DNA of 64,000 bases from Nitrospira sp. (GTDB taxonomy: Bacteria; Nitrospirota; Nitrospiria; Nitrospirales; Nitrospiraceae): contig JACOEK010000005.1 of NCBI GenBank assembly GCA_024998595.1, forward strand, positions 186,001-250,000, given 5' to 3'. Positions 1 through 64,000 of the stretch are shown here, one piece after another. Within the stretch, counting starts at the first letter, position 1; the number at the start of each line of letters is the position of its first letter. The notes under the pieces are model-generated. The model had not been told where the DNA came from, did not search any database, and saw only the letters and a program-made list of their open reading frames with translations. Position numbers and translations under genes: made by a program.

Positions 1-679
1 AGGGAACGCGCGATTCGACCTCGCAATGTTCGAGCGTGCCGCGTCCGGTACGTCCGAGAATCCCTGTGCCATGCGCATCGTCGACATAGATCTCTGCGCC
101 GTACCGTTCCGCAAGGTGCGCCATATCTTTCATCGGGGCAATGTCCCCATCCATGCTGAAAATCCCGTCGGTCACGATCAGGGTACGTTGCGCCGCGGGC
201 CGACGGGCAAGCAGTTGCTCCAGATGATTCATGTCTCCATGACGGTAGACACGAAAGGTGGCTCCGCTCAGACGGCAGCCGTCGACGAGGCTGGCGTGGC
301 AGAGACGGTCGGCGAAGATCAAGCCATCTTTTCCGATCAAGGCAGGAATCGCGCTGATGTTGGCCAGGTATCCGGCGGCAAACGTGAGCGCCGCCTCTGT
401 CCCTTTGAAGCGGGCGAGGGTGTTCTCAAGCGTTTCATGGGGCGTCAGCGTGCCGCAAACCAGGCGTGCCGCGCCGGAGCCAGCTCCATATCGGTGAGTT
501 GCCTCGATCGCGGCATTGACAACCGTCGGGTGCGTGGCCAGGCCGAGATAATTGTTGGAGGAGAGCAAAATGATTTCACGGCCGTCCAGTAGGACCGTTG
601 GTCCCGTCGCCGAAGAGATGGTTCGAAGCCGGCGCAGGAGATGCTGATCATCCAATTTCTTGAGCTGTTGCTTGAACAT
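1..679 (-). CDS. bioF: 8-amino-7-oxononanoate synthase (BioF), partial, C-terminus outside window
   Basis: A minus-strand reading frame starts with ATG at 679 and stays open to the window edge, giving the first 226 residues. It is a fold-type I PLP enzyme of the alpha-oxoamine synthase family, which condenses pimeloyl-thioester with alanine in biotin synthesis. Visible family features are SNNYLGLATHP (about 41-51), GAGSGAARL (65-73), the region TDGIFSMDGDIAP (170-182) and DDAHGTGILG (200-209). The PLP lysine lies beyond the window. Related members (Kbl, other AONS-like enzymes) share these blocks, but the N-terminal length and motif wording fit BioF best. It is transcribed away from the TPR gene at 792. 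Confidence 0.85.
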   Translation of the reverse strand, partial: MFKQQLKKLDDQHLLRRLRTISSATGPTVLLDGREIILLSSNNYLGLATHPTVVNAAIEATHRYGAGSGAARLVCGTLTPHETLENTLARFKGTEAALTFAAGYLANISAIPALIGKDGLIFADRLCHASLVDGCRLSGATFRVYRHGDMNHLEQLLARRPAAQRTLIVTDGIFSMDGDIAPMKDMAHLAERYGAEIYVDDAHGTGILGRTGRGTLEHCEVESRVP

Positions 680-708
680 GGGTGTCTGGATTCGGCGAGG
701 CCAAACAT

Positions 709-738
709 TTGACAAGGCTGACTGGTCCCTAGTATAAG
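709..738 (+). promoter_or_regulatory. sigma-70-type promoter for the TPR membrane protein
   Basis: TTGACA at 709-714, an 18-bp spacer, and TATAAG at 733-738. Start would be near 745, leaving a leader of about 47 nt before the ATG at 792. Confidence 0.6.
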
Positions 739-791
739 GCGCGAGGCTCTAAGAAACGACCTTCTTTTCCAACCGAGACCATCGTTCGACT

Positions 792-1625
792 ATGAGTTAT
801 CGAATCAGGGTTCCTGCAAAAGTTGACCCGCTCGACGAAGCCCACCTCTTGACCGGGGTGGATCGGTTTCTCCATGTGTTGCAGGAACAGCGGCGCGCCG
901 TTTTAGCCGGGCTCGGGGTCGTCCTGGTTGCGGGCGCGGTCGTCGCAGGTGTGATGTGGTACGACTATCAATCCACGTTAAAGGCCAGAGAGCTCGATCA
1001 GGAAGCCACACTGCACTACCTGAACCGGCCCGCAGACGATCCGAAGAAAAGTCACGAACAGCTTGCCCAGGCCATTACACTGTATAAGCAGGTGGTAGAG
1101 CAGTATCCGCGAAGCCCTGCTGCGCCATTGGCGTTGTTTCACCTGGGAAATGCCCAGGTGCTGGCGAATGAAGTTGATGCCGGTATCGAAACATACAAAC
1201 GCTTCATGCTGTTGTATGGCTCCAATACTTCCCTCCTCGGGCTTGTCCAGCAACGGCTGGCCTACGCCTGCCTAGCCAAGGGTGATCGCGACCAGGCGGT
1301 CAAGGCCTTTACGGGTATCCTGGAAGTCCCGGGTGCCCTCAATAAGGATCATGTGCTGTTCGAGTTGGCAAAAATCGAAGAGTCGCAGTCTCGTCCGGAG
1401 GGAGCCCTCGCACATTACCAGGATCTGATGAAGAATTATCCCAACTCGCCCTTCACCAGTGAAGCAGCGGTACGGGTAAAGGTGTTGGAAGTGAAGAAGT
1501 CCCCGGAGACACCAGCGGCAGCTTCTGTAGCGACTCCAGCCGCCACTGCGCCTGCCCCTCAGCAGGAACAGCCCGCCAAGGCCTCGTCCGGCAAGTCGGC
1601 TGCACCAGCCAAGAAAAAGCCCTAG
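792..1625 (+). CDS. Membrane-anchored tetratricopeptide repeat protein (YfgM/BamD-like)
   Basis: 277 residues. A cytoplasmic N-terminus of about 35 residues is followed by one membrane helix (about 37-57, LAGLGVVLVAGAVVAGVMW) and then TPR helices (about 75-225) containing segments such as YPRSPAAPLALFHLGNAQV and YPNSPFTSEAAVRVKVLE. The tail is Ala/Pro/Lys-rich and low in complexity (about 235-277). This layout matches YfgM-like TPR_21 proteins that assist secreted or envelope proteins, with the TPR part in the periplasm. The exact partner cannot be told from the sequence. It has its own promoter and faces the convergent transglycosylase gene. Confidence 0.7.
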   Translation: MSYRIRVPAKVDPLDEAHLLTGVDRFLHVLQEQRRAVLAGLGVVLVAGAVVAGVMWYDYQSTLKARELDQEATLHYLNRPADDPKKSHEQLAQAITLYKQVVEQYPRSPAAPLALFHLGNAQVLANEVDAGIETYKRFMLLYGSNTSLLGLVQQRLAYACLAKGDRDQAVKAFTGILEVPGALNKDHVLFELAKIEESQSRPEGALAHYQDLMKNYPNSPFTSEAAVRVKVLEVKKSPETPAAASVATPAATAPAPQQEQPAKASSGKSAAPAKKKP

Positions 1626-1662
1626 CGCTGCTCCTCTGAAAACTCAGGAGTGATGCGTTGCG

Positions 1663-3063
1663 CTAGTTCGCGATGACCAGACGGCTTCCTGCCTTGATGG
1701 TAGGGCCAGTCAGGTTGTTATTAGACTTGAGTGTTTTGACGGAGATGTTGAATCGCTTGGCGATTTTCTCAAGAGAATCGCCAACCCGGACTCGATACCA
1801 ATGTCCGGAATCAGTCTCATTCTTGAAATGCCGGCCTTTGACCTGAACCGGCATTGGCAGCGGCGGAAACTTGTGGGTCGGAGCCCGCTCCAGCAATTGT
1901 TCCACCTTCTCTCTAGTGCCCACGGGGATCTTCAAGTGATATTCGGGATCATCCGGGGGCGTGGCATCGCGCCGTAATTCCGGGTTGAGCACCTTCAGTT
2001 CCTGGTACGAAATTCCAGTGACATTGGCGATGGCTTTGAAGTGGATAGGGCGTCTCACGACCACTTCTTCGAATTGATGCGGCCGCACGTCGTTTTGGGG
2101 GAAGCCGTACCGATCCGGGTTCTTGGCAATGATGGTTGCCGCCATAAACCGCGGCACATACTCCTTCGTTTCCCGCCGGATGAGCCTGGTTTTGGCAATG
2201 TCTGAAAAGCTTTCTGCTTGCGCCGTATGCAGGGCCCTCATCACCTTGCCCTCTCCGGCATTGTACGCGGCCATCGCCAGCGGCCAGGTGCCGAACAAAT
2301 CGTAGAGGTCGCGCAGATAACGAGCGGCCGCCACCGTCGACTTCACCGGATCCCTGCGCTCATCCACGTAACTGTCCACTCGCAGACCATAGACCTTGGC
2401 GGTGCCTTTCATGAATTGCCAGGGGCCAGCAGCCCGGGCGCGTGAGTACGCGTGGGGATTAAATCCGCTTTCGACCAAAGACAGATAGATCAGGTCGCTC
2501 GGCAGCTGGAATTCGGAGAAGATGCTATCGACCAGCGGTCGGTAATGGCTGAGCCTGATGAGCCACTGCTCGAATCGGTTGCGGATAGATACATTGAAGA
2601 ACCGGATATGGCCTTGCACGGAAGGGTCGAGCACGATCGGGACGTTGTATTCGGATACATTTTCTGAGTCGGAACCTTGCTCGGCGGCTGCTTCCTGAAT
2701 GACTTCAGCCGGAGGTGTCAGCAAGTCGGCAAACCGTGCGGTGGTGCCGCTCAAAGGCTTGAGTTGAAGTAACGCTTCAGCCGGCGGGACTTCCGTAGAC
2801 GGTTCGCTGGCAATGGCCGCCGGGGGCTCGGAAGCCTCCAATTCTGCGGCCGCGGTACGATCTTCTTCCTCTAAGATGTAGTCAGGTTCTTGAGCAGGGG
2901 GCTGGATGTTTTCTTGTGACGGAACTTCTAATGTGAGCGCGGGCTCCATTTGTAGGGGCATTGTGGACTCTGCCCCTACATGACCAGTCCAAGAGAGAGA
3001 GAGTAGACAAGCGAAAAGAAGCGACAGAGGCGGAACGCCGGCGCCGGAAAAACGTGTATCCAT
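1663..3063 (-). CDS. Membrane-bound lytic murein transglycosylase, MltD-like, with LysM
   Basis: 466 residues with an N-terminal signal peptide (hydrophobic 10-29, ending near GHVGAES). A Pro/Glu-rich linker (about 38-130) leads to an SLT-type catalytic domain. The catalytic glutamate is E198 in SLVESGFNPHAYS, followed by AAGPWQFM and the AAYNAGEGKV motif. A degenerate LysM lies around 345-375 and a clear C-terminal LysM around 422-466 (WYRVRVGDSLEKIAKRF). The family cleaves peptidoglycan glycan strands to 1,6-anhydro-MurNAc products. The AmgK/MurU-like recycling genes at the far end of the window would act on that kind of product. Divergent promoters separate it from the aminotransferase gene. 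Confidence 0.85.
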   Translation of the reverse strand: MDTRFSGAGVPPLSLLFACLLSLSWTGHVGAESTMPLQMEPALTLEVPSQENIQPPAQEPDYILEEEDRTAAAELEASEPPAAIASEPSTEVPPAEALLQLKPLSGTTARFADLLTPPAEVIQEAAAEQGSDSENVSEYNVPIVLDPSVQGHIRFFNVSIRNRFEQWLIRLSHYRPLVDSIFSEFQLPSDLIYLSLVESGFNPHAYSRARAAGPWQFMKGTAKVYGLRVDSYVDERRDPVKSTVAAARYLRDLYDLFGTWPLAMAAYNAGEGKVMRALHTAQAESFSDIAKTRLIRRETKEYVPRFMAATIIAKNPDRYGFPQNDVRPHQFEEVVVRRPIHFKAIANVTGISYQELKVLNPELRRDATPPDDPEYHLKIPVGTREKVEQLLERAPTHKFPPLPMPVQVKGRHFKNETDSGHWYRVRVGDSLEKIAKRFNISVKTLKSNNNLTGPTIKAGSRLVIAN

Positions 3064-3116
3064 AGGGTACCCACTAGACGGTTCAGGGAAGGTGAGATGA
3101 CCGACTCCTAAATGGT

Positions 3117-3145
3117 AGCCTATCGAGGAGGTAACAACTTGTCAA
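3117..3145 (-). promoter_or_regulatory. sigma-70-type promoter for the MltD-like gene
   Basis: On the minus strand: TTGACA (3145-3140), exactly 17 bp, then TAGGCT (3122-3117), about 54 bp before the ATG at 3063. It matches the TTGACA-17-TAGNNT form of the divergent promoter at 3285-3313. Confidence 0.5.
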
Positions 3146-3284
3146 GAAATTGAGGGAGTTGAGTTGCCGGTGGAGCGCGGGCTGTGAGCGGGCAGCGTCC
3201 TTTCCTCACCAACATTCCGAATGCGGCCCCTCAGTCAATGCAGTGAAGTCGCTGAAAAGATGAGCATCTTCATAGGTCCTTACC

Positions 3285-3313
3285 TTGACACCTCCGGGGG
3301 GCTATGGTAGCGT
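3285..3313 (+). promoter_or_regulatory. sigma-70-type promoter for the aminotransferase-serA operon
   Basis: TTGACA at 3285-3290, 17 bp, TAGCGT at 3308-3313. Transcription would begin near 3320, downstream of the ATG at 3304. This argues for ATG 3370 as the true start of the aminotransferase. Confidence 0.55.
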
Positions 3314-3369
3314 ACGCCCCTTCTAAATCCCTGACATTGTTCGTTCCGTACAGCGAGGAGGATCGTCCC

Positions 3370-4515
3370 ATGCTCAAACGGTATTTGCTGGCTCCCGGCC
3401 CCACCCCCGTTCCCCCGGAGGTGCTGCTGGCCATGGCCAGACCGATGATTCATCACCGGGCTCCCGAGTTCGATAAATTGTTTGCCGAGGTTCGTGAGGA
3501 CCTGAAGTGGCTCTTCCAGACGCGGAATGATGTCTTGATCCTCGCGGCATCCGGCACCGGTGGCATGGAAGGATCCGTTTCAAATTTCCTCTCTCCTGGC
3601 GATAAAGCGCTGACGATCAACGGCGGCAAATTCGGTGAGCGGTGGACGAAGCTCTGTAAGACGTTTGGCGCGCAGGTGACTGAGTTGAAGGTTGAGTGGG
3701 GACGTGCCATCGACCCGCAGGCCGTCGCCGATGCCTTGAAGAAAGACCCTTCAATCAAGGCTGTGTACGTACAAGCCAGCGAAACCTCTACGGCTGTCGC
3801 ACACGACGTTAAAGCCCTCGCCGAAATCGTCAAACAGTACGAAGACACCATTCTCGTGGTGGATGCGATTACGGCCCTGGGAGTGCTTGACCTCAAGACC
3901 GATGCCTGGGGCCTCGACGTGGTCATCACCGGCTCGCAGAAGGCGTTAATGCTGCCACCAGGCTTGGCCTTTGCCAGCGTGAGCGACAAGGCCTGGCGTT
4001 TGGCCGACAAGGCGAAGAATGCCGCCTTCTATTTCAATTTCAAGCGGGAGCGGGAGAATCAGCAGAAGAGTACCACTGCCTATACGCCGGCGGTCTCCCT
4101 GATCTTGGGCCTGAAGGAAGTGATGAACATTCTGAAGGCCGAAGGATTGGAAGCCGTCTTCGCCCGTCATGCGATGTTGGCGACGGCCATGCGAGAGGGC
4201 GTCAAGGCGGCGGGGCTCTCCATTTTTCCGCAGGAGCGGCCAAGCGATGCATTAACCGCGATATCGGCGCCGGAAGGCGTGGATGGCCAGGCGGTCTATA
4301 AAAACTTGCGCACCCAGTACGGTATGACGGCCGCAGGTGGCCAGGACCATCTGAAGGGCAAGATCTTCCGCATCTCGCATATGGGGTATATCGATAGCTT
4401 TGACGTCATCACGGCCCTGGCTGCGGTGGAGATGGTCATCAAGGGGCTGGGGTATCCCGTGAAGCTGGGGAGCGGTGTGGCCAAAGCTCAAGAAATTATT
4501 ATGGGGAAGTCATAG
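3370..4515 (+). CDS. Class V aminotransferase (serine/alanine-glyoxylate type), candidate phosphoserine aminotransferase
   Basis: 381 residues from ATG 3370, chosen because GAGGAGG lies at good spacing and the promoter at 3285-3313 rules out the longer frame from 3304. It is a fold-type I PLP enzyme of the AGT/SPT branch. The N-terminus LLAPGPTPVPPEV is typical, the glycine-rich SGTGGMEGSV sits at about 61-70, and the PLP lysine is K191 in TGSQKALMLPPG. The gene ends 28 bp before serA and is very likely co-transcribed with it. Class V enzymes of this type beside serA are thought to supply the phosphoserine aminotransferase step where a classical SerC is absent. That role is inferred; serine-glyoxylate or alanine-glyoxylate transamination is the alternative. 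Confidence 0.8.
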   Translation: MLKRYLLAPGPTPVPPEVLLAMARPMIHHRAPEFDKLFAEVREDLKWLFQTRNDVLILAASGTGGMEGSVSNFLSPGDKALTINGGKFGERWTKLCKTFGAQVTELKVEWGRAIDPQAVADALKKDPSIKAVYVQASETSTAVAHDVKALAEIVKQYEDTILVVDAITALGVLDLKTDAWGLDVVITGSQKALMLPPGLAFASVSDKAWRLADKAKNAAFYFNFKRERENQQKSTTAYTPAVSLILGLKEVMNILKAEGLEAVFARHAMLATAMREGVKAAGLSIFPQERPSDALTAISAPEGVDGQAVYKNLRTQYGMTAAGGQDHLKGKIFRISHMGYIDSFDVITALAAVEMVIKGLGYPVKLGSGVAKAQEIIMGKS

Positions 4516-4543
4516 ACTCACCTTCAGGTAGGGCACCACGACA

Positions 4544-6136
4544 ATGAAAATCTTGGTCAGCGACAGTCTTTCGAAGCAGGGTGTAGAGGTATTGGAGAAG
4601 GCCGGCTTTACGGTCGTGGTGAAAACCAAGCTGCCTAAAGAGGAGCTGCTGAAAGAGATCAAGGATGCGGACGGCCTGATCGTCCGCTCCGGTACGAAAG
4701 TGACAGCAGAACTTATTGCTGCGGCGAGTTGTCTGAAGGTGGTCGGCCGTGCCGGTTCCGGTCTGGACAATGTCGATACGCCCGCCGCAACCCGTCGCGG
4801 CATCGTGGTCATGAATACGCCAGGGGGCAACACGGTGACCACCGCTGAGCACACGATGGCTATGATTTTTTCCATGTCCCGCCGCATTCCGCAAGCGACC
4901 GCATCGACGAAAGGCGGAAAGTGGGAAAAAGAAAAGTTCATGGGCGTTGAGTTGTACAACAAGGTGCTCGGCATCGTGGGTGTCGGCCAAATAGGCGGGT
5001 ATCTCACGAAGCTCGCTCAGGGAGTCGGCATGCAGGTGATGGCCTACGACCCGTATCTCGCGCCTGAGCGCGCGCAGAAGATGGGCGTCTCCATCGTGGA
5101 ATTGGATGAATTGTTCCGACGCGCCGATGTCATCTCGGTCCATACGCCACTGACCCCGGAAACCAAGTCCCTCATCAACGCACAGGCTATCGCCAAAATG
5201 AAAACCGGTGTGATGATCGCCAACTGCGCCCGTGGCGGAATTGTGCACGAAGGGGATCTTTGCGAAGCCCTGAAGTCCAAAAAAGTCGCCGCGGCGGCAT
5301 TCGACGTATTCGAAGATGAGCCGGTGAAGTCGGATAATCCGCTCCTGGCGCTCGATAATTTCATTTGTTCTCCGCACATTGGCGCGTCCACGACTGAGGC
5401 GCAGGAAAATGTCGCGGTCGGAATTGCCGAACAGATTGTCGAATATTTTACGAAAGGGATCGCCCGTGGCGCGGTCAATATTCCTTCCGTGTCTCCGGAG
5501 CTCTTGCCACAGCTCCAGCCCTACCTCTCGCTGGGTGAACGAGTGGGCCTGTTGCAGGCTCAATTATTGGAGGGCGGTTTAGAGCGGTTGACGGTCGAAT
5601 ACAGCGGAGAAGTGGCCGGATTGAATGTCGCCCCGTTGACGATTGCGGTCTTGAAAGGGCTCCTGACGCCCATCCTCGAAGATCCGGTCAACTATGTGAA
5701 TGCGCCGGTCGTCGCCAAAGAGCGCGGGATCGAAGTGAAGGAAGTGAAGATCAACGATGCCGGCGACTTTACCAGTGTGATTCGCGTTCGGGTTGAGGCC
5801 GGCAAGAAATCCCATCAGGTAGCAGGGACCCTGTATCACCGCAAGGACCCGCGCATCATTGAGATTGATGAATTCAAGGTCGAGGTGGTGCCGGATAACC
5901 ATCTGTTATTGATCCTCAATGAGGATCGTCCGGGAGTGATCGGCACGGTCGGGCATATTCTTGGGGACCACAACATCAATATTGCGCGCATGCAGTGCTC
6001 ACGTGAAGAGCGTGGCGGCAAAGCCCTGTTGATTTTTGGGCTGGATGCGCCCCTGCCTGCGCCGGTGCTCGAGCAGATCACGAACAGCAAGCACATCCTT
6101 TCCGTAAAGGTCGCCGACCTGTCGAAAGGTCTGTAG
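4544..6136 (+). CDS. serA: D-3-phosphoglycerate dehydrogenase
   Basis: 530 residues, the long SerA form. It oxidises 3-phosphoglycerate to 3-phosphohydroxypyruvate, the first step of serine synthesis. The split substrate domain is followed by the NAD motif GIVGVGQIG (143-151). The catalytic arginine lies in NCARGGIV and the histidine in SPHIGAST. An intervening domain follows, and a C-terminal ACT domain (about 455-530, with LNEDRPGVIGTVGHIL) is the usual site of serine feedback control. It lies just downstream of the class V aminotransferase. The window shows no serB. Confidence 0.95.
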   Translation: MKILVSDSLSKQGVEVLEKAGFTVVVKTKLPKEELLKEIKDADGLIVRSGTKVTAELIAAASCLKVVGRAGSGLDNVDTPAATRRGIVVMNTPGGNTVTTAEHTMAMIFSMSRRIPQATASTKGGKWEKEKFMGVELYNKVLGIVGVGQIGGYLTKLAQGVGMQVMAYDPYLAPERAQKMGVSIVELDELFRRADVISVHTPLTPETKSLINAQAIAKMKTGVMIANCARGGIVHEGDLCEALKSKKVAAAAFDVFEDEPVKSDNPLLALDNFICSPHIGASTTEAQENVAVGIAEQIVEYFTKGIARGAVNIPSVSPELLPQLQPYLSLGERVGLLQAQLLEGGLERLTVEYSGEVAGLNVAPLTIAVLKGLLTPILEDPVNYVNAPVVAKERGIEVKEVKINDAGDFTSVIRVRVEAGKKSHQVAGTLYHRKDPRIIEIDEFKVEVVPDNHLLLILNEDRPGVIGTVGHILGDHNINIARMQCSREERGGKALLIFGLDAPLPAPVLEQITNSKHILSVKVADLSKGL

Positions 6137-6154
6137 ATTGCCCGGCAGTCGATC

Positions 6155-7279
6155 ATGGGCTCCCTTTCGTTGAAGGCCTCTGTTTCTTCCACGTCTCTAG
6201 TGGCCGGTCGGGAACGGTCGCTCATTCCGGTCGGAATGAGCACCATCCTTCCCGCCGCAGCTCGACGCATTCGGCATCTCGAGCAGACCCTGCTCGCCGT
6301 TCTTGCCCGCGGTGGATACGAAGAAATCATCCTGCCGATGTTCGAGTATCTGGACGTCCTCGCGCCCGGTCTTGAAGCGGAACTTCTCGAAAAGTGTTAT
6401 CAGTTGGTCGATCGGACGACGGGCCGCCTGATGGTGCTGCGCCCGGACGCAACCGCACAGATTGCCAGAACCGTCGCCATGGGGATGATGGGTACACAGC
6501 TTCCGTTGCGCTTGTGTTATCGCACCTCTGTCTTTCGGTACGAACGAGAACACGCAGGGCGCGACCGTGAGATTTTTCAAGTCGGCGCGGAACTCATCGG
6601 GGTTGATGGGGTGGCTGGGGACGCCGAAGTGCTGACACTTCTATTAGACTGTCTCAGTCAAGTGGGGCTCACATCGTTTAAGGTTGCCGTTGGTCATGTC
6701 GGGTTCTTTACTGCTCTGCTTGTCCGGTCCGGTCTCTCATCCGAAGGTCAGAAACGCGGAGAACAAGCGGCTGCTCGCAAAGACATCCCACTCCTCGAAG
6801 AACTGCTGGTGCGGGAGGGGATGGCGCGATCAACAAGACGCGTCATTCTTGAGGTGCTGGAATTATGCGGCGGTCCTGAAGTCCTGTCGCGCGGACGTCA
6901 ACTGGTAGGGCGGGATAAGGCCCTGTTGAAACCGCTCGATCGGCTGGCCCAGGTCTATGAACGATTGGTATCACCGGGACAGGAATCCGTCTTGATCGAT
7001 CTGGGAGAGTTCCGCGGCTTTGAATACTATGACGGAATTGTCTTTGATGTCTTTGCGCCGGGTATAGGGGCGGAATTGGGTGGTGGCGGCCGTTATGACC
7101 ATTTGATGGGACGCTTCGGTCGCACGGCGGCATCCACGGGGTTTGCCCTGGACGTCGATCGGGTCTTCCGAGCCATCGATTCCTCGGTCCGTCCCCCGTC
7201 GCCCGATGCGACGGTATCCAAAGTGGGTCGCAGGACATCGACCTCTTCCGCGCCTCGACGAAGAAGGAGTCGGGCATGA
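6155..7279 (+). CDS. hisZ: ATP phosphoribosyltransferase regulatory subunit HisZ
   Basis: 374 residues resembling the catalytic core of histidyl-tRNA synthetase but without its anticodon-binding domain. The class II motifs are visible: LRPDATAQIART, CYRTSVFRYEREHAGRDREIFQ and EFRGFEYYDGIVFDVF followed by GGGGRYDHLM. HisZ partners a short-form HisG, which is not in this window, to start histidine synthesis and to sense histidine. The last 25 or so residues are Ser/Arg-rich and look like an unstructured tail. The stop overlaps the dnaB start (ATGA), so the two are translationally coupled. A true HisS is less likely given the missing C-terminal domain. Confidence 0.85.
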   Translation: MGSLSLKASVSSTSLVAGRERSLIPVGMSTILPAAARRIRHLEQTLLAVLARGGYEEIILPMFEYLDVLAPGLEAELLEKCYQLVDRTTGRLMVLRPDATAQIARTVAMGMMGTQLPLRLCYRTSVFRYEREHAGRDREIFQVGAELIGVDGVAGDAEVLTLLLDCLSQVGLTSFKVAVGHVGFFTALLVRSGLSSEGQKRGEQAAARKDIPLLEELLVREGMARSTRRVILEVLELCGGPEVLSRGRQLVGRDKALLKPLDRLAQVYERLVSPGQESVLIDLGEFRGFEYYDGIVFDVFAPGIGAELGGGGRYDHLMGRFGRTAASTGFALDVDRVFRAIDSSVRPPSPDATVSKVGRRTSTSSAPRRRRSRA

Positions 7280-8631
7280 AATCGCTCTCGGCCGTTGATC
7301 TAACGGCGCCACGGCTTCCGCCACAAAACCTCGAGGCTGAGCAGTCTGTGCTGGGCGGGATTCTGTTGGACAACACGGCCATGGCGAAGGCCATGGAGGT
7401 GTTGACGGACCAGGAATTCTACCGGACTGCCCACCGCAAGATTTATCAGGCCATGTTGGAACTCTCCGACCGTGGCGAGGTAATTGATCAGATCACGTTG
7501 ACGGAATGCCTGAAGGGGCGTTCGGAGTTAGATGCGGTGGGCGGATCGGCCTATCTTGCCGAACTGGTGCAGGCCGTACCGACCGCCGCCAACATTCGGT
7601 ATCACAGCAAGATCGTTCGGGACAAAGCCCTGTTGCGGGGGCTCATTGAAACTTCAACGGAAGTCATCACCCGGGGGTACGACGGCACGGCGGCAGTCGA
7701 CGAGTTGCTCGATTTTGCCGAACGCTCTGTCTTTGGGCTCGCCCAGGGCAAGCTCGATCGCTCCTTTACCCAGGTCAACCAGATCATCAAGGAAAGCCTT
7801 GATGTCGTGGATAAGTTGTCCAAGCGGAAAGAGCGGGTCACCGGGGTGCCGACCGGATATATTGATTTGGATGATCTGACGGCCGGGTTGCAGCCGTCGG
7901 ATTTAATCATCGTGGCCGGACGGCCGAGCATGGGGAAGACCAGTTTGGCTCTTGGCATGGCCCAACATGCCGCCTTGCATGCCGGGACGGTCGTAGGAAT
8001 TTTCAGCCTCGAAATGTCCAAGCCGCAATTGGTGCTTCGTATGCTGAGCTCCGAAGCCCGTGTCGATTCGCACGCGCTCCGCACCGGCAGACTGCAAAAG
8101 GAAGACTGGTGGCGACTGGCTGAAGCGGCCGGCAAGCTTGAGCAGGCGCCGATCTTCATCGATGACTCCGGAGCGGTGACGGTGCAGCAGATGCGCGGCA
8201 AGGCCAGGCGGCTGAAGGCCGAGCGGGGCCTCGATCTGTTGATTGTGGACTATCTCCAGCTCATGCAGGGCAAGAGCGATTCCGAATCGCGCCAGCAGGA
8301 AATTTCCGACATCTCACGGTCCTTGAAAAGTCTGGCCAAGGAGTTGAATGTCCCGGTCATTGCCTTATCGCAGTTGAGCCGAGCCGTCGAGGCGAGAAAA
8401 CCGCCGGTGCCGATGCTAGCGGACTTGCGCGAGAGCGGCGCCATCGAACAGGATGCCGACGTGGTCATGTTCATTTATCGGGAAGAAGTCTATGAGCCGG
8501 CCACGGAACGGAAGGGAATTGCCGAGATTCTCGTCAGTAAACACCGCAACGGGCCGATCGGCAAACGGGAATTGTTCTTTCACGACCGGTTTGCCAAGTT
8601 TGAGAACCTCGAAACGCGCGAGACGGTTTGA
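7276..8631 (+). CDS. dnaB: Replicative DNA helicase DnaB
   Basis: 451 residues, normal length and without an intein. The N-terminal DnaB domain (about 14-115, starting PPQNLEAEQSVLGGIL) is followed by a linker and the RecA-like motor. Walker A is GRPSMGKTS (215-223), Walker B is LLIVDYLQLM, and the C-terminal region has LADLRESGAIEQDADVV. It is the hexameric 5'-3' helicase of the replication fork. It overlaps hisZ by 4 bp. The promoter of the next gene sits across its stop codon. Confidence 0.97.
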   Translation: MKSLSAVDLTAPRLPPQNLEAEQSVLGGILLDNTAMAKAMEVLTDQEFYRTAHRKIYQAMLELSDRGEVIDQITLTECLKGRSELDAVGGSAYLAELVQAVPTAANIRYHSKIVRDKALLRGLIETSTEVITRGYDGTAAVDELLDFAERSVFGLAQGKLDRSFTQVNQIIKESLDVVDKLSKRKERVTGVPTGYIDLDDLTAGLQPSDLIIVAGRPSMGKTSLALGMAQHAALHAGTVVGIFSLEMSKPQLVLRMLSSEARVDSHALRTGRLQKEDWWRLAEAAGKLEQAPIFIDDSGAVTVQQMRGKARRLKAERGLDLLIVDYLQLMQGKSDSESRQQEISDISRSLKSLAKELNVPVIALSQLSRAVEARKPPVPMLADLRESGAIEQDADVVMFIYREEVYEPATERKGIAEILVSKHRNGPIGKRELFFHDRFAKFENLETRETV

Positions 8632-8657
8632 CGCGTTCTTTCTGGGGCCGGTATAAT
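8628..8657 (+). promoter_or_regulatory. sigma-70-type promoter for the TPR lipoprotein
   Basis: TTGACG at 8628-8633 overlapping the dnaB stop, 18 bp, and a perfect TATAAT at 8652-8657. It leaves a leader of about 48 nt to the GTG at 8713. Confidence 0.65.
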
Positions 8658-8712
8658 TCCGCAGCGTTTTCGTGACCTCGAACATTCCCCCTGCAAGTTG
8701 AGCGGATGAATT

Positions 8713-10569
8713 GTGCAACCATTGAGTGAAGAGCGTCGGCAGCCCTGCACCCTTCGCGGCCCTGTGAGCCCGAGAGCTGCAGCCGTTCTGCTGATAGCGG
8801 TCTCCTGTCTGACCGCCGCTTGCCAGAGCGCCCCGCCGACTCGCTCCACTCCACCAGTCGCTCCGCCGGTCGCGCCACAGGTCTCTCGCGCGATGCCTCC
8901 CGCCTCGGATTCGCGCGCCTCCTACCACTTCCTGCTGGGCTATCAGGCCGAGCTGGAGCAGGAGACGGAACAAGCGATCAAAGAGTATCAGCTGGCTCTG
9001 CAAACAGACCCCTCGTCGAATTACCTCAAGGCCAGGTTAGCAGTCCTCTACTTCACGGCCGGTGATGTGCCGGCCGCGGTCAAATTTGCCGACGACGTTG
9101 CGGATGTTCCGGGTTTAGATGCGCAGATGCTCGGCCAAATCGGGGGGATGTATGCCGCGGCAGGAAAAGCGGACAAAGCCTTACGGCTGTTCAATCGTGC
9201 CATTGAGCAAGAGCCGCAACGAAGCGAACATTTCTTTGCCAAAGGACTGTTGTTAGCCAACCAGAAGCAATATGCCGAAGCAGAAGACACCATTCGTTCC
9301 GGCATCAAGGTCAGCCCGGACTCGGCAGTCGGGTATTATTACTTGGGCCGCATCGGTGTCGAGGCCCGTGATTTCGACAAAGCGACAACGCATTTCGAGC
9401 AGGCGGTGACGTTGAATCCGGCGTTTGAACCGGCCTATGTCGCCCTAGGCTCTGTGTACGAGGCCAAGCAGGATCGCGGGAAGGCTATCGATATCTATCG
9501 CCGTTACCTGCAAGGCGTAAATCCAAAAAATCGCGAGATCCGGCATCATCTCATTCGTCTGCAGGTGTCAGCAAAGCAGTATGACGAAGCATTGCGGGAG
9601 TTGCAGGAGATGCTGGAGGAGGATCCGTCCGACCTCGATGCCCAATTGCGAATGGGACTCGTCTACGGGGAGCAGAAGAACTATCCACAAGCGATTCAAC
9701 AATTGACTCAGATTCTCACGGTGCGTCCATCCGAACTCAAGGTGCGAGATTATCTGGGGTATCTCTACGAAGAGACGAAGGATTACGCCCATGCAATTGA
9801 GGCGTATCGTCACAATCTCACGTTAGAACCCTCGTATTTCGAGGGTCACCTACACTTGGGCGTCTTGCTCTATCGGACCAAGCAGTATCCCGAGGCCATC
9901 CAGCATCTTCGGGAAGCCAACCGCTTGAATCCAAAACAACCTGAGGCCTATATCGTGCTGGGGTTGTCTCATTTTCAAGTCGAAGAATATGAGCCTTCCC
10001 TCCAGGCCTTCCTGGAAGGGATCCGTCACAATCCCGACAATGCTGACCTGCATTTCAATGCCGGAACCGCCTACGACAAGTTGAATCGGTTTGACGACGT
10101 CGTGAAGTCGATGGAAGCCACGCTCACCTTGGATCCTCACCACGCTGATGCGATGAACTACCTCGGGTACAGTTATGCAGAGCGCGGAGTGAAGATCGAA
10201 GAAGCGATCGCGTTGACCAAGCAGGCCGTTGCGCTCAGGCCGACCAACGGATATTACGTCGATAGCCTCGCATGGGCTTTTTTTAAAAAGGGCCTGTTGA
10301 GCGAGGCTCTGGCCGAAATGAAACGGGCGGTGGCACTAGTCGGGGATGATCCGGTGATCTATGAACATTTGGGCGAAATCCACTTAAAGCAACAACATCT
10401 CTCCGATGGACGAGAGGCCCTCCTGCATGCTCTCGAACTCGACCCTTCGAATGACAAGCTCATGCAGCGATTCCGCGAACTCGGCTTAGGCGATCCCGCC
10501 AAAGAAGAACGAATCCGCCAAGCCATCCGGCGTGTGACAGAGCGGAAAACCATCCCCTCCGCTCAGTAG
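8713..10569 (+). CDS. Large TPR lipoprotein
   Basis: 618 residues from a GTG start. A long N-terminal segment contains a lipoprotein signal peptide (hydrophobic about 21-36) with lipobox LTAAC (Cys at about 36). A Pro-rich linker (about 38-65) leads to some 14 tandem TPR units filling the remainder, for example PDSAVGYYYLGRIGVEARDF and NPDNADLHFNAGTAYDKLN. The protein is expected to be anchored in the outer membrane and to work as a protein-protein scaffold. Similar proteins occur in pilus and EPS assembly systems, and the pilin genes follow directly, but no specific partner is shown. No catalytic domain is visible. Confidence 0.75.
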   Translation: MQPLSEERRQPCTLRGPVSPRAAAVLLIAVSCLTAACQSAPPTRSTPPVAPPVAPQVSRAMPPASDSRASYHFLLGYQAELEQETEQAIKEYQLALQTDPSSNYLKARLAVLYFTAGDVPAAVKFADDVADVPGLDAQMLGQIGGMYAAAGKADKALRLFNRAIEQEPQRSEHFFAKGLLLANQKQYAEAEDTIRSGIKVSPDSAVGYYYLGRIGVEARDFDKATTHFEQAVTLNPAFEPAYVALGSVYEAKQDRGKAIDIYRRYLQGVNPKNREIRHHLIRLQVSAKQYDEALRELQEMLEEDPSDLDAQLRMGLVYGEQKNYPQAIQQLTQILTVRPSELKVRDYLGYLYEETKDYAHAIEAYRHNLTLEPSYFEGHLHLGVLLYRTKQYPEAIQHLREANRLNPKQPEAYIVLGLSHFQVEEYEPSLQAFLEGIRHNPDNADLHFNAGTAYDKLNRFDDVVKSMEATLTLDPHHADAMNYLGYSYAERGVKIEEAIALTKQAVALRPTNGYYVDSLAWAFFKKGLLSEALAEMKRAVALVGDDPVIYEHLGEIHLKQQHLSDGREALLHALELDPSNDKLMQRFRELGLGDPAKEERIRQAIRRVTERKTIPSAQ

Positions 10570-10721
10570 GTTCCCATCTCTCCTTAGAGAAGTCTTCTGA
10601 CATCTGCACCGCCAGGGCATGATGATCGGGTTTCCGCCATCTCACTACCTATTCCATTGATCTCCAGATAGCGTTTCAGACGTTTGCGCCCGCAGGTTTT
10701 GCTCCTCGTGGCAAAGAGCTG

Positions 10722-10746
10722 TGACTGTTCGATTCAGTCAATTTTT
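10722..10746 (+). terminator. Weak terminator-like hairpin
   Basis: TGACTG (10722-10727) and CAGTCA (10735-10740) form a 6-bp stem with a 7-nt loop, followed by ATTTTT. It is plausible for the TPR lipoprotein transcript, though short and 150 nt downstream of the stop. Confidence 0.35.
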
Positions 10747-10869
10747 GGCACTTTCCCGGGTAAGCGCAGCCTTCCTGCCAGGTTGAAGCCGACCATGATT
10801 GGTAAATCAGACAAAAATATCCCATTTTTGCAGCAGGTTACGAGGGAACATCCAAGAGGCGGCTATTGT

Positions 10870-10883
10870 GGCATAGGGCCTGC
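10870..10883 (+). promoter_or_regulatory. sigma-54-type (-24/-12) promoter of pilin 1
   Basis: TGGCATAGGGCCTGCTT has GG at 10870-10871 and GC at 10882-10883 with the diagnostic 10-bp gap. The start would be near 10895, about 70 nt before the ATG. The same GGCATAG..CCTGCT core recurs before the second pilin. Confidence 0.6.
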
Positions 10884-10965
10884 TTACAGACGGCACGTTC
10901 GCAGTGCATGGACGGTCGATAAGGAGCAGATGCATGGGTCTCCGGAGCAGAAATGATCGAGCCCA

Positions 10966-11493
10966 ATGGTGACTGAATCAAAGCAAGCAGGTTTCACACT
11001 GATCGAACTCATGGTCGTGGTGGTGATTGTGGGGATATTGGCCGCCCTCGCCATACCGAACTTTCTTCGATACCGGGCGCAGGCCATGCAAGCCGAGGCA
11101 CGAACGAATCTGGCAGGAATTTTTGTCGCTGAAATGTCCTTCTTCACCGAACGGAAAGAGTTCGGCAACTTCACGGATATCGGCTTCGCCGTCACTGGAA
11201 CCGGATCGAATCGCTATACGTATCGAACAGGATTAGGGCTCGGAGCCGGGCTTGGACCGAATGGAGGCAATCTGTGCGGGTCTGCCGGTAGCTGCGACAC
11301 GATTCAGACGGAAGCACCGGCCGCGGGCACGGTCAGTTTCACCGGAGGTGCGGGTATCGCCACCACGTCGTCGGCAGGTTTTACCGCCACGGCCGCTGCG
11401 GATCTCGATGGTGATTCGACGCATGATGGCTGGTACGTCAACGATTCCAAGCAAGGGTTGAGTGGCGCCGACCCGAATGATGTGTCGAGTTAG
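10966..11493 (+). CDS. Type IV pilin-like protein (PilA paralogue 1)
   Basis: 175 residues. It has a short class-III (prepilin) leader MVTESKQAG, cleavage G9/F10, then FTLIELMVVVVIVGILAALAIPNF with the conserved Glu at mature position 5. The C-terminal globular domain carries a Cys pair C104/C110 (C-x5-C), likely a disulfide loop. It ends in ...NDVSS, with a terminal serine. It is a paralogue of the pilin at 11748, sharing FLRYRAQ, the MSFFTE/TAYLSE region, NRYTYR and a Gly-Trp-x-Val-Asn-Asp motif near the end. It would be processed by PilD and assembled into a pilus or pseudopilus. No strong ribosome site is visible for the ATG; GTG 10969 is an alternative. Confidence 0.85.
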   Translation: MVTESKQAGFTLIELMVVVVIVGILAALAIPNFLRYRAQAMQAEARTNLAGIFVAEMSFFTERKEFGNFTDIGFAVTGTGSNRYTYRTGLGLGAGLGPNGGNLCGSAGSCDTIQTEAPAAGTVSFTGGAGIATTSSAGFTATAAADLDGDSTHDGWYVNDSKQGLSGADPNDVSS

Positions 11494-11632
11494 ATCTCGG
11501 TGCCAAAAGTTGTCACCAGCTGACGGAAAAAGGAATCTAGATCATGCAGCCGTCAGGAAGCCAGGATCGACCGTAAGTCTAAATGATTGGAAAATGGACA
11601 GAATGATACGCAACTACAGGAAGGAGGTGTTG

Positions 11633-11646
11633 GGCATAGAACCTGC
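11633..11646 (+). promoter_or_regulatory. sigma-54-type (-24/-12) promoter of pilin 2
   Basis: TGGGCATAGAACCTGCTA has GG at 11633-11634 and GC at 11645-11646, exactly 10 bp apart. Expected start is near 11658, giving a leader of about 90 nt. It is near-identical in core to the promoter at 10870-10883. Confidence 0.6.
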
Positions 11647-11747
11647 TATTCCCAAGATCTGTCAGGCGTGAACACGCAGTTCCGAATGAAGAGACAGGTA
11701 AGAAGAACGTGTCGGATGAAGTGGCAACAATAGGAAAGGGAGGAAGT

Positions 11748-12281
11748 ATGTTGAAGCAAATCAAGGGTCAGAAAGGTTTTACGTTGATTGAGTTGATGAT
11801 CGTCGTGGCGATCATCGGTATCTTGGCGGCCATCGCCATTCCGAACTTCTTGCGCTACCAGGCCAAGTCTCGACAGTCTGAGGCGAAGACCAACCTCGGC
11901 GCGATCTTCGTGGCAGAGACGGCCTACCTCAGCGAAAACTCGCGCTATGGCAGCTTCTCCGAAATCGGATACGCCCTCGCCGGATCGACCAATCGGTACA
12001 CCTATCGTAGCCCGGCGGTCGGTGGTAACGCGGCTTCCGGAGGCACGGCTTATCCGGCTGCCAACTATGACCAGATTCCGTGCGGTGCTCCCGCAGGTTG
12101 TACGGTTCAGACCGATGCATCTCCTGCAGTGCCGTCGAACGCAAGCACGACGGCGGGTGCGGTCGGCTTCACCGCCTCGGCGGTGGCCAGCATCGACAAT
12201 GACGCGACGATCGATGGTTGGTCGGTCAACGATATCAAGGGTGGTTTGACCCAGGCGGTTCCTGACGACGTGATCAGCTAA
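11748..12281 (+). CDS. Type IV major pilin-like protein (PilA paralogue 2)
   Basis: 177 residues from ATG 11748, preceded by AGGGAGGAAGT; the in-frame upstream GTG at 11709 has no such site. The leader is [10 protein letters not shown], cleaved G10/F11, followed by [20 protein letters not shown] with the mature Glu5. The Cys pair is C112/C118 (C-x5-C), and the protein ends ...DDVIS with a C-terminal serine. The strong ribosome site and close match to consensus suggest this is the major pilin and the copy at 10966 a minor or alternative one (inference). A strong terminator follows. Confidence 0.9.
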
Positions 12282-12307
12282 CGATCAGTCGCAGGGGTTC
12301 TCAGAGG

Positions 12308-12339
12308 CGGGGGAGGAACCATGTTCCTCCCCCGTTTTT
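12308..12339 (+). terminator. Strong intrinsic terminator after the pilins
   Basis: An 11-bp perfect stem (12308-12318 with 12324-12334, CGGGGGAGGAA/TTCCTCCCCCG), CCATG loop, then TTTTT. It separates the pilins from the downstream ligase, so readthrough should be low. Confidence 0.9.
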
Positions 12340-12382
12340 ATTCCACTGATTCATAGGCAGGTTGCTGAATTAGGATACGGAG

Positions 12383-14494
12383 GTGTCCAGTTCCGGTCAG
12401 TGCTTCTCACGTCGAGTATTCAAATTCACTTTGCCAAAATTCGCTTGTCTGATAAAGCAGGAGAGAGTTGCTTGGTCACATGAGCAGGGCATTGTTGTGA
12501 ACATTCTGCATTTCCTTCCACTGCTGTTGATGTCTGTCCTCGTGATTGTCTCCCCCTTGCAGGAGGGCGGCACGACTCATCCGGCGCAAATGATCATCCG
12601 TTTGTTGATCCTCACATGGCTGGGAATCATGTTGGCGGCCGGTATTCGAGAGGGTCGCCTCGCCATCCCTGTGCTGACGATGAGGTACGCCGTGCTGGCG
12701 TTCGTCGGGCTGGCTCTGGTGGCGACGCTGTCCTCCCCGTACCCTCATCCGAGCCGGCAGTGGTTGATCATGATCGCGGGGTACGCGACCTTATTCTATT
12801 TGATTGTCTCCTTGGTGAACCGATGGGAGCATATCCGTATTCTGACTCTTGTGATCGTGCTGATGGGCGTGGGCGAAGCAGGCTGGGCCATCCTACAAGG
12901 GTTGGCATGGAATGTCGTGAGACCTGCCGGCACCTTCTTCAACCCTAATTTTCTCGCCGGATATCTCACTGTAACCTGGACGATTCTGGTGAGCGTCGCG
13001 GTCTATGGCTACCGACAGGTCTCGGCCTTTTCACGACCGTGGATGTCACCTGTCTTGTGGTGGCTTGGGCTTGCCACGGCATTGGGCACGTTGTTCTTTG
13101 CAGTGTTGTTGACCCAGTCTCGCGGGGGGATGATTGTATGTCTGGTCGGGACGGGCTTTGTGCTGACAACCCGGTACGGTTGGAAATTAGCCGGCAGCTG
13201 CGTGGCAGCCGTGGTGTTGCTCGGGCTGTTTGTGCCCACGCCGATTCGTGATCGAGTGTTAACGGAGCATCAGCAGAACCCTGTTTCCTATGCCCGTTGG
13301 CAGATGTGGCAAGGCGCGGTCGCACAGATGGTCGATCATCCGATGGGAATCGGACTGGGTCTCTATCAGTACACGTATCCCCTCTACGCATTTCCGGTTG
13401 ACGGTGAAATTGCCCGGTTTGGAAAAGTGGCTCAGACACCACACAACGACTACCTTCAGATGGGCGTCGAGATGGGGCCGGCAGCAATCCTTGTCTTTGG
13501 AATTGGGCTTGTCTTGCTCACGCGCGAACTGAGACAGGTGCTTCAATCGCGACTTCGGCGGTGGCAGCGAAGTCTCATCGTGGGCACCGGCGGTGGCGTA
13601 ATGGCGCTTCTGACGCACGCCGCGTTGGATTCGAGTTTGCGTGAGTCGGCCCTCGCGATCTTGTTGGTGCTCTGTAGTGCAATGATTGTGTCGGCTGCCC
13701 GGCTCACCCGCAGGGGGGCCGATGCGGTCTATGTCATTCCGATTCATTCACGGTGGGCATGGGGAATCGGTGCGGCCTGTCTGGTGCTGGTGGCTGGTGT
13801 GGAGGTGACTCGACTGGGTGTGGCGTGGATGAAGTTTGATGCAGCGTCCCGCCGAGCCATAGCCGGAGACACCGATGCGGCCATTGAAGGATTGAGGGCG
13901 GCGGTCTCATTGGATCCAGGCAAGGCGCTGTACCATCATGGCCTGGGGTCAGTCTATGCGAGGACCTTTGAAGGCTCCCGGGACAAGCAAGCATTCCAAC
14001 TAGCCTATGCGGAGTTTAAGCAGGCGATCGAACTAAATCCGCTCGATAGCAGACTGCTTGGTCTACTGGCGCAACTGTATCTATCGGCGGCGGGGGGCTC
14101 ACCTTCTCCCGCATCGCTCGACGACCAACAAAAAGTCTGGTTGCGTGCTGCCGTTCAAGTCTATGAACGAGCCATCCAACTCTCGCCATTCTCCGCCATG
14201 TATCGATACGAGCAGGCCCGACTCTACTGGATGCTCGGAGAGCGGAGCGACGCTGAGCGTCGAGGAAAAGAAGCCGAAAATCTGGAACCGAATTTTCTAC
14301 CTACCCGCGCGTTATTGGCCCGTTTGTGGATTGAGGCGGGACAGGTCGATCAAGCAAGGGGGCAGGTACGTGAAATTCTGGCACGGCAGGCTCGCTATAA
14401 AGGGCGAAGCATGAGTGGTCTCGATCAAGCCTTTATGAATGTCGATGTCGGCCCCCTTCTTGCCGCAGTCGGAGAAACGGCGGTCGCGGGATGA
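12383..14494 (+). CDS. O-antigen ligase/oligosaccharyltransferase-like membrane protein with C-terminal TPRs
   Basis: Up to 703 residues. The start is uncertain: GTG 12383 sits directly against its putative AGG site, while GTG 12497 (residue 39) begins just before the first membrane helix and gives 665 residues. About 10-12 hydrophobic helices cover residues 40-490. The Wzy_C/WaaL-type signatures are LLTQSRGGM and, in a periplasmic loop, TPHNDYLQMGVEMG. From about 500 the protein is soluble and TPR-like (RAIAGDTDAAIEGLRAAV, FKQAIELNPLDSRLLGLLAQLY). Family members transfer lipid-linked glycans to lipid A core or to proteins, including pilin Ser/Thr. Its place right after two pilins makes pilin glycosylation a real possibility. 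It overlaps the next gene by 4 bp. Confidence 0.8.
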   Translation: MSSSGQCFSRRVFKFTLPKFACLIKQERVAWSHEQGIVVNILHFLPLLLMSVLVIVSPLQEGGTTHPAQMIIRLLILTWLGIMLAAGIREGRLAIPVLTMRYAVLAFVGLALVATLSSPYPHPSRQWLIMIAGYATLFYLIVSLVNRWEHIRILTLVIVLMGVGEAGWAILQGLAWNVVRPAGTFFNPNFLAGYLTVTWTILVSVAVYGYRQVSAFSRPWMSPVLWWLGLATALGTLFFAVLLTQSRGGMIVCLVGTGFVLTTRYGWKLAGSCVAAVVLLGLFVPTPIRDRVLTEHQQNPVSYARWQMWQGAVAQMVDHPMGIGLGLYQYTYPLYAFPVDGEIARFGKVAQTPHNDYLQMGVEMGPAAILVFGIGLVLLTRELRQVLQSRLRRWQRSLIVGTGGGVMALLTHAALDSSLRESALAILLVLCSAMIVSAARLTRRGADAVYVIPIHSRWAWGIGAACLVLVAGVEVTRLGVAWMKFDAASRRAIAGDTDAAIEGLRAAVSLDPGKALYHHGLGSVYARTFEGSRDKQAFQLAYAEFKQAIELNPLDSRLLGLLAQLYLSAAGGSPSPASLDDQQKVWLRAAVQVYERAIQLSPFSAMYRYEQARLYWMLGERSDAERRGKEAENLEPNFLPTRALLARLWIEAGQVDQARGQVREILARQARYKGRSMSGLDQAFMNVDVGPLLAAVGETAVAG

Positions 14495-15438
14495 AGATCG
14501 TCCGATCCCGATCAAGCCTCAAGCAGGGACTTGCGCAGGTGGTCTTTGGACTGATGCTCCTTGCAGGCTCCTCGGTGCTACTCCATCTCTTGGATGGTCA
14601 ACGGACTGCGGTTGCGCGAGCCGAGCAGTTGGCCTATCTCCCGAAGGGGGAATATTTAAAATTGGCCGTGCTTGGGTATCGGCAGGTCGTGGCAGACCTG
14701 ATCTGGCTGCAGGCGGTTCAGCATATCGGTGCGAAGCGTGACACACAGCGTGGATACAGCTGGACCTATCATGCCGTGGATGTCCTGACGGACCTGGATC
14801 CCACGTTCGTTCCGCCGTACCAAGCTACCGGCCTTTTTCTCGGGGTGTTAGCCGGTCGTCAGGAAGAAGGCCTGGCAATCTTGAACAAGGGAAGTCGCCA
14901 TAATCCATTGATTTGGCAACTGCCGTTCCTGGCCGGCTACATCTCCTACTACGAGCGTTGTGATGCGGCTGCGGCGGGGGAGTATTTTCGTATGGCGGCG
15001 CAGGTCCACGGCGCTCCTGCCTACCTGCCTCAATTGGCCGCGCGCATGACGGTGGAAAGTGGAGATTCCACGGCGGCGCTCGAATTCCTGGACCGATTTT
15101 CACGCAGCGTTACGGATGAACGGCTTCGCGAGGCCTTGTTGCGACGAATGAAAGAAATCGTGCAGGAACAGGATCTTCGTTTCCTTGAGGAAAGCATCAG
15201 ACGTTACCGGGCCAGGTATGGGCAGGGGCCGGCTAAGCTTGAAGATCTGATGTTGCATGGCATCATTTCACAGCTACCGGAAGATCCGCTAGGCGGCCAA
15301 TACGAGATCGACTTTCTGCGCGGGACGGTCAGTGCGTCATCAAAGCGGGAACGGCTTCGTATTCACGAGAAAGTGGCGTGTCAGGTGGGAGCCGGACCAA
15401 AGACTTGGGCGGGGACGAGTTCAGTCGACATGCAATGA
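14491..15438 (+). CDS. Membrane-anchored TPR-like protein with pseudopilin-like C-terminal segment
   Basis: 315 residues, start overlapping the ligase stop (ATGA). A single N-terminal membrane helix lies at about 15-33. Helical repeat-like sequence covers 60-235, with conserved-looking aromatic motifs (DLIWLQAVQHIG, YQATGLFLGVLAG). The final part, about 230-285, has YRARYGQGPAKLEDLMLHG followed by LPEDPLGGQYEID. This resembles the region after the helix in GspG-type pseudopilins, where a short peptide precedes DP.G..Y. It is probably an inner-membrane, periplasm-facing partner of the ligase and the ABC-2 exporter that follow. No specific function is assigned. Confidence 0.6.
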   Translation: MKIVRSRSSLKQGLAQVVFGLMLLAGSSVLLHLLDGQRTAVARAEQLAYLPKGEYLKLAVLGYRQVVADLIWLQAVQHIGAKRDTQRGYSWTYHAVDVLTDLDPTFVPPYQATGLFLGVLAGRQEEGLAILNKGSRHNPLIWQLPFLAGYISYYERCDAAAAGEYFRMAAQVHGAPAYLPQLAARMTVESGDSTAALEFLDRFSRSVTDERLREALLRRMKEIVQEQDLRFLEESIRRYRARYGQGPAKLEDLMLHGIISQLPEDPLGGQYEIDFLRGTVSASSKRERLRIHEKVACQVGAGPKTWAGTSSVDMQ

Positions 15439-15468
15439 CCCGCAGGGCAGTGAGGATGGAGGAGTGCC

Positions 15469-16440
15469 GTGGACGACATCGTCACAGAAAATCTGACTAA
15501 ATCGTACGCATCGGGCTGGCCAGGAAGACCGCCGTTCGTCGCGCTGGATGGTCTTTCCCTGCGCGTCGGCCGCGGAGAAATATTCGGATTTCTTGGCCCG
15601 AACGGGGCTGGAAAAACCACCACCTTGAAGATTTTGTTAGGGCTTGTTCGGGCCACGAGCGGGAAAGCCTTTTTGTTGGGGCAACCGGCTGGTGATGTGG
15701 CAACGCGAGGCCGTATCGGCTTCCTGCCGGAGTCACCCTATTTTTACGACTATCTGACTGCCGAAGAGTTTCTCGGATTCTACGGGCAGTTGGCCGGGTT
15801 GGGTCGCGCGGCTATCAATCAGAGGGTGACCGATCTGCTGGAACTCGTCGGGCTGGCGGATGCACGCACCAGGCAATTGCGGAAGTTCTCCAAGGGCATG
15901 CTGCAACGGATCGGACTGGCCCAGGCGCTGATTCACGACCCTGAATTGATCATCCTTGACGAGCCGATGACCGGCTTGGATCCGATCGGGAGAAAACAGG
16001 TCCGTGATCTGATTTTAAGTCTCCGTGATCAGGGCAAGACAGTCTTCTTCAGCACGCACATTCTGCATGACGTGGAGATGATCTGTGACCGGGTCGGCAT
16101 TGTGATGAAAGGTCGGCTCGTTGCCAGCGGGCGGGTCGATGAACTGGTACGACAAGACCATACCCACTCCGTCGAAATTGTCTGTCAGCAGGTCAAGACA
16201 GACGGCAATACGCTCATCCATTCTCTCGCCGCGCGGGTGCTTCAACAGGGCCAGCAGTGCCTGATCGTATTGCCAAATCCTGATGCGGTGGACGCAATCG
16301 TGGGAGAAATTCGTCGCCAGGGCGGACGGCTGCTCTCGGTGACTCCTCATAAGGCGTCGCTGGAGGATTTGTTTTTTCAAGAGGCCTCACAAGAAATCGC
16401 GCGAGCATTGCCGCATATGACCAGTGGGAGGGCGTCCTGA
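15469..16440 (+). CDS. ABC transporter ATP-binding protein (ABC-2/CcmA-NosF type)
   Basis: 323 residues from a GTG start preceded by GGAGGAG. Walker A is GPNGAGKTT (43-51), the signature LRKFSKGMLQRIGLAQAL precedes Walker B LIILDEP, and the switch histidine is in FFSTHILHD. A C-terminal extension of about 90 residues follows the nucleotide-binding domain, as in DrrA/NosF-like exporters. The next gene encodes the cognate permease. The substrate is unknown; the position in the glycan locus suggests envelope export. Confidence 0.85.
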   Translation: MDDIVTENLTKSYASGWPGRPPFVALDGLSLRVGRGEIFGFLGPNGAGKTTTLKILLGLVRATSGKAFLLGQPAGDVATRGRIGFLPESPYFYDYLTAEEFLGFYGQLAGLGRAAINQRVTDLLELVGLADARTRQLRKFSKGMLQRIGLAQALIHDPELIILDEPMTGLDPIGRKQVRDLILSLRDQGKTVFFSTHILHDVEMICDRVGIVMKGRLVASGRVDELVRQDHTHSVEIVCQQVKTDGNTLIHSLAARVLQQGQQCLIVLPNPDAVDAIVGEIRRQGGRLLSVTPHKASLEDLFFQEASQEIARALPHMTSGRAS

Positions 16441-16441
16441 T

Positions 16442-17206
16442 ATGGATGCGATCGGCGTCATTGCCTTGAATGCGTTCCGTGAGACCCTGCGGGACAAGAT
16501 TTTGTACAACCTTGTCTTGTTCGCGGGGTTGCTGATCGGGCTGTCGGTGCTGTTGGCGGACCTTTCCATTACCGAACATCACAAAGTGATTGCCGACATG
16601 GGCCTGGCAGCGATCAACCTGATCGGTGTCATCATCGCCATTTTCGTCGGCATCAGTTTGGTCAACAAAGAAATTGAACGGCGCACGATCTACACGATCA
16701 TGGCCAGGCCGATCAGCCGAACGTTTTTTATTCTAGGGAAGTATCTCGGTCTGGCCCTGACGCTGTTCGTCAATATGACCATTATGATGGCCGTATTTCT
16801 CGCCACACTTTGGCTCTATCACGTCCCGATCGAGCAGTCGCTATTTCAAGCGGTGGAACTGATTTTTGTGGAGATTCTGGTTGTCACGGCGATCGCCCTC
16901 TTTTTTTCGACGTTTACCTCCACCACATTGAGCGCCATCTTTACGCTGGGGCTCTATGTCATTGGCCATCTGACCGCAGACTTGAGGAGCGTGGTGGCAA
17001 ATGGTGAGAGCGGAGGAGTGAAGGCCGTCGTGGATCTGTTGTATTACCTCTGTCCGAACCTGGAGATGCTGAATATCAAGGGGCAGGCCGCCGTGGGTAT
17101 TCTCGTGGCACCGGAATATCTATTGCTCGCCTCGCTGTACGGGGTGATGTACGCCGGTGTATTGCTCACTAGTGCATGCCTGGTGTTCCAAAAGCGGGAT
17201 TTCTAA
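16442..17206 (+). CDS. ABC-2 type transporter permease
   Basis: 254 residues from ATG 16442, with GGGAGGG at good spacing; an in-frame GTG at 16424 overlaps the ATPase gene. Six hydrophobic segments (about 14-40, 50-72, 98-120, 135-160, 170-190 and 230-250) fit an ABC-2/NosY-like permease. The motif VNKEIERRTIYTIMARPISR after the second helix is typical of this group. It follows the ATPase stop by 1 bp and is coupled to it. Confidence 0.8.
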   Translation: MDAIGVIALNAFRETLRDKILYNLVLFAGLLIGLSVLLADLSITEHHKVIADMGLAAINLIGVIIAIFVGISLVNKEIERRTIYTIMARPISRTFFILGKYLGLALTLFVNMTIMMAVFLATLWLYHVPIEQSLFQAVELIFVEILVVTAIALFFSTFTSTTLSAIFTLGLYVIGHLTADLRSVVANGESGGVKAVVDLLYYLCPNLEMLNIKGQAAVGILVAPEYLLLASLYGVMYAGVLLTSACLVFQKRDF

Positions 17207-17303
17207 ACCGATAGAATTCTCTGGCAGTTGGACGCACAAGCGTTCGGATCCGGCTGTTAGATTGAATGCAATCGTGCGGCCGGCGGGAACTAAGGAAAGT
17301 CTT

Positions 17304-18113
17304 ATGCAGTCACCATCTATAGCAGTCACGCACGAGACTAAACCGCGCGATGTGTATTGGGAACACCTATGGGATCTTGTAGTGATCTTGACCCAGAAGG
17401 AAATTAAAGCACGCTACAAAAACAGCGCACTGGGATATGTGTGGTCTGTTGCGAACCCTCTGCTGTTTGCGGTCATTTACTACATCGTGTTTGGGCAGAT
17501 CATGAAGGTGCCCATCGAAAATTATTCATTGTTTTTGATGGCGGCGCTCTTGCCTTGGCATTGGCTGGCCAATTCCGTCATTGCCGCACCCAATGTGTTC
17601 CTTGCAAACGCGACTCTGATTAAGAAAGTGCGCTTCCCTCGTAACGTCCTGGTCGTATCCTATGTGCTGAATGAGGGCATTCACTTCGTCTTATCAATTC
17701 CGGTCATTGCTGGTTTCCTGCTGGTGAATCACATGGCTCCTACTTTGACCTGGCTGGCCGGCGTTCCGATTCTGCTCGTGGCCCAATTCCTGATCGTGTA
17801 TGGCATTGCCATCACGTTGGCGTCTCTAAACCTCTTTTTTAGAGATTTGGAGCGACTGACAGCACTTTTTGTGACGGTGTTGTTCTTTTTAACTCCGATT
17901 ACCTATTCGAGTGCGATGGTGCCAGACTCATATCGCACACTCCTGTATGCCAACCCGGTTGCTCCGTTGATAGAGAGTTGGCGTGAACTATTTATGCACG
18001 GACAGCTGAGTTGGCTGGTGGTTGGCACCTGCTATCTCAGTGCGTTTGGCACACTTTTAGTCGGCAGCCTTGTGTATTGGCGAATGTCGTCCAAGTTTGC
18101 CGAGGTGGTATGA
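17304..18113 (+). CDS. wzm: Polysaccharide ABC exporter permease, Wzm-like
   Basis: 269 residues from ATG 17304 with AAGGAAAG just upstream; the longer frame from 17157 would overlap the previous gene without a ribosome site. Six predicted membrane helices and the family motif LTQKEIKARYKNSALGYVWS at the N-terminus identify the ABC-2 (Wzm/KpsM/TagG) group that exports O-antigen, capsule or teichoic-acid chains. IKKVRFPRNVL and FFRDLERL are further conserved stretches. It overlaps the ATPase gene by 4 bp. Confidence 0.88.
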   Translation: MQSPSIAVTHETKPRDVYWEHLWDLVVILTQKEIKARYKNSALGYVWSVANPLLFAVIYYIVFGQIMKVPIENYSLFLMAALLPWHWLANSVIAAPNVFLANATLIKKVRFPRNVLVVSYVLNEGIHFVLSIPVIAGFLLVNHMAPTLTWLAGVPILLVAQFLIVYGIAITLASLNLFFRDLERLTALFVTVLFFLTPITYSSAMVPDSYRTLLYANPVAPLIESWRELFMHGQLSWLVVGTCYLSAFGTLLVGSLVYWRMSSKFAEVV

Positions 18114-18880
18114 CCGCGATCTGTTTTGATCACGTATCGAAGTGGTACCCGAGGTACCAATCCTTATCCTATGGGATCAAATCCTCTTTGTTGCATTTGT
18201 CTGAGACGTTTCGTTCTTTGAAGCGAGAGCGAGTCAGGGTTCTGGAAGATGTGTCATTTCGAATCGAAAAGGGAGAGACGGTCGGTCTCATCGGTCCCAA
18301 TGGCGCCGGCAAGAGCACAAGCCTGGCTTTGATGGCCGGCGTCGTGGAAGCCGAGACAGGGAAAGTCGTTGTCGCCGGCCGTGTCTCCCCCTTGCTTGAA
18401 CTCGGAGCTGGTTTTCATTTTGATTTGACGGGGGCCGAAAACATTGTCCTGCACGGCGTGCTTCTTGGACTGACACGTCGAGAAGTCTCCTCAAAAATGA
18501 AGGCAATCATAGATTTCAGTGAGCTGGAGGCCTGCATCCATCAGCCGTTGCGTACGTATTCCAGCGGAATGATTGCGCGGCTCGGATTTGCTATCGCCTC
18601 CCACCTTGATCCAGAAATTCTCCTGATTGATGAGATCCTGTCGGTGGGTGACTTGGCATTTCAACTCAAATGCAATGCGAAGATCGATGAGTTTAAACGA
18701 CAGCAAGTCACCATGGTGCTTGTCTCGCACGCGATGGATCATGTGCAAAGACTGTGTGACCGAGTCATTTGGTTAGAGAAGGGGCGAATAGTGGGCGAGG
18801 GGGCACCTAGCATGATCGTGGCTGAATATGAAAAGTCGGCGCAGTTGAGACATGTTGAGAGTCGCCCCTCTGCTGCCTGA
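18110..18880 (+). CDS. wzt: Polysaccharide ABC exporter ATPase, Wzt-like (short form)
   Basis: 256 residues from ATG 18110, overlapping the permease stop. Walker A is GPNGAGKST (62-70), the signature YSSGMIARLGFAIA, Walker B ILLIDEIL, and the switch His is in LVSHAMDHV. Characteristic of Wzt/TagH is VSPLLELGAGFHFDLTGAENI after Walker A. The protein stops right after the ATPase domain and lacks the C-terminal carbohydrate-binding domain of about 150-200 residues found in E. coli O9a Wzt. The exporter therefore probably does not recognise a terminal modification through this subunit. Confidence 0.88.
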   Translation: MTAICFDHVSKWYPRYQSLSYGIKSSLLHLSETFRSLKRERVRVLEDVSFRIEKGETVGLIGPNGAGKSTSLALMAGVVEAETGKVVVAGRVSPLLELGAGFHFDLTGAENIVLHGVLLGLTRREVSSKMKAIIDFSELEACIHQPLRTYSSGMIARLGFAIASHLDPEILLIDEILSVGDLAFQLKCNAKIDEFKRQQVTMVLVSHAMDHVQRLCDRVIWLEKGRIVGEGAPSMIVAEYEKSAQLRHVESRPSAA

Positions 18881-18997
18881 ACGAGAATCTTGCCGGCGAT
18901 GACGAGGGCATGTTTACGAGGGCGGTAGAACTCCCTGTCTCTATGTGGCACGAAGGGACGTAACTTAAGCAATTGCAAAGCCGACGATAGAGGGAAA

Positions 18998-20611
18998 ATG
19001 GCTTCAATACCGCGTGTCGATCAAAACAAGACTGCCGGCGTTTCTATAGCTCGCCTCTCCCATCCGTACACCTGCGAGTACTACAAGTCCAGCCTTGGGC
19101 CTGTCCCGTATAGTCGCTATGAAGGGAAATGGCTGCAATTTTTTGGTTTGGTTGCGGATCATATCGTTAAGGAAATTAGACCTCGGAAAGTCTTGGACGC
19201 CGGGTGTGCGAAAGGGTTTCTGGTTGAGGCGCTTCGAGATCGAGGGGTTGAGGCGTACGGAATTGATCTATCCGAGTACGCGATTAGTGAAGTGCGCGGG
19301 GATATCAAACCCTATTGCCGAGTGGCTTCGTTAGTTGATCCGATTCATGAGCGGTTTGACCTTATCGTGTGCATTGAAGTCCTCGAACATATTCCGGAAG
19401 AAATCGCTCCGCGAGTCATTGCGAACCTCTGTCGAAGCACAGACGATATCCTCTTCTCCTCGACTCCCGATGACTTTGCCGAACCTACGCATGTGAATGT
19501 GCGGCCGAGGTCCTATTGGAATGCCCTATTTTCTGAGCAAGGGTTCGATTTAGACGTTGAGTTCGATGCGTCCCGTATCGCCCCGCATGCGATGCGATTT
19601 CTCAAAAGGCCTGTCCGCTGCTGTGTGATCGATGCATTGCTGAAACAGCGGGAACAGTTACGGCAGACCTTCGAGCGCACTGATGAAGAACAGCGGAAAT
19701 TGATTCAAGAGTTGGAACGCCGTTTGGAAAAAATCGAACAATCGATCGGGTGGAAGGTGGTTGTTCGTCTGAAGCATCTTCGTGAGAAAATGTGCCCTCT
19801 TCATAGCAGAAGGCATTCGATCTATTTGGCGCTGCGATCAGCGCTCCTCGCACTCATGAACGGGGAATGGCGTTCCCTTCTGAATGGTTCGCCTCAAGCC
19901 GGCCAGTCCTCAACCATCGAGTCTAATGCGGCAGCCGCAAAACCGGCGCCAATTCCAATCTCGCCAGAATCCGCCTTGGCCCACTCGCTACTTGATGGAT
20001 TGAAAGGTCTCGAGATTGGGCCGGCGACTCACAATCCGTTCGGACTGAATACTCGAAATGTTGAATTGCCTGCGGCGCATGAATTCTATGCTGAGGAACA
20101 GCGGCGCCTTTCCGGTCTTGAACCACCACGGGTCGATCTGTGGGCTGCCGCCGACAATATTCCCGTCCCAAATCAGAGTGAAGGATTTATTCTCACCAGC
20201 CATATTCTTGAACATCTGCCCAACGTTGTTGGGGCATTGCTGGAATGGGACCGCATCGTCATCGATGGCGGATATGTGTTCATGATCGTTCCTCACAAGT
20301 GGGCATTTGCTCTTGATGCGAGCCGAGAACTGACTTCCTTCGAGCATTTCATCGACGACTATGGTCAGAAAGCCTCGCTGGAGAGTCATCCGCTTGAAGG
20401 GGTTCCGGGCGGGAAAATGGGACATTATCATACATTTACACCTGACTCGGTATTACAAGTCGTTGAGTGGATGTGTCGTAACAAGCTCTGCGATTGGACG
20501 CTTGTCGCGCGTGAAGACATCGATACCAAAGTGGGAAACGGATTTACCCTGGCATTTATGGTGCGGCACCAAGACCGAGCGGGTTTCCGTGACGGAGAGG
20601 CGTTATCGTGA
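18998..20611 (+). CDS. Two-domain SAM-dependent methyltransferase with central coiled coil
   Basis: 537 residues. The N-terminal class I methyltransferase has motif I VLDAGCAKGFL (65-75), an acidic GIDLSE (88-93) and VLEHIPEE. A charged helical stretch at about 211-262 (KLIQELERRLEKIEQS) is likely coiled coil. The C-terminal domain (about 333-530) has GLEIGPATHNPF and FILTSHILEHLPNV, a second methyltransferase-like fold. The arrangement recalls WbdD-type chain-terminating methyltransferases with coiled-coil rulers, but no kinase domain is present. It follows Wzt and precedes three glycosyltransferases, so glycan methylation is the likely role. TGGCACG at 18946 lacks a correctly spaced -12 GC and is not called a promoter. 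Confidence 0.75.
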   Translation: MASIPRVDQNKTAGVSIARLSHPYTCEYYKSSLGPVPYSRYEGKWLQFFGLVADHIVKEIRPRKVLDAGCAKGFLVEALRDRGVEAYGIDLSEYAISEVRGDIKPYCRVASLVDPIHERFDLIVCIEVLEHIPEEIAPRVIANLCRSTDDILFSSTPDDFAEPTHVNVRPRSYWNALFSEQGFDLDVEFDASRIAPHAMRFLKRPVRCCVIDALLKQREQLRQTFERTDEEQRKLIQELERRLEKIEQSIGWKVVVRLKHLREKMCPLHSRRHSIYLALRSALLALMNGEWRSLLNGSPQAGQSSTIESNAAAAKPAPIPISPESALAHSLLDGLKGLEIGPATHNPFGLNTRNVELPAAHEFYAEEQRRLSGLEPPRVDLWAAADNIPVPNQSEGFILTSHILEHLPNVVGALLEWDRIVIDGGYVFMIVPHKWAFALDASRELTSFEHFIDDYGQKASLESHPLEGVPGGKMGHYHTFTPDSVLQVVEWMCRNKLCDWTLVAREDIDTKVGNGFTLAFMVRHQDRAGFRDGEALS

Positions 20612-21960
20612 GCAAGGTGCTCCTCATCAGTAATGATGTCATCGGCATGCAGATGGCTGGCCCCGGTATTCGGACCTGGGAGCTGGCAAAGCTGCTTGCG
20701 ACGGAGCACACGGTGACGTTATTAACTCCAACTCGAACCGATCTTCAACATCCGAGAATATCCACGCAGGTGTCGACGCAGGATTGCGTGCGAGCCTGTG
20801 CCGACACGCATGACGTCGTGATTGGGCAAGGACAAATACTCAGCCGATATCCATTCTTGCTGGGCCATTCGATTGTAAAGGTCGTCGATTTATACGATCC
20901 GTCGCCGGTCGGATACTTAGAGACAACTCAGCCTCATACGATCAAGGGGCAGCTGGAAAGTCACCACGCGTTGGTTCGGGAGCATTACAACTATTTACGT
21001 GCCGGTGATGTCTTCCTCTGCGCAAGCGAGAGGCAATGGGATTTTTGGACCGGCATGCTGATGGCGGCCGGAAGGATTAACCCTGTCGTCTATCAAAACG
21101 ATCGGATGCTTCGTAGCCTGTTGATAGTGGCACCTTTCGGTGTTCCTGCTCGTGCTCCTGGGCATCGGCGGCGAGTTCTAAAAGGTGTGTGGCCGGGAAT
21201 CAATCGTGATGATGTCGTCCTGTTGTGGGGCGGAGGACTCTGGGAATGGTTTGATCCTATGATGGCAGTGGAGGCGATGAGTATTGTCGGTCGCCAGCGA
21301 ACCGACATCAAGCTGTTCTTTATGGGAGTCAAGCGACCAAATGCTAGCGTGACGACCTCTCATACTGCCGATCAAACAATCGCGTTAGCCGAGCAGTTAG
21401 GCATTGCGAATCGTCTGGTGTTTTTCAACGATTGGGTGGCGTACGAGGATAGAGAAAATTTTCTACTGGAAGCCGATCTGGGATTGAATATCCATCGGGA
21501 TAACCTGGAGACTCGATTTTCGTTTCGGACACGCATGATGGATTACTTCTGGGCAGGACTGCCCATCGTTACTACAGAAGGCGATCCGCTGAGTGACCTG
21601 GTGAAACAAAACCAGCTTGGGTTGACCGTGCCTTGCGGAGATGCCGAGGCGCTAGCCCAAGCGATTCTGCGCGCAGCGGAGGACCCGGCAACCAGGCAAA
21701 CGTGGAAACTCAATTGTCTCGCGACAGCGAAAGAATTTTCTTGGGACCGCGTATTCGAACCCGTCGTCGCCTGGTGTCGTTCACCGATTCAGGCACGAGA
21801 TAAAGAATACACGGACGTATGGAATTCCTCTGTGGGAGACTCCGGGAGCTGGCCGAAGCATGCATGGGAGTATTATCTGCAACGAGCCCTTCATCATTAC
21901 CGCGTCACTGGAATGAGAGGCCTAGCGACTCGTGTCATTACCTGGTCATGTGGAAGATGA
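20608..21960 (+). CDS. Glycosyltransferase family 1/4-like (GT-B)
   Basis: 450 residues from a GTG start overlapping the methyltransferase stop by 4 bp. The N-terminal Rossmann domain has the GPGIRTWELAKLLA motif (about 15-28). The C-terminal nucleotide-sugar domain includes LWGGGLWEWFDP and FSFRTRMMDYFWAGLPIVTTEGD, which matches the E-x7-E region of GT4-like enzymes in altered form. It is probably a cytoplasmic, membrane-associated transferase in repeat-unit assembly. Donor and acceptor are unknown. It ends 254 bp before the next gene, the longest break in the glycan locus. Confidence 0.8.
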   Translation: MSKVLLISNDVIGMQMAGPGIRTWELAKLLATEHTVTLLTPTRTDLQHPRISTQVSTQDCVRACADTHDVVIGQGQILSRYPFLLGHSIVKVVDLYDPSPVGYLETTQPHTIKGQLESHHALVREHYNYLRAGDVFLCASERQWDFWTGMLMAAGRINPVVYQNDRMLRSLLIVAPFGVPARAPGHRRRVLKGVWPGINRDDVVLLWGGGLWEWFDPMMAVEAMSIVGRQRTDIKLFFMGVKRPNASVTTSHTADQTIALAEQLGIANRLVFFNDWVAYEDRENFLLEADLGLNIHRDNLETRFSFRTRMMDYFWAGLPIVTTEGDPLSDLVKQNQLGLTVPCGDAEALAQAILRAAEDPATRQTWKLNCLATAKEFSWDRVFEPVVAWCRSPIQARDKEYTDVWNSSVGDSGSWPKHAWEYYLQRALHHYRVTGMRGLATRVITWSCGR

Positions 21961-21980
21961 TCGGACGAATTCGTGAGTCG

Positions 21981-22058
21981 GGTTCACCAATGTCCTAAGG
22001 CGGGACAGCAATGCGCGTGATGTCTCCGCAATGGTGAATCACGGCTGCCGCTGTCCCG
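21981..22058 (+). ncRNA. Candidate structured RNA: interleaved inverted repeats (pseudoknot-type)
   Basis: Between two glycosyltransferase genes, GGTTCACCA (21981-21989) can pair with TGGTGAATC (22032-22040; 9 bp including one G-U). CGGGACAGC (22001-22009) can pair perfectly with GCTGTCCCG (22050-22058). The order a-b-a'-b' means the stems interleave, as in an H-type pseudoknot, with loops of 11, 22 and 9 nt. A small TGCG/CGCA stem fits inside the 22-nt loop. The element could be read on either strand. No known riboswitch class was recognised. Confidence 0.4.
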
Positions 22059-22128
22059 TTATCCAAGTAGTGGCTTCCCCCGCAGCGAGTCCTTTGCCCC
22101 GTCAGAAACATCGAAAAATCTATCCTTG

Positions 22129-22178
22129 CCGGAGAACTCCGGTAGTATTTCACTAGCCGGTTCCGTCTGCACAACCGG
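22129..22178 (+). promoter_or_regulatory. Two further hairpins in the leader of the glycosyltransferase at 22215
   Basis: CCGGA/TCCGG with a GAAC loop (22129-22142), and CCGGTT/AACCGG with a 10-nt loop (22157-22178). Both lie 37-86 bp upstream of the ATG, on the same stretch as the interleaved repeats at 21981-22058. Confidence 0.35.
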
Positions 22179-22214
22179 TGGATATTTCGAGACAACAGGG
22201 CGGAAAGACGCGCC

Positions 22215-23354
22215 ATGACGGTTACTTATTTTTCAAAAAGCTCCTCCATTGGTCCGAGTAGCCGGTACCGCGTGTTTCAATTCTTGCCGCATTTCCAAGA
22301 GGCGGGCATCGACTGCCGTGTGGAGCCGCTGTTCGGCGCAACCTATTTCTCGATTCTCCAATTGCGCTCATCCCTGCTTCAAACCTGTTTGAAAATCCCC
22401 TATGTGCTGGCCCGCTTTCTCAAACGGATTGGGACGCTCCTGACCCTGGGCCGGCGGGATCTGATCGTGATCGAAGGGCAACTCTTTCCCTATGCGCCTC
22501 CACTGATCGAACGACTGTTGCGCTGGTTGCAGTATCGTTTGGTCATCGAGATGGACGATGCGATTTACCTGACTCGCGGCCATGAACAAAAGATGCCTGT
22601 GCTGTTGGCCATGGCGACGGGAGTCATTGTTGGAAACGGTCGCTTAGCTGCGTACGCCGAACAATTTTCATCCCATGTGACGGTGGTGCCCACAGTGGTG
22701 GATACCGAACGGTTTGCGCCCAAGCCGGTCCAAGCGACGGGCGCACGCGATCGGGACAATGAGACCATCACGATCGTCTGGATCGGCTTGGCCTACAATC
22801 TCAAGTATCTGGATGTAGTGGCGCCCGCACTCCGCCGTCTGCAGGAACGGTATCGCGTGACGCTCCGGGTGGTTTGTTCTCAGCCCACGGCGCTGGCCGG
22901 TGTGAACATGGAGTTTCTTCCCTGGAAGTGGCAGCGTGAGGTGGAGGATCTCCAGGATGCCACCATCGGCGTGATGCCGCTGGCGGATACGGAGTGGGCG
23001 CGGGGCAAATGTGCGCTCAAGCTCCTGCAATATCTCGCGGTAGGGTTGCCGGCGGTGGCTTCGCCGGTCGGGGTCAACCGCGACATCCTTGTGAACGGGG
23101 AGAACGGATTTCTCGCCTCCACCGAACAAGAGTGGTATGAGCGCCTTGAATCATTGTGCCGGGACCCGCAATTGCGCGCTCGCATGGGGCAAGCAGGTCG
23201 CCGGACCGTAGAGACACGATACTCCCTGGAGGTGTGGGGACCGCGGCTGGCCGGTGTCTATCGCACATTTGCCGGGGGTGAGCCCACTCATCTGATGCAG
23301 CGGGATGTGCGCCACTCCGTTTCAAGCCACAGCCACTCGACAGGTGTGCGATGA
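22215..23354 (+). CDS. Glycosyltransferase (GT4-like)
   Basis: 379 residues. The N-terminus SIGPSSRYRVFQFLPHFQEAG is typical of GT4-like enzymes. The C-terminal domain has IVWIGLAYNLKYL, then ALKLLQYLAVGLPAVASPVGVNRDIL (the glycosyl-transfer E/G motif region) and the helix ending YSLEVWGPRLAGVY. The acceptor is unknown. It overlaps the WecA-like gene by 4 bp and starts a tightly packed run of five genes to 28058. A 254-bp structured gap precedes it. Confidence 0.82.
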   Translation: MTVTYFSKSSSIGPSSRYRVFQFLPHFQEAGIDCRVEPLFGATYFSILQLRSSLLQTCLKIPYVLARFLKRIGTLLTLGRRDLIVIEGQLFPYAPPLIERLLRWLQYRLVIEMDDAIYLTRGHEQKMPVLLAMATGVIVGNGRLAAYAEQFSSHVTVVPTVVDTERFAPKPVQATGARDRDNETITIVWIGLAYNLKYLDVVAPALRRLQERYRVTLRVVCSQPTALAGVNMEFLPWKWQREVEDLQDATIGVMPLADTEWARGKCALKLLQYLAVGLPAVASPVGVNRDILVNGENGFLASTEQEWYERLESLCRDPQLRARMGQAGRRTVETRYSLEVWGPRLAGVYRTFAGGEPTHLMQRDVRHSVSSHSHSTGVR

Positions 23355-24409
23355 TCCTCCTGGCGCTGACATTCCTGGTTGCCGTCCTGCTCTCGGTGTA
23401 TGGCGTGCCGATTGCGCGCCGTGCCGCGTTGAAGTTCGGCATTGTCGACAGCCCGGATGGCCGTCTCAAGCATCAGGGAGAGCCAGTTCCATATTTAGGC
23501 GGATTGGCGATCTACCTTTCGTTTCTCGTGAGTCTGGCGTTTACCTTCGAATTCCGGCAAGACGTGCTCGGCATCGTGCTCTCGGGGACGTTGATCGTCA
23601 TGCTGGGATTGATCGACGACTTCGGTGTGTTGTCGCCGGGCACCAAGTTGGCGGGACAGTTCCTGGCCGTGTTTGTGTTGATCAAGAGCGGCATTCGTAT
23701 CGAGATTGCGTCTCTTCCGGATTGGGTCGACATCATCCTGACGGTGTTCTGGATGATCGGCATCATCAATGCCTTCAATCTTCTGGACATCATGGATGGA
23801 TTGTCGGCCGGCGTCGGCGTGGTGAGTGCCGCGTTTCTCTGTGTGGTCGCGATTCTGAACGGTGATCAGACGATTGCCTTCATGCTGGCCGCGTTGATGG
23901 GAAGTTTGCTGGGATTCCTTCGATACAACTGGCGGCCGGCTTCCATTTATATGGGGGATTCCGGCGCCATGTTCATCGGCCTCATGCTAGGCGCCTTGTC
24001 GATGATCGGCAAATACACGCAAGGCCATTCCGTGTCGTTGCTGACGCCTGTGCTCATACTGGGCATGCCGATTTTCGACACGCTGTTTGTCATGTACATC
24101 AGGTTCCTGCGCGGCTTGCCGATATTTCTGGGCAGTCCCGATCACATCGCGATACGGTTGCGTCATTGGGGACTCTCGGTCACGCACGTCGTCTTGCTCA
24201 GTTACCTCGGTGCGGCGCTTTTGGGCGGGATCGGTTTGTTAGTCATGGCCGTCCCGCAGGATCTCGCCGTGATCCTGAGCGGCGTGACCGTGCTGGCCCT
24301 GGCCGTTGCTGCCGTGGCGCTGACTCGGGTCAATGTGTCCAGCGGAGTCGTCGCCGTGAGCCCTGAGGCAGTCCCGGCGCGTTCGACAGAAAGGACCGGC
24401 GCAGTATGA
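23351..24409 (+). CDS. Undecaprenyl-phosphate GlcNAc-1-phosphate transferase-like (WecA/MraY family)
   Basis: 352 residues with 10-11 membrane helices. Family motifs are the Asp pair LGLIDDFGVLSPGTK, the NAFNLLDIMDGLSAG loop and GDSGAMFIGLMLG, followed by a His-containing loop (LGSPDHIAIRLRHWGLS). It transfers a sugar-1-phosphate from a UDP-sugar to undecaprenyl phosphate, which would start repeat-unit or O-chain synthesis in this locus. MraY is less likely given the context of glycosyltransferases. Overlaps of 4 bp on both sides indicate coupled translation. Confidence 0.85.
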   Translation: MILLALTFLVAVLLSVYGVPIARRAALKFGIVDSPDGRLKHQGEPVPYLGGLAIYLSFLVSLAFTFEFRQDVLGIVLSGTLIVMLGLIDDFGVLSPGTKLAGQFLAVFVLIKSGIRIEIASLPDWVDIILTVFWMIGIINAFNLLDIMDGLSAGVGVVSAAFLCVVAILNGDQTIAFMLAALMGSLLGFLRYNWRPASIYMGDSGAMFIGLMLGALSMIGKYTQGHSVSLLTPVLILGMPIFDTLFVMYIRFLRGLPIFLGSPDHIAIRLRHWGLSVTHVVLLSYLGAALLGGIGLLVMAVPQDLAVILSGVTVLALAVAAVALTRVNVSSGVVAVSPEAVPARSTERTGAV

Positions 24410-25716
24410 TCATGATCGTTGGGGCAGGATTGGCGGGGCTCAGCGCGGCCTATCACTTGCGCGGGATAGCATACAAGATTCTGGAGCGGGAACGAGAGGT
24501 CGGAGGACTCTGCCGCTCGTACGTCAAAGACGGCTTCACCTTCGACTACACCGGACACCTGCTCCATTTTCGCCAGACCGCGATCAAGGCCTTGGTTGAA
24601 AGCCTGCTCCCCGATCGGTTGCAGCGGCATGCGCGCAAATCCTATGTCTTCTCTCACGACACCTATACGGAGTATCCGTTTCAGGTCAATACGTATGGAC
24701 TTCCACCGGAGGTCGTGCGCGAGTGCCTCTTGGGATTTATCGCTACGCTGTCCCGTTCCGCGTCCACGCCGCCGATCGACAGTCCGTCGTTCAAACAATG
24801 GATCCTCGACAGCCTGGGTGAAGGGATCGCCAAACATTTCATGGTGCCGTTCAACGAAAAGTTGTGGCAGGTGCCGCTTGATGAACTCACATCCGACTGG
24901 GTCTCGTGGCTCGTGCCGAAGCCCGATGTCAAAGATGTCGTCAGCGGGGCCTTGGGTATTAAGGACAAGGCATTCGGCTACAACCCGTCGTTCCAGTATC
25001 CGGTGAGCGGAGGCATCAAGGTGTTGCCGGAGGCGTTCCTGCCCTCGGTGGAGAATCTGGCCTACGATTCAGAATTGGTGGAGATCGAGACGGGGAGACG
25101 TCGCGCTGTCTTCCGAAGTGCTCAGGGGGAACGCACCGAGGAGTATGAACGTATCATCTCGACGATCCCTTTACCCGAGTTGGTACGACGGTGTGTCGAT
25201 CTTCCCGCGTCGATGCGGGAACTGGCTGAGTCGTTGCGTTGGGTCTCCGTGTATAACGTCAACCTGGCCGTCGCGCGAGAAGGCATTTCCGACAAACATT
25301 GGATTTATTTCCCGGAGCACCGGTACCCGTTCTATCGGGCCGGTTTTCCCATGAATTTCTCTCCTTCCATGGGACGACCCGGTTGCAGTTCCCTGTATGT
25401 GGAAATTTCGCATCGGCCGACGGAGAAGGAGTCGGAGACTGCGCTGATCGATCGTGTTCGTCGTGGATTGGAGTCGGCGGGTGTGCTGCAGCAGACCGAT
25501 GAGCTAGTCATGTCGGATGTGAAGGATTTGTATTATGCCTATGTGTTGTTCGACCGGTACCGTGGCCGCGCGGTGAAAGAGTTGCTGGCTGAGTTGGAAC
25601 GGCGTGGCATTTCATCAATCGGGAGATATGGATTGTGGGAACACACGTCGATGGAGGACGCGATTGCCCAGGGACAGCAGGTTGCCATGCGGTTACGAAT
25701 GAGGGCCGCGGCCTGA
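24406..25716 (+). CDS. FAD-dependent oxidoreductase, amine oxidase/UDP-galactopyranose-mutase-like
   Basis: 436 residues. The dinucleotide motif is at the very N-terminus: MIVGAGLAGLSAAYHL, followed by LEREREVGGLCRS and DYTGHLLHF. The middle has a substrate region LWQVPLDELTSDWVSW, and the C-terminus has GRYGLWEHTSMEDAIAQGQ, the second FAD-binding stretch. Proteins of this type in polysaccharide loci are annotated as protoporphyrinogen-oxidase-like or UGM-like. A role in modifying a nucleotide sugar is inferred from context only. Confidence 0.7.
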   Translation: MIMIVGAGLAGLSAAYHLRGIAYKILEREREVGGLCRSYVKDGFTFDYTGHLLHFRQTAIKALVESLLPDRLQRHARKSYVFSHDTYTEYPFQVNTYGLPPEVVRECLLGFIATLSRSASTPPIDSPSFKQWILDSLGEGIAKHFMVPFNEKLWQVPLDELTSDWVSWLVPKPDVKDVVSGALGIKDKAFGYNPSFQYPVSGGIKVLPEAFLPSVENLAYDSELVEIETGRRRAVFRSAQGERTEEYERIISTIPLPELVRRCVDLPASMRELAESLRWVSVYNVNLAVAREGISDKHWIYFPEHRYPFYRAGFPMNFSPSMGRPGCSSLYVEISHRPTEKESETALIDRVRRGLESAGVLQQTDELVMSDVKDLYYAYVLFDRYRGRAVKELLAELERRGISSIGRYGLWEHTSMEDAIAQGQQVAMRLRMRAAA

Positions 25717-25729
25717 GCGCGTCAACAGC

Positions 25730-26920
25730 ATGGATGTAATCTGTCACGTCATCACGAAACTGGAGTTGGGCGGCGCGCAGGAAGTGGCGATGCGGGTGGT
25801 CTCGAGCCTGGATCGGCGACGATTTCGTCCGGTGCTGATCGCGGGGCCCGGCGGGATGCTGACCGAGGAAGCGGCTGCGCTCGAAGGCGTCGAAGTCCGA
25901 CTGATCCCGTCGCTCCTTCGAGAGATTCGTCCCATACAAGATCTGCGCGCGCTGTGGGAATTGGTCGCCACGTTTCGACGTCTTCGGCCAAAGATTGTGC
26001 ACACCCACAGTTCAAAAGCTGGTATCCTAGGGCGGTTGGCCGCCTGGCTCGCCGGGGTTCCCTGTATCCTGCACACGATACACGGGTATGGTGTGACACC
26101 TGCCCAGCCATCGTGGCTTCAACACTTGGTTATCCAGCTCGAATGGATGGTCGGACGCGTGACCACCCATTGGATTGCGGTCTCACAGGCCGATCGCCGC
26201 CAGGGACTTGAGTGGCAGCTCTTCAGTTCCTCAAAGGTGTCAGTGGTCCGGCCTGGCATTGATCCAACGGCATTTGCGTCGCGGATCGAGCCGGCGGAAC
26301 GCGACCGTCTTCGAGCCTCGCTGGGAGTGGGGCCTGAGCAGCTGCTCGTGGGTACGGTCTCATGTTTGAAACCGCAAAAATCTCCCGAAGACTTTATTCG
26401 CGTCGCCGCGCTCGTCTGTCAGCGTATGCCTGCGGCAAAATGTGTACTGGTCGGCGACGGCGCATTGCGGCCGCAGATCGAAGCGATGATTCAGGCGCAA
26501 GGGCTTCAGGATCGAGTCACTCTGCTTGGCTGGCGTCGCGATGTGGCCTCGTTGCTGAAGGCGTTCGATGTCTTCGTCTTGACGTCTCAATGGGAAGGGT
26601 TGCCCTGCGCGATTCTGGAAGCCAGGGCCAGCCGGATTCCGATCGTGGCCACCAGGGTGGGAGGCTCCGCCGAAGCGATCATTGAGGGCATCCAGGGGAC
26701 ACTCTGTCCGGCCGGCGATGTCCGGGCCATAGCGGGTCGTGTCTGTCAGATACTTGGGGACGAGCGACTTCGGGCGGATCTCCGGAACGGGGCTCAGGAA
26801 TTGCCGGAAGAGTTTACGATTCAAGAGACGGTCAAACAGTATCAATCGCTCTATACGTATCTCCTGCACGCCACGCGTCCGGCAGAAGACGTGATGAAGC
26901 TGCAGCCCAATCGATTGTAA
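25730..26920 (+). CDS. Glycosyltransferase family 4
   Basis: 396 residues, GT-B fold. N-terminal motif: [20 protein letters not shown]. Central: [22 protein letters not shown] and [12 protein letters not shown]-terminal: [14 protein letters not shown] and [32 protein letters not shown], with the E-x7-E motif modified at the second acidic position. Expected to add a sugar to a lipid-linked intermediate on the cytoplasmic face. It lies 13 bp after the oxidoreductase and 19 bp before the aminotransferase. Confidence 0.87.
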
Positions 26921-26939
26921 AGAGGAACCGGGTAAGACG

Positions 26940-28058
26940 ATGAATATTCCGCTGCTTGATTTGAAGGCCCAGTACCAATCCATGCGCAGTGAAATTCTGG
27001 CCGCTATCGAGGCAACCTGCGATGAGCAGGGCTTCATCCTCGGGCCGCGGGTGGTGGCGCTTGAACAGGCGGTGGCGGCCTATGCGGGTACTGCGCATGC
27101 GGTGGGAGTCGCCTCCGGAAGTGACGCGTTGTTGCTAGCGCTGATGGCGTTAGGGGTCAAGGCGGGCGATGAAGTGGTCACCGTACCGTTTACCTTCTTT
27201 GCGACAGCGGGGGCGATTTCCCGGCTGGGCGCCAAACCGGTCTTCATCGATATTCGCCCGGACGATTTCAATATGGATCCGACTCTGCTCGAGCGCGCCA
27301 TTACGGCACGAACCAAGGCGATCATTCCTGTTCATCTGTTCGGCCAATGCGCGGATATGGGGGCCATACTTGAGATTGCCCGACGACACAAGATCGGCGT
27401 GATCGAAGATGCCTGCCAGGCCATCGGCGCCGCGCAAAAAGACCGACGGGCCGGGGTGCTGGGAGATCTGGCCTGCTTCAGCTTCTTCCCGTCGAAAAAT
27501 CTGGGCGGGTTTGGTGATGCCGGTATGGTAACGACGGATGACAAAGAGCTGGCGGAATCCATCGCCATGTTGCGGGTCCACGGGAGTCGTGTGCGCTACG
27601 TGCATGAAGCGATCGGCATCAATAGCCGGCTGGACGCATTGCAAGCAGCTGTTTTGCTGGTGAAATTGAAACGGCTCGATCAGTGGGCCGAAGGCCGCCG
27701 CCGCAATGCTGCGCGGTATCGCGAGTTGTTCACCGAAGCGCAATTGACCGATCAGGTCACCCTCCCGGTGACGCACCCCGACAACTTCCATGTCTTCAAT
27801 CAATTCACCCTTCGTGTCCGGAAACGCGATGAGTTGCGGGCGTATTTGAAGGATCACGGCGTGGGGAGCGAAGTCTACTATCCATTGCCGCTGCACTTGC
27901 AAAACTGTTATCGCGATCTCGGGTATCAGAAGGGTGCGTTCCCGCAATCGGAGCGTGCCGCCGAAGAAGTGTTGTCGATTCCGATTTATGCGGAGCTGAC
28001 CGATGAGCAGCTCCAATATGTCGTGCAGATGATCGCCGCTTTCTGCCGTAAACGATAA
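26940..28058 (+). CDS. DegT/DnrJ/EryC1/StrS aminotransferase (WbpE-like)
   Basis: 372 residues, a PLP enzyme that aminates keto sugars on nucleotide carriers. Motifs: [13 protein letters not shown] at the N-terminus, [24 protein letters not shown], and the PLP lysine in [16 protein letters not shown]. The C-terminal part has [10 protein letters not shown] and a [10 protein letters not shown] motif typical of this family. The N-terminal wording is closest to WbpE/WlbC-type enzymes, which make 3-amino derivatives after a Gfo/Idh dehydrogenase. A Gfo/Idh domain is encoded at 31604. Last gene of the main glycan run. Confidence 0.85.
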
Positions 28059-28597
28059 CTCCGGCATTGTTCGCTCAGCCTAAAGCTCTGCCCTGCAGGC
28101 ACCTTCCTGCTTTTCGACACCAACCACCGCTCTACCTCATAATCCCGGTTCGGTTCCGACGCGTTGTGACATCCCCGCGCGCGAGCCTGTGATGTCCTTT
28201 CTCCACATAAGTCTCTCCAAGCAACCGTATCAAATGTGACCGAAGGTGCGCCTGTGGAATCGGTCATTGAATGGACGACATGCGCGCGATTGGCATGCCG
28301 TTCAAGTCTGAACATCCATGAGGCCGTGGTGTACACCCACGCCTATCGGGAGGCATTACTTGGGCAATCTGGCAAATCTGTAGCAGGCACGTTGAGAGCA
28401 GCCAGTTGCCGCCTGTGGCGCAACATGCATTGCCGGAAAGGAGCAAGGAGTGCGGCCGGGTTGCTTTTGTGTCGAGACCTTCTTTCAAAGGCCGATTGCG
28501 TCCCGCCACAATCACGTAGCTCCCATGAGGGACGCGAGCATGAGGCATAGGGATTGCTCCTACCGGAGTAGAAAAACGAAGCAGCGTCGTTACAATT
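28059..28597 (+). other. 539-bp intergenic region before the histidine kinase
   Basis: No supported gene. The frame 28236-28550 has no ribosome site or recognisable family. TGGCAAATCTGTAGCA (GG 28371, GC 28383, 10-bp gap) resembles a sigma-54 promoter but lies about 215 bp before the kinase start and matches less well than the pilin sites. No terminator for the glycan operon was found. Confidence 0.5.
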
Positions 28598-30430
28598 ATG
28601 ACAATTCCTTCATCGTACTTTCTGGGCATGTCCCGTAGCAGCTACTCGATTCTTGGAGTGGCGCTGGCGTTGATTGCCGTGATCGGGGCGATCGATTGGT
28701 GGCTGCCACTGGGATTGACCATCACTACTCTCTACGTAGTGCCCGTCCTTATTGCCTCACGCATTCCTTTTCCGCGTATCACGTTCTGGGTGGCCGCGAC
28801 GGCATCCTTTGTCACCATCCTTGACCTGTTTCACAGCCCTCTCTACGCGTTGACCTGGGTGAGCGCCGTGAATCGGGCGTTTGCATTGATGGTGATCTGG
28901 GTGACCGCTCTGTTGTGTCTGCGCCGCCAGCGCGATGAGGCGGAGTTGCTGCGTATCAATGAAGATATCGAGCAACAGGTGCAGGAACGCACCTCCGACC
29001 TGGCCGCTGCCAATCAAGAGCTTGAAGTCCTGCGTGCGGAAGCGGTGTCGGAGCTGGTGGCCATCGTCAAATCTTCCGACGATGCGATAGTCGGTATGAC
29101 CCTGAACGGCATCATTCAAAGTTGGAACCGGGGTGCGGAACGCGTCTACGGTTATAGTGCCGAGGAGGTTCTCGGGCGGCCGATTTCCGTGCTCTGCCCG
29201 CCCAATCGATTGGATGAAGTGCCGACGATGCTGGATCGCATCGCGCACGGCGAGCATGTGCGCAATGTGGAGATGGTCCAACGCCGGAAGCAGGGAGAGC
29301 GTATCGATGTGTCGTTGACGATTTCACCGGTGAAGGATTCTGAAGGCTGCGTCATGGGGGCCTCGGCTATCGCACGGGACGTTACGGTGAAGAAACGTAT
29401 CGAAGCGGCCTTGCGAGAAAGCGAAGCGCGCTTCCGGATGATGGCCGACACCGCTCCGGTCATGGTGTGGATGGCGGGGCCGGATACGCATATTACCTTC
29501 ATTAACAAACGGTGGTTGGAGTTTACCGGCCGCACGGTGCAGGAAGAGATCGGTGACAATTGGTTCACCGGCATTCACATCGACGATTTGGAGCGTTGCC
29601 GGAAGTCCTATCTGGACGCATTCAAGTCGGAGCAGCCGTTTTTTCTGGAGTACCGCTTGCGGCGCCATGACGGGGAGTATCGGTGGATCATGGATACCGG
29701 GGTTCCCCTGTTCGACGAAGACGGCCGATTCGGCGGCTATATCGGCACTTGCATGGATCTGACCGAGCGCAAAGACATGGAAGATCAACTCCGGCGTATG
29801 CTGAAAGAGAAGGAGAGTTTGCTGCGGGAAGTGCACCATCGGGTCAAAAACAATCTGCAGGTCATTTCCAGCCTTCTGAATCTCCAATCGGCCTCCATCA
29901 AGGATCCGGTGGTGAATCAGTTGTTCAGAGAATGCCAGGTCCGCATCACCTCCATCGCGCTGCTCCATGAGACGTTGCATCGCTCGAACGATCTCTCACG
30001 CATCAAAATGGGTGATTATACCCGCACCCTCACCGGCCATCTCTTTCGCTCCTACGGGGTCGATCCGGGACTCATCCGGCTGGAACTGAACGTGGACGAT
30101 GTTGAGTTTGATATCGATACCGGGCTGACGTGCGGGCTGATCATCGATGAACTGGTGTCGAATTGTCTCAAGCATGCCTTTGTCGATAACGACCGCGGGA
30201 CCGTGCACATCGACTTAGTGGACCATGTGGACGGCACATTTACCCTCTGTGTGAGCGACGATGGTATCGGTATTCCCACGGACGGGGTGCTGAACAATCC
30301 CGATTCACTGGGGTTGGAACTGGTCACCCTGTTGGCCGAGAAACTGGACGGCAATACGGAACTCCGGAGCGGCTCAGGCACGGAATGGCGGATCCGCTTC
30401 CAGCAACTGCAATATTCAGAAAGGGTGTGA
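28598..30430 (+). CDS. PAS-domain sensor histidine kinase, HisKA_2/HATPase type
   Basis: 610 residues from ATG 28598; ATG 28628 is equally possible and neither has a clear ribosome site. Three to four membrane helices (about 18-108) form a small MASE-like N-terminal module with short loops. A coiled stretch (about 110-150) joins two PAS domains (about 152-268 and 275-398; the second ends GYIGTCMDLTERK, a PAC motif). The HisKA_2 dimerisation box LLREVHHRVKNNLQ has the phospho-acceptor His at about 413. The ATPase shows IIDELVSNCLKHAF (N box) and DDGIGIP (G1). HisKA_2 kinases often pair with response regulators that lack DNA-binding domains, as here. Confidence 0.88.
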   Translation: MTIPSSYFLGMSRSSYSILGVALALIAVIGAIDWWLPLGLTITTLYVVPVLIASRIPFPRITFWVAATASFVTILDLFHSPLYALTWVSAVNRAFALMVIWVTALLCLRRQRDEAELLRINEDIEQQVQERTSDLAAANQELEVLRAEAVSELVAIVKSSDDAIVGMTLNGIIQSWNRGAERVYGYSAEEVLGRPISVLCPPNRLDEVPTMLDRIAHGEHVRNVEMVQRRKQGERIDVSLTISPVKDSEGCVMGASAIARDVTVKKRIEAALRESEARFRMMADTAPVMVWMAGPDTHITFINKRWLEFTGRTVQEEIGDNWFTGIHIDDLERCRKSYLDAFKSEQPFFLEYRLRRHDGEYRWIMDTGVPLFDEDGRFGGYIGTCMDLTERKDMEDQLRRMLKEKESLLREVHHRVKNNLQVISSLLNLQSASIKDPVVNQLFRECQVRITSIALLHETLHRSNDLSRIKMGDYTRTLTGHLFRSYGVDPGLIRLELNVDDVEFDIDTGLTCGLIIDELVSNCLKHAFVDNDRGTVHIDLVDHVDGTFTLCVSDDGIGIPTDGVLNNPDSLGLELVTLLAEKLDGNTELRSGSGTEWRIRFQQLQYSERV

Positions 30431-30434
30431 CGTC

Positions 30435-31430
30435 ATGGACGCAGCCAGCATCTTGATCGTGGAAGACGAACCTGTTGTAGCAAAAGATATTCAACTGAGC
30501 TTGCAACGGCTGGGATACCGCGTGCCGGCGACGGCGACATCGGGAGAGGAGGCGATCCGCAAAGCGGGGGATACCCACCCGGACCTCATTCTCATGGACA
30601 TCGTCCTGAAGGGGAAAATGGATGGCGTCGAAACGGCGCTGCAGATCCAGCGCCGGCAGGATGTGCCGGTGATCTATCTGACGGCCTATGCCGACAATCA
30701 CACGCTGGAACGAGCGAAGGTGACGTCACCCGCCGGCTACATGCTCAAACCCTATCAAGCCAACGAGCTACGCACGACGATTGAATTGGCCCTCCACCGC
30801 GCTCAGCATGACCGGCACATGCGTGAACGGTTGCGATGGATTGCCACAACGGTGCGCTGCATCGGTGACGGGATCATCACGACGGATCGAGGCGGCCGGG
30901 TGACCTACATGAATCCCGCTGCCGAGGAGTTTACCAGGGTGTCTCAGGAAGAGGCCGTGGGCATGAGTGTGACGGCACTCATGGGGTTTCCCGACAATGG
31001 GGCAATTCAACCCGCGGACAATCCTGCCCAACAGGCCATGAAAGAGATGCGACTGGTCACCATTGATGGGGCGACGGTGTTTTCCCGGCAAGGCGAGCGG
31101 CGCACGATACGCGGCAGCGTCGCACCGGTGGTCGACGACGGCGGCGCAGTGCTCGGGGCAGTATTTGTCTTTCATGAGCGCGCCCCACGCGATCAGAGCC
31201 TGGCTCTATCAAACGGACAGGACGAAGCGATCTGGAGAATGGAGGAGCGGCTTGGACGGCCGCAGGGGATCATTAATTTGTGCTCCTGGTGCAAACGGGT
31301 GCCGGATCAGTCCGGCGAATGGTACGATCTGGCCACATTCATCGCGGAACGTTCGGCGATTCAGTTCAACGGCGGGCTTTGTCCGGACTGTATGGACCAG
31401 TGTTTCCCTTGCGACGGCAGACATACGTAG
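30435..31430 (+). CDS. Response regulator with PAS domain and C-terminal Cys motif
   Basis: 331 residues. The receiver domain (1-120) has acidic residues E10/D11, phospho-acceptor D55 in LILMDIVLKG, and the conserved Lys in MLKPYQANELR. A PAS domain spans about 135-255 (IGDGIITTDRGGRVTYMNPAAEEF). The last 60 residues contain LCSWCKRVPDQSGEWYDLATFI and then GLCPDCMDQCFPC, a Cys-x2-Cys pair and a second cluster. This tail occurs in many PAS/response-regulator proteins and may bind a metal. There is no DNA-binding or catalytic output. It starts 4 bp after the kinase stop. Confidence 0.85.
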   Translation: MDAASILIVEDEPVVAKDIQLSLQRLGYRVPATATSGEEAIRKAGDTHPDLILMDIVLKGKMDGVETALQIQRRQDVPVIYLTAYADNHTLERAKVTSPAGYMLKPYQANELRTTIELALHRAQHDRHMRERLRWIATTVRCIGDGIITTDRGGRVTYMNPAAEEFTRVSQEEAVGMSVTALMGFPDNGAIQPADNPAQQAMKEMRLVTIDGATVFSRQGERRTIRGSVAPVVDDGGAVLGAVFVFHERAPRDQSLALSNGQDEAIWRMEERLGRPQGIINLCSWCKRVPDQSGEWYDLATFIAERSAIQFNGGLCPDCMDQCFPCDGRHT

Positions 31431-31549
31431 CGTGATGCATCCCCGCACGATCCCTGTTGTGTCAGGCCGCGCCACGTCGATTGGTCAATGGTCAGTCTGC
31501 GCTTAGGACGGGTGCCTGGCCGCCTCCCTGCACTAATTTCGAAGAAGGC

Positions 31550-31578
31550 TTCAAGAACGCGCGAGAATAGACTATAGT
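31550..31578 (+). promoter_or_regulatory. sigma-70-type promoter for the Gfo/Idh-epimerase fusion
   Basis: TTCAAG 31550-31555, 17 bp, TATAGT 31573-31578. Start near 31585 would exclude the TTG at 31583 and favour GTG 31604 as initiation codon. Confidence 0.55.
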
Positions 31579-31603
31579 AGCCTTGCACACTTGCAGACTA
31601 CTT

Positions 31604-33619
31604 GTGACGAACCCTAGCCCCAACACTCCAGTGTCAGGACCGTTGCGGATTGCGCTCATTGGCGCAGGCCGCCACGCTCAACACCATGCCCGCGCCATTT
31701 TGCGATGTCCCGGCGTGCAGTTGGTCGCGGTTGCCGACCCTTCCGATGCGGCTCAAGCCGCCATGCGCGACATTGTGCCGGGCATCGGCTGTTTCAAGAC
31801 CCCGGAAGAGCTCTTCGCCTCGGAAAAACTCCACGTCGTCCATATCATCACTCCGCCGGCCACCCATGCCCCGCTTGCGCGTATCGCGCTCAAGGCCGGA
31901 TGCCATATTTATGTTGAGAAGCCGTTCACCGAGTCGGTCGAGGACGCGCAGCAGATCCTGGATGAGGCGGGCGCAAAAGGCCTCCGTGTCTGTGCCGGCC
32001 ACCAGCTGCTCTACGAACCGCCCACCCGGGTATTGACGCAATACCTGCCTTCGATCGGCCGGGTTGTCCACGTCGAAAGCTACTTTTCCTTCCGGACCGT
32101 TCGACATGCGCCTGGGGGGCGGAAGGTGCTTCGCGCCGACCATCAATTACTCGATATCCTGCCGCATCCGGTCTATTTGCTTCTTCAAGTGTTGGAGCAG
32201 GCCGGGGAAGGACGAACTGAACTGTTGTCGCTGGAAGTCAGTCAGGCCGGGACCGTACACGCACTGGTGCGCCGAGGCGGCGTCACCGGAACATTGATCG
32301 TGACCCTGGAGGGACGGCCTGTCGAGAGTTATCTGCGCGTGATCGGGCGCAATGGATCCTTATTTGCCGATTATGTTCGTAGTACCACCCAACGGGCCAT
32401 CGGACCGGGATCGTCCGGCATCGATAAGTTATTCGCGCCCTACCGGCAGGCGTGGCAACTGTTGGTCGGGACCACCTCTGCGATGGCAAGCCGATTCCTC
32501 AAGAGCCAGCGGAGTTATCCGGGATTGGCCGAACTGTTTTCGGCGTTTTACGAGTCGGCCCGCACCGGCACCCCGTCGCCTTTGTCGCCGGAGAGTTTGT
32601 TGGAGACCGTACGGATCTGCGAACGAGTGGCAAAAGCACTCAAGGCAGGAGAGGCCAAGGCCCTGGCGGCAGTCGCTCCAAAACCGGTCGAGAGCCGCGG
32701 AGTGCTGGTGACCGGTGGAACGGGATTTTTGGGAAAAGAAATCGTCCGAGCCCTGCTGTCGCGGGGCCGGCCTGTTCGGGTGGTGGCACGGCGCGAGCCA
32801 TCCCCCTGGGAGCGGATTGCCGGCGCCGAGTATGTGGTGGCCGATGTGGCGGCCGGAGCCGCCGCTCATCTCTTCAAGGGTGTGGACACGATCATTCATG
32901 CCGCCGCGGAAACCGCCGGCGGGTGGCCTGAGCATCAGCGTAACTCGCTGGATGCGACGGAGCACATGCTCCGAGGTGCGGCCGCAGTGGGTATCAAGCA
33001 CTTCGTCCATGTCAGCAGCCTAGCCGTGCTGGCTCAGGGAACGGGGCAGCCGATTCCCGACAACCATCCCTTGGAGCCGGATAGCAAGGGGTCGGGGCCC
33101 TATGTCTGGGGGAAGTTGGAATCAGAACGTCTGGCGGTGCAACTCGGGAAGGAGCTGGGCCTGTCGGTGAAGGTCATTCGTCCCGGAGCCTTGGTCGATT
33201 ATCGCGATTTCGACCCGCCCGGTCGTCTCGGCAAGCGCCTGGGTAATATCTTTGTGGCGGTCGGGTCGGCGAGTGATCGTCTAGGCGTGGTGGATGTCGG
33301 ATTTGCCGGTCGATTCCTCGGTTGGATGACCGACGACTGGGACATGGTCCCCAGTCCCCTGAATCTGCTCGACCCGGTGTCTCCGACCAAACGTGAACTG
33401 TTGGATCGCCTCCGCCAGGCCAATCCCGACCTCAGCCTGTTCTGGTTGCCCAGGTTTGTGCTGGTGCCGCTCTCATGGGTGGCCACACTGGCGCAAAAGG
33501 TGTTGCGTCCCGGGAAGCCGGCGATCGATGTGGCCAAAGTCTTCAGCGTGTTGCCCTACGATACCTCCGGCATCGCCAAGCTTGCCCCACGGGTAGATTC
33601 CGCTTCGCACAAGCTCTAG
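31604..33619 (+). CDS. Fusion: Gfo/Idh/MocA oxidoreductase + NAD-dependent epimerase/dehydratase
   Basis: 671 residues from GTG 31604; the promoter placement rules out the TTG 21 bp upstream. The N-terminal half is a Gfo/Idh/MocA dehydrogenase: Rossmann motif IALIGAGRHAQHHARAI and catalytic lysine in IYVEKPFTES, then its alpha/beta substrate domain to about 345. The C-terminal half is an extended SDR: VLVTGGTGFLGKEIV (about 360-375) and YVWGKLESE with the Tyr/Lys pair, plus a substrate region to the end. Each domain is full-length. Both act on sugars, so two consecutive steps of nucleotide-sugar synthesis on one chain is the natural reading. It is near the glycan locus but separately promoted. 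Confidence 0.85.
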   Translation: MTNPSPNTPVSGPLRIALIGAGRHAQHHARAILRCPGVQLVAVADPSDAAQAAMRDIVPGIGCFKTPEELFASEKLHVVHIITPPATHAPLARIALKAGCHIYVEKPFTESVEDAQQILDEAGAKGLRVCAGHQLLYEPPTRVLTQYLPSIGRVVHVESYFSFRTVRHAPGGRKVLRADHQLLDILPHPVYLLLQVLEQAGEGRTELLSLEVSQAGTVHALVRRGGVTGTLIVTLEGRPVESYLRVIGRNGSLFADYVRSTTQRAIGPGSSGIDKLFAPYRQAWQLLVGTTSAMASRFLKSQRSYPGLAELFSAFYESARTGTPSPLSPESLLETVRICERVAKALKAGEAKALAAVAPKPVESRGVLVTGGTGFLGKEIVRALLSRGRPVRVVARREPSPWERIAGAEYVVADVAAGAAAHLFKGVDTIIHAAAETAGGWPEHQRNSLDATEHMLRGAAAVGIKHFVHVSSLAVLAQGTGQPIPDNHPLEPDSKGSGPYVWGKLESERLAVQLGKELGLSVKVIRPGALVDYRDFDPPGRLGKRLGNIFVAVGSASDRLGVVDVGFAGRFLGWMTDDWDMVPSPLNLLDPVSPTKRELLDRLRQANPDLSLFWLPRFVLVPLSWVATLAQKVLRPGKPAIDVAKVFSVLPYDTSGIAKLAPRVDSASHKL

Positions 33620-33850
33620 CCGGTTTTCATTCCCACACTGCTCCCGCTCAGTCATTCGTAACGCCAGGTCTGGAGAGGTGTGTCGAGATTGAGACGGCTA
33701 AGTGATTGAAAAATTGAACGATCCATCAGACGGATAAAAAGTTGCCTCCTCGGGGTTGATTTGAGCCCCCAGAGGGGGTAAGTCTAGTGTATTCTGCAAG
33801 CAAAGGTCGTCTCCAAGCAGCAACCGCCTCACCACCTAAGAGTCATTATC
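33620..33850 (+). other. 231-bp intergenic region with overlapping GC hairpins
   Basis: GGGGTT (33752-33757) can pair with AGCCCC (33764-33769), while CCCCC (33766-33770) can instead pair with GGGGG (33774-33778). The two stems compete. No clear promoter or terminator was found. Confidence 0.35.
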
Positions 33851-35113
33851 ATGAACATCCGATCGAACGCGCGGGCATTCACCATTGGTCTGGCCTTTCT
33901 GGGCCTCTTTTCCGGTTGTGCGGAGGACCATCGCTGGCGTTCGGCCATGAACAGCGGCAATATTGCGATGCGTTCAGGCGATTATACGCATGCCGAAGAA
34001 TCCTTTGTGGCGGCGCGTAAAGAAGCGGAAGTGCTGGATCCGCAAGGCAAGCGTCTCGCCGAAACTTTGAGCCAATTGGGCGAAGTGAATCGTGAACTGG
34101 GCCGGTATCCGCGCGCGGAAGCGCTGTTCCAGGAAGCATTGGCAATCAGAGAACGCGTCTATGGCGCCGCCCACGCGGAAACGGCGGCGAGTTTGACGGA
34201 CCTCGGCGAGCTCTACCGCCTCCAGGGCCTGTACGCACAGTCTGAAGCGCTCCATCAACGAGCGCGAGAAATTCGTGAGAAGGTGTTTGGCCCTGATCAC
34301 AGCAAAACGGCGGAAAGCCTCAACAATATTGCCGTGGTCTATCAGGATCAACGGCGATTTGCCGATGCAGAGCCAGTATTGCAGCGTGCCCTGACCATTT
34401 TCGAAAAGCAGCTCGGCCCGGAGCATAGTCTGACCGCGATCACGCGCGACAACCTCGCGAAAATGTACCAGGCCCAGGGGCAACATCCACGCGCCATGCC
34501 GCTCTATCAGCGCGCCCTCACGATCCATGAAAAAGTCTTTGGTCCCAATCACCCGATCGTGGCGAGAAATCTGGAAAATCTCGGCGATACCTATCGGGCG
34601 CAGAATCAATATCCTCAGGCCGAGGCACTCTATCAGCGTGCCGTCAGCATCTTTAGGAAGTCGATCGGGAATGATCATGTGGATACGGCCGAGGCCATGA
34701 GTCGCTTGGGACAGTTGTACGAACTCCAAGGACTCTATTCGCAGGCAGAGCCGTTGTTTCAGCAGGCGATTGCGATTCGGGAAAAACAGCAGGGTGCCGA
34801 GAACCCTCAAGTGGCGGGCGAGCTGAAAAATCTGGCGTCACTGTACCAGTCACAGAATAAGCTGGAACAGTCGGAAGATCTTTACAAACAGGCCTTGGTG
34901 ATCTACGAGCAGGCGGTCGGGTATGATCGTGAAGCCTATGTGAAGACCTTGAAGAGCTACGCTTCCTTATTGAGACGTCGGCAACGGTCGGGTGAGGCTG
35001 AACGTCTTGAGGAGCGGGCGAAAAGTGTCTTGAAACGCCTCTCGTTGGAGAATCAAAGCCAAGGGAAAACAGCCGCGGATATGCCTCTTGCGCCTGTCTC
35101 TCCCGTTCCGTAA
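33851..35113 (+). CDS. TPR lipoprotein, kinesin-light-chain-like repeats
   Basis: 420 residues. Lipoprotein signal with lipobox LFSGC (Cys at about 24), then seven or more 42-residue TPR_12-type repeats from about 60 to 385. Each carries a pattern like YAQSEALHQRAREIREKVFG followed by H..TA.SL..L. The tail is short and polar. It is expected to be periplasmic and lipid-anchored, acting as a scaffold. No partner gene can be assigned from the neighbours. Confidence 0.8.
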   Translation: MNIRSNARAFTIGLAFLGLFSGCAEDHRWRSAMNSGNIAMRSGDYTHAEESFVAARKEAEVLDPQGKRLAETLSQLGEVNRELGRYPRAEALFQEALAIRERVYGAAHAETAASLTDLGELYRLQGLYAQSEALHQRAREIREKVFGPDHSKTAESLNNIAVVYQDQRRFADAEPVLQRALTIFEKQLGPEHSLTAITRDNLAKMYQAQGQHPRAMPLYQRALTIHEKVFGPNHPIVARNLENLGDTYRAQNQYPQAEALYQRAVSIFRKSIGNDHVDTAEAMSRLGQLYELQGLYSQAEPLFQQAIAIREKQQGAENPQVAGELKNLASLYQSQNKLEQSEDLYKQALVIYEQAVGYDREAYVKTLKSYASLLRRRQRSGEAERLEERAKSVLKRLSLENQSQGKTAADMPLAPVSPVP

Positions 35114-35245
35114 AAACTGCAGCAGGGCCCCCGATCGATTCTCATATTCTCTCTTCTGCCTCTCATCCGACACCATTCTGATCGCATACCTGCCATCCGG
35201 CGAAGGCCAGTCTCGCGCTAACCAGCCCCCCTTCGTAAGTATCGA

Positions 35246-35274
35246 TTGAGACGAAACGTAGAATCTCCTACACT
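35246..35274 (+). promoter_or_regulatory. sigma-70-type promoter for the lipoprotein at 35319
   Basis: TTGAGA 35246-35251, 17 bp, TACACT 35269-35274; leader of about 38 nt to the ATG. Confidence 0.55.
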
Positions 35275-35318
35275 GTGGCCGCCATACCGGCAAGCGCGAC
35301 CCACCCAGAGGACGTTCT

Positions 35319-36071
35319 ATGAATCGAGTAGTCATCGTAATGGTAGCCCTAGCGTGTCTGGTCAGTGCGGCCTGTGTGAGTAAGCCCCCGAAGAAACAGT
35401 TTCAGCGGCTGGCCGGGGAGTTTGTCTCGCCGGTCCACATCACCAAGCCGGTCGATCAGCAGAGTGCCGTGATCGGGATTACGATCAAGAGTTCTGCCTG
35501 GCAGCCGAATACGGAAGATCGCCTCTATCTGGTGAAGGTTGAGAATGATCGCGACCTCTTCGAAGGGACGAAGCTTATTCCGACGAGCATCGTGGCTCCC
35601 CCTCCGGGAAGCGGCGGAGGCGGAACGGTGTATGTGCAAAATGTGCCGCCCGGACGTTATGCTGCGGTGGCATTCAGCACATCAGAAAAGGGCTTCGGCA
35701 AAGTGCGGGAGGTGACCCTCTTTCTATTGCCGAAGACGGTGGTGAAGCAAAGTGATACCACTGTCACACCGGGGGGCATACATTTCATGGGAGAGTATGA
35801 GGTCGGGGCTTCTACGATGGTGCTGCAGGAGAAGGCGGCCGATGACGTGCAGGCCCATTACTTCGAAGTATTCTGGGGGAAACCCCTGACGCAAGTGATT
35901 GCCGATCTCCAGATCCTGGGCACCCCGGCCTATTTCGCCGTGCATACCGTGAGTGCAAAACCGGGAAGCCGAGATGCGGATGCTGAAGCCAGGTTTCAGG
36001 CAACGGCCAAGCATGATCTTGAACCTTCCTGGGCACCGGTCATCGATCGGTCTCGAGCATTGGCAAAGTAA
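35319..36071 (+). CDS. Lipoprotein of unknown function
   Basis: 250 residues with lipobox LVSAAC (Cys at about 19). The body is predicted mainly beta-rich, with a Gly-rich turn PPPGSGGGGTVYVQNVPPGRY (split here by family uncertainty) and a later helix-poor region. No family was recognised. The gene is monocistronic, with its own promoter and terminator, so it is a real, independently expressed secreted lipoprotein. Confidence 0.7.
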   Translation: MNRVVIVMVALACLVSAACVSKPPKKQFQRLAGEFVSPVHITKPVDQQSAVIGITIKSSAWQPNTEDRLYLVKVENDRDLFEGTKLIPTSIVAPPPGSGGGGTVYVQNVPPGRYAAVAFSTSEKGFGKVREVTLFLLPKTVVKQSDTTVTPGGIHFMGEYEVGASTMVLQEKAADDVQAHYFEVFWGKPLTQVIADLQILGTPAYFAVHTVSAKPGSRDADAEARFQATAKHDLEPSWAPVIDRSRALAK

Positions 36072-36093
36072 CGAGGGGAGTGTATCGATATTG

Positions 36094-36129
36094 AGGTCGC
36101 GCACTGTCGGGCAGTGCGCGACCTTTTTT
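36094..36129 (+). terminator. Strong intrinsic terminator
   Basis: A 13-bp perfect stem (36094-36106 with 36112-36124, AGGTCGCGCACTG/CAGTGCGCGACCT), TCGGG loop and a T run to 36129. It ends the 35319 lipoprotein transcript. Confidence 0.95.
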
Positions 36130-36287
36130 GTGGCCTGTCCGGTCGTGATCCTGCTACGCACCTGCCCAGACCTCTTCCCCCGACTCTTCGTTAACACAGT
36201 GTTTACCTTCCGCGGACGTCGCCGTGATCTTTCACCTGTAGGCTGGTCATTATCCACTCACCTCACCACCAACGCAGGAGGCATCAC

Positions 36288-36503
36288 ATGCGACTTGTAC
36301 AAGAAGGCTTGAAGATCTATCGATCCCGTCCCCGCCGTCAAGATGTCTTGTCGTTTCGTCATGGCTTGCCCAGGATCAGCGCCGTCTGTCGTGAGTGTAA
36401 GAGTGAGCTTAGCTGGATTCCGGGGGGTCGCAAGTTTCAGACAACACTTTGCCAGGGTTGCATCACCGAACGACTCGAACATCTGTCTGCCGATGCCTTA
36501 TAG
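36288..36503 (+). CDS. Small Cys-rich protein with two CxxC motifs
   Basis: 71 residues, starting 7 bp after GGAGG, a strong ribosome site. It holds CRECKSE (C34/C37) and CQGC (about C55/C58), spaced 17 residues apart, as in a minimal zinc ribbon. The N-terminus is basic and there is no signal peptide, so it is cytoplasmic. No family name was recognised. The ribosome site and paired cysteines support a real gene. Confidence 0.6.
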   Translation: MRLVQEGLKIYRSRPRRQDVLSFRHGLPRISAVCRECKSELSWIPGGRKFQTTLCQGCITERLEHLSADAL

Positions 36504-36846
36504 GGACTGCTGCCTCAGATGACTGCGATGCCAAGCGTAGGGTGTCCCGGGGCAGTGATGCCAAGAACAACGGCGGGAGGTTCGGACTCGGTTGCCGGTG
36601 GTCTCCAGCTCGCAGCTTGAAGCAAGAGGTTGCGTTGGTCTTGGAGCAATTGCCGGCGAATGGATCGGAATGCTTGGTGACGTGAACAGGATCGAACGAC
36701 CTTCGCGGCGGACATGAGACCCCCTCTCTATCGGTGAAGTGAAGGTTGCGGTCACAGGCTACCCTGTGAACACGACAGCCGGATCACAGACAGGTTAAGA
36801 AGGAGTGACAACGTGCGGGGAAAAAATCGGATCGTCGACGGAGGCG
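36504..36846. other. 343-bp intergenic region upstream-convergent with ppk1
   Basis: Nothing firm. A tRNA-3'-end-like string (GGTCGTTCGATCC then CCA on the minus strand, 36675-36701) lacks a pairing T-stem and acceptor and was rejected as a tRNA. Confidence 0.4.
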
Positions 36847-38985
36847 TTAGGTGACCAGTCGGTTCATCAACCATTGTTGTGCTGAACGCGCCGCTCTTCG
36901 GCCTGGTGTTTGCCGTTTGTAGGTTCCGTCTCGATGAAGGATCCAGGCGTGGGTATTGTCTTCGAGGTAGGGACGGAGGCCTTCGTCGATGAGCCGGCGG
37001 CGAAGTGTCGGATCCAACACCGGAAATGCGACTTCAATCCGTCGAAAAAAATTGCGATCCATCCAATCTGCGCTGGAGAGAAACACCCTATCGTCGCCGT
37101 CGTTGAGGAAATAGAAAATCCGGCTGTGTTCGAGAAAGCGTCCGATGATGGAGCGGACGCGAATATGCTCCGAGAGGCCGGCGATCCCGGGTCGCAAGGC
37201 GCAAGGTCCACGGACGATCAAATCGATCTTGACGCCGGCTTGAGAGGCCTTATACAGCGCGCGAATAATTTGCGGTTCCAGCAGCGCATTCATCTTGGCG
37301 ATAATGTGTGCCGGCTTGCCTTGCCTGGCGCGGTCGGTTTCACGCGCGATCCACTTCAGCAACGTCGTATGCAAAGTGAACGGCGATTGGAGCAGGTGCT
37401 TGAGGCGACCCGGTTGTCCCAGGGACGTGAGTTGTTGGAATACCGTCCGCACATCCCGCCCGATCGCCGCGTCGCAGGTGAGTAATCCGAAATCTGTATA
37501 GAGCCGCGCATTGCGGGCGTGATAGTTGCCGGTGCCGAGATGGGTATAGCTGCGCAGCAGCCGGCCTTCCCGTCGAAGCACGAGGCTCATTTTCGCATGG
37601 GTCTTGAGTCCCACGACGCCATACACCACATGGGCGCCAGCTTCTTCCAAATCGTGTGCCAGCTCGATATTAGCTTCTTCGTCGAACCGGGCTCGCAATT
37701 CGATCACCACCGTGACTTCTTTCCCGCCGCGCGCGGCATCCACGAGGGATTGCACGATGGCGGAATCAGCCCCGGTTCGATACAACGTTTGCTTGATGGT
37801 CAGCACGTGCGGATCCGTGGCTGCCTGGCGAAGGAACTCGGTGACTGGAGCGAATGATTGATAGGGATGATGCAACAGGATATCGCTTTGCCGGATGGCA
37901 TCGAACCAATCTTCGCTGGGTACCGGACTTGCCGGAACGCCAGGCGTGAACGGCTGAAACTTCAGGTCCGGTCGATCGACGAGGTCGGGCACGGCCATGA
38001 GGCGATGCAGGTTGACCGGTCCGTGGCATTGATAAATGTCTCGCGCGTCGAGGTGGAATTGTTCGCGGAGAAAATAGACGAGGTCGGGCGGACAATTGTC
38101 GGCCACTTCCAGCCGTACCTCGTCGCCGAATCGACGGTCGGGCAACTGGCCTTCGAGTGCACGGCGAAGGTCGTCCACGTCTTCTTCGTCGACGAACAAA
38201 TTGCTGTTCCGCGTCACGCGGAACTGGTAGCAACCGGTGACATGCATGCCGGGAAAGAGCTGATGCACGAAGGCATGAATCACCGACGACAGGAACGCAA
38301 AATCATGCGGCCAGGCCGCATTGCGCACAGGGAGGTGAATCACGCGCGGCAGCGACCTCGGAACTTGCACAATGGCTGTTCCATTGGGGCGCCCGAACGC
38401 GTCGGTTCCTTCCAGGGTCACCAGAAAATTCAGACTCTTATTGAGCAATTTGGGAAACGGATGCGCGGGATCCAACCCGACCGGACTGAGCAGTGGGAGC
38501 AACTCGCGTGAAAAGAACCGGCGCATCCAGCGAATGTGCGATGGCATCCAGTCGGCCCGTTTTAGAAAGCGGATACGTTCGTCGGCGAGTTTCGGAATGA
38601 GCGACTGATTCAACACCACGTATTGTTCCTGCACCAGGTGGTGAGTGAGCGTGGCGATGCGAGCCAACAGTTCCGACGGTGTCAGACCGTCCGCTCCCCG
38701 TTGCTCCACCCCATGAGTGACCTGCTCTTTGAGGCCGGCGACTCGAACCTCGAAAAATTCATCGAGATTGGAGCTGACGATGCAGAGGTATTTTAATCGT
38801 TCCAGCAGAGGAACCTTCTGGTCCTTGGCCAGATCGAGCACGCGACGGTTGAATTCCAACAGGCTCAATTCGCGGTTGATGAACCATTCGGGGCGGGACA
38901 GATCGCTCGTGACCGGGCGTCCGGGAGAAGCCTTGGGTGTTGGGGCCAGGGGCTGGCTCTCTGAAGCTGTGGATCGTAAGGCCAT
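36847..38985 (-). CDS. ppk1: Polyphosphate kinase 1
   Basis: 712 residues, normal Ppk1 length. It makes polyphosphate from ATP reversibly. N-terminal domain: WFINRELSLLEFNRRVL and VSSNLDEFFEVRVAGL. The core has LTIKQTLYRTGADSAIVQSL. The catalytic His is in YTHLGTGNYHARNARLYTDFGLL (split in writing), followed by LLKWIARETDRARQGKPAHI. The C-terminal PLD-like domain has the FYFLNDGDDRVFLSSADWM segment. It is separated from its neighbours and has no linked ppx. Confidence 0.95.
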   Translation of the reverse strand: MALRSTASESQPLAPTPKASPGRPVTSDLSRPEWFINRELSLLEFNRRVLDLAKDQKVPLLERLKYLCIVSSNLDEFFEVRVAGLKEQVTHGVEQRGADGLTPSELLARIATLTHHLVQEQYVVLNQSLIPKLADERIRFLKRADWMPSHIRWMRRFFSRELLPLLSPVGLDPAHPFPKLLNKSLNFLVTLEGTDAFGRPNGTAIVQVPRSLPRVIHLPVRNAAWPHDFAFLSSVIHAFVHQLFPGMHVTGCYQFRVTRNSNLFVDEEDVDDLRRALEGQLPDRRFGDEVRLEVADNCPPDLVYFLREQFHLDARDIYQCHGPVNLHRLMAVPDLVDRPDLKFQPFTPGVPASPVPSEDWFDAIRQSDILLHHPYQSFAPVTEFLRQAATDPHVLTIKQTLYRTGADSAIVQSLVDAARGGKEVTVVIELRARFDEEANIELAHDLEEAGAHVVYGVVGLKTHAKMSLVLRREGRLLRSYTHLGTGNYHARNARLYTDFGLLTCDAAIGRDVRTVFQQLTSLGQPGRLKHLLQSPFTLHTTLLKWIARETDRARQGKPAHIIAKMNALLEPQIIRALYKASQAGVKIDLIVRGPCALRPGIAGLSEHIRVRSIIGRFLEHSRIFYFLNDGDDRVFLSSADWMDRNFFRRIEVAFPVLDPTLRRRLIDEGLRPYLEDNTHAWILHRDGTYKRQTPGRRAARSAQQWLMNRLVT

Positions 38986-39085
38986 ACGTAATGGGTGGGC
39001 AGTCTATACCAACCGAGTGTCACGTAGAGATCAAGAAACGGTTAACTTTTCCGATCACCGGCTGATACGTTACCGGCGTCTTCAT

Positions 39086-39994
39086 TCATCGGACACATCC
39101 GATACGGGCCGTGGAGACCACGAAGTTGTCAAAGTAGCGTTGTTGAGCCCGGCTGAATGGAACAGATGTCCAATACTGTTCCAGGTACACGGCATTGATG
39201 CCGTACTCGCTATAGGCCCCGATCCAATTGACGCCGGTCCGCTGAGCCTCTAACTGACCATCAATCCAATATTCAAGAACGCCGTTCGCCTCATCGCGAC
39301 TGTTTAATTTCATGTGCACCTCGACGCACAGCCACTTCCCGATGTTGGCAGGGCGGAACAGTGCAGTCTGGCCGCCGGCTGCTCCAAGCCATCGCAGGCG
39401 AGGAAAGTCGTTGTAGGTGGTGGTCCGCAAGGTTCCGAACTCATCGGTGCCGGATGCGGGGTCGATATAGAGGCGGTCTGGATCTGAGTCCGGAAGAGCG
39501 CCGCTCCACAAATGGCCGATGGCAGCCTGCGCAAAACGGTCGCTTGAAAGGATCGTCGCTCGCGTGAGTTTATCCCCCCCGCCGCCGGTCCAGCCCGGTT
39601 GCAACCGCAGGTCGAACCGCCAGTAGATGTCGCGGTATTTGGCAGTCCCCGCATCGACCGGCTTCATGTACGCGCTGGGCGTCTTGCCGAAGGCCAGGTG
39701 GAGAGAGCCGCCGTGCGCATCGCCGGGAAGGTATTCTGCCCGCATGCCGTTCGATGCGCCGACTCCAGCCCCCTCTTCGCGGACGAATCGGCCATGCCGG
39801 ATGTCGTACTCGAAGTACTGAGTGAGGCGGTCGATCTCGAAATCATCGCACCAGATCCATTCGGGATGGCGACCTTGCCAGTCGGTGCACAGGGCTTGCG
39901 CCGGCTCGGCCGCGTCGCTGTGACGGCTCGCCCCGAGGAGACAGGCGGCGGCGCAGAGCGCCGCCGCGAGACTCCATCGAGACCAAATCGCCAT
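39086..39994 (-). CDS. Secreted protein of unknown function, possible concanavalin-like/polysaccharide-lyase fold
   Basis: 302 residues with a signal peptide (hydrophobic 8-24, likely cleaved near SDAAEP). The mature part has WIWCDDFEIDRLTQYFEY at its start and WLCVEVHMKLNSRDEANGVLEYWIDGQ near residue 220-245. The latter is a pattern seen in jelly-roll polysaccharide lyases and concanavalin-like domains (W..VE...KLN...NG..E.W.DG). Catalytic residues cannot be assigned. It ends 2 bp before ilvD's stop side and is on the same strand. Confidence 0.55.
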   Translation of the reverse strand: MAIWSRWSLAAALCAAACLLGASRHSDAAEPAQALCTDWQGRHPEWIWCDDFEIDRLTQYFEYDIRHGRFVREEGAGVGASNGMRAEYLPGDAHGGSLHLAFGKTPSAYMKPVDAGTAKYRDIYWRFDLRLQPGWTGGGGDKLTRATILSSDRFAQAAIGHLWSGALPDSDPDRLYIDPASGTDEFGTLRTTTYNDFPRLRWLGAAGGQTALFRPANIGKWLCVEVHMKLNSRDEANGVLEYWIDGQLEAQRTGVNWIGAYSEYGINAVYLEQYWTSVPFSRAQQRYFDNFVVSTARIGCVR

Positions 39995-39996
39995 GG

Positions 39997-41670
39997 CTAG
40001 GTGGTCACCGCCCCTTCGGAGGCGGAAGAGACGTGGCGGGCGTATTTCCCCATCACTCCGGAAAGGTATCGCGGTGCTGGCTGTTTAACCTTCTTCAAGC
40101 GCGCGGCCATTTCTTTCTGGGTCACGCTGACATCCAGCCGCCGTTTCACAATGTCGAAGGTAATCACATCCCCGGTCTTGACGGCTGCGATCGGACCGCC
40201 CTTGATGGCTTCAGGGGCAACATGCCCGGCCATCAGTCCGTGTGTGGCTCCGGAGAATCGTCCGTCGGTAAGCAGCGCGACGGAATCGCCGAGTCCTGCG
40301 CCGACGATCGCGGCCGTCACGCCGAGCATTTCCCGCATGCCCGGGCCTCCTGCCGGTCCCTCATACCGAATGACGACGACATCCCCGGCTTTGATCTTCC
40401 CGGCCTGTACGGCCTTGAAGGCATCTTCCTCGCGCTCGTACACCTTCGCTGGTCCACTGAAATGCAGGATGGAATGGCCGGCGACTTTCACGACGCAACC
40501 TTCCGGGGCAAGGTTGCCCTTGAGAATGACCAGGCCGCCGGTTGGCTTGATCGGTTTGGACAAGGGCCGCAACACCTGTTGTTCCGGTTTTTCCGTGGCG
40601 GCTTTCGCCTCTTCGCCGATTGTTCGTCCGGTGACAGTGATCTGGTCCGGGTGCAGGATCTTCGCATCGATCAGGCGCTTGGCCACCAGGGTCGTGCCAC
40701 CTGCCGCATAGAGATCCGCCGCTGTGAAGTGCCCACCTGGCTTCAGATCGGCCAGCAACGGCACCTTTCGGTTGATCTTGTCGAAATCGTCGATAGTGAG
40801 GCGCACGCCCATTTCGCGCGCCACCGCCAGCAGATGCAAGACGGCATTCGTCGAGCCACCGGTTGTCGCGACGGCGGCGATGGCATTTTCAATGGAACGG
40901 CGCGTGATGATCTGTTTGGGGCGAATGTCTTTTTTCAGCAGGTCCATGACCAATTTACCGCACTCGAACGCCACATCGTCCTTGCGCGCATCCATGGCAG
41001 GGACCCCGTTGCGTCCCATCGGCGAGATGCCGAGAAATTCAAATGCAATGGCCATCGTGTTGGCGGTGAACTGGCCGCCGCAGGCGCCTGGCCCAGGGCA
41101 GGCATGGTCTTCCAAGTCTTTCAATTCGGCATTCGTCATCTTGCCGGACGCGTGTTTGCCGACTGCCTCGAAGACGTCTTGAATGGTAACGTCATGTCCC
41201 TGGAACTGTCCCGGCATGATGGAGCCGCCGTAAATCATGAGGGACGGCACGTTCAACCGGCAGAGCGCCATGACTGTCCCGGGAATGGTCTTATCGCATC
41301 CCGACAGGGCAACGACGCCGTCGAAGAGGTGTCCGCGCGCGACGAGTTCGATGGAATCCGCGATGACCTCGCGACTGATGAGCGAGGCCTTCATGCCCTC
41401 GGTTCCCATGGAAATGCCGTCCGACACCGCGATGGTGTTGTATTCGATCGGGGTGCCGCCGGCCGCGCGGATGCCCGCCTTCACCCGTTCCGACAACCGA
41501 CGCAGGTGGAAATTGCAGGGCATAACTTCAATCCAGGTGTTGGCGACGCCGATCAGCGGGCGTTCGAGGTCGGCATCGGTAAATCCGACAGCTTTCAGCA
41601 TGGCGCGGGCCGGTGCGCGGCCTGGTCCGTCAAGCAGGTTGTGGCTTTTGTGTCGCGGGTCGATCGTCAT
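39997..41670 (-). CDS. ilvD: Dihydroxy-acid dehydratase
   Basis: 557 residues, full length. It dehydrates 2,3-dihydroxy-3-methyl acids in valine/isoleucine synthesis. Iron-sulfur cysteines are in [11 protein letters not shown] and [19 protein letters not shown]. Also visible are [14 protein letters not shown], the C-terminal [13 protein letters not shown] and GHVAPEA. The start ATG 41670 has AAGGAGTTTCC upstream on its strand. No other ilv genes are in the window. Confidence 0.96.
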
Positions 41671-41898
41671 GGAAACTCCTTCAGTTACGAAAACGGGAAC
41701 TGCCGTTCAGCATGGAGCCTGTGCAGATGGATCGCAAACTTTCGCATACATGGGCGTAGAGGGTCAATCTGCGGCTCTGGTGGCCTGGACGGGACGGGAA
41801 CCGGTTACGCGGGAGTGCTGAAGGGGCGTGAATGGAGGGAAGTCGTGAAAATGCGGCAGGGCGGCATCGAAGGATGCGACCCTGCCGCAAACGGTTCG

Positions 41899-42267
41899 CT
41901 AATGCTTGTCCTTCTTGTCGTGCTTTTCTTTCTTCTCGTGTTTCTCGTGCTTCGCTTCCTTGTCGATGACGGCGCCTGTTGCTGCGTCGATATGCACTTC
42001 CGTCATCGCGCCGTCGGCTCCGAGGACCTCCACTTCCCAAACGGTCTTGTCGTGTTTCTTTTCAAGTTCAGCTTCGACCGCCGTGCCGGGTGCCGCTTCT
42101 AACGCGGTTTTGATCGCCTGGTCGATGGTGACTTTTGCGTCCTTCACCAAGTCGGCGATGTCACACTTCTCGTCCTTGCCCTTGTGCCCCTTGTCACTCC
42201 AAGCGGGGGTGGTCATGAGGAACAGGGCCGCAACCATGAGGGCCGGAATTGCCAGGTGCTTGATCAT
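41899..42267 (-). CDS. Periplasmic PepSY-domain protein with Lys/His-rich tail
   Basis: 122 residues from ATG 42267, six bases after GGAGG. An upstream in-frame ATG at 42366 would overlap the neighbouring gene. A signal peptide (about 1-24, ends PAWSDKG) precedes one PepSY domain (about 35-100: VTIDQAIKTALEAAPGTAVEAELE and WEVEVLGADGAMTEVHIDAATGAVI). The last 20 residues are Lys/Glu/His repeats. PepSY proteins are often periplasmic inhibitors or metal-responsive. It forms a likely unit with the Spy/CpxP-like gene 34 bp upstream. Confidence 0.78.
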   Translation of the reverse strand: MIKHLAIPALMVAALFLMTTPAWSDKGHKGKDEKCDIADLVKDAKVTIDQAIKTALEAAPGTAVEAELEKKHDKTVWEVEVLGADGAMTEVHIDAATGAVIDKEAKHEKHEKKEKHDKKDKH

Positions 42268-42301
42268 CAGTAGCCTCCGATTCAGTGCCATGGTGAACGA
42301 G

Positions 42302-42910
42302 TTACTGAGGTTTCGCCTCGCCATGCGGGTTGGCGCTGTGGGGATTCGCGCCTTGCGGCGTGCCACCGTGGGGGTTCTTCCCGTGCGGCGCGCCCGCGCC
42401 CTTGTGCTGCTGCATCATCTTCTCATGCTCGGCCTGCTCCTTGGCACGTTGTTCGGGAGTCAGCAGCGCGAGGGCGTCCCGTCTGGTTTTAACCGACAGG
42501 ACCCGGAGTCCGATTTGCACGTCGGCGCTCTGCTTCAGCTTCGCTTCGATGGCCCCGATGTCGGATTTTTCGTCATCCGTCAGCGCCTTCACTTCCCGTT
42601 CGGCGACCTGAATATCGGCTTCCATCTTGATCCGGTTCTTGTCGAGGTTGAGCTGGAGTTCCTTGAGCTTGGTCACTTGATCGGCGCTCAATCCGATCTC
42701 TTTCTCATGCTTCAAGAGGTGACGGATGAGGTGGCCGGCGCCTCCATGCATCATCATCTCCATCATGGCGGCGCCCATGCCGTGCTGGCCTTTCTGGTAG
42801 CCGCCGCCGTGTCCGCCGTATCCGCCTTCGGGATTGGCCCAGGCGGGGGAGAGCGTCAACGCGCAGGCGATGGCCGACGCGGTGGCCAGAGTGAAGAGTT
42901 TCGTCATCAT
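42302..42910 (-). CDS. Spy/CpxP-like periplasmic protein with NPH repeats
   Basis: 202 residues; the start is one of two adjacent ATGs (42910 or 42907), after GGAGGAACCG. Signal peptide to about residue 25 (SPAWAN). A His/Gly/Met-rich segment (GHGGGY..., MMEMMMHGG) precedes an amphipathic helical region (about 62-165) with LSADQVTKLKELQLNLDKNR and LLTPEQRAKEQAEHEKMM, the LTxxQ-type motifs of Spy/CpxP and heavy-metal resistance proteins. The C-terminal 40 residues repeat NPHG-like units. Likely a periplasmic chaperone or metal-responsive factor. Confidence 0.8.
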   Translation of the reverse strand: MMTKLFTLATASAIACALTLSPAWANPEGGYGGHGGGYQKGQHGMGAAMMEMMMHGGAGHLIRHLLKHEKEIGLSADQVTKLKELQLNLDKNRIKMEADIQVAEREVKALTDDEKSDIGAIEAKLKQSADVQIGLRVLSVKTRRDALALLTPEQRAKEQAEHEKMMQQHKGAGAPHGKNPHGGTPQGANPHSANPHGEAKPQ

Positions 42911-42936
42911 TCGGTTCCTCCTTCGGTTAAGTGCGA

Positions 42937-43599
42937 TTAATGTCCCGTCAGTCCACGTAACAAGCCCCGGTCACCGGTGAGGGCATTCACCATAAATTGA
43001 ACGGCCAGCGCGGCCAGCAAGAGCCCCATCAAGCGAGCGATGATCTTCTCGGCAATGGGATTCAGCCACTTCGCGCTGCGTGCACCGATCGCTAATATAC
43101 TGTAACTCGCCAATCCGATCAGTACAAGGCATCCCAACAATACGGCCCGCAGCAACCAGGTGGTGGCCTGTGTTTCCAACAGAATCACGGTGGAGATCGC
43201 GGCCGGTCCCGCAAGCATGGGGATGGCGAGCGGGGTAATGGCGATGTCGTCTTTGCTGGTGCCTGCGGCGGTTTCTGCCGCCGTCTCCTGAACGGTGGAC
43301 CGTTGCGCGCGCAACATGTCCAGCGAGACCAGCAACAGAATGAGGCCTCCGGCGATTTGCACGGCGGGTAAGGAGATACCCAATAGACTGAGCAATGTTT
43401 GGCCGAACAGAGCGAAGCCACTCAAGATCCCGACGGTCACGAGACAGGCGACTCGCGCGGTTCGAAGCCGCTGGGCCACGGAATCGCGCGGGGTCATGGC
43501 GAGAAACGCCGGAACCACGGCGATGGGATCGACGATCACGAAGAGGGAACTGAACGCGAGGAGGGCATATTCGACCATCGTCATAGAAGTGGCCGGCAT
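42937..43599 (-). CDS. MarC-family integral membrane protein
   Basis: 220 residues with six membrane helices. Family features are FVIVDPIAVVPAFLAMT at about 17-33, and the later ITPLAIPMLAGPAAISTVILL region. MarC/UPF0056 proteins have no established transport activity. It lies between the Spy/CpxP-like gene and dnaJ on the same strand, with 14 bp between it and dnaJ's stop. Confidence 0.85.
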   Translation of the reverse strand: MPATSMTMVEYALLAFSSLFVIVDPIAVVPAFLAMTPRDSVAQRLRTARVACLVTVGILSGFALFGQTLLSLLGISLPAVQIAGGLILLLVSLDMLRAQRSTVQETAAETAAGTSKDDIAITPLAIPMLAGPAAISTVILLETQATTWLLRAVLLGCLVLIGLASYSILAIGARSAKWLNPIAEKIIARLMGLLLAALAVQFMVNALTGDRGLLRGLTGH

Positions 43600-43613
43600 C
43601 AGAATCGTGCGGA

Positions 43614-44648
43614 TCAGGATGAACTGCGTCTCGACGCGGCGAGGATCTCGGCTCGCGGATCGCTGTGGCGGCCTTGTTTCAACTGTTCATAGAGCGCGCG
43701 CTCTTCGTCGGAGATGCCGGTGGGCATGACAATCTTCAGCTTCAGGAACAGATCCCCGTGCTCTCCGGTGGCGGTGGGCAAGCCCTTGCCCTTCAGTCGC
43801 AGTTTGCTGTCGGCTTTACTGCCGGCAGGAATCTTCACCTTCACCGGCTCGGCCAATGTGGGTGCCATCACTTCAGCGCCAAGCGCCGCTTCCCACGGCC
43901 AGACCGGCAGGGTGACGTGAATGTCGGATCCCTTTTGTCGGAACACACCGTTGGCTTGAATGTGGACGCGCAGGTACAGATCGCCCGGTTTGCCCCCATT
44001 CACTCCCGGTTGGCCTTTGCCTGCGATTCTCATCCGGGTATCGTGCTGGACGCCTGCCGGAATACGAACTTCAATCGTACGCTTGTCGGTTTGCGTTCCG
44101 GTGCCGCCGCACACGACGCAAGGGCGGCCTCGCACAATCGCGCTTCCGCCGCAGGCCTTGCAGACGACGCGCTCGGTGAGGTCGATGCGCCGGCTGACGC
44201 CGGTCGCCACGTCGCGGACGCTGAGCTCCACATCGGTTTCCAGATCTTCCCCGTCGACGGCAAATCCTGCGGCGCCACCTTGAGCCCCACGACCACGTCC
44301 GCCGAAGAAGGTCTCGAAAATATCCCCGAAGTCGCCGCTGAATCCTCCGGCTTGGCCGCCTCGTCCTGCTTGGCTGCCGGCCTGCTGGCGGGCCTTTTCG
44401 TAGGCTTCGGCCTGTTCCCAGTTCTGGCCGTACTGATCGTATTTCTTCCGCTTGTCAGGATCGGACAACACCTCGTGCGCTTCGTTCAATTCCTTGAACT
44501 TCTTCTCCATTTCCGTTTTTTTTGCGCCGGTATGGAGGTCGGGATGGATTTCTCGCGCCCGCCGGCGAAACGCCTTCTTGATGTCGTCGGCGGAGGCGTC
44601 CCGTTGGATGCCGAGGATGTCGTAGTAGCCGCGTTGTGCTGTAGCCAT
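43614..44648 (-). CDS. DnaJ/Hsp40 co-chaperone with reduced zinc finger
   Basis: 344 residues. J domain 8-72 with the HPD motif at 35-37. A Gly/Ala-rich linker (about 85-130) with [11 protein letters not shown]. The zinc region has only two CxxCxG units, C163/C166 (CKACGGS) and C177/C180 (CVVCGGTG), where canonical DnaJ has four. The C-terminal peptide-binding domains follow ([36 protein letters not shown]). It stimulates DnaK; no dnaK or grpE is nearby. The intermediate zinc finger sets it apart from both type I DnaJ and CbpA. Promoter at 44709-44737. Confidence 0.88.
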
Positions 44649-44983
44649 CAGGGTCTGTCCGTGGAAAATCGTGCGACGCGCACAGGCAAAGAGTGCAATC
44701 CTTTCCGGAGCTTACGAGGTCTCCGAACGCATTGCAAGCGAACTTGTGGTTTTTCTCCGTCTTCCATCGCGCTTGCTAGTACAGAGATAAGAAAGGCGAG
44801 GCCACAGTCAAGTGCAGAGAGGAAAAGGGGGGCATCCACGGCAGTGCTCGCATCGGCAAGAAGTTCAGACGCTGCTAATTTGACGCATCATTTTGATTGA
44901 GGGCAGCATTTCTCAACGAAGTGTCTAGCGAATGGAGATGCGATTTGCAGCCCCCATGCTGACTCGAAAGAAGATGTAATCCA
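44649..44983. other. 335-bp intergenic region between dnaJ and the SGNH gene
   Basis: It holds the dnaJ promoter (44709-44737). No CIRCE or other heat-shock element, and no gene, was recognised in the rest. Confidence 0.5.
44709..44737 (-). promoter_or_regulatory. sigma-70-type promoter for dnaJ-like gene
   Basis: Minus strand: TTGCAA (44737-44732), 17 bp, TAAGCT (44714-44709), 60 bp before the ATG. Confidence 0.45.
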
Positions 44984-46270
44984 CTATTGAGGAATGGGCC
45001 CCGCAACTGCGTGCACCACAAACGTCGCGAGCGCCTCGTGGCCCAGATCATTCAAATGGGTGTCATCACGCCACCACAGCAGGTCGCTCGAACGACGAAA
45101 GATCTGTCTCGCCTCTGATCGGAGATACGCCCGGCTGTCCAAACAGGTCAATGAAATCTGTCGGCAGGCGGCTATCACGGCTTGCGCAAATCCAGAAGAT
45201 TGTGGCTCTTCCGTGGAATCCGGGTTCAACAACCAGTGATACACTTCTCCCTTGGTCGGTAAAATAATGATCGTCATGTGGATCCCCATCCGGCCGGCCC
45301 TCGTATGCATTTCGCGGAGTGTTGTCCGAAGTTTCGCGAAATTGGGATGCCGTTCGACCTCCGCGCGCCCACGCGTGCCCCAGACCTCCTGGGGCCGGTA
45401 AAACAAGATGGAGCGACCGTCAGGCAGGGGCCGGACCACCACATCCTCTGAAATCCCATTCCAACGGCTGCGTACAGACTCCCACGCTTGCCTCAGTGGA
45501 GAGCGATCTCGGAACGTCCGGTAGTTCACGAGTGCGGCGGAGAGTCCGTTGCGCCAGGGCAACGCATCGAGGTCCCATGTTTCCCCGCCGGTGTCATCCA
45601 GATCATTGCCCGTGTAAAGGGTCCATATGAGATGCGCGCCAGGTGCGAGGGGCAAGTCGTGGGTTTCTATGGAAAAGTTGAGGTACTGTTCGTACGGACC
45701 ACCGGGGTAAGACAAGTTGTAGACCGACCATCCTAAACGTTGCTCCAGAAGAGATGCCCAGGTTTTCCTTTGCGTGACGCCGACTCCCGCCGCAAAGGAG
45801 TCGCCGAGCACGATGGCATTGAGAGGGTGTTGGAGGGGATCGTTTCGAAACCCTTTTGTGTCGGTTCGAAATTCCATATGGCGTGGCTCTCGAAACGTCG
45901 AAATTCCGGCCATCGCTGCGAGGTCGCCATAGGTCTCCCCTGAAAACCTCACATCTGCATCCCAACGTCCCAACATCGGCAACGCCGGTAATCGCCGTTG
46001 ATGGAGATTCATCGGGGAGTAGTGAAGCCGCCCGCCAATGAACGGTCGCAAGAGCAGATCGCAGAACGTGACCGTGACGCACAGAGTGACAAGTACCAAT
46101 ACAGACCGCAGGGCATATTCGCGCGTGCGCGAGGCGATGAGGAGCCAGGCCACCGGAATCAGGAGCAGGACTTCCAGTAATCCGTTTTTTAAGAGTCCCT
46201 CAGCAAACGGCAACGTGGTAGCAGCTATCGCCAGCGAGATCACACCGAGCGAGCTCACGGATAGCCGCAT
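44984..46270 (-). CDS. Membrane-anchored SGNH/GDSL-type hydrolase-like protein (1)
   Basis: 428 residues from ATG 46270; the frame from 46318 adds a Cys/Arg-rich stretch with no ribosome site. N-terminal hydrophobic segments (about 5-25, 30-45, 55-75) are followed by a large extracytoplasmic domain. SGNH block I is VLGDSFAAGVGV, the Asn lies in LYTGNDLDD, and block V is WWRDDTHLNDLGHEAL with the Asp/His pair. Proteins of this form act as O-acyl transferases or esterases on envelope glycans, or have lost activity. Substrate unknown. No partner MBOAT gene is adjacent. Confidence 0.72.
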   Translation of the reverse strand: MRLSVSSLGVISLAIAATTLPFAEGLLKNGLLEVLLLIPVAWLLIASRTREYALRSVLVLVTLCVTVTFCDLLLRPFIGGRLHYSPMNLHQRRLPALPMLGRWDADVRFSGETYGDLAAMAGISTFREPRHMEFRTDTKGFRNDPLQHPLNAIVLGDSFAAGVGVTQRKTWASLLEQRLGWSVYNLSYPGGPYEQYLNFSIETHDLPLAPGAHLIWTLYTGNDLDDTGGETWDLDALPWRNGLSAALVNYRTFRDRSPLRQAWESVRSRWNGISEDVVVRPLPDGRSILFYRPQEVWGTRGRAEVERHPNFAKLRTTLREMHTRAGRMGIHMTIIILPTKGEVYHWLLNPDSTEEPQSSGFAQAVIAACRQISLTCLDSRAYLRSEARQIFRRSSDLLWWRDDTHLNDLGHEALATFVVHAVAGPIPQ

Positions 46271-46499
46271 GTCACAGGTACTCCGGTACGAAGGACGAGA
46301 TAGGTGACAATGGCACAATCCCTTCGCATCTCGTGAGGCCTATGTCAAGGCAGTCTTGAGCACCAGGGATTCGTTGGTCGATGCCGGGCAGGTGCAGGCA
46401 ATACCTCATCTTCCCGGAAGCGGGAGACGTGGGTAGTGCTTTCGCCCGACTCACCTTCAGCGGTTGGTTCTATACGAGAGACTCTGTTCAGAAGGCGGA

Positions 46500-47600
46500 T
46501 CAAGCGGGTGGGGCGATGGGGGAATCGACACGCCGTTGGTCTACGAAGAGATGCAATTTGTCGACGGGGAAAAAAAGTGATGTCGCCATGTCCGTGGTGA
46601 TGCCGTGATTTCGACCGGCGCGGGCTACCAGTTTGAGATTACCAAGCCGGCAGTGAATGAGGAGATCGGCGCCGAGATCTTCAATAAGGTCCACACTCGC
46701 CTCCACCCGGAGGGAGTGTGGTGTGCGCTGTAATGAAATGTCTTCGGGGCGGATTCCGAGAGTCAGCGTGGATGGGTGTGGGGGCAGAGTCGGCAGGAAA
46801 TGTGCCGGTAGCGGAAACGTCATGTTGCCGCTTTGGAAGGTGGGCTCGGAGCCTTGCGTCCGGAGGCAGCCTTCCCAGAGATTCATCGGGGGCGTGCCGA
46901 TAAAGGAGGCGACGAAGGGATCGGCCGGGGCGTTGTAGGTCTGCTGGGGATCATCCGCCTGTCGAATGCGTCCCCCTTCGATGACCACGATACGATCCCC
47001 CAGCGTCATCGCCTCCACCTGGTCATGCGTCACGTAGATCATGGTCGCCTGCAGGCGGTGCTGCAATTTTTTCAGTTCAATTCGCATCGACGTGCGCAGT
47101 TGCGCGTCCAAGTTTGACAGCGGTTCATCGAATAGAAATAGCTTGGGTTTGCGCACAATGGCGCGTCCCATGGCGACCCGTTGGCGTTGCCCCCCGGATA
47201 AGTCTTTGGGTTTTCGATCCAGCAGCGGATGAATCTCCAAGAGCTGTGCGGCTTCGGCAATGCGATCGTCGATGACCTGGCGCGGCACGCGGCGCATCTT
47301 GAGCGCAAACGCGAGGTTCTCACGAACCGACAGGTGCGGGTACAGGGCGTAGTGCTGAAAGACCATCGCAATGTCGCGCTCCGCCGGTGGCAGATGATCG
47401 ACCTCCTTCCCGTCGATGAGCACCTGCCCCGATGTCTGGGCATCGAGCCCGGCGATAATCCGCAAAAGCGTCGATTTGCCACAGCCGGATGGCCCGAGCA
47501 GAATCGTAAAGCTTCCATTGGGAACCTGCAGCGAGATGTCTCGCAGAACGTTCTGCTCGCGAAATGATTTTGAGACGGCGCGCAGTTCCAATTCAGCCAT
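46500..47600 (-). CDS. Sugar ABC transporter ATPase, MalK/UgpC type
   Basis: 366 residues. Walker A LGPSGCGKSTLL (about 35-46), signature LSGGQRQRVAMGRAIVRKP, Walker B LFLFDEPLSNLDAQ, and the switch His in YVTHDQVEAM. TOBE/OB-type regulatory domain after 240 (IRPEDISL). This type energises CUT1 importers for oligosaccharides or glycerol-3-phosphate. Its operon partners lie 159 bp upstream on the same strand. The gap shows no promoter or terminator I could identify. Confidence 0.88.
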   Translation of the reverse strand: MAELELRAVSKSFREQNVLRDISLQVPNGSFTILLGPSGCGKSTLLRIIAGLDAQTSGQVLIDGKEVDHLPPAERDIAMVFQHYALYPHLSVRENLAFALKMRRVPRQVIDDRIAEAAQLLEIHPLLDRKPKDLSGGQRQRVAMGRAIVRKPKLFLFDEPLSNLDAQLRTSMRIELKKLQHRLQATMIYVTHDQVEAMTLGDRIVVIEGGRIRQADDPQQTYNAPADPFVASFIGTPPMNLWEGCLRTQGSEPTFQSGNMTFPLPAHFLPTLPPHPSTLTLGIRPEDISLQRTPHSLRVEASVDLIEDLGADLLIHCRLGNLKLVARAGRNHGITTDMATSLFFPVDKLHLFVDQRRVDSPIAPPA

Positions 47601-47759
47601 GAAGGTTCCCTTCGAAGCGCACGATGGTCAAGAGCAGGCTATTCAGAACGGCCGTCCAGCAAGGCCGCAGGAAGTACGACGACTGAAGCGTACCCTTTGG
47701 GCAGGTTGTAGGGAGACGTGCGACGAGAACGCCGCTGGCAGACCTCTTTCAACATTCTG

Positions 47760-48575
47760 CTAGCCTTTCACGGCTCCGGCGGACAACCCGCTCACAATCC
47801 ATCGTTGGCATAACAGCACGACTCCAATCAACGGCAGGGTGGCGACTACCGAGGCGGCAGCCAATTCCCCCCAGGGCATGGTGAACTCTCCCTGGAAGAG
47901 CGCGATGCCCACGGGCAACGTCTGTTGCTCCGGTTGAGTAAGAATCAAGAGGGCAAAGAAGAATTCGTTCCAGGCATAGATCAAGATCAAAATCGCGGCC
48001 GTAAAAATCCCTGGCGTGGCCAGCGGCAGCGTGATCCGGAACAAAGTCCCCCACGTCCCGCAGCCGTCCACTCTCGCCGCATCCTCCAGCTCAGGCGGAA
48101 GTTCCTTGAAGAAACTGGCCAGGATCCAGATCGCCAATGGCAATGTCAGTGCGACGTAGGGCAAGACGACGCCCCACCGGTGGTTCAGTCCACCCAATGA
48201 ATCCAGCAGTCGCCAGATTGGTCCGGCGATAGCCATTTGCGGGAACATCGAGACGCAGAGCAGCACGGCCAGAATGCCTTGTTTACCGGGGATGGTGAGT
48301 CGGGCCAGCGCGTAGGCGGCCGGGATGGCGAACAGCAGCGCGAGCAACGTCGTGGCGCCGGCGACCACGACGCTGTTCAACGCGTAGTCGAAGAGGTGAT
48401 GGTCGAAGAGGGCCGTGCGGTAAAACCCCAGGCTGCCCGACGGCCACCAGGGAGGTGGTGCGGCTTCGATTTCAGTTTGCGACTTGAACGAGGTCAGGAC
48501 AAACCAGAGGAACGGCAGCAGACTGAGTCCCACCGTCGCGAGGATGCCGCCTGCGAGCAGGATACGCCGTGTCAT
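47760..48575 (-). CDS. Sugar ABC transporter permease, MalG type
   Basis: 271 residues from ATG 48575, overlapping the preceding gene's stop by 4 bp; the longer frame to 48968 runs through that gene. Six helices. The coupling (EAA) loop is LEDAARVDGCGTWGTLFRITLPLATPGI (written in two parts: LEDAARVDGCG and LFRITLPLATPG). CUT1 family importer subunit partnered with the permease at 48572-49483. Confidence 0.85.
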   Translation of the reverse strand: MTRRILLAGGILATVGLSLLPFLWFVLTSFKSQTEIEAAPPPWWPSGSLGFYRTALFDHHLFDYALNSVVVAGATTLLALLFAIPAAYALARLTIPGKQGILAVLLCVSMFPQMAIAGPIWRLLDSLGGLNHRWGVVLPYVALTLPLAIWILASFFKELPPELEDAARVDGCGTWGTLFRITLPLATPGIFTAAILILIYAWNEFFFALLILTQPEQQTLPVGIALFQGEFTMPWGELAAASVVATLPLIGVVLLCQRWIVSGLSAGAVKG

Positions 48576-49483
48576 GGGCGTCTGCGCTCCAGGAGATTCG
48601 ATCCCATGGCACGGAGGTACGTCAACGACAGCGCCAGGATCATGAGAAACACGGCCACGGATATGGCAGACCCGTACCCGATGCGGCCCTCGGTGAACAG
48701 GGTTTGGTAGCCGTAGAACTGTAGTGTCTGCGTGGCATCGCCAGGGCCGCCTTGCGTCATCACGAACACCAGATCGAACACCCGAAATGCATCCATGGTG
48801 CGAAATAATAATGCGAGTAACAGCGCCGGTTTCAGCAGCGGCAGCGTGATGTGCCAAAACCGTTGCCACATCCTGGCGCCATCGACGCGCGCAGCGTCGT
48901 AGAGATCGTGTGGAATGACCTGGAGGCCGGCCAGGATCAGGAGCGCGGCAAAAGAGGAGGTTTTCCACACGTCAGTGAGAACGACGACGGCAAAGGCGAC
49001 GCCCGGATAGGCCAGCCAGGGGACATAGTCGGTGACACGGTCCCCGAACAACAGCAGATTGGCGAAGCCGTACTGGTCGTTGAAGATGTAGCGCCAGAGT
49101 TGCGAGGCGACCACCGTTGGAATGGCCCAGGGAATCAGGATGGCGGCGCGAACCAGGCCTCGCCCGCGAAAACGCTCGTGAATCACCAACGCAATGATCA
49201 GCCCGCAGGCCAACTCGAGCAGCGTCGAGAGCAGCACAAACGCGAGGGTGACGACTAAGGCTTGCCGCGCAACCGGGTCATGGAACAGCGCCACGTAATT
49301 GTCGAGGCCCACGAACGGACTTCCCAGTTGTGGAATGCCCACGAAGATGTGATGCAAGCTGAGCCAGAGTGAATCCAGCACGGGATAGACGGCGAAGACC
49401 ATCGTGACCAGGAGTGCCGGGGCCACCATCGACCAGGCGGCCAGTCCCTCACGGTGTCGTAGAAGAGAATGTGCGCGGATCAT
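48572..49483 (-). CDS. Sugar ABC transporter permease, MalF type
   Basis: 303 residues, six to seven helices. The EAA loop is YDAARVDGARMWQRFWHITLP (two adjacent parts YDAARVDGA and FWHITLPLLKP). Overlaps the substrate-binding gene by 4 bp and the MalG-type gene by 4 bp, so the three are translationally coupled. Confidence 0.87.
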   Translation of the reverse strand: MIRAHSLLRHREGLAAWSMVAPALLVTMVFAVYPVLDSLWLSLHHIFVGIPQLGSPFVGLDNYVALFHDPVARQALVVTLAFVLLSTLLELACGLIIALVIHERFRGRGLVRAAILIPWAIPTVVASQLWRYIFNDQYGFANLLLFGDRVTDYVPWLAYPGVAFAVVVLTDVWKTSSFAALLILAGLQVIPHDLYDAARVDGARMWQRFWHITLPLLKPALLLALLFRTMDAFRVFDLVFVMTQGGPGDATQTLQFYGYQTLFTEGRIGYGSAISVAVFLMILALSLTYLRAMGSNLLERRRP

Positions 49484-50859
49484 CGCGCGGCCTTGGTCAG
49501 CGCCAGGAGTCGATCGATGTGCGCATCGGTGATGGCCGCTTCTTGTGCGAGATCGAGCCCGTCAACGGCCAGGGCTCGGCTGAAGTATCGTTGCAAGAGA
49601 TGTGAGATGGCGGGGTACACCGGCGAGCGCGGGCGAGGCGTGGCGGCGTGGAGGACCGCGCCCTGGTTTCGGAGCTGCGGCGAGCGGGCCAAGACTTCGG
49701 GATCAGAGAAGAGCGCTTCCCGGGAAGGTGCGATACCGGCTTCGCGCGAAAACTTCTTTTGCACGGCCTGGCTGGAGAGAAATTCGATGAGGGCCCAGGC
49801 CTCGTCCGGATGTTGGGAATAGGCGCTGATGCCGTACAGCCAGCCGCCGAGCGCCGCCGCAGCCCGTCCGGGAGAAAATCCCGGTAGGGGCGCCACACCT
49901 ACCTGTCCGGCAATGGTCGAACGCGTCTGGTTATTGGCCAATTCCCAGGCATAGGGCCAATTCCGGTGAAAGATCGCGTGCCCTTGCAGAAATAGGGACA
50001 GGGCTTCCGGCTCTTGATAGGTGAGGGCGGCGCGTGAGGTGAGCCGGCCGATCACTTCGTCACGAACGAATTGCACGGCTGCCAACGCGTCAGGCGACGA
50101 CAACGCCGAACCGGTACCGTCCGGCCGCATCAGGCTTCCGCCATGCCCTTCGACAAATTCCAACATGTTACAGACCAGGCCCTCATATTGCTTGAATTGC
50201 GCGGAGTAGCCTTGCAGCAGGGGGTTGGTCTGTCGTTCGCCGGCAAGGACGGTCTCCGCCTGACGGACGAGTTCCGGCCACGTCGCCGGTGCGATAAATC
50301 CGTATTTCGCGAGTAGGTCTTGGCGATAGTAGAGGAGCCCGGCATCGATCCGGCTCGGGACGCCATAGACATGGGTGTCGTATTGGCCGACCTCGATGGC
50401 GGCAGGAAGAAACTCCTGTCGCATGGCCGGTGAAAAGATGTCGTCGAGGGGGCGGGCCCAGCCGGCAGCCGCAAACTCCGGGACCCAGATGACGTCGATA
50501 AAAAAGACGTCGACCGTGGCATCACGATTCTTCAACTTCTGCGTCAAGAGATCGTGATACGCGGTCGAACTGTGAGGGGCCAGTTCGCGTACCACCGAGA
50601 TGTGGGGATGTGTGCGGGTGAAGTCCGCGAGCACCTCCTCCCATACGCGTGCATGGTCAGGTTTCCAGGACACAAACCGAAGCGTGACGTGTGGCTTCGA
50701 AGATGCGGGGGCAGCCCCGGGCGGTGACTCCGCGCAAGCGATGCCGGTGCTGCACGGGAGCAGGATGAGAATGAGCAAGCCGATCCAGCGAAATACCGTT
50801 CCGGCATACGATTGTGGCGGGCGCTGGATGCGCTGAGTTGGGGATATCCATCGCATCAC
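49480..50859 (-). CDS. Extracellular solute-binding protein, family 1 (sugar type)
   Basis: 459 residues; GTG 50859 or the adjacent ATG 50856. A signal peptide with hydrophobic core at about 27-42 (LLILILLPCSTGIACAE) may be a Sec or lipoprotein signal; the Cys precedes AES. The body shows family 1 features: VTLRFVSWKPDHARVWEEVL, DVFFIDVIWVPEFAAAGW and a C-terminal EAWALIEFLSS. Likely oligosaccharide or trehalose/maltose-type substrate, not provable here. The promoter at 50868-50896 would give almost no leader. Confidence 0.85.
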   Translation of the reverse strand: MMRWISPTQRIQRPPQSYAGTVFRWIGLLILILLPCSTGIACAESPPGAAPASSKPHVTLRFVSWKPDHARVWEEVLADFTRTHPHISVVRELAPHSSTAYHDLLTQKLKNRDATVDVFFIDVIWVPEFAAAGWARPLDDIFSPAMRQEFLPAAIEVGQYDTHVYGVPSRIDAGLLYYRQDLLAKYGFIAPATWPELVRQAETVLAGERQTNPLLQGYSAQFKQYEGLVCNMLEFVEGHGGSLMRPDGTGSALSSPDALAAVQFVRDEVIGRLTSRAALTYQEPEALSLFLQGHAIFHRNWPYAWELANNQTRSTIAGQVGVAPLPGFSPGRAAAALGGWLYGISAYSQHPDEAWALIEFLSSQAVQKKFSREAGIAPSREALFSDPEVLARSPQLRNQGAVLHAATPRPRSPVYPAISHLLQRYFSRALAVDGLDLAQEAAITDAHIDRLLALTKAAR

Positions 50860-50867
50860 TCTCTCAG

Positions 50868-50896
50868 GTTATACACAGTCCCGTGGAGTGATGCAA
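50868..50896 (-). promoter_or_regulatory. sigma-70-type promoter for the sugar ABC operon
   Basis: Minus strand: TTGCAT (50896-50891), 17 bp, TATAAC (50873-50868). Predicted start near 50861 is within a few bases of GTG 50859/ATG 50856. Confidence 0.5.
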
Positions 50897-51053
50897 AACA
50901 ACCAGGGTGCAGAGGGGGGCAGTTGTCGACTGCAGGGCATCGCACAATTTGGCGCTCCTGAGAAGTATTTCACCTACACCCGGCACGGGATGTGTTTTAG
51001 GGAATAAAAGAAAAAGTGTTGCGAACACGAGGGCTTGCGGAGATATTCATTCT

Positions 51054-51067
51054 GGCATGACCGCTGC
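51054..51067 (+). promoter_or_regulatory. sigma-54-type promoter for the BACON-Fn3 gene
   Basis: TGGCATGACCGCTGCT: GG 51054-51055, GC 51066-51067, 10-bp gap; the best -24/-12 match in the window. Start near 51079, leader about 88 nt. Confidence 0.6.
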
Positions 51068-51166
51068 TAACTCATACTAAAAGACCGGTGGTCTCGACAA
51101 AGCTAGGCGATCTCAATTCGATAAATCTCGCTGACCGTTGCGGGGTGCTGGTGTGACGGAGGGCTT

Positions 51167-51841
51167 ATGAATAGTCTGCAAACCCCTGTGGTCTCACCCA
51201 TGCGTGGGTGGCCGTTTCGGATGGCCATCTGTGGGCTTCTGGCGTGGACGTTCGCCCTGGTACTCATCCCGGATGCCTGGGCTGTTCAAGCCACGCCGGT
51301 CAGTCTCAGCTTCACCGCCGTACAGGGCGGGCCCAACCCGACTCGCCAGGTGGTTACCATCTCTAAGAGCACATCCCGCCAAGTGGGCTGGAAGGCAGCT
51401 GACAATGCGGCTTGGTTGAGTGCCGCGCCCTCTTCGGGAACAATGACCACCTCGGGGCAGATCGCAGTGACGGTGAATGCCAGTGGGTTGGCTGCCGGCA
51501 CCTATAGCGGCTCGTTGAAAGTGACACTGAGTAAGGGGGGAAGTCTTTCCATCCCTGTCACCCTGATGGTCGCCTCTGCGCCCCCTACAAAATCTGTGAC
51601 CACCACGACAACGGCCACCCTCTCCTGGATGCCCAATACTGACAGTGACCTGGCAGGGTATAAGGTATACATGGGCACATCGTCCGGCCTCTACGGCACA
51701 CCGGTAGATGTCGGGAATGTCACGACGTATACGGCCGGGAATTTGACGGTTGGAACTACGTATTACTTTACTGTGACCGCCTATGACCAGAGCAAGAACG
51801 AAAGTCTCCATTCAAGTGAAGTGAGCAAAAGTATTTATTGA
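51167..51841 (+). CDS. Secreted BACON + fibronectin type III protein
   Basis: 224 residues with GGAGGG ahead of the ATG. Signal peptide with a hydrophobic core at about 21-37, cleaved near AWAVQA. BACON-like domain about 42-130 (VSLSFTAVQGGPNPTRQVVTIS and AGTYSGSLKVTLSKGG). After a Thr-rich linker, an Fn3 domain about 143-224 (LSWMPNTDSDLAGYKVYMGTS, YYFTVTAYDQSKNESLHSSEVS). Such proteins bind carbohydrate or act in the matrix. Convergent with the VOC gene. Confidence 0.82.
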   Translation: MNSLQTPVVSPMRGWPFRMAICGLLAWTFALVLIPDAWAVQATPVSLSFTAVQGGPNPTRQVVTISKSTSRQVGWKAADNAAWLSAAPSSGTMTTSGQIAVTVNASGLAAGTYSGSLKVTLSKGGSLSIPVTLMVASAPPTKSVTTTTTATLSWMPNTDSDLAGYKVYMGTSSGLYGTPVDVGNVTTYTAGNLTVGTTYYFTVTAYDQSKNESLHSSEVSKSIY

Positions 51842-51890
51842 TGTCGTCACTCCACCCGGATAGGCCTGCCCTCACCGGCCTCGGCCGCTC

Positions 51891-52277
51891 CTACTTCTTG
51901 CTCTGCACGGCCAGTTCCCATCGGTAGCCATCGGGGTCTGAAAACCAGATCCCCAGACTCTTGGAACCTTCGGCCACAGGCCCGATTTCATCCCCCGGAT
52001 CCTCCACCTGTACCTTCAGCTTTTTGAGATGAGCCAGGGCTTTTTTAAGTGCAGCCATGTTCGGCAGATGGAATGCCACATGGCCGATGGTTTTCGGCGA
52101 CGGCTTTCCTTTGGAGAAGACGATCAGCACATTGGCATTGCCGATTCCCACGCCGCCTTCATACTCAAACTGTTTGCTGAGTCCGAGTACCCGCATGAAC
52201 CATCGGGCACTCGCGCGCGGATCGCGAACCGCAAGCCCGAAATGCCACACTGCGCCGAGCGTGAATGGAACTTTCAT
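51891..52277 (-). CDS. VOC-superfamily protein (glyoxalase/bleomycin-resistance fold)
   Basis: 128 residues. One VOC module pair: VWHFGLAVRDPRASARWFMRVLGL at the N-terminus (written across the helix) and KSLGIWFSDPDGYRWELAV at the end, with metal-type His and Glu. Substrate unknown. Ends at 51891 against the convergent BACON-Fn3 gene. Confidence 0.78.
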   Translation of the reverse strand: MKVPFTLGAVWHFGLAVRDPRASARWFMRVLGLSKQFEYEGGVGIGNANVLIVFSKGKPSPKTIGHVAFHLPNMAALKKALAHLKKLKVQVEDPGDEIGPVAEGSKSLGIWFSDPDGYRWELAVQSKK

Positions 52278-52333
52278 ATTCGAACCTCCTCATGATGAAA
52301 TGAGGCCCATCCTACCATGGCGGCGGGATGGCC

Positions 52334-52879
52334 TCACGCCGCAGAATTCGCCGCGCACTCACTCGCCTGTTTTTCGTGATTCAGTAACCAACGTTTACGA
52401 TCCAGCCCGCCGCCGTATCCTGTGAGGGACCCGTCGGCGCCGATCACGCGGTGACAAGGAACGACAATGCTGACGGGATTCGCGCCATTGGCGAGGCCCA
52501 CCGCCCGCACGGCTGTCGGCTGCCCGATGCGTCTCGCCAGGTCGGCATAACTCGTCGTCCGTCCTGCGGGGATCTCGCGCAAGGCATTCCACACGCGTGT
52601 CTGAAACGCGGTGCCCGCTGTTGCCGTCAGCAGAGAGTCGATGGCGTGGAGATTCCCCTCGAAATAGGACGCAAGGGCTGAGGCAGGCCGCGATGATTGC
52701 ATGGCCGGTGTCAGCATCACACCGTCTACTCCGTAGTGGCGCGTCAACAGGCGCCGCATGCGATCCTCGTAGTCCACCCAATCAATCGCGCGCAAATGCC
52801 CGCTTTCGTCTGAAATGACCACCAATGTTCCGATCGGCGTTGTCAGGCTCTCTGTGAAAAAGTGAAGTGGGTGAGACAT
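52334..52879 (-). CDS. ogt: Methylated-DNA-protein cysteine methyltransferase
   Basis: 181 residues, full length. Active-site motif IVVPCHRVIGADGSLTGYGGG, with the acceptor Cys in PCHRV, and upstream helix-turn FQTRVWNALREIPAGRTTSYADLA. Repairs O6-alkylguanine. Starts 29 bp downstream of the Ada-AlkA gene's stop on the same strand, forming a likely alkylation-repair unit. Confidence 0.92.
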   Translation of the reverse strand: MSHPLHFFTESLTTPIGTLVVISDESGHLRAIDWVDYEDRMRRLLTRHYGVDGVMLTPAMQSSRPASALASYFEGNLHAIDSLLTATAGTAFQTRVWNALREIPAGRTTSYADLARRIGQPTAVRAVGLANGANPVSIVVPCHRVIGADGSLTGYGGGLDRKRWLLNHEKQASECAANSAA

Positions 52880-52907
52880 GATGAATCTCCGTGCTGGTGT
52901 GACGGGG

Positions 52908-54386
52908 TTACTGGCCGATTGTCCAGAGATACTGTGCCGCGTAAGCCCGCCAGGGGCGCCAGGCCTCCGCGCGCTGCAACAGGTAGGATGCCTTAATGCT
53001 CCCTTCTCCTGTCAGATGCGTGGCGCTACGTAGCAGGCCGAGGTCGGTAACCGGGAAGGCGTCCGGTTCGCGGAAGGCGCGCAGCGCAATGTAGTGCGCG
53101 GTCCATGTTCCGATTCCGGGAATTGTCCGGAGTTGCGCAAGACGCTCGTCGATCGATCCACCCGACAGGAATAACTCCGGATGCGTTGTTGCCGCCTGTG
53201 CCAGAGCGGTGATCGTCGCCCGTCGAGCGGAAGGCATCCCCAGCCGGCTCAAGTCGGCGACGGCCAGACAGCGGGCCGTCGGAAAAGTTCGGGTGACGCG
53301 CCTGTCCTCAGAATTCAGCAAGGGCTCTCCCCACAGGTCGACCAGTGCTCCGCCCAGCCTGCGCGCGGCTGCGACCGTGATCTGCTGTCCCAATACAGCC
53401 CGCACCGCCAGTTCAAAACCATCCCAACAGCCTGGAGCACGTAGTCCCGGCCGCGCGGCGATCAAAGGGGCGAGGCCCTCATCCTTCGAGAGATGGGAGG
53501 CGATGGCATCGACGTCGGCTCCTACGTCGAACTGATGCCGGATACGAGAGACCATGGCCTGGAGCGCGCGGACCGATGGAAAACAGATTGTGGCGAGAAG
53601 ACTCTGTCTATCGGGTCTGTGCTCGATGGTCACGCGCCCTGTCAGTCCCTCATGAATGACGCTGCGCCGGTACAGGCCATCTTCGACAACCTCCAGGCCA
53701 TCGATGGCGCGGGCGCGTAAGTAGTGCAGCATGCTGTCCCAGTCATAGGGTGGTCGATAGGGGATCTGCAGCACCACCGGCGCAGGGGTGGCAAGATCTG
53801 AGGTCGCGGCTGTGGTGGAGCGGCGCAATTCTCCGGGCGATCGGTGATAGAGGGAGCGAAAGGCATGATTGAAACGGCGGACACTGCCGAATCCCCCTGC
53901 AATGGCCACGTCGGTCATCGAAAGATTCGTATCGTGGAGTAACTGCTTCGCGAACAGCAGGCGTCTGGACTGGGCCACGACCACCGGCGCCACGCCGAGA
54001 TGTTGGTCGAAAAGCCGGCGTAACTGCCGCGCTCCCATCCCGACGCGTGTCGCGAGTGCGTCTACGGTACCGTCCTCACGATCGAGAAAGCCATCGGCGA
54101 TCAGGGCCAACGCACGAGAGACGGTGTTCGACGTGCCGCGCCAGCCGGGTAGTTCGGGAGCAATTTCGGGGCGGCACCGTAAACACGCTCGGAAACCAGC
54201 CGCTTGAGCGGCCGCGCTACCGGAGAAGAAACGGCAATTTTCCCGTTTCGGTGTCCGGGCGGGACAGATCGGGCGGCAATAGATACCTGTCGAGATGACG
54301 CCGACGAAGAGGCGGCCATCAAACCGTGGATCGCGGGCCTGCAGGGCGCGGTAGCTGATATCGGGATCAAGCGGTTCCATGCCCAT
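52908..54386 (-). CDS. Ada-AlkA fusion: methylphosphotriester sensor / AraC HTH / 3-methyladenine glycosylase
   Basis: About 492 residues from ATG 54386 (alternatives ATG 54398 and 54380); the longer frame to 54758 has no support. The N-terminal Ada zinc domain has the acceptor Cys in GVISTGIYCRPICPAR and partner cysteines in the CRFF and CLRCRPE regions. An AraC-type HTH follows (about 88-185). The AlkA glycosylase comprises the N-terminal half then the HhH motif LRTIPGIGTWTAHYIALRAF, with catalytic Asp in FPVTDLG. The combination senses methylated phosphates, activates repair genes and excises alkylated bases. Adjacent ogt is a likely target. Confidence 0.9.
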   Translation of the reverse strand: MGMEPLDPDISYRALQARDPRFDGRLFVGVISTGIYCRPICPARTPKRENCRFFSGSAAAQAAGFRACLRCRPEIAPELPGWRGTSNTVSRALALIADGFLDREDGTVDALATRVGMGARQLRRLFDQHLGVAPVVVAQSRRLLFAKQLLHDTNLSMTDVAIAGGFGSVRRFNHAFRSLYHRSPGELRRSTTAATSDLATPAPVVLQIPYRPPYDWDSMLHYLRARAIDGLEVVEDGLYRRSVIHEGLTGRVTIEHRPDRQSLLATICFPSVRALQAMVSRIRHQFDVGADVDAIASHLSKDEGLAPLIAARPGLRAPGCWDGFELAVRAVLGQQITVAAARRLGGALVDLWGEPLLNSEDRRVTRTFPTARCLAVADLSRLGMPSARRATITALAQAATTHPELFLSGGSIDERLAQLRTIPGIGTWTAHYIALRAFREPDAFPVTDLGLLRSATHLTGEGSIKASYLLQRAEAWRPWRAYAAQYLWTIGQ

Positions 54387-54490
54387 ACTCTGCCACATCG
54401 GCCTGAGAAATTCCGGCCGTTTTCGGACGTGACCGTGTAAGGCTGCGGACGTCATCCAAAGACCAGGGAACGAGTGCTGTGTCGAATTCG

Positions 54491-55441
54491 TCAGGCGCGA
54501 GGCTGTGCGGCGGTTTTGGCCTTTGCCATCATCTTGCAATAAGAGCAGGTGCCGGCAGTGGTTGGTTGGCCGCAGATCGTGCAGGGGGTGAGCGTGCGTT
54601 GATCCTTCTCGGCCATGGACTCGGTGGCGGGGGCTGGTGTGGTTTGTTTGTCCAGAAACCCCCAATAGAAACGCTGCTTGGTGCCGGGGGATTCCGTTTC
54701 CAGCCGGTTGAGCACTTCCTTGTAGAGAATCATTTTCGAGCCCTTGGCCATCGGACATTCTTCGACGATGTAGTCGATGCGATTGACCACGGCATAGGCT
54801 GCGATTTCACGTTCGGACAGCCGGCAGAGGGGCTTGACCTTCTTGGCGAATCCTTCAACCGACGCCGGGAGGGTAGGACTTTGCTTGTCCAGATATTCGT
54901 CCTGCCAGTGCAACACATTGCCCAATAGACGCGCTGCTTCGTCGTCGAGATTGTGACCCGTGGCCATGACGTCATACTCCTGCTCCACTGCCGCGCGGTT
55001 GAACTGATAGCGCTTGATGGTCCCGCAGGTTGAGCAAGTGGGGCGGTGCAGGATCGTGGCCAGTTCGCGGATGCCGGCTCCGGCTTCCTGCTCGACGACG
55101 TGTACCAGCAATTTCGCGCCATGGGAAGCGGCCACCGTCTCGGCATAGTGCCGCACTTTCCGGTGTGACTCTTCCGAATAGGCGCCGATGCCGAGATTCA
55201 CATACAGCGCGTCGGCGCGATACCCGAGCGCGAGCAGGATATGCCACAGGGCCAGACTGTCTTTGCCGCCGGAGACCGCGACGAGAATCCGGTCTTCGGG
55301 CGTGAACATCTTGAAGGCCTTAATGGCGCGCGCGACCTGTTCGTGGACAAAGGTGGTGAAGCAGGCCTTACAGAACGCGGCATTGTGCCGCGGCAATCCG
55401 ATGACCGCGCGTGTACTGGTCGGGCACTTTGTACAGTTCAT
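54491..55441 (-). CDS. TtuA/NcsA-like tRNA 2-thiolation enzyme
   Basis: 316 residues. PP-loop SGGKDS (57-62). N-terminal zinc-ribbon cysteines C3, C6, C24, C27; C-terminal zinc cysteines C287, C290, C299, C302. Internal C136, C139 (CSTC) and C229 (EECP) match the [4Fe-4S] ligands of Thermus TtuA in spacing. The family adenylates and thiolates tRNA U54 or U34 using a ubiquitin-like sulfur carrier. The ThiS-like gene at 55528-55725 lies 86 bp upstream on the same strand and is the expected carrier. Confidence 0.85.
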   Translation of the reverse strand: MNCTKCPTSTRAVIGLPRHNAAFCKACFTTFVHEQVARAIKAFKMFTPEDRILVAVSGGKDSLALWHILLALGYRADALYVNLGIGAYSEESHRKVRHYAETVAASHGAKLLVHVVEQEAGAGIRELATILHRPTCSTCGTIKRYQFNRAAVEQEYDVMATGHNLDDEAARLLGNVLHWQDEYLDKQSPTLPASVEGFAKKVKPLCRLSEREIAAYAVVNRIDYIVEECPMAKGSKMILYKEVLNRLETESPGTKQRFYWGFLDKQTTPAPATESMAEKDQRTLTPCTICGQPTTAGTCSYCKMMAKAKTAAQPRA

Positions 55442-55527
55442 GGTTTCATCAGGCTGTGCGCTCAGCGACAGCAGTGATCGCGTTACTTCGATCCCTCGGC
55501 TGAGAGCTGATTGCTGACCGCCGAGGG

Positions 55528-55725
55528 CTATGCTCCGCCCGAAATGACCGGCCGGATTTCAATCTGGTCGGCGTCGGCGAGCATTTCATCTTCCGTGACG
55601 AGTTCATCGCCCCGGATGACCAGATGCGCTTCCATGACCAGGTTGAGCTCACGCAGCAGTTCCTTGGTGCGCTTGGGGCCCTTGATTTCGACTTGTCTGT
55701 GCGGGTGACTCAATTGTACGAGCAT
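55528..55725 (-). CDS. ThiS/MoaD-like sulfur carrier (TtuB-like) ending GG-Ala
   Basis: 65 residues from ATG 55725. Ubiquitin-like beta-grasp small protein: MLVQL at the start, TKELLRELNLVMEAHLVIRGDEL in the middle, DADQIEIRPVISGGA at the end. Other ThiS/MoaD/TtuB carriers end exactly in GG, which is adenylated; here one alanine follows. It sits just upstream of the TtuA-like gene. The upstream 50 codons in the same frame (to 55875) show no homology and are excluded. Confidence 0.8.
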   Translation of the reverse strand: MLVQLSHPHRQVEIKGPKRTKELLRELNLVMEAHLVIRGDELVTEDEMLADADQIEIRPVISGGA

Positions 55726-55765
55726 GCGCGATGATACGGCTGATGTGCGCGGGATTGCAATCGGC

Positions 55766-56890
55766 TCATGAGCCTTCGGAGATGAGGTTGCGAAACCAGC
55801 CATAGAGGGTGGACTGGGCGATGGCCTCTTCGACAACCTCGTGCCCCAACGAGTTCCAGTGGTTGTCGGTCGCAAATTCTAACGGGCGGCGGTGTTGGGA
55901 AAAATGCTCGACGAAGCGGGGTTGGAGGTCGAGGACTTCGAATCCGCCTTGGCGGGCCTGCTTCATGAAATACTGTCGCGTGAGATCGAAATAGGAGCCG
56001 GCAGCGAGTTGCGACGACCTGGCGCCGTAGATGTGCGGGCGCATGCCGTCCACTGCGAAGAGGAGGCGGTGAGGGGGCAGACCTGCTGCTTTGGTCACAC
56101 TCGCCAGAAAGGTATCGATGGCTCGTTGGGCATCCGCCATTCGGGCCGGATTAGCCTGGGCGCCTGTGTTTCCGACGAACGCGAGTGTGTTCGAGGGCCG
56201 GCCGAACGGCAGGTGTTGCCACTTCAGCATAAAGTTGAGCAAGTCCGTGTTCAGGGTCACATAGCGCACCAGGGCGGAGGAGCGAATGATGCGGCGCCAA
56301 AGTGAGGGATGATAGTCGATCCGGCGCAGCGCCAGATCCCCCTTCGCGTCTTCCGCAAAATACGAGTGCCCCGGTTCGTTCTTATATTTCAACAAGCTCT
56401 CATCGAAATCGTTACCGATGATGACGAAAACCATTGCTTGGGGATGGAACCCCCTCGACGCGTACTCCGCATAGGCCAGGTAATTGCTGAGCGCCGAACT
56501 TGAGGTGCCGAATGAATAGACGCGTTCGGCTGGGGCGGAGCGGGTCGAGAGTCGACCGGCCACGCTGTCGCGAAACGGCACCATCAAGGCTTCGACATAA
56601 CTGTCGCCGATGAGAGCTAGCAGGGGCGAGGGCGGGTCGGTCACATAATCCTGGTCGTTCACGAATCCGAGGTTGTTCGTGCGGACGCGGTTGACGATGG
56701 CAAAGTTCCAGTCGGCAGACCAGACAAACGTCCGGTTCGGCTCAAGCGAGCGGACCGGATGCTCTTGATCGACGGCCTCGGGGCGCGCCCCCTCATTGAC
56801 CGGCAGGAACCGCAGTACCAGTTCCATGGTGAGCAGCGCCAGCAGAATCCCAATGGTTATGCTGATGAGGGGAAAACTGGCCCGTCTCAT
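55766..56890 (-). CDS. Membrane-anchored SGNH/GDSL-type hydrolase-like protein (2)
   Basis: 374 residues. One N-terminal helix (about 8-28), then a periplasmic domain. Block I-like: LALIGDSYVEALMV. Central VFVIIGNDFDESL with Asn, and block V-like ATDNHWNSLGHEVV with Asp/His. It resembles the protein at 44984 in layout but is not a close copy. Probably esterase or acyltransferase of an envelope glycan. Ends 41 bp upstream of the sulfur carrier ATG. Confidence 0.7.
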   Translation of the reverse strand: MRRASFPLISITIGILLALLTMELVLRFLPVNEGARPEAVDQEHPVRSLEPNRTFVWSADWNFAIVNRVRTNNLGFVNDQDYVTDPPSPLLALIGDSYVEALMVPFRDSVAGRLSTRSAPAERVYSFGTSSSALSNYLAYAEYASRGFHPQAMVFVIIGNDFDESLLKYKNEPGHSYFAEDAKGDLALRRIDYHPSLWRRIIRSSALVRYVTLNTDLLNFMLKWQHLPFGRPSNTLAFVGNTGAQANPARMADAQRAIDTFLASVTKAAGLPPHRLLFAVDGMRPHIYGARSSQLAAGSYFDLTRQYFMKQARQGGFEVLDLQPRFVEHFSQHRRPLEFATDNHWNSLGHEVVEEAIAQSTLYGWFRNLISEGS

Positions 56891-56985
56891 ACTGGACGGG
56901 CACGAACCTGGACGTAGAGAGGTGAGCCCTCTTCAACGCCCCACACAGAGCGGGGGAAGGATGGTATCGATAGAGGCGGTGTCAA

Positions 56986-57987
56986 TTACAGAACGGCATC
57001 CCGGAGGCATTTGGCCGCTTCTTCCGGCGCGACCGGGTTGATGTAAAATCCGGTGCCCCATTCGAATCCCGCCACTTGCGTGAGTTTTGGAATGATCTCG
57101 ATGTGCCAGTGATAGAAGTCTCCCGTTTTTTCATGCAGCGGCGAAGTGTGCAAGATGAAGTTATACGCCGGCCGGGCCAGCACGGCATCCATGCGCCGGA
57201 GCGCTTCGCCGAGCATGGGAGCCAGAAATTCGAACTGGGTGCGCTGACACTCCTCGAAGTAGCCGGCGTGACGCTTCGGGAGAATCCACATCTCAAAAGG
57301 AAATCTCGGGGCATAGGGCGTGAGGCAGAGGAATTCCGGATTCTCCAATACCACCCGCGTCCCCTCCGACGATTCCTGCCGCAGGATATCGCAGTAAATG
57401 CAGCGCTCTTTCTGTTGGTAGTGTTGTTTGCACCCATCGATCTCTTCGATCACGCTGGTGGGCACCACCGGCAAGGCGATCAGCTGAGAATGGCTGTGTT
57501 CCAACGTGGCGCCCGCTGCGGCCCCGTGATTTTTGAAGATGAGGATGTACCGGAGCCGAAGGTCTTTCTTCAGATCGAGGATCCGGTCGCGATAGGCCCA
57601 GAGCACATCCTCGACTCGTTTTGCCGGGAGGTCGCCGAGGCTCTCTTTGTGCGCCGGGGTTTCAATGATGACCTCATGGGCGCCGATTCCGTTCATGCGA
57701 TCATACAAGCCGAGGCCTTCGCGGCCCATGTCTCCCTCGACCTGCAGGGCGGGGAACTTATTGGGAATGACACGCACGGTCCAATTCGGACCGTCCGGCT
57801 GAGAGGCGTGGGGCCGATACGCAAGAATTTCTCTCGGGGTCAGCCGTTCCTGTCCCGGACAAAACGGGCAGAGGGCTGCTGAGGGAAGCGGCGCAGACGG
57901 CATATGCACATCCTGTGGGCGTCCGCTCCGTTCGGTCGAAATAATCACCCACCGGCCGACGATCGGGTCTCTTCTCAATTCGGGCAT
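56986..57987 (-). CDS. galT: Galactose-1-phosphate uridylyltransferase
   Basis: 333 residues. Zinc site CPFCPGQE (about 41-48), ELRRDPIVGRWVIIS at the start, HSHSQLIALP for the nucleotidyl-His region (His-x-His variant), and FEMWILPKRH later. GalT or a close nucleotidyltransferase of that family (ADP-glucose/UDP-sugar phosphorylase). The GH57 gene lies 105 bp downstream-side at 58093 on the same strand (upstream in transcription). Confidence 0.88.
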   Translation of the reverse strand: MPELRRDPIVGRWVIISTERSGRPQDVHMPSAPLPSAALCPFCPGQERLTPREILAYRPHASQPDGPNWTVRVIPNKFPALQVEGDMGREGLGLYDRMNGIGAHEVIIETPAHKESLGDLPAKRVEDVLWAYRDRILDLKKDLRLRYILIFKNHGAAAGATLEHSHSQLIALPVVPTSVIEEIDGCKQHYQQKERCIYCDILRQESSEGTRVVLENPEFLCLTPYAPRFPFEMWILPKRHAGYFEECQRTQFEFLAPMLGEALRRMDAVLARPAYNFILHTSPLHEKTGDFYHWHIEIIPKLTQVAGFEWGTGFYINPVAPEEAAKCLRDAVL

Positions 57988-58033
57988 CTCGACTCCTGTC
58001 GTTCATGACACATGATTCGTGCATCGTGCTCAC

Positions 58034-58085
58034 TGTTCACTCGACACAGACTGATTCCCCTCCCTTGAACCGGGAGCAGTGAACA
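58034..58085. repeat. Inverted repeat between galT and GH57
   Basis: TGTTCACT (58034-58041) and AGTGAACA (58078-58085), 36 bp apart, surrounded by repetitive strings such as TCGTGCATCGTGCTCAC. No T tract. Confidence 0.5.
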
Positions 58086-58092
58086 ATTCGGT

Positions 58093-60297
58093 TTAGACTC
58101 GCCACATCGTGGCTTCAAAGTCGTCCCCCGGCCGAGCAAACGTGGCCGGGCTGTGATGGGGATACCGGGCGATTTCCATTCCGTGCTCCGACACCGTGAG
58201 CGTCAATCGCAATTCTGTGCCGACATCGATCTCCAGGTCCTTGAACGGAATTCCCAGTTCGAGAATTTTTTTCCGGCAGATCGTGCTGAAGGAGCCCATG
58301 TCGCGATACGTGCCGGACTCATCCGCGCGTGCGAGCTGAAAGCGATCAACCGCCCCCGGCGTCAAGGCAAAGGAGAGTTTGTATTGTTGTATGCCTGAGC
58401 CGATATACAGATCCGCCGTGCATTGTTCCTGGCGGGTTTCAGACCGTTCGTCGAAATCGAGGCGGAGATACAGGTGTTCGCGATCGAACCCGAAAGAAAT
58501 GGCGGTGAAGAGTCCTTCGGATTTCCACATCGCGCCCAGCGGCGGTGTCGGATTGATCGTGCCTGCGCCTCGCCATTCGAAAAAGTTCGACGCCAGGCCG
58601 TCCAGGGTCGGGGTGATCAGAGCCAGTGGCAGTTGCACCAGGTCGAGGCCTTGCGGCGTGCGCGCTTCCACCAGTGGTTGATTGAGGATCTCGGGCGGCG
58701 TCATCCCGGCGTAGGTCCAGACGTTGCGCAAGTGGGTGCGAAACAGGCGGTCGAATTCCTGTTTGTAGTCGGTGTCGAAATCATCGCCATACCACCAGAA
58801 CCAATCGCTGCCTTCGGCGGCATAGAGTTCGTCCCAGGCTGCGCGCGCCTTGTCCGGTTCCAACGACGGCGTCACCTCGACGAGGCGGGCCCGCGTGTGT
58901 TGCAGGAGATCCCAGCCGCGATTGTCCTCCTGGTGGCCGATCCAGATTTTAAAGTCCTGGTTGATCCAGGATCCTGAGTGCAGCTGCTCGAGTCGCTGGG
59001 TAGGGGGAGCGGTTGCCATGGCGTCACTGATGGTGTTCAAGCGCACGCTGATGCCATTGCCTAATTGGAGCCCATCCCGTTCGAAGGCGCGAAAAAGCAG
59101 AGAGAGAAAACGTTCGCCGCCGTCGTGGTAATGCTCCCAGGGATTTTCGCCGTCGAGAATCACCGCGACCATTCCATTGTCCAACCGGATGTCATAGGCG
59201 AGGCTGCGGATCCGCCGGAGCACATCATCCGCTGCGGCTTCCGGGGTGGTCTTATGGTAGACGAACCCGAACGCGTCGGAGATATCCCGGTCACGGAACA
59301 CCATGGAGAGCGGCTGGGTTTCCGTGCCGACTGCATAGGGCTGATAGAGATGATAGTGGCGGTTCCACCCTTGTCCGGCCATCTGCAGCGAGCGGTAGAG
59401 GATGCCTTCATCTGTGGCCAGCCAGCTGATTCCTGCTTTGGCCACGATCGGCAACAGCTCCGGACAGACCGATCCTTCAGACGGCCAGAGCCCTGCCGGG
59501 GCGCGGCCGAATGTGCGCGTATGGTATTCGATTGCCCGTCTGACTTGCGCCTCGGCATCGGCCGGTGCATGAAAGCGGGCCGGAAGCGGCAGGTCCGGCC
59601 TGGCACGGCGCGTGAATTCCGAGTCAATGATCAGGGGAAGGATCGGGTGAAAAAACGGCGTTGTGGTGAGTTCGATCTGTCCGCGATCCTGGAGCGTCTT
59701 ATACATAGGGACGATCTGCCGGATGACCGTTTGCTGCAAAGCCAGCACTTCCTGCTTGTCTTCTTCTGAAAACCCACGATTCTTTGCGCGTAGTTCCGCC
59801 AGGCGGGGGAATCGTTGCAGGCTGCCGTACCCAAACCAGGCGAGGTTGTGCCACACCTGCAGATCCAGGAACTCCTGCGGTGAAAACTGTCGTGCCAGCC
59901 GTTCCAAGTCCTGTCCGTGTACATCGATGCCGCGTTTGACCAGCAGTTCCTGATAGCGCGGAAACGGCCGCACCATCGTGGCCCAGTTGGCCGAAAAGAA
60001 ATGGCGGATCAGGAACGCTTTTTCCGTCGTGGTCAGGTCGGCGGCCGGGCGTTGCGCATGTTCGAGGAACAGATCGCGGACGCGTCCCGCCGAAAATTCC
60101 TCGAGTTGCAGCAGCAGGGACGGGGTGAAGTTGAAGGTCGAACGGGCCTCAGGGAATTGTTCGAGCAGGAAGGCCATGTCGAAATAGGCCTTCGTGGCAT
60201 GCAAGCGCACCCAGGGCATACTGGCGGACCCCGTGAGCGGGTCCGTGTAGTACGGCTGGTGCATATGCCAGAGAAAACAGAGCTGTATGGTTTTCAT
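58093..60297 (-). CDS. Glycoside hydrolase family 57 protein
   Basis: 734 residues. N-terminal signature CFLWHMHQPYYTDPLTG, the catalytic nucleophile region GLWPSEGSVCPELL, the acid region VAVILDGENPWEHYHDGG and a C-terminal beta-rich domain of about 200 residues. GH57 members include amylases, amylopullulanases, branching enzymes and glucanotransferases. Which one cannot be fixed by eye. With galT upstream it suggests glycogen or maltodextrin turnover. Confidence 0.88.
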   Translation of the reverse strand: MKTIQLCFLWHMHQPYYTDPLTGSASMPWVRLHATKAYFDMAFLLEQFPEARSTFNFTPSLLLQLEEFSAGRVRDLFLEHAQRPAADLTTTEKAFLIRHFFSANWATMVRPFPRYQELLVKRGIDVHGQDLERLARQFSPQEFLDLQVWHNLAWFGYGSLQRFPRLAELRAKNRGFSEEDKQEVLALQQTVIRQIVPMYKTLQDRGQIELTTTPFFHPILPLIIDSEFTRRARPDLPLPARFHAPADAEAQVRRAIEYHTRTFGRAPAGLWPSEGSVCPELLPIVAKAGISWLATDEGILYRSLQMAGQGWNRHYHLYQPYAVGTETQPLSMVFRDRDISDAFGFVYHKTTPEAAADDVLRRIRSLAYDIRLDNGMVAVILDGENPWEHYHDGGERFLSLLFRAFERDGLQLGNGISVRLNTISDAMATAPPTQRLEQLHSGSWINQDFKIWIGHQEDNRGWDLLQHTRARLVEVTPSLEPDKARAAWDELYAAEGSDWFWWYGDDFDTDYKQEFDRLFRTHLRNVWTYAGMTPPEILNQPLVEARTPQGLDLVQLPLALITPTLDGLASNFFEWRGAGTINPTPPLGAMWKSEGLFTAISFGFDREHLYLRLDFDERSETRQEQCTADLYIGSGIQQYKLSFALTPGAVDRFQLARADESGTYRDMGSFSTICRKKILELGIPFKDLEIDVGTELRLTLTVSEHGMEIARYPHHSPATFARPGDDFEATMWRV

Positions 60298-60324
60298 CGG
60301 GAAGTTTCTTGCAGACTCACGGGC

Positions 60325-60353
60325 AGTATGTCATAGGGGTATGAGCGTTGCAA
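60325..60353 (-). promoter_or_regulatory. sigma-70-type promoter for the GH57 gene
   Basis: Minus strand: TTGCAA (60353-60348), 17 bp, CATACT (60330-60325), 27 bp before the ATG. Confidence 0.5.
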
Positions 60354-60444
60354 CGAAACGGCCGGATTGATGAAGTGCAATCATCGTGCGGCTCGGCACA
60401 GGTATTGTTTCAAGATGAGTGTGTGAAGCGAGGACTGTACGAGG

Positions 60445-60882
60445 ATGGCATCTGACCAGATAGTCTCGGGGGAGATGCAAATAGGGTCATCCGTTACTGC
60501 AATCTCGATCGTGCGGTATTGGGGACCGGTTGGACTGTATGCCGGCCTCATATTTTTCGGCTCATCGATATCGAGCCCTCCCGAGGCGATCTCGTCGCTG
60601 CTCAAGGGTATTTCTGACAAAGTGCTGCATCTCAGCGAGTATGCTCTGCTTGGCGCCTTGCTCTACCGTGCCTGTCGCCATGGAGCCGGCACATGGATGG
60701 CGGAACATGCGGTGTTGGCGGCGGTGGCCGGCTCAGCGCTCTATGGCCTCAGTGATGAGACGCATCAATTGTTTGTGCCGTTTCGCGAAGCGGATCTGTT
60801 GGATGTGGTCGCCGACACAGTCGGCGGTACGGTTGGGGCCTGGAGTTGGCGTTGGATCGAGCGGTGCGCCTACCGCGATTAA
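60445..60882 (+). CDS. VanZ-family membrane protein
   Basis: 145 residues. Four membrane helices with the VanZ motifs SDKVLHLSEYALLGALLY and LYGLSDETHQLFVPFREADLLDVVADTVGG. Function of this family in Gram-negatives is not established. Convergent with the zinc-ribbon gene, overlapping by 4 bp. Confidence 0.82.
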   Translation: MASDQIVSGEMQIGSSVTAISIVRYWGPVGLYAGLIFFGSSISSPPEAISSLLKGISDKVLHLSEYALLGALLYRACRHGAGTWMAEHAVLAAVAGSALYGLSDETHQLFVPFREADLLDVVADTVGGTVGAWSWRWIERCAYRD

Positions 60883-61181
60883 GTCCCCAGCACAATTATT
60901 TCATCGTCAAATACCTTCCGCGTTGTTCGCTGCCTTGCGTGCCCGTTGTTTCCGGCGAGTCCTTGCGACTCATATCCCATGCGTCCCGTCTCCTCAATAA
61001 TCCCGCATCGAACGCAACGTCGTGTGCGAATCCACACATGGCCTCCCGCGTCGATCTTGTCAATGTACAGGTCGGCGACGAGGTGTCCTTGACAGTGTGA
61101 ACAAGCAGGACCGGCGGATTTGACGCTGCCAGGCGAGGTGGATTTCCTGCAGTGGTGCGCGGGAAAGGATGGTGATCGCAT
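60879..61181 (-). CDS. Small zinc-ribbon-like protein
   Basis: 100 residues from ATG 61181, 7 bp after AGGAGGG. Two CxxC pairs, CSHC (C27/C30) and CVRC (about C57/C60), with GHVWIRTRRCVRCGIIEE between and after, spaced as in zinc ribbons. Similar short proteins occur in Nitrospira (recollection). Function unknown. Confidence 0.6.
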   Translation of the reverse strand: MRSPSFPAHHCRKSTSPGSVKSAGPACSHCQGHLVADLYIDKIDAGGHVWIRTRRCVRCGIIEETGRMGYESQGLAGNNGHARQRTTRKVFDDEIIVLGT

Positions 61182-61452
61182 GGACGCCCTCCTGCCGTGG
61201 GTAGGTATAGGTAAATGAGATGGAGCTGAGCCTACGCAAATAGGATGCCTGCAGGGTGCGGCCGGAGCGGGTGGGTTGAGTGACGAGACGAATGAGAGGA
61301 GGCTGTCAGGCGGAAACCCTGAACAGGGCGGTCACGTCTTGTTTCGATCGCCCAAGGAAGGGGGGAAGGCGATCCGGCACTCGCGGGGAACGAGGGCTAT
61401 GGAATCCAGTGCGCAGGAAATATTTGCCGCAACCCTCTCTTCCTGCCGGTAC

Positions 61453-62424
61453 TTACCAGGCATAGGCTTCCGGGGCTGCCCCTCCTGGGCCGGGGAACAT
61501 CGCGTCCAATGCCTTGAGTTGTTCCGACGTCAGTGTGACGTCCAGGCTTTGAATCGCGGTGGTCAATTGTTCCATGGTGCGAGGCCCGATGATGGGGGCG
61601 GTCACGGCTGGTTGATGCAGGAGCCAGGCGAGGGCCACGGCGGCCGGCGTGGCCCTCAGCGTTCTACAAAACTGCTCAAACGCCTCTAACTTGTTACGAT
61701 GGATCTCGATGTCTTTGCGGATGTCCTCTTCCGCCCGGCGACCGCTTGTGCTCGGACTCAGAGCACCGCCAAGCAGTCCACGCGCAAGGGGGCTCCAGGG
61801 AATAATCCCGATGCCGTAGGCCTGACAGGCAGGAATCACCTCGAGTTCGACGGTTCGTTCCAGGAGATTGTAGAGACTTTGCTCGGAGATGAGCCCGAGA
61901 AAGTGGCGCGACTTCGCCAACTCTTGCGCCTGAGCGATATGCCAGCCCGCAAAATTGCTGCTACCGATGTAGAGCACTTTACCTTCCCGGCACAGCTGCT
62001 CCATCGCCTGCCAGACTTCTTCCCATGGGCAGTCGCGATCGATATGGTGCATTTGGTACAGGTCGATATGGTCGGTCTGTAGACGCCGCAGGCTCGCTTC
62101 ACAGGCACGCTTGATGTGGCGAGCCGACAATCGTGACTCGTTAGGCCAGTCACCCATACGGCCATAGACCTTGGTGGCCAGCACGACCCTCTCGCGCCGC
62201 CCGCCGCCTTGGGCCAGCCAGCGGCCGACAATCTGTTCCGTGACCCCTTCTCCGACCTTCCAGCCATACACATTGGCGCTGTCGAAAAAATTGATTCCCA
62301 GTTCGAGCGCGCGATCCATGATCTGACCACTGTCGGTTTCGGTCGTGTGAGGACCGAAGTTCATTGTGCCCAGGCAGAGGCGACTGACGCGCAAACCTGA
62401 GCGGCCGAGGTGAACGTATTGCAT
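61453..62424 (-). CDS. Aldo/keto reductase
   Basis: 323 residues from ATG 62424, right after GGAGGTTCC; the longer frame from 62478 has no site. TIM-barrel AKR with LGTMNFGP, the catalytic Asp/Tyr in FDSANVYGWKV, Lys in VLATKVYGRMG and His in QMHHIDRDCPW. NADPH-dependent reduction of an unknown carbonyl. Confidence 0.88.
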   Translation of the reverse strand: MQYVHLGRSGLRVSRLCLGTMNFGPHTTETDSGQIMDRALELGINFFDSANVYGWKVGEGVTEQIVGRWLAQGGGRRERVVLATKVYGRMGDWPNESRLSARHIKRACEASLRRLQTDHIDLYQMHHIDRDCPWEEVWQAMEQLCREGKVLYIGSSNFAGWHIAQAQELAKSRHFLGLISEQSLYNLLERTVELEVIPACQAYGIGIIPWSPLARGLLGGALSPSTSGRRAEEDIRKDIEIHRNKLEAFEQFCRTLRATPAAVALAWLLHQPAVTAPIIGPRTMEQLTTAIQSLDVTLTSEQLKALDAMFPGPGGAAPEAYAW

Positions 62425-62538
62425 GGAACCTCCTTGGCTAGAGCAATCAGGATACCGGCTTATCATGGACGCTGACAACCAAGCAGGCGCGGGTGGATGC
62501 GTGAGGAGAAGAGGTCAGATGCAGCAGGTGACTTTCTT

Positions 62539-62567
62539 CTGGCAGTTCGGAACGGTTTGGCTATAAT
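62539..62567 (+). promoter_or_regulatory. Promoter giving near-leaderless AmgK-like mRNA
   Basis: TATAAT 62562-62567, with CTGGCA 17 bp upstream (62539-62544). The start near 62574 is only 3 nt before ATG 62577. Confidence 0.5.
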
Positions 62568-62576
62568 GCCGATCGT

Positions 62577-63677
62577 ATGACCACGACAAATCCAGCCGCG
62601 CCTGCGGCACCGCTCGCTCCTCCGGATCCTGATCGTATCGCTCAGACCGTTGCCACGCGATTGCCGTTTCGTGGAGAGATGACTGCACTCAGCGCACTGG
62701 CCGGTGATGCCTCCAATCGCCGGTATTTCCGGATTGCTCTGAAGGGCACACCCTCGGGGCTGATCCTCATGCAGCTCGCCGATCCTGAAGGATTCAAGAA
62801 ATCCGAGGAGGCGGTGAGTGGGGCGTCCGCTCAGATTGCGGAATTACCGTTCACCAATGTGCTGACGCACCTGCAACGTACGGGTGTTACGGTTCCGACG
62901 TTGCACTACTTTGATCGCGAAGCCGGGCTGCTGTACCTGGAAGATTTCGGGGACCTGACGCTGGCGGAAGCCTGTCGTCCTGCAGATCCCGTGAGGCTCG
63001 AGGCCTTGTACCGCCAGGCGATCGATCAGCTGGCCCTTCTCCAAGTGAAGGGCACCACCCCGCCCGCGCCTGGCTGTATTGCGTTTCACCGGCGTTTCGA
63101 TCTGCCGTTATTGATGTGGGAGTTCGACCACTTCCTTGAATACGGCATTACCGCCCGACTGGGCCAGCCCATGAAACCGGCGGATGATGCGGCCGTGCGT
63201 GCGGCGTTTCAGCGCATCGCCGAATTGCTGGCGGGACAACCGCAGGTGTTTGTCCATCGCGATTACCATTCGCGCAATCTCATGGTCGATGGATCACGCA
63301 TGGGCATCATCGATTTCCAGGATGCGCTCATGGGGCCGGCCACGTACGATGTGGCGTCGCTGTTGAAGGATGCCTATATCGAATTGGAGGATGTGGTCGT
63401 GGATGGGCTGGTCGCGTATTTTCTCGAACGTCTTGCCGGCCTGGGGGCGAAGGTCGATGATCGCGCGGCATTTCGTCGCCTGTTCGACTTCACCAGCATC
63501 CAGCGGAATCTGAAAGCCGCGGGCCGGTTCGTGTATATCGATCGGGTGAAACACAATCCGAAATTCCTTGCCGATATCCCTCGTGTTCTAGGGTATGTCA
63601 AACGCAACCTCGCGAAATATCCCGAACTGGCTCCGCTACGGCAACATCTCGCGCCGTACGTGACCGAACTGCAATAG
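62577..63677 (+). CDS. AmgK-like sugar kinase (aminoglycoside phosphotransferase fold)
   Basis: 366 residues. APH-fold kinase: VFVHRDYHSRNLMVDGSRMGIIDFQDAL contains the catalytic HxDxxxxN and DFQD motifs. In AmgK these phosphorylate the anomeric carbon of MurNAc/GlcNAc. The N-terminus has SGDASNRRYFRIAL-like nucleotide-binding sequence. Twenty bp downstream begins the nucleotidyltransferase gene, the AmgK-MurU arrangement of cell-wall recycling. Confidence 0.82.
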   Translation: MTTTNPAAPAAPLAPPDPDRIAQTVATRLPFRGEMTALSALAGDASNRRYFRIALKGTPSGLILMQLADPEGFKKSEEAVSGASAQIAELPFTNVLTHLQRTGVTVPTLHYFDREAGLLYLEDFGDLTLAEACRPADPVRLEALYRQAIDQLALLQVKGTTPPAPGCIAFHRRFDLPLLMWEFDHFLEYGITARLGQPMKPADDAAVRAAFQRIAELLAGQPQVFVHRDYHSRNLMVDGSRMGIIDFQDALMGPATYDVASLLKDAYIELEDVVVDGLVAYFLERLAGLGAKVDDRAAFRRLFDFTSIQRNLKAAGRFVYIDRVKHNPKFLADIPRVLGYVKRNLAKYPELAPLRQHLAPYVTELQ

Positions 63678-63696
63678 GCGCCGCTCAGCACGTTCT

Positions 63697-64000
63697 ATGA
63701 AAGCGATGATCCTCGCAGCCGGCCTCGGCACTCGCTTGAGGCCTCTCACCGATACCACACCGAAACCGCTTCTTCCGGTCGCCGGCACGCCGATGATCGT
63801 CTGGAATCTGCTGCTCCTGAAGCGGCATGGCATTCGTGACGTCATCGTCAACCTCCATCATCTCGGTACGATGATTTCGCAGGCGCTGGGGGACGGGAGG
63901 GCGCTCGGGATGCGAATCACCTATTCTCACGAGCCGGTCATTCTGGGCACTGGTGGCGGCATTAAACAGGCAGAGCCGCATTTCAACGGTGAACCGGTGT
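63697..64000 (+). CDS. Sugar-1-phosphate nucleotidyltransferase (MurU-like), partial
   Basis: First 101 residues, running off the window. LAAGLGTRLRPLTDTTPKPLLPV is the nucleotide-binding signature (AAGLGTRLRP, then PKPLLPV), followed by GTGGGI. MurU-type enzymes make UDP-MurNAc from MurNAc-1-phosphate. Other NTP-transferase specificities are possible. Confidence 0.85.
   Translation, partial: MKAMILAAGLGTRLRPLTDTTPKPLLPVAGTPMIVWNLLLLKRHGIRDVIVNLHHLGTMISQALGDGRALGMRITYSHEPVILGTGGGIKQAEPHFNGEPV

Follow-up and report, generated by a model that had tools for sequence, protein, structure and literature searches.

What is the function of the longest gap in a Nitrospira glycan locus, and is it exerted as RNA or as DNA? 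The gap, 254 bp at positions 21961-22214, lies in a stretch of 64,000 nucleotides (hereafter the window) on contig C8 of a Nitrospira genome of 4.23 Mb, whose relatives include Candidatus Nitrospira defluvii. A preliminary description of the window had called it the longest gap in a 16-kb glycan locus, with no gene visible in it, and both points are borne out: no longer gap occurs within the gene run at 12383-28058, and only short open reading frames (ORFs), with no conserved gene, are found inside. The stops of these ORFs fall at varying places in the relatives compared, and a hidden gene is ruled out by the lack of any ORF common to them.

Pfam searches place glycosyltransferase genes on both sides of the gap. 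The genes on its 5' side encode an O-antigen-ligase-type protein, two ABC transporter pairs (one of them Wzm/Wzt-like), a methyltransferase and a glycosyltransferase (20608-21960, plus strand; Pfam Glyco_trans_1_4), the last gene of a putatively exchangeable cassette in this genome, its place being taken elsewhere by other families. Two type IV pilin-like proteins are encoded next to the O-antigen-ligase-type gene (10966-11493 and 11709-12281). On the 3' side five genes follow on the plus strand, for a glycosyltransferase (22215-23354; Pfam), a WecA-like polyprenyl-phosphate sugar-1-phosphate transferase (23351-24409; PF00953, with ECA_wecA as the best NCBIfam match, below cut-off), an amine-oxidase-fold FAD protein (24406-25716; PF01593), a second glycosyltransferase of the GT4 type (25730-26920; PF00534 and PF13439) and a DegT/DnrJ/EryC1/StrS aminotransferase (26940-28058; PF01041). 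The order of these five genes, termed the core operon here, is kept in all 20 loci examined, and 25 other Nitrospira genomes encode an orthologue of the first glycosyltransferase, at 67-83% identity.

The preliminary description had pointed to inverted repeats in the gap, two of them interleaved in pseudoknot order (21981-22058, no strand assigned), and had suggested a cis-regulatory RNA sensing a sugar nucleotide or, alternatively, a site for a dimeric regulator. Each of the four repeat pairs was confirmed in the sequence. The first, GGTTCACCA (21981-21989) with TGGTGAATC (22032-22040), forms seven consecutive Watson-Crick pairs and reaches the nine reported only if G·T is counted; the second, CGGGACAGC (22001-22009) with GCTGTCCCG (22050-22058), has nine perfect pairs, or eleven with G·U. 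They are followed by two hairpins, CCGGAG-AA-CTCCGG at 22129-22142 and CCGGTT-N10-AACCGG at 22157-22178. The chance of such a pair had been thought low, but it is not clearly beyond expectation: among 1000 dinucleotide shuffles, 9.6% contained interleaved stems of at least nine pairs (G·U allowed) and 5.0% at least one perfect 9-bp stem, and among 502 equally long stretches of the real window, 133 held such an interleaved pair.

Folding of the gap in this genome does beat shuffled sequences on both strands (z-scores of -2.73 and -2.63), as expected of a GC-rich sequence with inverted repeats, but in a comparison with seven relatives, in which this genome scored about -3, the whole-gap scores of the relatives range from -1.15 to +0.80 and none beats its shuffles, so that the strong fold is private to this genome. 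Pairing was examined in an alignment of eight species, comprising this genome and the seven that share its upstream gene and gap. The two pseudoknot helices were paired in 52% and 61% of the cells, respectively, and all measures of covariation were no better than in column shuffles. Identity to the relatives is 37-62% over 21961-22096, against 85-96% over 22104-22151. Taken together, the pairing, covariation, folding and identity data indicate that the interleaved repeats are a feature of this genome alone, and they were judged to have arisen by chance. A search of Rfam 15 gave no match at the gathering score, and a permissive search yielded only a chance-level match. A conserved pseudoknot or a sugar-nucleotide sensor built from these stems is thus extremely unlikely; it would have in its favour that the stems exist and fold well in this genome, but relatives lose the pairing. 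The preliminary description had named a lack of conservation or covariation of the stems in relatives as refuting its proposal, and on that criterion the pseudoknot is rejected. The two later hairpins were likewise rejected as RNA helices, as in 26 species no pair of either hairpin had both of its bases changed. The same applies to an alternative helix, CCGGT/GCCGG (22139-22143 with 22156-22160), picked after seeing the sequence, which is paired in 91% of cells.

The conserved part of the gap, not singled out in the preliminary description, is a block at 22106-22150 on the plus strand, with the consensus AAACAtCGAAAAAyCTATCCTTGCcnGaGAACTCCGGTACTATTT. In an alignment of the 128 bases ending at the ATG from 26 Nitrospira genomes, the block is free of gaps and contains 23 invariant columns, and no insertion or deletion occurs from -49 to +6, numbered from the expected transcription start. 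Of its 45 columns, 40 are conserved at 90% or more, compared with 20 and 28 of 45 in intergenic controls, of which there were only two (the regions upstream of 28598 and 31583, treated in the same way); nearby coding stretches reach 34-37 well-conserved columns. The region upstream of 31583 also contains a second conserved promoter-like block, AaTTTtcgAGAAggCTTCAagAAcgcgcgaGAATAGacTATAGTA (about 31530-31583), before a Gfo/Idh/MocA-epimerase fusion gene, with 28 of 45 columns conserved at 90% or more in 19 genomes. Just upstream of 28598, a short conserved stretch, GGCATaGGGATTGCTccTA, precedes a gene for a PAS/HisKA_2 histidine kinase in 13 genomes.

A pattern search found the block in 26 of the 29 Nitrospira genomes, with a single copy in each; with a sequence model, these 26 again had one strong match apiece (47-66 bits), and weaker matches did not exceed 17.2 bits. 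These are exactly the 26 genomes that have an orthologue of the downstream glycosyltransferase; the three that lack the gene also lack the block. Outside the genus, 175 genomes of the family contained only weak partial matches, none above 18.7 bits, and by eye the 54%-identical glycosyltransferase orthologues of a sister genus are not preceded by the block. A regulon search of the 29 genomes with the whole block and with each half returned off-site matches at chance level. One full-length match of 17.2 bits, GAACTGCGGTACTATTTG, corresponds to the downstream half of the block and lies in G003, a genome without the block, at about 1500-1520 of L117, about 40-50 bp before an ORF for a TPR protein. 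A replication landmark such as dif or oriC was considered and rejected, as the block always lies about 100 bp before one ATG and its chromosomal position varies among genomes assembled in one contig. A literature search found no paper on the block or on Nitrospira transcription start sites, although such an absence is weak evidence.

Since the gap contains neither a common ORF nor a covarying structure, the constraint appears to act on the DNA sequence itself. The functional feature of the gap is probably a DNA promoter of the five-gene core glycan operon, rather than an RNA, as judged from sequence comparison. The suggestion that the gap is regulatory is therefore supported, but not by way of the stems on which it was based. 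The candidate -10 hexamer on the plus strand is TAGTAT in this genome (22143-22148) and TACTAT in 24 of the 26; T-12, A-11, T-9, A-8 and T-7 are invariant in all 26. Seven nucleotides after it, at 22155, lies the predicted start of transcription, where A is found in 25 genomes and G in one, so that a purine occupies the expected +1 in every genome, as a feature of the sequence only. Positions -3 to -1, directly ahead of this near-invariant A, are variable, as are -25 and -24. The transcript would begin with a leader of 60 nt (22155-22214, plus strand), which is moderately conserved and has no supported structure.

The upstream half of the block (-49 to -26; 22106-22129, plus strand) carries about 2 bits per column nearly throughout and includes the A-tract GAAAAA together with CTATCCTTGC where a -35 hexamer would be expected. 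The place of the -35 element is taken by CTATCC, and a scan of 20500-22700 found no TTGACA/TATAAT pair. An activator-dependent subtype of promoter can lack the -35 consensus, and since this consensus is missing at the block, an activator is invoked, for which the upstream half would be the site. The spacer is more strongly conserved than a simple sigma-70 promoter needs, which, like the missing -35 consensus, counts against the reading as a promoter. It contains the palindrome CCGGAG-AA-CTCCGG, centred at about -19.5, in which 82% of cells are paired according to pair counts in 26 species; the right arm is conserved, and the left is loose, with one free position, the pair at which is kept in only 11 of the 26. 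The proposed site for a dimeric regulator thus survives in altered form only: a palindrome does lie inside the conserved block, but its left arm varies, and it is possibly a dimer contact or possibly a side effect of the spacer sequence.

A promoter of an alternative sigma factor, ECF or other, would explain a conserved -35 region and spacer that do not match the sigma-70 consensus, and would fit the layout of the block, in which the variable positions -25 and -24 separate a conserved segment at -49 to -26 from another at -23 to -4. Such a promoter seems unlikely, given that each genome has only one strong copy, that the TAnTAT hexamer fits the housekeeping type, and that the spacing of the two elements is unlike the consensus of sigma-54 (GG-N10-GC) or a typical ECF factor; on inspection of the alignment, GG-N10-GC at -24/-12 is not among the conserved positions. 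An activator-dependent promoter is the simplest account of the block, whose start site, sigma factor and regulator are all deduced here from the pattern of conservation. What sets the element apart is how strictly it is conserved and that it has one target; in kind it is ordinary. A more adventurous proposal, which we regard as doubtful, is that the block is the sole target of a novel Nitrospira-specific regulator, or belongs to an unrecognised promoter class, and in this way sets expression of the core operon independently of the cassette.

The block could also lie inside a transcript, as a riboswitch, a protein-binding leader or an antitermination signal of the RfaH/LoaP type, read as RNA or on the non-template strand of paused polymerase. 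A long conserved sequence upstream of a polysaccharide operon would suit such a role, and the core CCGGTAGTATT of this genome recalls that of ops, GGCGGTAGnnT, a resemblance taken as a lead only. A paralogue of NusG is encoded in many Nitrospira genomes, at sites unlinked to the block (G000:C2:438661-438933 and equivalents). An origin of the conservation in RNA is nevertheless quite unlikely, as there is no covariation and no Rfam match, and the leader has no unusual fold in eight species. The ops core is not found in the leader, where 24 of the 26 species have CCGGTAC, that is, CGGTAC and not CGGTAG. The paralogue lies elsewhere, and the one-contig genome G007 has the block although only a NusG of canonical type was found in it. 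In several carriers of the block the paralogue is absent from the search results, which is weak evidence, since in some genomes even canonical NusG escaped this search.

The placement of the block is consistent with the preferred reading as a promoter of the core operon. In 21 loci it is on the same strand and at -96 to -104 from the ATG, while the gap can be as short as 134 bp or as long as 436 bp and is preceded by genes of four unrelated clusters. These are a glycosyltransferase of 450 aa (7 loci) and, as named by reading of translated sequences rather than by family search, a two-domain glycosyltransferase (4), an asparagine-synthase-like protein (8) and an epimerase-like protein (2). Compared with two relatives (G018, L131, and G022, L134), DNA identity is about 90-97% over 17000-21900 (93-99% per 100 bp up to 21900), falls to 67-68% at 22000-22099 and is mostly 63-84% beyond. 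This drop inside the gap indicates that the upstream cassette was exchanged recently between Nitrospira species, and the 5' edge of the gap is a seam at which an exchangeable export cassette meets the core operon.

Three genomes, G003, G020 and G026 (L186, L187 and L188), retain the core operon from the WecA-like gene onwards at about 90% identity, but the first core glycosyltransferase and the block are replaced as a unit: the ORF ahead of the WecA-like gene, which stops 6-12 bp short of it, is a different glycosyltransferase-like one. As both are gone together, the block travels with the first core gene, which is always accompanied by it. In these three genomes the remaining core genes seem to have become part of the upstream operon and to be read from upstream. 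A search for terminator-like sites over 20500-22700 of the window found none, so that where the block is present, the core operon may also be transcribed by read-through from upstream.

The coincidence of block and seam raises the question of whether the block is kept as a homologous anchor for cassette exchange, like the shared flanks at O-antigen loci. The seam between exchanged and vertically inherited DNA does lie within the gap, and in 26 genomes no conserved sequence comes between it and the block. This is very unlikely to be the reason for its conservation, as homologous recombination does not require 45 bp to be kept base by base, complete with a -10-like hexamer and a constant spacing to one ATG. 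In G003, G020 and G026 the boundary of exchange is found one gene further downstream, and no block of this kind marks it.

If the block is a promoter, RNA polymerase with a housekeeping-type sigma factor would use TACTAT (22143-22148) as the -10 element and start at A22155, while an activator would contact the invariant stretch AAACAtCGAAAAAyCTATCC and possibly make a second contact in the conserved spacer. Having its own promoter would let the core operon (glycosyltransferase, WecA-like transferase, oxidase, glycosyltransferase and DegT aminotransferase) be expressed independently of the upstream cassette, and species could swap the variable cassette of Wzm/Wzt-type export and glycosyltransferase genes by recombination at the edge of the gap. 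A conserved core operon may in this manner hold on to its promoter through exchanges of the adjoining glycan cassette between species. Nitrospira are key nitrite oxidisers and comammox bacteria, and to our knowledge little is known of their promoters and regulators. A genus-wide, nearly invariant promoter-like block with a single target is a concrete start for the mapping of transcription starts and for finding the regulator.

Among known systems, class II activator-dependent sigma-70 promoters share with the block a -10-like hexamer with T-12, A-11 and T-7, a purine at +1, the lack of a -35 consensus and a conserved sequence overlapping the -35 region; the Nitrospira block differs in that the spacer is conserved too and that each genome has one strong copy. 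MerR-type promoters carry a symmetric operator in a spacer of 19-20 bp and resemble the block in having a palindrome between the -35 and -10 positions, here centred at about -19.5, but the Nitrospira dyad is imperfect, its left arm not being strictly conserved, and there is no TTGACA-like -35 element. The JUMPstart/ops leaders of enterobacteria, which act through RfaH, are also conserved non-coding sequences before surface-polysaccharide genes, and CGGTAG occurs in this genome; the Nitrospira block differs in its promoter-like position, in having no linked NusG paralogue and in lacking G after CGGTA in 24 of 26 species. Finally, as at the flanks of O-antigen and capsule cassettes, variable export and glycosyltransferase genes adjoin a conserved operon, with the exchange boundary between them, but in Nitrospira this boundary coincides with a promoter-like block internal to the conserved part.
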